A stretch of 22,565 bases of DNA from a virus, in the IMG/VR virus record IMGVR_UViG_3300042260_000661, positions 1-22,565 of that record; one strand, written 5' to 3'. A program made the position numbers and the translations under genes. This document shows positions 1 to 22,565 of this stretch, piece after piece. The notes under the pieces were generated by a model, which was not told the DNA's origin, searched no databases, and was given only the letters and a program-made list of their open reading frames with translations. Position 1 is the first letter of the stretch, and each line of letters opens with the position of its first letter.

Positions 1-857
1 CTAAAGTTCAAGGAACTAAGATCATTGAAGTCAAACTTGATGGGGTCCGTGTCATCACTATTGTTTATCCAGATGGCCGTGTTGATCAGTTTAGTCGTAA
101 TGGTAAGGAACTTGTAAACTTTGAACTAGTCAAACAACAAATCAGCAAAGTAGCAGGCACTTTTACTGAACCCATGGTACTGGACGGTGAGATCATGAGC
201 TCCAGCTTCCAGGACTTGATGCGGCAAGTGCATCGCAAGAGCAATGTTAAAGCCAACGATGCCGTTCTTAACTTGTTTGATGTCGTACCTCTAAAGGATT
301 TTGAGTCAGGTAAGTGTAAAAATACACAGATCACACGTAGCGAATTCCTGCAAAAATGGTTTGCCGCACACGAAGATCAACTGCCCAATGTCACTGTTCT
401 GGCGCACGAAAAAGTCGATCTGGACACTGTGGCTGGTAAGAAGCGATTTAAGGAAATCAATGCTCAGGCCATTGCAGGTGGCTACGAAGGTATCATGATC
501 AAAGAGCCAGACGCAGGCTATGAATGTAAACGTAGTGTAAGCTGGCTCAAGCTCAAGCCCTTTATCGAAGTCAGCTTGACTGCTATTGCAGTTGAAGAAG
601 GCACTGGTAAGAATGTAGGGCGCATGGGTGCAGTTGTATTCGAAGGCGAAGACGATGGACGACTGATCACCGTTAACGTGGGTAGTGGGTGGAGCGACAA
701 GGATCGTGACGACATCTGGCGTGCCCGTGCGGTGGTCGTCGGTGAAGTAGGCGAAGTACGTGCTGATGCTGTCACACAAAATCAGGACGGTACGTTTAGT
801 CTGCGTTTCCCTCGCTTCAAAACATGGCGTGGTTTTAAGCCAGGAGAAAAACTGTGA
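1..857 (+). CDS. 30: ATP-dependent DNA ligase, T4 gp30-like (5'-truncated)
   Basis: It seals nicks in phage DNA during replication and recombination through an enzyme-AMP intermediate. The frame is open from base 3 to the TGA at 855-857, so the N-terminus lies outside the window. Nucleotidyltransferase motifs are visible in order: motif I EVKLDGVRV (bases about 27-53, with the AMP-accepting Lys of KLDG), motif III LDGEIM (about 180-197), motif IV YEGIMIK (about 484-504) and motif V WLKLKP (about 544-561). A C-terminal OB-fold region follows, ending in the FPRFKTWR motif typical of T4-type ligases. The first internal ATG, at 174, is not the start because motif I lies upstream of it. The end of the gene carries GGAG, which serves as ribosome site for the next gene; the two overlap by 4 bases (GTGA). 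Identification is strong; only the missing N-terminus is uncertain. Confidence 0.93.
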   Translation, partial: KVQGTKIIEVKLDGVRVITIVYPDGRVDQFSRNGKELVNFELVKQQISKVAGTFTEPMVLDGEIMSSSFQDLMRQVHRKSNVKANDAVLNLFDVVPLKDFESGKCKNTQITRSEFLQKWFAAHEDQLPNVTVLAHEKVDLDTVAGKKRFKEINAQAIAGGYEGIMIKEPDAGYECKRSVSWLKLKPFIEVSLTAIAVEEGTGKNVGRMGAVVFEGEDDGRLITVNVGSGWSDKDRDDIWRARAVVVGEVGEVRADAVTQNQDGTFSLRFPRFKTWRGFKPGEKL

Positions 858-1111
858 ACGAACGAATTGAAAAACTTGCAGTACAAGCAAGAGCAGAAAC
901 CTACGCTCACTTTGATGATGAGACATTTGACTGGGATGTTTGGCATACAGTCTTTCAACACAAGTTCGCCGAGTTGATTATTGCTGAGTGTATTGATGTA
1001 TTCAGTAAAGATTTACCGGATACTACAAGCCCGGATTATCAACTAGGTAGCCTTCCAGAAGTCGTCAATCGTATCGCTAATGTAGCAGAACATTTCGGAG
1101 TTGAAGAATGA
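854..1111 (+). CDS. MNERI/HFGVEE-family small protein, copy 1
   Basis: An 85-aa acidic soluble protein of unknown function and the first of four tandem paralogues. Family marks are an N-terminal MNERI-x-x-LA-x-QA, a central KFAELI(I/V)-x-EC and a C-terminal HFGVEE. I recall similar small proteins from environmental tailed phages, always without a function. It starts at GTG, overlapping the ligase stop by 4 bases, with GGAG 7 bases upstream. The GTG is preferred because translation from it reproduces the family N-terminus exactly. The middle, between the conserved blocks, differs from the other copies and is rich in Asp, Phe and Trp. No membrane segment or known enzyme motif is seen. It is probably translated by coupling to the ligase. 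Confidence 0.75.
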   Translation: MNERIEKLAVQARAETYAHFDDETFDWDVWHTVFQHKFAELIIAECIDVFSKDLPDTTSPDYQLGSLPEVVNRIANVAEHFGVEE

Positions 1112-1290
1112 ACGAACGAATTCGAGAACTTGCTGAACAGGCTGGGTATTATATTGATCCAGATTTTGATATTGAATTTGAAGTGTTTGCCAAGTTGATT
1201 GTTAGTGAATGTGTGAATGTTGCCGATGAAGTATCTATGGATGATACAGTTGGATATGCTTTATTAGAACATTTTGGAGTTAAAGAATGA
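1108..1290 (+). CDS. MNERI/HFGVEE-family small protein, copy 2
   Basis: A 60-aa acidic protein and the shortest of the four paralogues. It has MNERIRELAEQAG at the N-terminus, a shortened centre (FAKLIVSEC) and HFGVKE at the end. The ATG overlaps the stop of copy 1 (ATGA), and the codons for FGVE of copy 1 supply the GGAG ribosome site. Compared with copies 1 and 4, the stretch between the N-terminal and central blocks is much shorter, so length variation in this family falls mainly between the conserved blocks. The function is unknown. The reading frame is supported by conservation with its neighbours rather than by a recognised domain. Confidence 0.72.
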   Translation: MNERIRELAEQAGYYIDPDFDIEFEVFAKLIVSECVNVADEVSMDDTVGYALLEHFGVKE

Positions 1291-1529
1291 ACGAACGAAT
1301 TCATGATCTTGCGATGCTGGCTAGAAAACATTTTCCTAAAACAGAAACAAGTGGAGAGTTTTGGGTACTTGACGAGGAAAAGTTCGCCGAACTGATTGTT
1401 AGGGAATGTATCGGCTGTTGTGAGCAAGTTATTAGCGACCCTGTTCCCGAATCAGTGGATACTTGGTTGAATGGTGGCGAGCAATGTATTGTCGAGATTA
1501 AACAACATTTCGGAGTTGAAGAATGTTAG
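1287..1529 (+). CDS. MNERI/HFGVEE-family small protein, copy 3
   Basis: An 80-aa paralogue with MNERIHDLAMLARKHF, a central EEKFAELIVRECIGCCEQV and C-terminal IKQHFGVEEC. It begins at an ATGA overlap with copy 2 and reuses the GGAG encoded by the HFGVKE codons of that copy. It differs from copies 1 and 2 by one extra C-terminal residue (Cys): here the terminal GAATG runs into TTAG instead of A, so this frame ends at TAG while the ATG opens the next small gene in another frame. The function is unknown. Confidence 0.74.
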   Translation: MNERIHDLAMLARKHFPKTETSGEFWVLDEEKFAELIVRECIGCCEQVISDPVPESVDTWLNGGEQCIVEIKQHFGVEEC

Positions 1530-1678
1530 GTGTTATAATTGACTTGACTGACCCTGACAAGGCGAGAGACTTTATCGAGTGGTCAAGAAAAAGTAATACC
1601 CAATGGGACTTGCCTCCAACAGGATATATGACTATGGTATACTTCAACAATATTTTTGATTTATTGAGGTGGATATGA
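1523..1678 (+). CDS. Small hypothetical protein, 51 aa
   Basis: A short frame beginning MLGVIIDLTDPDKARDFIEW and ending FDLLRWI. It starts at the ATG in GGAGTTGAAGAATG, so the conserved 3' end of copy 3 gives it a ribosome site at good distance. It overlaps copy 3 by 7 bases and copy 4 by an ATGA. It fills what would otherwise be the only gap in this part of the operon, which is the main argument that it is real. The sequence is not a MNERI-family member and I do not recognise it. It could have been inserted between copies 3 and 4. Confidence 0.55.
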   Translation: MLGVIIDLTDPDKARDFIEWSRKSNTQWDLPPTGYMTMVYFNNIFDLLRWI

Positions 1679-1965
1679 ACGAACGAATTCGAGAACTTGC
1701 TCTACAGGCTAATGGACCAAATCCGTTTTATGGCACATTAAAGAACCAAATGACTTTGTTAGGTGATGACGCTGTTGAAAAGTTCGCCGAGCTGATTGTG
1801 CGAGAATGTTGCTCCAAGTTAGAGGAAATGGGAGAAAGCTGGCACGAGTTTGCCCGGAACCCGCCGCGAGGACAAGCACATAACGCAAGTGGGGCATTGT
1901 TTGCCGCATATCGTTTGAAAGAAGATGCTGTTGATGAGATTAAAGAACATTTTGGAGTTGAATAG
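1675..1965 (+). CDS. MNERI/HFGVEE-family small protein, copy 4
   Basis: A 96-aa paralogue and the longest copy. It has MNERIRELALQANGPNPF, a central VEKFAELIVRECCSKLEEM, a variable region and C-terminal IKEHFGVE. The first 27 bases are almost identical to copy 2, pointing to recent duplication or gene conversion. A GTG at 1669 would add MD, but the ATG at 1675 reproduces the family N-terminus and gives the ATGA overlap with the preceding 51-aa gene, so it is chosen. The stop overlaps the GTG of the next gene by one base (TAGTG). The function is unknown. Confidence 0.76.
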   Translation: MNERIRELALQANGPNPFYGTLKNQMTLLGDDAVEKFAELIVRECCSKLEEMGESWHEFARNPPRGQAHNASGALFAAYRLKEDAVDEIKEHFGVE

Positions 1966-2198
1966 TGATTACCGACATAATCGACCGCGAAATTAAAGTA
2001 GATGACTACGTTGTCTTCTACAATAATATCTACAAAGTTCAGTCTCTAGGTAGAGAAGGCACTAATGGTGCAGGCATGGTTAGAATGATATTAGCCAAAC
2101 CTAGTAAAACAACTAAACCAGTTCGCAAGTACAGTAAAGAATTATGTATCTTGCACAAGGAAGATATTTTAATTTGGCTATTGAAAGGCGGCGGATAA
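1965..2198 (+). CDS. Small hypothetical protein, beta-rich
   Basis: A 77-aa protein starting MITDIIDREIKVDDYVVFYN from GTG, with GGAG of the preceding gene 7 bases upstream and a one-base stop/start overlap. The pattern of a short N-terminal 'x-D-x-x-x-R-E-I-K-V-x-D-Y-V-V-F' followed by alternating hydrophobic residues suggests a small SH3/KOW-like beta barrel. Such small proteins are common in T4-like phages. This is an inference from pattern only; no active-site residues are visible. A late ATG of another frame (2144) lies inside it and is not used. It is followed by a TAATG overlap with the next gene. Confidence 0.65.
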   Translation: MITDIIDREIKVDDYVVFYNNIYKVQSLGREGTNGAGMVRMILAKPSKTTKPVRKYSKELCILHKEDILIWLLKGGG

Positions 2199-2461
2199 TG
2201 GATTTTATTCGATATCTTTGGGTTAGAGCCGAAGAATTTACAAAATTCACTGTTATTGTTCTTACTGCTTCCGTGGCTTTGGCTATTATTGCACTTACCT
2301 ACGAATCAAAGATTTTATATTTTATCAGTCAGACAATTTGTTGGGGTTATGTTGCCTATGTTTTTGGCTATCATATTGTTTACATGACACTAAAAGACAA
2401 GTATAATAAGTTTCGCAAAGAACAAGAAGAACTATTCATTAATATCAAAGATCCAAAATGA
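2198..2461 (+). CDS. Small membrane protein with two TM segments
   Basis: An 87-aa protein beginning MDFIRYLWVRAEEF. Two hydrophobic stretches, about residues 18-35 (FTVIVLTASVALAIIALT) and 41-61, are followed by a Lys/Glu-rich C-terminal tail (KDKYNKFRKEQEE). This suggests a small inner-membrane protein with the tail on one side, in outline like phage holin, antiholin or superinfection-exclusion proteins. Nothing identifies which, and no lysis gene is adjacent, so a holin role is not claimed. The ATG at 2198 is chosen because it overlaps the previous stop (TAATG); the same frame is open back to 2144 inside the previous gene. Confidence 0.62.
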   Translation: MDFIRYLWVRAEEFTKFTVIVLTASVALAIIALTYESKILYFISQTICWGYVAYVFGYHIVYMTLKDKYNKFRKEQEELFINIKDPK

Positions 2462-2697
2462 ACGCAAATATAGAACAAAGTTTTGATCTAGAGCAACAAA
2501 TTTTAGACTGCTGGGCCATTACCAGTCAAATAGACTCTCTTTTAGAGGGCGTGCTTGAGCACGATATCACACGTGATCAGATTGCTAATGTACTCATAGG
2601 CCTAAAAGATTTGTATGACATTAAATTTGACAAAGCGTTTCGTACATTTGAAAATGTACATCAGACCGTATTAAAGGCAGATAAACATGAGTCCTGA
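2458..2697 (+). CDS. Hypothetical acidic helical protein
   Basis: A 79-aa acidic, probably all-helical protein starting MNANIEQSFDLEQQILDCW and containing ITSQIDSLLEGVLEHD and NVLIGLKDLYDIKFDKAFRTFE. It starts in an ATGA overlap with the membrane protein. I recall similar small helical proteins from environmental phages but no function. No catalytic motif is seen. The gene ends 11 bases inside the next one. Confidence 0.66.
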   Translation: MNANIEQSFDLEQQILDCWAITSQIDSLLEGVLEHDITRDQIANVLIGLKDLYDIKFDKAFRTFENVHQTVLKADKHES

Positions 2698-3106
2698 ATT
2701 AGATGCACAGTTGTGCGAAAAATATCCAAAATTAATGATTAACCGCAATAAACCCATGACCGAAACTTGCATGTGCTGGGGTTTTGATTGCGGTGACGGA
2801 TGGTATAATATTCTCGATCAGCTCATGGGAAATATACAGAATCATATAGACTGGAAAAATCGTCAAACTGAGCTGGTTAAACAAGTAACATTAGATCAGG
2901 TCAAAGAAAAATTTGGCACACTGCGATTTTACTATACCGGTGGTGATGACGTTATTGACGGCATGGTTCGTATGGCAGAGTCTATGTCAGCCGTTGTCTG
3001 CGAAACCTGCGGTGCGCCTGGAAAACGCAGAGGTGGTGGTTGGGTGCGTACACTATGCAACCATCATGCAGAAGTTGCCAACATATATACAGACGAGCAA
3101 GTGTGA
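2687..3106 (+). CDS. Cys-rich phage protein, probable zinc binding
   Basis: A 139-aa protein with two Cys-containing regions. Near residues 28-36 is CMCWGFDCGDGWY. In the C-terminal third are CETCGAPGKRRGGGWVRTLC and NHH, a CxxC...CxxH/HH pattern that fits a zinc ribbon. Between them lies KEKFGTLRFYYTGGDD. The pairing of KFGTLRFY with a C-terminal CxxCG...GGW..TLC motif is one I associate with a recurrent uncharacterised phage family. Binding of nucleic acid or protein through a zinc ribbon is inference. The start ATG overlaps the previous gene by 11 bases, and the stop overlaps the next start (GTGA). Confidence 0.7.
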   Translation: MSPELDAQLCEKYPKLMINRNKPMTETCMCWGFDCGDGWYNILDQLMGNIQNHIDWKNRQTELVKQVTLDQVKEKFGTLRFYYTGGDDVIDGMVRMAESMSAVVCETCGAPGKRRGGGWVRTLCNHHAEVANIYTDEQV

Positions 3107-3360
3107 TTAAGAAATTTAATATATTTTGCGTTTTATGTTTACTAATATACGGAGTAGTATCAATTGTTGTTGACTTTAAAAATTTGGCGTTCTCCAATAG
3201 GCCGGAAAATAATGCTAGACTCTTTTGTTGGCAGAATAGAGTTTTTGTCGAATTTAGTGGCAGTTATGGTGCATGGGGTTCGCAGTTGCTTGACGCTGAA
3301 GGTTACCCCATGGCGTGCTCTAAAAGAAACATCACAGAAAGTAAAAATTATGAAAGCTAA
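3103..3360 (+). CDS. Small protein with N-terminal signal anchor
   Basis: An 85-aa protein read from GTG at 3103, which overlaps the preceding stop (GTGA). The N-terminus KKFNIFCVLCLLIYGVVSIVV is a short basic end followed by about 18 hydrophobic residues, so a signal anchor or signal peptide is likely. The rest contains Cys and aromatic residues (ARLFCWQNRVFVEFSG) and one further Cys near the C-terminus, so it could form a disulfide in the periplasm. The frame is open further upstream (ATG 3040), but that would overlap the zinc-ribbon gene by 67 bases and put non-hydrophobic residues before the anchor. The function is unknown. Confidence 0.58.
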   Translation: MIKKFNIFCVLCLLIYGVVSIVVDFKNLAFSNRPENNARLFCWQNRVFVEFSGSYGAWGSQLLDAEGYPMACSKRNITESKNYES

Positions 3361-3595
3361 AATGAGCACCAAAATTGCTAGTACGATGTTACTAGGTGCA
3401 TTAAAGGAATTTGTAACCAATGAAAAATACTTTAGGTACAGTTCTGTTGGCATGGAATATAGTTACTTAACTGACACAGGCAAGGAAGAACTGGATAAAA
3501 TGTTAGCAGTTAATCTGGCACTATTACGTGATAGTATAGAGTACGATCAAGAAGAAAGTGCAAAGAAATTAATGATTGATATTTTAAAATCATGA
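3350..3595 (+). CDS. Hypothetical protein, 81 aa
   Basis: A helical protein starting MKAKMSTKIASTMLLGALKEF and ending EESAKKLMIDILKS. The centre (YFRYSSVGMEYSYLTDTGKEELDKML) has an aromatic patch. The frame is open back to 3164, but the ATG at 3350 keeps the short overlap (11 bases) seen throughout this operon; an ATG at 3362 is an alternative that would leave a one-base gap. The fragment YLTDTGKEEL resembles the end of a winged-helix domain ('LT-x-x-G-x-x-x-L'), so a small DNA-binding protein is possible but unproven. The stop overlaps the next start (ATGA). Confidence 0.58.
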   Translation: MKAKMSTKIASTMLLGALKEFVTNEKYFRYSSVGMEYSYLTDTGKEELDKMLAVNLALLRDSIEYDQEESAKKLMIDILKS

Positions 3596-3798
3596 AGATC
3601 AGATCTATTCGTTCCGATGACATCGACTGGTTAATGGACGATGGTATTAAGTTGGTACCAAGATCTGCTCTTGAAATAACCAGTGAGTGCCCAGAGGCAT
3701 ATAAACAAATTATTGCAGAGTGTGTGCATCGTGGTTGGCTACGAACTATCGCTTATCAATATAAGCATGAAGAATTTATGGAGAAATTAGCAAAATGA
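3592..3798 (+). CDS. Hypothetical protein, 68 aa
   Basis: A short protein starting MKIRSIRSDDIDWLMDDGIK and ending KHEEFMEKLAK. It contains one Cys in the middle (TSECPEAY) and a second in AECVHRGWLR. The start is in an ATGA overlap with the preceding gene. Its stop codon TGA (3796-3798) overlaps an ATG at 3795, now the head of a five-codon remnant left by insertion of the downstream endonuclease gene. The function is unknown; the 'AECVHRGWL' segment looks like the end of a small helical domain. Confidence 0.62.
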   Translation: MKIRSIRSDDIDWLMDDGIKLVPRSALEITSECPEAYKQIIAECVHRGWLRTIAYQYKHEEFMEKLAK

Positions 3799-3812
3799 CA
3801 AACCCATTTTGA
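3795..3812 (+). pseudogene. Five-codon 5' remnant of the pyrophosphohydrolase gene
   Basis: ATG ACA AAC CCA TTT TGA encodes MTNPF then stop. It overlaps the upstream stop codon in the ATGA manner used by nearly every gene of this operon. The pyrophosphohydrolase gene beyond the endonuclease begins MNPFRDQ. The shared NPF (AACCCATTT against AATCCATTT) suggests that the endonuclease gene entered just after codon 5 and left the old start behind, while the target gene obtained a new start. The match is only a few codons long, so chance is not excluded. Confidence 0.5.
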
Positions 3813-4429
3813 TGATAAATAAGTGTGTGATTTACTTGTACATTAAAACTCATCGAACTACAGGGTTAAAATATCTAGGAAAAACTTCTGCAGAAGACCC
3901 ATACTCCTATCCTGGATCTGGAAAAAGATGGAAAGCACATCTAGAAAAACATGGCTACAATTTTGATACAGAAATATTACTAGAAAGCGATGATCCCAGT
4001 AAAATAAAAGAAGCAGGATTGTATTACAGTAAGGCGTGGAATGTCGTTGAAGATATTACATGGGCGAATCTCAAACCAGAATCGGGAGACGGCGGACCAT
4101 TCGTACATACCGAAGAAGCTAAAGAAAAGATAGGAAAAGCGTCTAAAGGAAAACCTAGTCTATATAAAGGAATGACTTACGAAGAAATTCAAAAAGACAA
4201 GGATAAGGCGGTTAAAAGAAAAGAAAATCATAGTATATGGATGAAAGAAAACAATCCATATCGCGGAAAACAACATTCAGAGGAAGTTAAGAAAAAGATG
4301 AAAGAATCCGCATCTAAAAGACTAGAGTTAAGCGAAGAAGAAAGAAAACAGAGCTGGGGACACTTAAAAGGGAAGCCTTGGTCTGAAGCACGTAAATTAG
4401 CACAAGCAAATAGAAAAAAGGAAAAATAA
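3812..4429 (+). CDS. GIY-YIG homing endonuclease with NUMOD3 repeats
   Basis: A 205-aa putative mobile endonuclease related in style to the Seg proteins of T4-like phages. The N-terminal nuclease half shows the GIY-YIG variant IYLYIKT (residues 7-13) and KYLGKTS (20-26), then YPGSGKRWKAHLEKHG. The C-terminal half is Lys-rich and holds NUMOD3-like DNA-binding repeats: TEEAKEKIGKASKGKP (about 100-115) and NPYRGKQHSEEVKKKM (about 150-165). ATG 3812 is preferred to TTG 3809. It is the only gene in bases 1-4932 flanked by gaps (14 bases and 1 base) instead of overlaps, it is A-rich compared with its neighbours, and it sits between a remnant start and the rest of the pyrophosphohydrolase gene. All this fits recent insertion. 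Cleavage activity is inferred from family. Confidence 0.82.
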   Translation: MINKCVIYLYIKTHRTTGLKYLGKTSAEDPYSYPGSGKRWKAHLEKHGYNFDTEILLESDDPSKIKEAGLYYSKAWNVVEDITWANLKPESGDGGPFVHTEEAKEKIGKASKGKPSLYKGMTYEEIQKDKDKAVKRKENHSIWMKENNPYRGKQHSEEVKKKMKESASKRLELSEEERKQSWGHLKGKPWSEARKLAQANRKKEK

Positions 4430-4430
4430 T

Positions 4431-4802
4431 ATGAATCCATTTAGAGATCAGGAAAAATTTATGCGAGCATGTGACCAAAGCGTTGAAGGCTTTAACGCAG
4501 ACCAATTCAATATGTACCTTAAACTAATCGAAGAAGAAGCCGATGAATTGGGCGTAGCTATCGCGGCACATGACAAAGTAGAAACACTTGATGCACTTAT
4601 TGACATTTTAGTTGTTACCATCGGTGCTATTCACAGTGCAGGATTCGATGCAGAAGGTGCATGGAAAGAAGTTATGCGAACTAACTTTGCCAAGATTGAC
4701 CGAGATACTGGCAAAGTTCGAAAGCGTGAAGACGGTAAGGTGCTCAAACCACTGGGTTGGACTCCACCTGAATTAATGCCATTTATAAACACAGATGTTT
4801 AA
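4431..4802 (+). CDS. MazG/HisE-like NTP pyrophosphohydrolase
   Basis: A 123-aa all-alpha NTP pyrophosphatase of the kind often annotated 'phosphoribosyl-ATP pyrophosphohydrolase-like' in phages. It would hydrolyse (d)NTPs or related alarmones to monophosphate and pyrophosphate in the cytoplasm. The metal-binding pattern is visible: LIEEEADEL (E35, E36, E39) followed by TLDALIDILVVTIG (D54, D58). It lies downstream of the homing endonuclease, which seems to have cut off its original first codons (see the MTNPF remnant). The present start, MNPFRDQ, is one base beyond the endonuclease stop. The real substrate cannot be told from sequence. It overlaps the next small gene by 8 bases. Confidence 0.82.
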   Translation: MNPFRDQEKFMRACDQSVEGFNADQFNMYLKLIEEEADELGVAIAAHDKVETLDALIDILVVTIGAIHSAGFDAEGAWKEVMRTNFAKIDRDTGKVRKREDGKVLKPLGWTPPELMPFINTDV

Positions 4803-4932
4803 AGTAAAATATTATATCACAGGTGGCACTCTCGCAACAAAATATTTCAGCTCTATGCATGATGCAGTTATGTTTTGTGTATATCAAGCGCCGCCCTGGA
4901 GTGTTCACAGCTTGGATAAAGTAGAACCATAA
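4795..4932 (+). CDS. Small hypothetical protein, 45 aa
   Basis: A short frame from ATG 4795 to TAA 4930-4932, starting MFKVKYYITGGTLATKYFSS. The pattern (beta strand, turn with GG, beta strand, helix SMHDAVMFCVYQAPP, strand SVHSLDKVE) looks like a small alpha/beta fold, and I recall comparable 40-50-aa proteins in T4-like phages. It overlaps the pyrophosphohydrolase by 8 bases and abuts the convergent lysozyme-like gene with no gap. It is the last gene of the rightward operon; the terminator is 21 bases beyond its stop. The function is unknown. Confidence 0.6.
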   Translation: MFKVKYYITGGTLATKYFSSMHDAVMFCVYQAPPWSVHSLDKVEP

Positions 4933-5709
4933 TTAAAAAGGTAACTTTTTTGTCACCGATTTTAAAGCATCGGTGATTTTGTTTGTGTCCAAGTTATCTA
5001 GTATATTTGACTTTTCTGTAAAGTTCAAGCCTGGCATAGAACTTCCTGTGATACGTTGATACGCAGACCCTGCGGCAAGTTTTTGTTGCCACGTAGCAGG
5101 ATCTCCTGTTAGTTGATTTAGCTTGCCTTTTTCTATTAAACCAGCGGTTCTATCTAGCCCTCTAGCAATTATATCTTTGTTTGAATCTATCTTTCCATAG
5201 TCACCGTCTTTGGATACTCGTAGTTCTTCAATTCTACGCTGTCTATTTCTCTCATCTTGACTCATAAATTTAGCGGCACGTTCCCATTCCCCACGAGCAT
5301 ATAATCCCATAAGATCGATTTTATCCTCGGCTACGTATGCATATGTGGCGTCACCGGTGTCTCTTTGAAAGCTGACTATGACGTCAAACATCCTCTTAGG
5401 TACTTTTGTTACACCTATAGATTTAAGCATTGCTCTAGCTTTTTCTTGTTCTCTTTCTATTTCTCGCTGAAATAACTGTTCCGCCTGTTCTTCATTGACA
5501 CCCTTAGTATAAATCTCAGCTGGTTCGCCGGTGATATTCGTATCAGAATTTGCAGACAGCCTCTGTGCATCTATAGGATTGTTTAAATTTGTTGACGTAA
5601 TAATATTGGTTGCACTGTTTACTAATTCTGCCGAATTATTTTTCATAGTCTGAACCACAGAGTTGTCCATTTTAAAGTTGTCTGATACAATTTTTGTAAA
5701 ATTTACCAT
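4933..5709 (-). CDS. Lysozyme-like (GH24-type) baseplate-associated protein, catalytically degenerate
   Basis: A 258-aa protein whose central part follows the C-terminal lobe of T4-type lysozymes. GVNEEQAEQLFQREIEREQEKA matches the usual 'ITEEQAEELLRxDL', KRMFDVIVSFQRDTGDATY matches 'xNQFDALVSFxFNVG', then MGLYARGEWERAAKFM and a basic RNRQRRIEELRV. The N-terminal catalytic lobe, with the Glu-x8-Asp-x5-Thr triad and YGHT-like segment, is not recognisable; only EPAEIYTKG precedes the helix. It was either lost or replaced by a low-complexity Asn/Ser/Thr segment. The gene lies directly downstream of the gp5-like spike (9-base gap, AAGGA ribosome site), and T4 gp5 carries its lysozyme as an internal domain. 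I infer a structural role in the hub. The alternative is an unrelated helical baseplate protein. Confidence 0.62.
   Translation of the reverse strand: MVNFTKIVSDNFKMDNSVVQTMKNNSAELVNSATNIITSTNLNNPIDAQRLSANSDTNITGEPAEIYTKGVNEEQAEQLFQREIEREQEKARAMLKSIGVTKVPKRMFDVIVSFQRDTGDATYAYVAEDKIDLMGLYARGEWERAAKFMSQDERNRQRRIEELRVSKDGDYGKIDSNKDIIARGLDRTAGLIEKGKLNQLTGDPATWQQKLAAGSAYQRITGSSMPGLNFTEKSNILDNLDTNKITDALKSVTKKLPF
4953..4980 (+). terminator. Intrinsic terminator inside the convergent gene
   Basis: TCACCGAT (4953-4960) and ATCGGTGA (4969-4976) form a perfect 8-bp stem with an 8-base loop, followed by TTTTGTTT. It ends the (+) operon. It works in the (+) direction only, since the other side has an A-run. 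It lies within the last codons of the (-) lysozyme-like gene, where it encodes KITDALKSV. Confidence 0.82.
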
Positions 5710-5718
5710 ATATTATCC

Positions 5719-7146
5719 TTAGGGTGCGGTTGATCCAAAGCCCACAGAAGGACCTGCTAGATTACCCATGGCGTCTACTGCCACAGGAGAAAATCCAGAA
5801 CTTGTTTTGATATTACCTTTCATATCATCTGTGACTTCTGCTTGGTCAATACTTACTTCCTCGTCTTCCTTGACGTCACCAGTAACGGGATTTTCGTCAT
5901 CTTTGGGCTGACGAGGCTCCTTGTCAGGTGCGGGATCTGCTTTGCTGGTTGCAGTACCCGCGGGTGTATCAATTTTGCCTGCGTGGCCTTTCCAAGGTTC
6001 GTGTTCAGGAATAACGGTGCAGATACTATCCTTGACGACATCATTGACTGGCAACGAGTTTACTGCAATTTCAGTGGCAGCCGTGGCTTCTGGGCCGTTC
6101 ATATGAATTACTGGAGCAGTTTCATAATAACCCGTGCCGGCCTTTGCATAGGTATTTCCCAGGCTGGTCATGTGAATATCACTGGCCGCTGTGGTGTGCA
6201 AACTTTTTCCTGTTTGTAGACTTAGGTTATCTGACTTTGCTTTAACATTAATAGCCCTGCCTGCTTCTATGTTAACATCAAGACCTGCACGTAAGTTTAT
6301 ATTTTTTTCACTGTGTATGTTAATGTCCTTGGCACCATAGATATGCACTTGACCGTCGTTGCTTAATTCCAACCAGGTATCACCATTTTTAGTGATCATA
6401 TAAGCGTGTCCGCTAGTATCGTCTAATAATAACTGTGTACCGTTTTGTGTTCGTAAACGTATCTGTCTATTGTTGCCATCCTTGTCACCATCATCCATGA
6501 CAAATTGTTGTTGGCCCGGAGTTAGTATACCTATTACTTTGCTGGGACTTTCACGCTCTACACTACTGGAGCTTAATCCTCTGGTAAAGTCTTTTTCTAG
6601 GCCCTGCTTCTTTACAGCTTCCCAGAGAGGCTTGTGTGTCACATATTTTTTATAGTCAGAGTCTTTGTCTTTTTTATTCTTAGGTGCTGCTGGTCTATCA
6701 TCACCATCGTAAGTTTTCTGTCTACCTATACCGGGGATACTTACCTGTGTGCCTCGCTGGAATATGCTGGCAAAATAGTAACCATTAGTGGTCTTGCCGC
6801 CGGCAAAGGCACAAAGCACCCACGTATCTATGTTAGGCGGTGTCGCCCAAAATCCATAGCTTTTGATAGTGTCTGAATATTCTGTTACATTTTCACCCTG
6901 TTCATACAAGCTAGTCGCACCGCCAAATGGGCTGGCATAGCTTACTGTGATCCAATCTTTTTCAGGATCGCCGCCGAACTCGGGTATATAAACTTTTATT
7001 CTACCAAAGTTTTGCAAGTCATCTACTTTCTTTACCATGCCTGCAAAAATGCCAACGGCACTGCTAATGCCCACACTGTCGCTGGCACTGGGATTATATG
7101 CTTTGGGTGTCGTTGTTGCACCGTATGGGTTGGCTATTCTTGTCAT
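5719..7146 (-). CDS. 5: gp5-like baseplate central spike (OB fold + beta-helix)
   Basis: A 475-aa central spike or VgrG-like protein at the tip of the tail. Residues about 30-135 form the gp5/gpV-type OB fold (IFAGMVKKVDDLQNFGRIKVYIPEFGG...DWITVSYASPFGG, then TWVLCAFAGG). The middle contains GQQQFVMDDG, RLRTQNGTQLLLDDTSG and GDTWLELSNDGQVHIYG. Residues about 265-340 show octad-like repeats (DINIHSEKNINLRAG, DVNIEAGRAINVKAK), as in the triple-stranded beta-helix of gp5C and VgrG. The C-terminal about 90 residues are Pro/Asp/Glu-rich. Unlike T4 gp5 there is no lysozyme domain between OB fold and helix; a lysozyme-like protein is encoded separately just downstream. It overlaps the upstream hub gene by 4 bases (ATGA). 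Confidence 0.85.
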   Translation of the reverse strand: MTRIANPYGATTTPKAYNPSASDSVGISSAVGIFAGMVKKVDDLQNFGRIKVYIPEFGGDPEKDWITVSYASPFGGATSLYEQGENVTEYSDTIKSYGFWATPPNIDTWVLCAFAGGKTTNGYYFASIFQRGTQVSIPGIGRQKTYDGDDRPAAPKNKKDKDSDYKKYVTHKPLWEAVKKQGLEKDFTRGLSSSSVERESPSKVIGILTPGQQQFVMDDGDKDGNNRQIRLRTQNGTQLLLDDTSGHAYMITKNGDTWLELSNDGQVHIYGAKDINIHSEKNINLRAGLDVNIEAGRAINVKAKSDNLSLQTGKSLHTTAASDIHMTSLGNTYAKAGTGYYETAPVIHMNGPEATAATEIAVNSLPVNDVVKDSICTVIPEHEPWKGHAGKIDTPAGTATSKADPAPDKEPRQPKDDENPVTGDVKEDEEVSIDQAEVTDDMKGNIKTSSGFSPVAVDAMGNLAGPSVGFGSTAP

Positions 7147-9884
7147 TGTTGCACTCCGGGCGGTCTACCCTTGGATATTTTATCTATATAAGATATTTCA
7201 CCGGGGCCTGCGGTGTTGGGTAGTAAGAATCTATCTTTTCCGTTTCTACCAGCAGGAACACCTTCTCCATAATTATAATACCCATTCATAGCCGCTATAC
7301 CTTCATCAAAACTTTTATAAGAATTATATGTGCCTGTTTTGGAATTATGTCCTAGGCCCGCAGGATTATTAACGCTTGCCGGTCCTTTCCAAGTTGTATT
7401 TTTCTTCCAGTCTTCTAAACCACCACCATTGCTTTTTTGCATGGCCAGAGCAGACAATGTTTCAGGACTATAAGGTTTATATTTGTCCACGCCGGCACTT
7501 TGGTAAGCAGACTTGTTAAGATTACTTTCGTGTTCAAAACGTGCTTTTAATTGATTTGCATATTCAGATTTGGCTTGCTGATATGCCTGATCCTTGGACA
7601 AACCAGATGCAGTTAGTTCTTTGGCTCTATCCACAGGATTGACCACTGCAGGCGGTGGATTGTTCTTGGCTAATTCATCATATTTCTTCTTGGCTGCATT
7701 TATTTTTGGATTACTGCTCTGTGTCTGTTGTGTCTCTACTCCTCGAGCACCTAATAGGTCTGGTGCAACGGGTTTGCCGATATTTTCATTTTTTAATTCT
7801 TTAGATCTACTAGTTTCCGTAGGAGCTCCGTTGCTAGACATGGACGGATTGGAACCACCTGATCCACTGGCACCAGGTTGTGCATTTGTTGCCAGCACAT
7901 TATTAACGTATGCTTCGAAACCGCTGTCACTGCCGCTGGCACCGCCCATGGCACTTAGAGGTAGGAATTTGCTGGGTATTGTAATATCTCTTTTTGTATA
8001 TAAAGTCTGTGTCCACTTACCTTCTTTGAATTCATTTTTTACTTTATGAACCATGTAGATACCTACAATTTGATCTGATGTAGAAAATTCCATTAAATCA
8101 TTTTGACCATCATTGGTTGGCAATTGTGCATTATAATAAATTAAATTTCCGCCCTTGTAATATTGTGCTTGTTCATAGTTTGACCAAGAATGGTTGCGTG
8201 AAGTAAATTCAGGATCTATCAGTGGTAATTCTGCAGATATTTTTTCTCTTATACCATCATTGACACCTATTTGTGCTAGGCCTTTGGCGCCTGCCATCAT
8301 TAAATTAGGAGTACCCAGCCAGTACGGGTCTCCAAATATTTCTAATTCAAGTTCCATTAAATCTCTTTCAGAACATTGAACAGCAAATAACTTTTCTACA
8401 AGATGTTCGTTTTCGCTTTTTGGATCATCTGCCTGTTTGACAATATTATCTGGTTCCATTCTAGGACGCAGAGCCGCTGGTGCATTTTTTAATGTATTTG
8501 TTATTTCACCATAGTCTGTGTCCTCTGCAATGACCCAGGGAGTCTGTGCCACAGGAGTTCCACCATAGGCCTGCGGCGGTTGTTCTCTGTTATAGTTTTG
8601 TTTATTAATGGGACCGTCGCTGGTCTTACCTCTATCTGTCCACATAGTAGGAAAGCTAGGTAAAAAATACATCATATTAAATTGCAGGTTAGCACGTATA
8701 ATATCCATGTTTAATCCTGTATAATAGTGATAATACGCCTTGCGAAGTAAACCGCGTGTTATGTATTGATTTAGTTTGCCCAGTACTTTGCTCTGTGATT
8801 GGTTGGCGTTTAATAAATCAACTTCATCGGGATATTGATACATGTTTGGCTGATCTGCTAAGAATATCGCAAATACATGTTTTACCGCATATCTACTTCT
8901 CTTTGTATCAAACGCTTTGTATATTGTATGGGTTTCTACTCTAAAGAACTTGTATATATCGCCCATACTTGCTTCCAGGGCCGCTTGATTGTCAGTACTA
9001 GATCCTTGTCCGTCTGGTTGTTGTGGTGTTTTTCTACCCGGCATCAATTCAGTAATACCATCAGCTTGCTGTAGTACCCTGGTAATCTGAGATATAATAG
9101 TGGAACCTGACTTGGCAGTAACATCCCAGGAATCATTAAACCAACGTGAGGGATGACCTGCCTTAGCCCAAAAACCGTTCTTTGCTAATTCTGCCGAATC
9201 CTTGGATGTAAACTTCATATTATCTAAAACCGGATCCAGTATAAAATGATATTCGTCATGTGTTGGCTCTGCTGCCGCAGGGTGGTCGCCGCCGCCACCA
9301 GAAGTTGCACCGTCTTTTTGTCTTGCTTTGGCTGCTTTGAATTCTGCAAGCTCAAGTTCTTTTCCTAGACCACTAAAATAATCTTTTAATGTCTGCACAC
9401 CCTCTACCGTGATAGATTCTTTGATAGGCTGTGTCATATCTGTTTGACTGTGATGTGCCGCAGGTCCAAATCTAATTATGTATTCTGTTCCTTTTTCACT
9501 GATGCTTGTTTTGGCTTCCAGCGCCAATAACATTATTGGAAACGAATACACATATTCGCCGGGTTTAAAATTTTCAGCCCTGAGTTCTACATCAAGAATA
9601 TACCTAGCATCCAAGTGATTTTGTACGCCGTTTTTAATTGCGGCATATCTTAGATAATCCAAGAATCTAGCACCCAAAGGTTCCGCTATTTTTATTTCTC
9701 CAGTTATATTATATGCCACTGCGCTGGCACCGTTGGGACTTACTAATTGGTCGAAATTAACTTCATTGATAAAAAATTTACCGGTTGTTGCCGTTTCAGC
9801 AATTACTATACCCAGATTAGAATTCATAGAATTCAACTTTTGTGGGTTCATAGAAGTTAATCTAAAATAATAGGTATCTGCCAT
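7143..9884 (-). CDS. Baseplate hub protein (gp27-like position) with C-terminal wall-hydrolase-like region
   Basis: A 913-aa structural protein encoded just before the gp5-like spike, where the gp27-type hub would be expected. The N-terminal about 170 residues (YYFRLTSMNPQKLNSMN..., VYSFPIMLLALEAKTSISEKG) and the middle segment CSERDLMELELEIFGDPYWLG look like the beta-rich tube-type domains of phage hub proteins. A long linker rich in Gly, Ser, Asn and Gln follows (about residues 640-780). The last about 130 residues contain ARFEHESNLNKSAY (from 781), NNPAGLG (839-845) and SFDEGIAAMNGYY (858-870). This order resembles lysozyme or transglycosylase-like domains ('E-S-x-x...NNPxx...F-x-x-G-I-x-A'). 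The hub role is inferred mainly from position; the hydrolase assignment is tentative. It starts 8 bases after the M23-like gene. Confidence 0.65.
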   Translation of the reverse strand: MADTYYFRLTSMNPQKLNSMNSNLGIVIAETATTGKFFINEVNFDQLVSPNGASAVAYNITGEIKIAEPLGARFLDYLRYAAIKNGVQNHLDARYILDVELRAENFKPGEYVYSFPIMLLALEAKTSISEKGTEYIIRFGPAAHHSQTDMTQPIKESITVEGVQTLKDYFSGLGKELELAEFKAAKARQKDGATSGGGGDHPAAAEPTHDEYHFILDPVLDNMKFTSKDSAELAKNGFWAKAGHPSRWFNDSWDVTAKSGSTIISQITRVLQQADGITELMPGRKTPQQPDGQGSSTDNQAALEASMGDIYKFFRVETHTIYKAFDTKRSRYAVKHVFAIFLADQPNMYQYPDEVDLLNANQSQSKVLGKLNQYITRGLLRKAYYHYYTGLNMDIIRANLQFNMMYFLPSFPTMWTDRGKTSDGPINKQNYNREQPPQAYGGTPVAQTPWVIAEDTDYGEITNTLKNAPAALRPRMEPDNIVKQADDPKSENEHLVEKLFAVQCSERDLMELELEIFGDPYWLGTPNLMMAGAKGLAQIGVNDGIREKISAELPLIDPEFTSRNHSWSNYEQAQYYKGGNLIYYNAQLPTNDGQNDLMEFSTSDQIVGIYMVHKVKNEFKEGKWTQTLYTKRDITIPSKFLPLSAMGGASGSDSGFEAYVNNVLATNAQPGASGSGGSNPSMSSNGAPTETSRSKELKNENIGKPVAPDLLGARGVETQQTQSSNPKINAAKKKYDELAKNNPPPAVVNPVDRAKELTASGLSKDQAYQQAKSEYANQLKARFEHESNLNKSAYQSAGVDKYKPYSPETLSALAMQKSNGGGLEDWKKNTTWKGPASVNNPAGLGHNSKTGTYNSYKSFDEGIAAMNGYYNYGEGVPAGRNGKDRFLLPNTAGPGEISYIDKISKGRPPGVQQ

Positions 9885-9892
9885 TTTACTCT

Positions 9893-10552
9893 TTACGTTC
9901 CGTCATGTGCTTTGTGTCTTGGATTTACTAGTATACCAACAGCATTTCCTGCACTGCTACCGCGCCCTACTGGTGGTGAAGCAACTTTATTCCTGTTACC
10001 TTGATTATCGCTGCCAGGCTTTGCTTTGCCACCAGGTCCTGGTTTATCTGCAGGTGGTGTTCCCATGGGCTTGGCACCACTGGATTCATTGGGCCTTCTA
10101 TCCTTGGTGGGTGTGGGTGTAGAATCTTTTAGTGACTTGCCGGCTTCAAAACCTGCGGCAGCCATATATGGCTTACCTGTTTTAGGATCTATACTATTAG
10201 GATCTACGGCAGCACCGCCGTTGGGCCTGGCTTCATAGTGTAAATGAGGACCTGTGCTTATGCCTGTATTTCCAGTATAACCTATAGTATCCCCTGCTTT
10301 GATCTTATCTCCGGCTTTCATGCCAGGAGGGAATCCATCTAAATGTCCAAATCTATACTGTGTACCATTGGCATCCCTGGCGTATACAACGTTGCCGTAC
10401 CCAGAACCAACACCTGCTTTTTCTATGGTTAAGTCGCCGTTTGCCACTATAGGACTTCCTATAGGTGCCCTATAATCGCAGCCCTGATGATTAGTTGATG
10501 CTCCTGCTGTAGGACTATGTCTATGCCCAAAGCCACTGGTTTGTACCGCCAT
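9893..10552 (-). CDS. M23 (LytM-like) peptidoglycan endopeptidase, baseplate-associated
   Basis: A 219-aa protein with a complete M23 metallopeptidase core in its first about 120 residues. Zinc ligands are visible: H22 and D26 in NHQGCDYRAP, and H105 in GPHLHYE (H103-L-H105). H70 in FGHLDG is the other conserved active-site His. Such enzymes cut peptide cross-links of peptidoglycan. There is no signal peptide, so it is probably a virion component that acts during DNA entry, not a secreted lysin. The C-terminal about 100 residues are a Pro/Gly/Lys/Ser-rich low-complexity tail that may anchor it in the particle. It lies between gp53 (TAATG overlap upstream) and the hub gene, within the baseplate operon. 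Dedicated lysis is possible but less likely in this context. Confidence 0.85.
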   Translation of the reverse strand: MAVQTSGFGHRHSPTAGASTNHQGCDYRAPIGSPIVANGDLTIEKAGVGSGYGNVVYARDANGTQYRFGHLDGFPPGMKAGDKIKAGDTIGYTGNTGISTGPHLHYEARPNGGAAVDPNSIDPKTGKPYMAAAGFEAGKSLKDSTPTPTKDRRPNESSGAKPMGTPPADKPGPGGKAKPGSDNQGNRNKVASPPVGRGSSAGNAVGILVNPRHKAHDGT

Positions 10553-10857
10553 TACCTAACCTCAGCTAATTTTATAAGCATTACGTCTTTATTGGGTACA
10601 AATAATTGCATACCCGCTTTTAGATCCCAGACGGGATCTTTTATACTGTCTGGATTGGCCAATGCAATAATCCACCAATATCTACTGGTACCATATTGTT
10701 GGTAACTAAAAAGATCCGGTCTATTTTCGCATTCCGGCGGTACCGTTATATAATCGCCGTCTGTGATTTTAAATGTGGGTAATATAGTGGTATCAAGATA
10801 AAAATTCTTGATTTCGCCAACATTGTATAGATAGCTTTTTTCGTTATATGATGCCAT
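10552..10857 (-). CDS. 53: gp53-like baseplate wedge protein
   Basis: A 101-aa wedge protein. The key segment is ENRPDLFSYQQYGTSRYWWIIALAN, followed by DPVWDLKAGMQLFVPNKD. The order 'RPDL-x-S-x-x-x-YGTxxYWWxIxxAN ... L-x-x-G-x-x-L-x-x-P' is the gp53 signature and resembles a LysM-like fold seen in tail protein X. T4 gp53 is about twice as long, so this is a compact form, as in other environmental T4-like phages. It overlaps both neighbours by one base in the stop/start manner, so it is translationally coupled with the gp48/54-like gene and the M23 gene. It would join wedges around the hub. Confidence 0.78.
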   Translation of the reverse strand: MASYNEKSYLYNVGEIKNFYLDTTILPTFKITDGDYITVPPECENRPDLFSYQQYGTSRYWWIIALANPDSIKDPVWDLKAGMQLFVPNKDVMLIKLAEVR

Positions 10858-11579
10858 TATATATACCCATCTCCTGACAATGCACCACGGCCAAAATCAT
10901 CCAGTGAAAATTCATTGGAAGTTTTGTATGTGTTCATTTGTACGTTTAGTGTGATGCTTATTTGAAACAATGACGGTAGGTACATGGGCAATGACTGTAT
11001 GCGCTGTGCTGTGATAACTATTTCGTTTTCTGCTGCCACTCTATTAGTTGCGTTACCTGGATTCCTACCCGCAGGCTCGGTGGAGCCAAGATTACCTTTG
11101 GTGTCAAATACACCATAGATATAATCCACATCTTCTGGAAAGGTAACACTGAATTTTGATATCACCACCGGCACGTTTTCAAATACCTGAGAGCCATATG
11201 CAAAAAATCTTAGAATCCTAGGAGGTTGCCCTTTGGCTCCGTCCAGTTTTCCATAATTCATTTTTGTATATGTTCTTAAAAAGCGCAATGCGTATTCACT
11301 TTGTTTGAAATGTTCAGTGGTATGTGCACTAAACTTTGCCATTATTGATATCGACGGCGGTTCGCTTCTAGCATAGGCATATGGCTGATAATTGGTGTGA
11401 ACCAAATTATAAGCATCATATTTTACGTCCTGCCCATACTCAATCTGAGGTGTGTACTGAAAACGCAATGGTTCAGCGACGCCTTTAACCGGATTTGTTG
11501 CCTTTAAATATACATTGTCCATGTCAGTATTTATAGTAAAATAATGTATAGTTTTAATATAAAGTGTTGACATTGTCAT
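10857..11579 (-). CDS. gp48/gp54-like baseplate-tail tube protein
   Basis: A 240-aa structural protein, first of the (-) baseplate operon. Recognisable pieces are EPPSISIMAKFSAHTTEHFKQSEYALRFLRTYTKMNYG, GQPPRILRFFAYGSQVF, NVPVVISKFSVTFPEDVDYIYGV and, near the end, MYLPSLFQISITLNVQM. This series of motifs fits the tail-tube-like fold of the tube initiator/cap proteins gp48 and gp54; which of the two is not decidable here. The start is ambiguous: ATG 11579, ATG 11573, or ATG 11522 (MDNVYLKATNP). An exact TATAAATA late-promoter octamer (11535-11528) lies between them, which would make 11522 the effective start if it is used. T4 gp48 and gp54 are longer (about 320-360 aa). The divergent gp55 gene begins 22 bases away. 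Confidence 0.6.
   Translation of the reverse strand: MTMSTLYIKTIHYFTINTDMDNVYLKATNPVKGVAEPLRFQYTPQIEYGQDVKYDAYNLVHTNYQPYAYARSEPPSISIMAKFSAHTTEHFKQSEYALRFLRTYTKMNYGKLDGAKGQPPRILRFFAYGSQVFENVPVVISKFSVTFPEDVDYIYGVFDTKGNLGSTEPAGRNPGNATNRVAAENEIVITAQRIQSLPMYLPSLFQISITLNVQMNTYKTSNEFSLDDFGRGALSGDGYI
11528..11535 (-). promoter_or_regulatory. Candidate T4-type late promoter octamer TATAAATA
   Basis: Read on the minus strand, the exact T4 late consensus TATAAATA lies 5 bases before the in-frame ATG at 11522 of the gp48/54-like gene. In T4 the octamer is recognised by gp55, whose gene is just beside it. With T4 spacing the RNA would begin about at this ATG, giving a leaderless or almost leaderless message. 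It lies within the open frame, so chance in AT-rich DNA is possible. Confidence 0.45.
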
Positions 11580-11601
11580 TTTAACCTGCTAAAATAAACC
11601 T

Positions 11602-12468
11602 ATGGCAACATCACAAGCAAATCCTTTGGCAAAACAATACCTTACAAACAAGGAACTGTTAAAGGAAATTCACCTAAGTAAAAATAATTATAGCTCATAT
11701 ACAAAGCCCGAGTACTGTGATTATGATCTGATCCTACCTGACACGGACAAAATCAACATAAGAACAATAGCAGAAGCTAAACGTAATCGGGCTTTAAAAT
11801 TGAGCCAAAGAGCTCTGGCAGAAGCCCAGCTCGTCAATCCAAAAACTAAGCTAGCAGACGTCGAAATAGACTATAAAAAAGTTGCAAAAACTGACGTAGT
11901 GTTTAGGATTATGACGCATGATCATATTCCACTGGAACCTGGCCGTAAAAAGACTCCAAAAAATCGCGGAGATCATCACAGTAAATGCAACTTTCCACCG
12001 TTTCAGCACTTTAAATTTGAAGAATTTGACGGCGAGGAAAAACTGGTCTGCGTGGGGAAATCGCACTGGCGCGGTGACATGGCCACAGGCGAGTTCTCTC
12101 TGGAAGGACAGATAACAAAGAAACTCGCTAAAAGTTATATGCTACTCTGTGAAAGATACAGTATGCGATTTAACTGGCGAGGATACACTTATGTAGATGA
12201 GATGCGCAGTCAAGCTCTATTGCAACTCAGCCAAATCGGCTTGCAATTTGACGAAAGTAAATCACAGAATCCTTTTGCTTATTACACGGCAGCCATTGAC
12301 AACAGCTTTACTCGTATATTAAACATTGAAAAGAAAAATCAAACTATTCGAGATGACTTATTGATAGAATATGGCAGTAACCCCAGCTTTACTAGACAGT
12401 TCGAACATGAAGCAATGATGCGTGATGAGCGCGAACGCATTTCTAACTTAAAAACAGAAGATTATTGA
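11602..12468 (+). CDS. 55: gp55-like sigma factor for late transcription
   Basis: A 288-aa small sigma factor that lets host RNA polymerase recognise T4-type late promoters, normally together with gp33 and the sliding clamp gp45. The core is very well conserved: GKSHWRGDMATGEFSLEGQ, then NWRGYTYVDEMRSQALLQLS and FDESKSQNPFAYYTAAIDNS followed by LNIEKKNQ. The protein is longer than T4 gp55 (185 aa). The extra part is mostly an N-terminal about 120 residues with EAKRNRALKLSQRALAEA and a His/Lys-rich segment (PGRKKTPKNRGDHHSKC). No good Shine-Dalgarno precedes the ATG. The stop is just before gp47. The octamers found at the baseplate, gp26 and portal genes are its likely targets. Confidence 0.95.
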   Translation: MATSQANPLAKQYLTNKELLKEIHLSKNNYSSYTKPEYCDYDLILPDTDKINIRTIAEAKRNRALKLSQRALAEAQLVNPKTKLADVEIDYKKVAKTDVVFRIMTHDHIPLEPGRKKTPKNRGDHHSKCNFPPFQHFKFEEFDGEEKLVCVGKSHWRGDMATGEFSLEGQITKKLAKSYMLLCERYSMRFNWRGYTYVDEMRSQALLQLSQIGLQFDESKSQNPFAYYTAAIDNSFTRILNIEKKNQTIRDDLLIEYGSNPSFTRQFEHEAMMRDERERISNLKTEDY

Positions 12469-12470
12469 CT

Positions 12471-13490
12471 ATGACCCAGTTATTTAAAAGAGCCGCAGTG
12501 TTTACAGATATACATTTTGGTATGAGACAAAATAGCAAAACACATAATGAAGACTGTGAAAATTTTGTAAAATGGTTTTGTAAAGAAGCACGTAAACGTG
12601 ATTGTGATGTTGCGATCTTTATGGGTGATTGGCATCACCATCGTGCCACTGTCAATGTTAGCACACTGAACTATACGGTAGAAGCCATCGATCATATCAG
12701 CAAAAACTTTGAACGGTTCTTTTTTATACCCGGTAATCACGATCTTTATTATAGAGAAAAGCGAGACCTTAACAGTGTTCCTTTTATTCGAAATCAGAAA
12801 AATATTATTTTAGTAAATGATGTCTACACCGAGGGTGACGTCAGTCTTGTACCTTGGTTGGTAGGTGACGAATGGCAGGCCATGAAAAAATTAAATAGTC
12901 GCTATGTATTTGGTCACTTTGAACTACCTAGCTTTAAAATGAACGCCATGGTAGAAATGCCGGATCATGGCGGACTAAATCGTGGGCACTTCCCCAATCA
13001 AGAACGTGTATTTTCTGGTCATTTTCATATGCGTCAGCACAGCGGCAACGTCAGCTATATCGGCAATGCGTTTCCGCATAACTATGCAGACGCCTGGGAC
13101 GACGATCGTGGCATGATGATTTTGGAATGGGGCGGCGAGCCAGAATACATTGCTTGGCCTAACGCACCAAAATTTAAAACTATTGATCTAACAAGACTGA
13201 TTGAAGATCCCAGCAAGTACATGGACGAAAATACTTTTATCAGAATCACCTGTGATGCAGATGTAAGTTTTGAAGAAGCAACATTCCTAAAAGAAAACTG
13301 GCTGGAAGAATATAAGCTACGTGAGATTACTCTTATTCCAGCAAAACGCGAAGAACATGCACAGGATTGGAGTGGTGATGTTCACTTTGAAAGTGTGGAT
13401 CAAATTGTGTTAACACAATTAGCAGCAATTGAAAGCGATGTAGTAGACCGCCAAGTTCTTATTGACATCTACAACAGCCTTACTGTATAA
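12471..13490 (+). CDS. 47: gp47-like SbcD/Mre11 nuclease subunit
   Basis: A 339-aa metallophosphoesterase subunit of the gp46/gp47 complex, which resects DNA ends for recombination-dependent replication. The five phosphoesterase motifs are present: FTDIHFG (D13, H15), GDWHHHR (D53), GNHD (N89, H90), FGHFEL and SGHFHM. A C-terminal capping region without known motifs follows. A TTG at 12465 overlaps the gp55 stop, but the ATG at 12471 gives the usual short N-terminus before the first beta strand and is preferred. gp46 follows after 8 bases, so the two subunits are co-expressed. Length and motif set agree with T4 gp47 (339 aa). Confidence 0.95.
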   Translation: MTQLFKRAAVFTDIHFGMRQNSKTHNEDCENFVKWFCKEARKRDCDVAIFMGDWHHHRATVNVSTLNYTVEAIDHISKNFERFFFIPGNHDLYYREKRDLNSVPFIRNQKNIILVNDVYTEGDVSLVPWLVGDEWQAMKKLNSRYVFGHFELPSFKMNAMVEMPDHGGLNRGHFPNQERVFSGHFHMRQHSGNVSYIGNAFPHNYADAWDDDRGMMILEWGGEPEYIAWPNAPKFKTIDLTRLIEDPSKYMDENTFIRITCDADVSFEEATFLKENWLEEYKLREITLIPAKREEHAQDWSGDVHFESVDQIVLTQLAAIESDVVDRQVLIDIYNSLTV

Positions 13491-13498
13491 TAATATCA

Positions 13499-15274
13499 AT
13501 GATTAAAATTAAAAATCTAACAGTTAAAAATTTTCTCAGTGTTGGTAATGTAACACAGGGGCTACGAATGGATCAACACGGTCTAACTTTAGTTCTCGGC
13601 AATAACATGGATCTAGGCGGTGACGGAAGTCGCAATGGTACAGGTAAAACCACAATTGTTAATGCACTAAGCTATGCGTTATATGGCAACGCACTGACTA
13701 ATATCAAAAAGGATAACTTGATCAACAAGACCAACAATAAAGGTATGTTAGTCACTGTTGATTTCGAATCAAATGGTCACAACTATAAAATAGAGCGCGG
13801 TCGCAAGCCCAATGTTCTACGTTTCGTTGTTGATGATCTGAATCGTGATAGTTCTAGCACTGAGGAACAACAGGGAGAAAACAAAGAAACACAGGCTGAA
13901 ATAGAAAGAGTTATCGGCATGGGACATGACATGTTCAAACATATCATGGCACTGAATACTTACACTGAACCTTTTCTCAGTCTTAGAACAAATGAGCAAA
14001 GAGATATCATTGAGCAACTATTAGGCATCACACAGCTCAGTGAAAAAGCCACATTACTTAAAGATCTGATAAAAACAACCAAAGATAATATAAAAGAAGA
14101 AGAATTTAGAATAAAGGCAGTAACTGATGCAAACAATAAAATTAAAAACTCTATTGATGATCTCGAACGTAGAAGTCGTCTTTGGCAGGCCAAGCAGGCG
14201 GAAGATCTTGAGAAACTTGCGGCTAGTATAAACGAACTATTAAACATAGACATCGAACAAGAGCTAACAAATCATAAATCATTGGCCGTATGGAAAAGCA
14301 ATGAAAAAGAACTAAAACAACATAATAAAGATCTGGCCGGCTATCAAAGCGCGATCAAGCGAATCACACAACAATTAAATGATTTAGCCAGTGCACAGGG
14401 CAAAGCACTGGATCATAAATGTCATACCTGTGGACAAGATGTACATGACCATCAGCAAGCAAACTTGATCAAAGAAATCAACGATGCTATCGCTTTACTT
14501 GCAGACGAACTTGAACAAGCGCAACAAGATCTCAGGCAAACAGAAACGTTGATCAAAGATCTAGGTAAGCTAGGCACTGCACCCACTGTGCGATACAACA
14601 ATATTGACGATGCAGTCAATCATAAAAGTACTTTGGAAACTATGCAGAATCAGTTTGAACGTAGGGCGCTGGAACATGATCCCTATGTTGAACAGATTGA
14701 CCACTTGCGTTTGACTGCACTGGAAGAAATTAATTTTGAAACTATCAATGGTTTAGTAAAATTAAATGAGCATCAAGACTTTTTGCTTAAGTTACTCACA
14801 GCCAAGGATAGTTTTGTAAGGAAACGTATTATTGAACAGAATTTAACTTATCTAAATCATAGGCTTGCACATTATTTAGAAAAGTTAGCATTGCCGCACG
14901 AAGTTAAATTCCGTAGCGATCTCGAAGTTGATATTACTCAACTGGGACAAGAGTTTGACTTTGATAATTTAAGTCGCGGAGAACGTAACAGACTGATCTT
15001 AGGATTGAGCTGGGCTTTCCGTGATGTTTATGAAAGTCTAAACAAGCCATTAAATCTGTTGTTCATTGATGAAATGATTGACAGTGGCATGGATGCCAAT
15101 GGTGTTGATAATGCTCTGGGTATACTTAAGAAGATGGCCAGAGAACAAAAGAAGAATATTTTCTTGATTAGCCACCGTGATGAACTGGTGGGGCGTGTAA
15201 ATAACATACTACAAGTAGTCAAGGAAAACGGATTCACAACGTTTAATACCGACGTCGAAATGGTAGAAGCATAA
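13499..15274 (+). CDS. 46: gp46-like SbcC/Rad50 ATPase subunit
   Basis: A 591-aa SMC/Rad50-type ATPase that pairs with gp47. The Walker A is GSRNGTGKT (43-51). Two coiled-coil arms surround a zinc hook, C308-H-T-C311. The signature LSRGERNRL begins at 491, Walker B LLFIDE lies near 520 and the His switch ISHRDEL near 557. All parts of an active Rad50 are therefore present, with short arms as in T4 (560 aa). The arms are rich in Lys, Glu, Gln and Asn, for example KTTKDNIKEEEFRIKAV. The gene starts 8 bases after gp47 and ends 12 bases before the small basic gene. No Shine-Dalgarno is obvious before the ATG, so coupling to gp47 is plausible. Confidence 0.95.
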   Translation: MIKIKNLTVKNFLSVGNVTQGLRMDQHGLTLVLGNNMDLGGDGSRNGTGKTTIVNALSYALYGNALTNIKKDNLINKTNNKGMLVTVDFESNGHNYKIERGRKPNVLRFVVDDLNRDSSSTEEQQGENKETQAEIERVIGMGHDMFKHIMALNTYTEPFLSLRTNEQRDIIEQLLGITQLSEKATLLKDLIKTTKDNIKEEEFRIKAVTDANNKIKNSIDDLERRSRLWQAKQAEDLEKLAASINELLNIDIEQELTNHKSLAVWKSNEKELKQHNKDLAGYQSAIKRITQQLNDLASAQGKALDHKCHTCGQDVHDHQQANLIKEINDAIALLADELEQAQQDLRQTETLIKDLGKLGTAPTVRYNNIDDAVNHKSTLETMQNQFERRALEHDPYVEQIDHLRLTALEEINFETINGLVKLNEHQDFLLKLLTAKDSFVRKRIIEQNLTYLNHRLAHYLEKLALPHEVKFRSDLEVDITQLGQEFDFDNLSRGERNRLILGLSWAFRDVYESLNKPLNLLFIDEMIDSGMDANGVDNALGILKKMAREQKKNIFLISHRDELVGRVNNILQVVKENGFTTFNTDVEMVEA

Positions 15275-15286
15275 GGAAAACTTAAA

Positions 15287-15493
15287 ATGACAGAACAAAC
15301 AGAAATCACAAATCCACACGAATATATCGTAGCACAATACGAAGCATACATGGCAGAAAATACTAAGTTTGCAGACAAGGGTGTTAAAGCGGCAGCGGGT
15401 CGTGCTCGCAAAGCATTGCAGGAAATGAGCAAAGGCATCAAACTGCGTCGCAAAGAAATTACAGAGCAAAAAGCGGCATTATCAGCTAAGTAA
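15287..15493 (+). CDS. Small basic Hc1/histone H1-like protein
   Basis: A 68-aa protein with an acidic N-terminus (MTEQTEITNPHEYIVAQYEAYM) and a basic Ala/Lys/Arg-rich helix: KGVKAAAGRARKALQEMSKG then KLRRKEITEQK. The 'AAAGRARKAL-x-E-x-x-K' segment is the feature by which such phage proteins are usually placed near Hc1 or histone H1-like families. DNA binding or nucleoid compaction is inferred from that resemblance only. AAGGAAAA lies about 10 bases before the ATG. It sits directly behind gp46 and before the GIY-YIG-fold gene, so it is expressed with the replication/recombination genes. Confidence 0.75.
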   Translation: MTEQTEITNPHEYIVAQYEAYMAENTKFADKGVKAAAGRARKALQEMSKGIKLRRKEITEQKAALSAK

Positions 15494-15501
15494 TCACGCT
15501 G

Positions 15502-15930
15502 ATGACATGGTTGTTTGAAGGACAAGTAATTGATACCTTACCCGATGACTGTATAGGTTTTGTTTATCTCATTACAAATACAGTTACGGGTCGTAAGTAC
15601 GTGGGTAAAAAACTTGCTAAGTTCTCCAAAACAACCTACAAAGTCGTTAAACAAAAAAACGGCACCAAAAAACGTAAAAAAATTAAATCTAAAATCGACA
15701 GCGACTGGCAAACATACTATGGCTCCAATGACGAACTCAAAAAAGACGTCGAAACATTAGGCTCAGACAAATTTATCCGTGAAATATTACATTACTGCAA
15801 TAGTAAGGCACAAACATCATACTTAGAAGCGAAAGAACAATTTGACCGTAAGGTATTGGAAACAACCGACTATTACAATGGACAGATCAGCGTTCGCGTA
15901 CACGGCTCCCACATAATAAACAAATTTTAA
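15502..15930 (+). CDS. GIY-YIG-fold endonuclease-like protein
   Basis: A 142-aa protein with the GIY-YIG core near the N-terminus: GFVYLITN (19-26) and RKYVGKK (31-37). A Lys-rich insertion follows (KQKNGTKKRKKIKSK), then DSDWQTYYGSNDELKKDVETLG and a region with Glu (LEAKEQFD, possible metal ligand). It lacks NUMOD repeats. The compact shape and the link with recombination genes suggest a resident nuclease of T4-like phages rather than a recently inserted homing endonuclease; this is inference. It begins 8 bases after the Hc1-like gene. It is the last gene before the 527-base gene-free stretch. Confidence 0.78.
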   Translation: MTWLFEGQVIDTLPDDCIGFVYLITNTVTGRKYVGKKLAKFSKTTYKVVKQKNGTKKRKKIKSKIDSDWQTYYGSNDELKKDVETLGSDKFIREILHYCNSKAQTSYLEAKEQFDRKVLETTDYYNGQISVRVHGSHIINKF

Positions 15931-15957
15931 ATCGGCAACCGCCTAATAATTTTTAAA

Positions 15958-16327
15958 CTACTGAAAAAGCTCGCACCGGCAAGATGATTAGGTGCCTGAA
16001 TCCGTTCTGATGTGAGACGGTAGGAAATTCCGAGCAGTAGCGGAGACATGATTGCCACTACCCTGATGATGTCAGGACGAAGCGTTAGACTTGAAAAACG
16101 CTGGCATGTGTATGTACAGTCAAAAAGAGTAGGCACTGCTGAGTCATTGCAACCTACAAGAATCTCTGCGTTCATCTATCAGCAATGAGATTTTGCGTTA
16201 TATAGGACTACGTAAAAGGGTACAGCGTAACCGCCCTTGCTAGTAATAGTTGTAGCGATAGATTACGATAATGGGCCTCAGACATGTTCTGTTTTCATTA
16301 TTTCACTTTTGCCCTTAACAGGGCAAA
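15958..16327 (+). ncRNA. Candidate large structured non-coding RNA
   Basis: No frame here looks like a protein, yet complementary blocks are packed end to end. CUACU/AGUAG (15958-15962 with 16036-16040) is stacked on GCUCG/CGAGC (15969-15973 with 16031-16035) and encloses CACC/GGUG and CCGU/ACGG hairpins. Then come CCUGA/UCAGG (16062-16076), AGCGUU/AACGCU (16081-16102), GUAGG/CCUAC (16129-16157), AAUCUC...UGC/GCA...GAGAUU (16161-16192), UUGCGUU/AGCGUAA (16193-16230), AAGGG/CCCUU (16216-16238), GUAAU/AUUAC (16243-16266), AUAAUG/CAUUAU (16268-16301) with inner CAGA/UCUG, and UUUGCCC/GGGCAAA (16308-16327). The two helices around 16193-16238 interlock like a pseudoknot. It is not a tRNA, and I cannot match it to tmRNA, RNase P RNA or a group I intron. 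Phage giant RNAs such as GOLLD or ROOL are possible, unproven relatives. Strand and ends are uncertain; co-transcription behind gp46 favours (+). Confidence 0.55.
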
Positions 16328-16343
16328 GTACGATTGCAAAACC

Positions 16344-16372
16344 TTGACATGTATCTCCCTTTAAACTATTCT
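16344..16372 (+). promoter_or_regulatory. Sigma70-like promoter TTGACA-17-TATTCT
   Basis: TTGACA (16344-16349) is a perfect -35 box, followed after 17 bases by TATTCT (16367-16372), which is TATAAT with two mismatches. It points rightward into two hairpins and then antisense to the gp51-position and gp26 genes. It could drive a short RNA starting near 16379. It is the best host-type promoter I see in the window, but it is judged by eye only. Confidence 0.45.
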
Positions 16373-16398
16373 ATTAGAACAGTTAAGATAGAATTAAA

Positions 16399-16458
16399 AG
16401 AATTAAGTTTTATTAGCGTAAGCGTGTAAAACATAATTCTAGTTGTTCTTGAACAACT
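16399..16458 (+). other. Two adjacent hairpins before the convergent gene end
   Basis: Hairpin one has outer arms AGAATTA/TAATTCT (16399-16405 with 16434-16440) and inner arms GTTTTA/TAAAAC (16407-16412 with 16427-16432), separated by an A-A mismatch. Its tip is GC-GUAA-GC, a GNRA-type tetraloop in the (+) sense only. Hairpin two is AGTTGTT/AACAACT (16441-16447 with 16452-16458), touching the last base of the (-) gene. Neither has a clean U-tract, so they may be the end of a (+) small RNA or a weak terminator for the (-) genes. Confidence 0.5.
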
Positions 16459-16700
16459 TAAAACTGACCCTGTGTTAAAGTATCTTTGGGCTTAACACCA
16501 CGATCTAAACTTATCTTATCTTTAAGTATCTTCACGAATATTAAACGCTCGTCATTACTTAGATGCCATAACTGATCATAACTCTGTCCTGAGTATATTG
16601 CCAGTGTTGCTATGTCTTCGATTATGGCTTTTGTCTCTTTTTCAAGACCTGCTAACAACTTCATAATTTCAGGCCCTGACTTCAGAGACAAAAGCCTCAT
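16458..16700 (-). CDS. Small protein in gp51 position, likely also made as frameshift extension of gp26-like protein
   Basis: An 80-aa helical protein starting MRLLSLKSGPEIMKLLAGLEKETK and containing YDQLWHLSNDERLIFVKILKDK. It overlaps the gp26-like gene by ATGA. In T4, gene 51 (a baseplate hub assembly factor, 249 aa) follows gene 26, so position suggests a functional counterpart, but it is much shorter and I see no clear sequence match. Six bases before the ATG ends a U-UUU-UUC slippery heptamer; a -1 shift there enters exactly this frame. It could therefore be made both as a separate protein and as the C-terminal part of a fusion of about 362 aa. It has the size and helical nature of the second half of tail assembly chaperones. 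Confidence 0.65.
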   Translation of the reverse strand: MRLLSLKSGPEIMKLLAGLEKETKAIIEDIATLAIYSGQSYDQLWHLSNDERLIFVKILKDKISLDRGVKPKDTLTQGQF

Positions 16701-16709
16701 GCGAAAAAA
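16671..16709 (-). promoter_or_regulatory. Candidate programmed -1 ribosomal frameshift site
   Basis: On the minus strand the end of the gp26-like frame reads ACU UUU UUC GCA UGA. The heptamer U UUU UUC (16709-16703) has the X XXY YYZ form in the right phase. After a 5-base spacer (GCAUG), AGGCUUU (16697-16691) can pair with AGGGCCU (16677-16671) through 7 pairs, two of them G-U, with a 13-base loop. A -1 slip bypasses the UGA and continues CGC AUG AGG into the downstream frame. Confidence 0.6.
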
Positions 16710-17545
16710 GTTGTAGGATTCAGGTCAATTGTTGAAGTATATACTTTGTTGCATTTCTGACACTGTACATTGAACTCTTTACTGACACCAACTTTATTAG
16801 TGTTCATAATAGAAGTTTCCAACTTTGTGTATTCTGGCTTGCTGAGATCACGTACCCATTCCTCTATCATTTTTCTATCTGAAACCACAGAGCCGTCGGG
16901 TAACAGTACAGTATCTATACTAGACGATACAACATTAATGCTTTCGTTGGTCAGCGTCTCGTAGCTTTTAGTTAACAGCGCCACTTTTTCTCGTTCAGGC
17001 AAATTTTGTTGTTCTGCAAGCTGCAATCCTCGAATCTGTTCGTATTGTACCCAGTTGAGACTTAATAGATGTTTTACCGTGATTGGTTTAGTGAATATTT
17101 TAATTCCAGATTCGTGTTCTATAGGCGGGTTATCTTCTAACACTGTGATGCTGCCGATTAAGTGATTTAAATCTACACTGACTTCGTTGATTGCTTTTTC
17201 GTCGCAGTCACACTGAGTGGTTACATCTAGCTTGTCACCGTAGGTACAACGTTTAATAGCAACTAAAATTGCATCCAAGTCTATACTGGGCATGTTGATA
17301 GGATCGGTGATAGTGGGCGCACAACTGCTGATCAACTGCGTTAGTGCATTGCCGTTTAACAAACTGTCTGCATTTTTTAACAGTAATTCATCTTTGGCAG
17401 TTAAAGGATACACCGGTATTTCTCCCATGTCATTTAATTCTGCGGGTTTAACATCGTAGAATTTTCCCATACTGGGTAATTTAATGTATATACCTGGCTT
17501 CCTAAAGAAGGCTTTCAAAGGATTTGATAGGTGCTGATTTTCCAT
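16697..17545 (-). CDS. 26: gp26-like baseplate hub / tail assembly protein (T4_baseplate family)
   Basis: A 282-aa protein with the marks of the T4 gp26-type family. Residues 21-30 are IKLPSMGKFY, followed by EIPVYPLTAKDELLLKNADSLLNGNALTQLISSC and a cysteine set that can bind zinc: C112 and C114 (TQCDCDE), and C262 and C265 (VQCQKC). The family takes part in hub assembly in T4 (gp26, about 208 aa). TTG 17557 is possible, but ATG 17545 has GGAG 7 bases upstream and is chosen. The last codons contain a slippery heptamer and the stop overlaps the next gene, so part of the product may extend into it. It lies back to back with the tape measure gene, as expected for a tail assembly chaperone. Confidence 0.8.
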   Translation of the reverse strand: MENQHLSNPLKAFFRKPGIYIKLPSMGKFYDVKPAELNDMGEIPVYPLTAKDELLLKNADSLLNGNALTQLISSCAPTITDPINMPSIDLDAILVAIKRCTYGDKLDVTTQCDCDEKAINEVSVDLNHLIGSITVLEDNPPIEHESGIKIFTKPITVKHLLSLNWVQYEQIRGLQLAEQQNLPEREKVALLTKSYETLTNESINVVSSSIDTVLLPDGSVVSDRKMIEEWVRDLSKPEYTKLETSIMNTNKVGVSKEFNVQCQKCNKVYTSTIDLNPTTFFA

Positions 17546-17585
17546 AGTTTTCTCCAACTAAATATTGATATGAATATTATATTCT

Positions 17586-17593
17586 TATTTATG
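17586..17593 (-). promoter_or_regulatory. Candidate late promoter CATAAATA
   Basis: On the minus strand CATAAATA differs from the T4 late consensus TATAAATA only in its first base. It ends 40 bases before the gp26-like ATG and would drive the gp26/gp51-position genes. The same octamer stands before the portal gene, which strengthens both. The divergent spacer to the tape measure gene is only 58 bases. Confidence 0.5.
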
Positions 17594-17603
17594 TGCGTAT
17601 TTA

Positions 17604-20480
17604 ATGGCTGACACTACCACTATACAAGGCGTTTATCCAGACGGTTCACCATTCAAATTTAGTTTGGATGGGCTTGCCACTCAGAATCAATTAGAACGAT
17701 TGATCAAGTTAACCGCGGTCATGGCCAAGCGTGACAGTAAAAATGATCCCGGCGAAAAAGAACGAATAGAACTTTTGGAAAAGGGCAACAAGCAATACAA
17801 GCAATACAATAAGAACTTAAACGAAGTCAATGACGGCATGGATTCTTTTGAATCCTCACTGCAAAAAGCCAGCACAGTTACGTCATTGTTCAAAGGACAC
17901 ATGTTCAGTGCTATACGAGCATTGGATACTCCCATGGCCAAGCTGGCAGCGGGCATGGGCGGTTTAGTTGCTGGATTTGTAAATTATGCAGATGACCTTA
18001 GACCCGCACTGCAACGTGGTATCAGTGGCGGTGTTCTGGATTTTGCGGTAACTGCTAAGTCAGCTGGACTAACTCTAAGTGATTTCAACAAAGCTCTAAC
18101 TGCCACAGGCGGTACATTTTCACAGCTGGGCGATGGTGCGTCACAGGGTGCACGTAACTTTGGTACATTGATTAACAGTGTGCGTGGTGCCACAGCCAGT
18201 GTGGGTAATCTAGGCATGAGCAACGAACAACTGGCAGAATTTACAGCACAACAGTTAAAAGCGTCAGTTCAACAGGGTCTAAAAGGCAGGCAAGCACAGG
18301 ATGCAGTTATCAGAACATCCAAAGTTCTAGGCGATGAATTTGATAATTTGGCGAATAGAACAGGTAAAACCATTCAGGAAATGGCAGACGCTGCCATTAA
18401 GTTAGTCAATGACCCCACGGTTAATAGCTTTTTAGCCGCTCTAGGCACAGGCGGCGATCGAGCCAGTGCTGCCATGCAAGCTGTGGGTGCGAACATGACG
18501 GCATTGTTTGGAAAAACCGGTGAAAAGCTAGCCAATGAAGCGGCACAGGCCGCGGCATCTGGACTGCCACTGACATTCAATGAAATGGGTAGATCTATTG
18601 CTGGTCTAGCACCTAGCTTATACAATGAAGTAGAACGACAAATGAGCAGAGCTGCTCAGGGATTTACACCCAGCGAAGAGGATAGACAGCGAATGCGCGA
18701 ATCCGCACTGGAAGCAGAACGCACCATGGGCGAACAGCTACGTGTATATTCCACGTCTAAAGACGCCGCAGGCCAGGCTGCCAGAGAAATTCTAGCCATG
18801 GCCCAGGAAGCTAGAGCATATAATTCAGAAGCTAATGTAGAAAAACGTACACGAGAAAAAGCGGCACAGGACTTTAACACAGAAGTCAATAAGTTAAGTG
18901 CAAACATGAATCAATTAATGGTGCCATTCTTGCAGTTATTAAACGGTATTGACTGGACATTTATGTTCCAAGTGTTGAATGGTTTTGCTGCCACAGTTAA
19001 AACATTATTAACTCCCTTGGAATGGCTGGGTAAGTTGCTGGGAGCCACCGGTCTGGGAACAGTTGTAGGTGGGTTCCTAGGATTACTAACAGTGGGAACA
19101 TTGTTGGTATCTGGATTTGGATTATTGGCCAATGGCGTAAAAGGGTTAGTGGGTGTAATTACCACTGCAATTACAAGAATAGGTTTGATAAATGGTGCAA
19201 TGGGCACCGGCAAAGTTGGTCCAGCAGCAGCGGGTGTCGCAGCTACAAACACAACATCTAGAACTGGTTTTGCCGGTCTTGCAGACAAAGAACGAGATGT
19301 TGCCGCCAGACTGGCCAGTGAACGCGATGCAAGAATAGCACGGGCACAGGAGTTGCGTAAACAGCGTCCCGAGTTAACTGCCGCACAGGCTATGAGTATG
19401 TCTCAGCAAGAACAATTAACAGCAAATCAAGGACCTCAACCAAAGCAGTTATCACAAACAGAATCTAAACTTGCCAAGGCAGGAAATACAGTAGAAAAAT
19501 TTGCAGGAGCCATTGCCGGCGTAACAGTAGCACTGACTGGTACGGCCATGACCATTGCCGGAGAAGCACTACTACGTGAAAATGCAAACAGCGCGCTGGG
19601 TGAATTTTTAGTTAAATGGGGCGGCGTGGTCAGCGTATTTGGTACAGTAACTGGACTATTGTTACAGCTAGCACCTGTGATCACAGGTGCTATTAGCACA
19701 GTTTCTGCTTATATGGCATTACATGGTGGTGCTATACCGGCACTAACAGCATTTATAGCAAATCTATGGGCATCTAGTAAAGCTCTAGGCACAGGATTTT
19801 TAACTATATTGGGTAGATTAGGCGCTGGCCTTGCCAGCGCGGCCAGCTTATTATTACCTGTTTTAGCAACTTTGGGTACAGCACTAGCGGGCGCAGCCAC
19901 TGTAGTAGGTGGATTTTTAGTGGCCGCTGCACCAGTTATAGCAGTTGTTGCGGGCATAGCCGCTGTGGGTTATCTATTATATAAATCTTTTGATTATCTT
20001 GCAGCCGGCATAAAGTGGCTGGCAGGTGGTATCTATGATGGCGTTAACGCTTTATGGGGTGCAATCACAAAGCCATTTACCGCATTATGGGACTGGCTAA
20101 AGAGTAGTTGGTTGGGCAAAAAGTTATTTGGTGATTCTGCAGATACAAAAACAGTAGAATCCAAAAAGGTATCATTGAATGGCAATGTAATGACACTGGA
20201 TCAGGCCAATGGAGCCAAGGCAGCACTGCGTTATGGCAATGCCAATGATATGTCTGACCAAGGTATCAATGATACATTAGTCAATGCACAGACTTCTGCG
20301 CTGGATCAGAAATCAATGAAGGAAAATGAAAATACTAAACAATTGATAGCATTGAATAGAAACATGGAATCATTAATAGAAAGCAGTGACGCTAACCTAA
20401 GTGTAAACGGTAAAAATGCCAGTATCAATGACGCCAATGGTAGGTATATACGTAATAAATCGTTGTACGGAACTGCATAA
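17604..20480 (+). CDS. 29: Tail tape measure protein (gp29 role)
   Basis: A 958-aa tape measure that fixes tail length and is ejected with the DNA. It shows the usual plan: a charged helical N-terminus (LLEKGNKQYKQYNKNLNEVNDGM), a long Ala/Gly-rich helical body, and hydrophobic stretches in the second half (LLVSGFGLLANGVKGLVGVI, about 510-530, and many between about 680 and 800, such as VVGGFLVAAAPVIAVVAGIAAVG). A Trp-rich region follows (LWDWLKSSWLGKKLFG) and an Asn/Ser-rich end. At about 0.15 nm per residue the tail would be near 140 nm, longer than that of T4, whose gp29 has 590 aa. The ATG has no visible Shine-Dalgarno. The assignment rests on length, composition and position beside gp26 and before the portal. 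Confidence 0.85.
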   Translation: MADTTTIQGVYPDGSPFKFSLDGLATQNQLERLIKLTAVMAKRDSKNDPGEKERIELLEKGNKQYKQYNKNLNEVNDGMDSFESSLQKASTVTSLFKGHMFSAIRALDTPMAKLAAGMGGLVAGFVNYADDLRPALQRGISGGVLDFAVTAKSAGLTLSDFNKALTATGGTFSQLGDGASQGARNFGTLINSVRGATASVGNLGMSNEQLAEFTAQQLKASVQQGLKGRQAQDAVIRTSKVLGDEFDNLANRTGKTIQEMADAAIKLVNDPTVNSFLAALGTGGDRASAAMQAVGANMTALFGKTGEKLANEAAQAAASGLPLTFNEMGRSIAGLAPSLYNEVERQMSRAAQGFTPSEEDRQRMRESALEAERTMGEQLRVYSTSKDAAGQAAREILAMAQEARAYNSEANVEKRTREKAAQDFNTEVNKLSANMNQLMVPFLQLLNGIDWTFMFQVLNGFAATVKTLLTPLEWLGKLLGATGLGTVVGGFLGLLTVGTLLVSGFGLLANGVKGLVGVITTAITRIGLINGAMGTGKVGPAAAGVAATNTTSRTGFAGLADKERDVAARLASERDARIARAQELRKQRPELTAAQAMSMSQQEQLTANQGPQPKQLSQTESKLAKAGNTVEKFAGAIAGVTVALTGTAMTIAGEALLRENANSALGEFLVKWGGVVSVFGTVTGLLLQLAPVITGAISTVSAYMALHGGAIPALTAFIANLWASSKALGTGFLTILGRLGAGLASAASLLLPVLATLGTALAGAATVVGGFLVAAAPVIAVVAGIAAVGYLLYKSFDYLAAGIKWLAGGIYDGVNALWGAITKPFTALWDWLKSSWLGKKLFGDSADTKTVESKKVSLNGNVMTLDQANGAKAALRYGNANDMSDQGINDTLVNAQTSALDQKSMKENENTKQLIALNRNMESLIESSDANLSVNGKNASINDANGRYIRNKSLYGTA

Positions 20481-20484
20481 TAAC

Positions 20485-20492
20485 CATAAATA
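20485..20492 (+). promoter_or_regulatory. Candidate late promoter CATAAATA before the portal gene
   Basis: CATAAATA (one mismatch to the T4 late octamer TATAAATA) ends 18 bases before the portal ATG in the short gap after the tape measure gene. With T4 geometry the leader would be about 12 bases and contain ACAGG as ribosome site. Position in an intergenic gap, right distance and repetition at gp26 support it. Confidence 0.6.
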
Positions 20493-20510
20493 ACAAACAG
20501 GATAAAATAA

Positions 20511-22211
20511 ATGAGTTGGCGAAAACACTTTCAGATACCACAAACTGCAAACGAGATAGCGGGCAATAAACGCGGCCAATCTCAGCATGCAGGTTCAAGT
20601 AACAAATTCAGTAGTTGGTTAAAAGACGTCTATACAGGCGCCCCCAACAGAGTAGATAGATATCTGCAATATGAGATCATGGACAATGACAGTGAAGTCA
20701 ATGCAGCCATAGACACTATTGCAGAGTTTTGTACACAATTTGATCATGAAAGTAATTTGCCCTTTAGCATAGAGCATTTTACTGAACCCACAGATGCAGA
20801 AGTAAACGTTCTTAATCGCAGCCTGCGACAGTGGTGTATGATTAATTCATGGAACAAACGAGTATGGCGTATGTTCAGAAACTCACTGAAATACGGTGAT
20901 CAATTCTTTATTCGTGATCCTGAAACCTATGAATTGTACTATGTCAATGCACAAGACGTAAGCAAGTTAATTATCAACGAAGCCAAGGGCAGAGAAATAG
21001 AACAGTATATTCTTAAGAATATCAGTTTGGACGTAATGAATAAAGTTGCGTCTGAACCTTTGATCACAGATCAAAATTATGGACCAACACAGTTCAATAA
21101 AAATGCATTTACTCAGTTTGCCACAGCCAACGGAAACCAGGGCAATGCAAATAATGTGGAAACTCCGGTTAGTGCAAACCACGTAGTGCATCTAAGTCTC
21201 AGTGAAGGCATGGATACTAATTATCCTTTTGGTGTTAGTATACTGGAAAGTATCTATAAAGTATTCCAACAAAAATCATTGTTAGAAGACAGTATCATTA
21301 TCTATCGCGTACAACGTGCTCCAGAACGCAGAGTATTTTACATTGACGTAGGTAACATGCCAGCTAACATGGCTATGAGCTTTGTTGAGCGAGTAAAAAA
21401 TGAGATACATCAACGTCGTATTCCCAGCAGAACCGGCGGTGGAACTAGTATGATGGACGCCAGTTATAACCCACTAAGCATGTTAGAGGACTATTTCTTT
21501 GCTCAAACCGCAGAAGGTCGTGGGTCAAAAGTTGAAGTATTACCTGGCGGTGATAATCTGGGACAGATTGACGACTTAAAATATTTTACTAATAAATTAA
21601 TGCGAGCACTGCGTATCCCCAGCAGTTATCTACCTACTGGTCCAGATGACGGCACTGCGGTGTTTAATGACGGTAGAGTAGGTACTGCGTTTATCCAAGA
21701 GTATCGTTTTAACAAGTATTGTCAGCGTTTACAAAACTTGGTTATTGATCCCTTGGACAATGAATTTAAAATGTTCTTGAAGAAAAAGGGCATAGAACTT
21801 GATACCAGTACTTTTAAACTTCAATTCTTGCCACCGCAAAGTTTCAGCGAATATCGTGACATTGAGATTAATAATGCAAGAGCCGCAGTATTTGGACAAC
21901 TTGCAGAAGTTAATTACCTAAGTAGGCGTTTCGTTCTTAAGAAATATTTAGGATTAACTGATGAGGAAATTGTTGAAAATGAAACAATGTGGACTCAGGA
22001 AAATCCAGAAGCAGGTATACCAGCACCAGCCAGTGGCGATGGTATGTCCGGTGATCTAAGCAGTGTAGGTATTGAAAGACCCACTGACGATGACATGGGG
22101 CAGATTGCAGGTATAGAAGCTGCGGAACCTGCACCAGAAGAAGGCAGTCAGGTAAATACTGGAGCGGCAAGTCCATTAGGATCACCGCCAGCACCAGGAG
22201 CTCCGGCATGA
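20511..22211 (+). CDS. 20: Portal vertex protein gp20
   Basis: A 566-aa portal, a dodecamer at the head vertex through which DNA is packaged and to which the tail joins (T4 gp20: 524 aa). Characteristic pieces are FSSWLKDVYTGAPNRVDRYLQYEIMDNDSEVNAAIDTIAEFC at the N-terminus, VWRMFRNSLKYGDQFFIRDPETYELYYVN, SVLESIYKVFQQKSLLEDS-like SILESIYKVFQQ, RVQRAPERRVFYIDVGNMP, LEDYFFAQTAEGRGSKVEVLPGGDNLG and LRIPSSYL. The last about 70 residues are Pro/Ala/Gly/Glu-rich and likely disordered. It starts 30 bases after the tape measure behind a late-promoter octamer and overlaps the next small gene by ATGA. Confidence 0.95.
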   Translation: MSWRKHFQIPQTANEIAGNKRGQSQHAGSSNKFSSWLKDVYTGAPNRVDRYLQYEIMDNDSEVNAAIDTIAEFCTQFDHESNLPFSIEHFTEPTDAEVNVLNRSLRQWCMINSWNKRVWRMFRNSLKYGDQFFIRDPETYELYYVNAQDVSKLIINEAKGREIEQYILKNISLDVMNKVASEPLITDQNYGPTQFNKNAFTQFATANGNQGNANNVETPVSANHVVHLSLSEGMDTNYPFGVSILESIYKVFQQKSLLEDSIIIYRVQRAPERRVFYIDVGNMPANMAMSFVERVKNEIHQRRIPSRTGGGTSMMDASYNPLSMLEDYFFAQTAEGRGSKVEVLPGGDNLGQIDDLKYFTNKLMRALRIPSSYLPTGPDDGTAVFNDGRVGTAFIQEYRFNKYCQRLQNLVIDPLDNEFKMFLKKKGIELDTSTFKLQFLPPQSFSEYRDIEINNARAAVFGQLAEVNYLSRRFVLKKYLGLTDEEIVENETMWTQENPEAGIPAPASGDGMSGDLSSVGIERPTDDDMGQIAGIEAAEPAPEEGSQVNTGAASPLGSPPAPGAPA

Positions 22212-22414
22212 AATTAATGGAAGTTAAAGAAGGTTTCGTAGATATACAGTCTGACGAATTCCATAAACAAAGTAAAATGGATACTAGGCGCCCACGTTTA
22301 ACTTTATTGCATTTAAGTAAATTAAGAAAAATGCGTGAAATTCGTAACATGGAAATGGAACAAAGAAAAGACATGTACGCTACAATTTACGCTAGACCTC
22401 CGGCAGCCATGTAA
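22208..22414 (+). CDS. Small basic protein after the portal (prohead core position)
   Basis: A 68-aa basic protein (MKLMEVKEGFVDIQSDEFHK...) with TRRPRLTLLHLSKLRKMREIRNMEMEQRKDMYATIY, a highly charged helix, and an end in PPAAM. It overlaps the portal stop (ATGA). In T4 the small prohead core proteins gp67 and gp68 lie between gp20 and the protease gp21, so position suggests a scaffold or core role; sequence similarity to gp67 is not evident to me. The pattern 'TRKPxLTLxHLxKLRKMR' is one I associate with a small conserved protein behind the portal in environmental T4-like phages. Confidence 0.72.
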   Translation: MKLMEVKEGFVDIQSDEFHKQSKMDTRRPRLTLLHLSKLRKMREIRNMEMEQRKDMYATIYARPPAAM

Positions 22415-22433
22415 TTGGGTACATACTTAATCA

Positions 22434-22460
22434 AGTTTCCTGATAGAAAACTGCGTTTTT
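22434..22460 (+). terminator. Weak candidate terminator after the portal operon
   Basis: AGTTTC (22434-22439) pairs with GAAAACT (22446-22452) with one bulged A and a 6-base loop, followed after GCG by TTTTT. The stem is AT-rich and short, so strength is doubtful. The 127 bases between the small basic gene and the next start hold only this, a TGTAAATA octamer (22493-22500, one mismatch to the late consensus) and the next ribosome site. Confidence 0.35.
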
Positions 22461-22541
22461 AACTCTATTTCTCCTAGTATTTGTAATATATCTGTAAATA
22501 TACTACAGACTTATACTTTTGGCCAAAAAGGAGAAAACCGA

Positions 22542-22565
22542 ATGTCTAAACATACACTAGAACAA
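22542..22565 (+). CDS. Start of a further gene (truncated by window end)
   Basis: Only eight codons, MSKHTLEQ, are inside the window. The start is supported by AAGGAG about 8 bases upstream, the best ribosome site in this part, and by a possible late-type octamer about 42 bases upstream. By T4 gene order a head gene such as the prohead protease gp21, scaffold gp22 or capsid gp23 would be expected near here, but eight residues do not allow a choice. Confidence 0.6.

What the first reader, a model, noticed from the sequence alone, without database searches (positions are those of the whole stretch)
15931..16457. 527-base gene-free block packed with complementary helices: candidate large structured RNA
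Most genes around it overlap or nearly touch, yet this block has no credible frame. Base by base I find at least twelve helices of 4-8 pairs laid out almost without gaps from 15958 to 16327, including a stacked 5+5 pair stem enclosing two hairpins and two interlocking helices (16193-16230 and 16216-16238) that would make a pseudoknot. Some helices compete: AGUAG at 16036 can pair upstream or with CUAC at 16058. That is seen in sequence. That it is an RNA gene is inference. Large ornate phage RNAs such as GOLLD and ROOL are known, but I cannot show membership, so it may be a new class.
Basis: partly seen in the sequence, partly recalled or inferred. Interest (0 to 1): 0.8.

Follow-up and report, generated by a model that had tools for sequence, protein, structure and literature searches.

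The report
Large pseudoknotted phage noncoding RNA
The gene-free block encodes a real, roughly 400-base folded RNA that uncultured T4-like and jumbo phages keep at one place in their genomes; databases knew only its first third, and its function is still unknown.

Summary
15931-16457 is gene-free and carries a structured RNA of about 400 nt (15957 to about 16357). It is not wholly new: 15968-16111 is a full-length Rfam match to RF01718 Polynucleobacter-1 (57.3 bits, cut-off 37). That family covers only the 5' third. In 50 non-redundant phage relatives, 87 pairs in 17 helices are 95.9% paired and 54 pairs change on both sides (34-44% paired when slid). Folding energy alone is unremarkable (z -2.2; core -0.67).

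The 3' two thirds, unknown to Rfam, recur in jumbo phages with another 5' domain and in bacterial chromosomes, usually divergent from a DUF6641 gene behind a T4-late-promoter-like TAAATA. Synteny is near-fixed in T4-like phages; 10 of 10 contigs fetched by a neighbouring protein carry it.

Two 7-9 nt segments flanking the last hairpin differ between lineages but match each other within nearly every RNA.

Best reading: a stand-alone, trans-acting phage RNA presenting two copies of one recognition element. Partner and function are unproven. New variant of a known kind.

The parts
15957..16357 (+). full-length structured noncoding RNA (about 400 nt), extended form of Polynucleobacter-1
   Evidence: conserved from ACTACTG to about CCTTGACATGTATC in 93 full-length relatives; covariation. 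The 3' end is approximate.
15968..16111 (+). part recognised by Rfam RF01718 Polynucleobacter-1
   Evidence: 57.3 bits, gathering 37, E 4.9e-10, model positions 1-141
15958..16040 (+). P1 pseudoknot helix: 15958-15963 CUACUG with 16035-16040 CAGUAG (loop of P5); the 5' strand lies outside the Rfam model
   Evidence: 100% paired in 50 relatives, one pair with changes on both sides in 7 relatives
15973..15995 (+). P2 hairpin 15973-15977/15991-15995
   Evidence: 5 of 5 pairs covary, 100% paired
16028..16045 (+). P5 hairpin 16028-16032/16041-16045, its loop presents CAGUAG
   Evidence: 98.4% paired, 3 of 5 pairs covary
16046..16111 (+). P6 stacked stem (16046-16049/16108-16111 and 16053-16057/16102-16106) enclosing two hairpins (16062-16066/16072-16076 and 16082-16085/16098-16101)
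   Evidence: 96-100% paired, 13 of 18 pairs covary
16088..16121 (+). P7 pseudoknot: hairpin loop 16088-16091 with 16118-16121
   Evidence: top tree-aware covariation score, pair 16089/16120; 4 of 4 pairs covary
16129..16157 (+). P8 hairpin 16129-16133/16153-16157
   Evidence: 100% paired across phage and bacterial forms; 4 of 5 pairs covary
16159..16194 (+). P9 hairpin 16159-16166/16187-16194
   Evidence: 8 of 8 pairs covary
16174..16263 (+). P10 long-range pseudoknot: P9 loop 16174-16180 AUCUAUC with 16257-16263 GAUAGAU
   Evidence: 7 of 7 pairs covary in the phage plus bacterial set, 6 of 7 in phages
16208..16255 (+). P12 16208-16212/16251-16255
   Evidence: 4 of 5 pairs covary, 93.6-95.3% paired
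16307..16328 (+). P15 hairpin
   Evidence: 98.5% paired in phages, kept in bacterial forms
16281..16287 (+). twin element T1, GACATGT
16344..16350 (+). twin element T2, GACATGT, identical to T1
16400..16457 (+). two downstream hairpins (16400-16439, 16442-16457) before a convergent gene; probably terminator-like, outside the conserved RNA
   Evidence: sequence; hairpins present in relatives. Function inferred.
15502..15930 (+). upstream neighbour, SegE-type GIY-YIG nuclease; not part of the RNA
   Evidence: PF19835, E 3.8e-33
16697..17557 (-). downstream convergent neighbour, T4 gp26-like baseplate protein; not part of the RNA
   Evidence: PF12322 and phrog_150

Best explanation
This is a stand-alone phage noncoding RNA of about 400 nt. 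Shown: it folds into a compact structure with four pseudoknots, of which the published Polynucleobacter-1 motif is only the 5' third, and its 3' two thirds form a conserved module shared by T4-like phages, jumbo phages and bacterial chromosomal copies. Inferred: it acts in trans as a scaffold RNA. The variable 5' domain and the twin identical elements T1 and T2 beside the last hairpin would bind a lineage-specific partner, two copies of one protein or RNA, during infection.
For: RNA and fold: full-length RF01718 match; tree-aware covariation; 95.9% standard pairs, 54 of 87 pairs with changes on both sides, 0 of 500 shuffles as well paired and all slid controls far lower; same result with jumbo-phage and bacterial forms added (92.3%, 32 of 46 pairs). 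Conserved gene: 10 of 10 contigs fetched by the gp26-like protein carry it in the same place, one cut by the contig end; 14 of 14 large phage contigs have it, usually one copy (these were chosen because they carry it). Trans rather than cis: in most phage loci no same-strand gene follows before the convergent genes; the upstream nuclease is replaced by an unrelated PDDEXK nuclease in about 15 loci while the RNA stays; in jumbo phages it sits elsewhere; in bacteria it diverges from its upstream gene. Twin elements: within-RNA match mean 6.8 nt against 5.0 plus or minus 0.2 permuted, no permutation as high; control windows show no such match.
Against: No transcript has been seen. No partner is known. 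The twin elements have no significant complement in the 260 nt upstream, so how they act is unknown. Weinberg 2010 scored the motif as probably cis-regulatory (PMC2864571). In type B and C phages and in bacteria a same-strand gene often does follow, so cis action there is not excluded.
Confidence: 0.6

Rival explanations
1. A 3'-UTR or other cis element of the gp47-gp46-SegE operon that protects or processes the mRNA or ends transcription.
For: Same strand, 3-214 nt behind the operon's last gene in most phages, with terminator-like hairpins after it. No late-promoter motif directly upstream in 48 of 49 phage loci. Rated 'probably cis-regulatory' in 2010 (PMC2864571).
Against: The upstream gene is swapped for an unrelated nuclease; jumbo-phage copies sit by other genes; bacterial copies diverge from their neighbour. 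About 400 nt with four pseudoknots is far more than mRNA protection needs.
Confidence: 0.15
2. A phage-borne mimic or antidote of the bacterial RNA: chromosomal copies belong to a DUF6641-linked mobile defence or satellite element switched on by infection, and the phage copy counters it.
For: Bacterial copies sit divergent from DUF6641 in at least 7 loci, near ZorD, type III restriction-modification or GajA in four, with integrases nearby. TAAATA lies 100-158 nt upstream of DUF6641 on the divergent strand in 9 of 11 DUF6641 loci, and the same motif precedes late genes in these phages (67 of 68 tape-measure genes). DUF6641 is absent from 14 large phage contigs.
Against: Only 4 (or 5) of 13 DUF6641 genes have a detectable RNA. 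Integrase islands often hold defence genes. The loci share ancestry, so the promoter motif is not independent evidence. Phage copies are syntenic across diverged phages, not recently captured.
Confidence: 0.13
3. An RNA-only oligomer or cage like GOLLD and ROOL.
For: Phage-borne, ornate, conserved 3' and variable 5' region as in GOLLD (PMC12286853). The window's twin elements contain the palindrome ACAUGU.
Against: Smaller, no tRNA neighbours, no Rfam match. Twin elements in other lineages are not self-complementary.
Confidence: 0.08
4. A remnant or active mobile ribozyme or intron moved by the GIY-YIG nuclease.
For: SegE-type homing-like nuclease adjacent.
Against: Fixed position between genes in about 90 contigs, interrupts nothing, persists where the nuclease is a PDDEXK protein or absent.
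Confidence: 0.03
5. A diverged protein gene.
For: An 82-aa minus-strand frame at 15927-16175.
Against: Open in only 10 of 50 relatives; many indels are not multiples of three.
Confidence: 0.01

Closest known systems
Polynucleobacter-1 RNA (Rfam RF01718)
   Same: Window bases 15968-16111 match the whole model above threshold; same invariant core GCAGUAGCGGAGAC; freshwater samples and Burkholderiales.
   Different: The Rfam model stops at 141 nt, lacks the 5' pseudoknot strand and the 3' two thirds with further pseudoknots. Jumbo-phage forms and several bacterial copies are missed by it. It was rated probably cis-regulatory.
GOLLD RNA
   Different: No model match; about half the length; not near tRNAs; function and oligomer state untested here.
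ROOL RNA
   Same: Phage-borne, several pseudoknots, no known protein partner (PMC12286853).
   Different: No model match; about 400 against 659 nt; no tRNA island.
DUF805b RNA (RF02914)
   Same: A string AAAAGAGUAGGCA resembles its 3' end (16.2 bits).
   Different: Far below its threshold of 35.6; most likely chance.

Membership tests
Polynucleobacter-1 (RF01718) | score over the curated threshold, full model length | tested here: met
   57.3 bits against 37, model 1-141
Polynucleobacter-1 (RF01718) | conserved core sequence and hairpins | tested here: met
   GCAGUAGCGGAGAC present; P2, P5, P6 covary
Polynucleobacter-1 (RF01718) | cis-regulatory placement, as proposed in 2010 (a proposal, not part of the Rfam model) | tested here: not met
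   next genes downstream are convergent in the window and in most phage relatives
GOLLD | match to the Rfam family | tested here: not met
   only RF01718 reached threshold in the whole window
GOLLD | neighbouring tRNA genes | tested here: not met
   no tRNA in 22.5 kb
GOLLD | homo-oligomeric cage | not testable with these tools
   needs cryo-EM or sizing
ROOL | match to the Rfam family | tested here: not met
DUF805b (RF02914) | score over threshold | tested here: not met
   16.2 against 35.6 bits
protein-coding gene | conserved open frame | tested here: not met
   10 of 50 relatives open

The most novel reading that the evidence does not exclude
An RNA superfamily, of which Polynucleobacter-1 is one 5' variant, shared by lytic T4-like and jumbo phages and by bacterial mobile elements. 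Bacterial copies carry a T4-late-type promoter motif and so may be switched on by the infecting phage's own late sigma factor. Each RNA displays two lineage-specific, matched recognition elements, a bivalent design I know of in no described phage RNA.
Probability: 0.2. Interest if true: 0.88.

Novelty: new variant of a known kind. Interest (0 to 1): 0.66.

Why it matters
It turns an orphan 141-nt Rfam motif, rated 'probably' RNA in 2010, into a full architecture of about 400 nt with four covarying pseudoknots. It gives a model that finds relatives Rfam misses, in jumbo phages and bacterial chromosomes, and points to where function may lie (twin elements, infection-type promoter motif in bacteria). 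Large structured phage RNAs of unknown function are few. This one is conserved in a widespread uncultured phage group, with no blastn match in 50,697 phage or 72,556 plasmid records.

Tried and rejected
Folding energy as evidence: weak, so dropped in favour of covariation.

DUF805b similarity: sub-threshold.

Isolate phages: blastn with three family members found none in the phage records, and one query none in the plasmid records. The nearest gp46 relatives checked, PA5oct and Phosso, show no match to model R1.

A 14-base core pattern alone gave mostly chance hits; adding the flanking hairpin fixed it.

Bacterial form of the 3' core in viral contigs: none.

DUF6641 as obligate partner: not found in the phages and only partial in bacteria.

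Internal complement of the twin elements: none significant in 260 nt upstream.

IS110-type bridge RNA: one bacterial copy (L243) lies near IS110 transposases, but other copies have none, so not pursued.

Homing ribozyme, protein gene, GOLLD or ROOL membership: see rivals and membership test.

Full report
What was claimed. A gene-free block 15931-16457 full of helices, possibly a new large RNA class. The window is a 22,565-base virus contig with T4-type genes: gp47-like, gp46-like, a histone-like small protein, a SegE GIY-YIG nuclease, a gp26-like baseplate protein and a tape measure.

Rfam. cmscan of the whole window finds one family above threshold: RF01718 Polynucleobacter-1 at 15968-16111, + strand, 57.3 bits against a cut-off of 37. 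The motif was published in 2010 with the ratings RNA 'probably', cis-regulatory 'probably', riboswitch 'ambiguous', from Burkholderiales and fresh water or estuary samples (PMC2864571). No other paper in the held library names it.

Extent. Relatives were collected by two DNA patterns, one from the 5' core and one from the 3' core. Ninety-three are full length, 50 of them non-redundant. Conservation runs from ACTACTG (15957) to about CCTTGACATGTATC (16357).

Structure. A tree-aware covariation test written for this case (in the style of R-scape, an approximation) gave its best scores to pairs in about nine helices, several outside the Rfam model. A named structure of 87 pairs in 17 helices, counted on the 50 phage RNAs, is 95.9% paired with 54 pairs changed on both sides; slid controls reach 34-44% and no shuffle reaches the observed pairing or covariation score. 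For the 3' two thirds, 34 phage, jumbo-phage and bacterial sequences give 92.3% and 32 of 46 pairs. Folding energy is only slightly better than shuffled (z -2.2; core -0.67), as can happen when pseudoknots are not modelled.

Distribution. Phage copies lie between the gp46 operon and the gp26-like gene in about 90 contigs. A search by the gp26-like protein, blind to the RNA, brought ten contigs and all ten carry it in the same place, one cut by the contig end. Where the SegE gene is missing, a PDDEXK nuclease often takes its place and the RNA stays. Eight contigs, on records of up to 382 kb, carry the 3' module with a different 5' domain. A covariance model of the 3' module, R1, recognises them and finds copies in 6 of 399 Burkholderiales genomes and 4 of 398 Pseudomonadota genomes (two shared), several not over the RF01718 cut-off. 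One 236-kb phage contig has a second, diverged copy. Two isolate phages close by gp46 show no match. No phage or plasmid record matches by blastn.

Bacterial copies. Most are divergent from a DUF6641 gene, with integrases nearby; four lie near ZorD, type III restriction-modification or GajA genes. TAAATA lies at a near-fixed place upstream of all eight bacterial RNAs examined and 100-158 nt upstream of DUF6641 in 9 of 11 DUF6641 loci with enough flank, against about 0.02 expected per site. In the phages the same motif precedes tape-measure genes (67 of 68) and gp26-like genes (66 of 81) but not gp46 (0 of 66). T4 late promoters read TATAAATA (established knowledge), so induction by infection is plausible but untested. 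The loci share ancestry, so these counts overstate independence. In phages the motif is almost never directly upstream of the RNA (1 of 49).

Twin elements. On either side of hairpin P15 are two segments, GACATGT and GACATGT in the window. Their sequence differs between lineages (GTGTCAAGT, AGGATAAT, AGATAGA, GGCGAAAG and others) but the two match inside nearly every RNA: mean longest match 6.84 against 4.95 plus or minus 0.20 in permutations over 25 lineages, none as high; windows elsewhere in the RNA show no such match. Five bacterial copies found later gave 7.2 against 5.3 (41 of 5000 permutations as high). The diverged second phage copy also has ACGAAAT twice (read from the sequence). No significant complement was found in the 260 nt upstream. 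Two binding sites for one partner is the simplest reading; it is inference.

Verdict. Structured RNA: near certain. Known family for the first third, new architecture and relatives for the rest. Trans-acting stand-alone RNA: likely. Partner, oligomer state and role: unknown.

Noticed in passing
window 16281-16287 and 16344-16350; L041, L165, L194, L216, L224-L226, L231, L242-L244, L274: Twin 7-9 nt segments that vary between lineages but match each other within nearly every RNA; unexplained (weak in L245).
   Followed up: partly
L224, L225, L226, L222, L231, L242, L244, L245; L257-L269: TAAATA, like a T4 late promoter, at a near-fixed distance upstream of bacterial RNA copies and in most DUF6641 divergent regions; some of these face other cargo instead of the RNA (L259, L264, L265, L269).
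   Followed up: partly
L222, L224, L225, L231, L244, L245: An element TGGACAACC, in some loci the inverted repeat GGTTGNNCAACC, upstream of the TAAATA motif between DUF6641 and the RNA; looks like an operator.
   Followed up: no
L229, L231, L244, L246: Bacterial RNA copies near ZorD, type III restriction-modification (two loci) and a GajA-like gene: possible defence islands.
   Followed up: partly
L274 (G012 92607-92812): A second, diverged copy of the 3' module in a 236-kb phage contig, 71.8 bits, downstream of a nucleosidase-like ORF.
   Followed up: partly
L168, L148, L156, L187 and others: The SegE GIY-YIG gene upstream of the RNA is replaced by a PDDEXK nuclease (PF24608) at the same position, a non-homologous swap.
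   Followed up: yes
window 854-1965: Four related small ORFs beginning MNERI..., apparently tandem duplicates.
   Followed up: no
window 3809-4429: A second GIY-YIG-like ORF with repeated short motifs, probably a homing endonuclease.
   Followed up: no
window 17558-17603: Divergent TAAATA motifs between the gp26-like and tape-measure genes, probably back-to-back late promoters.
   Followed up: partly
L243: Diverged bacterial copy near two IS110-family transposases and an IS1380-like transposase.
   Followed up: no
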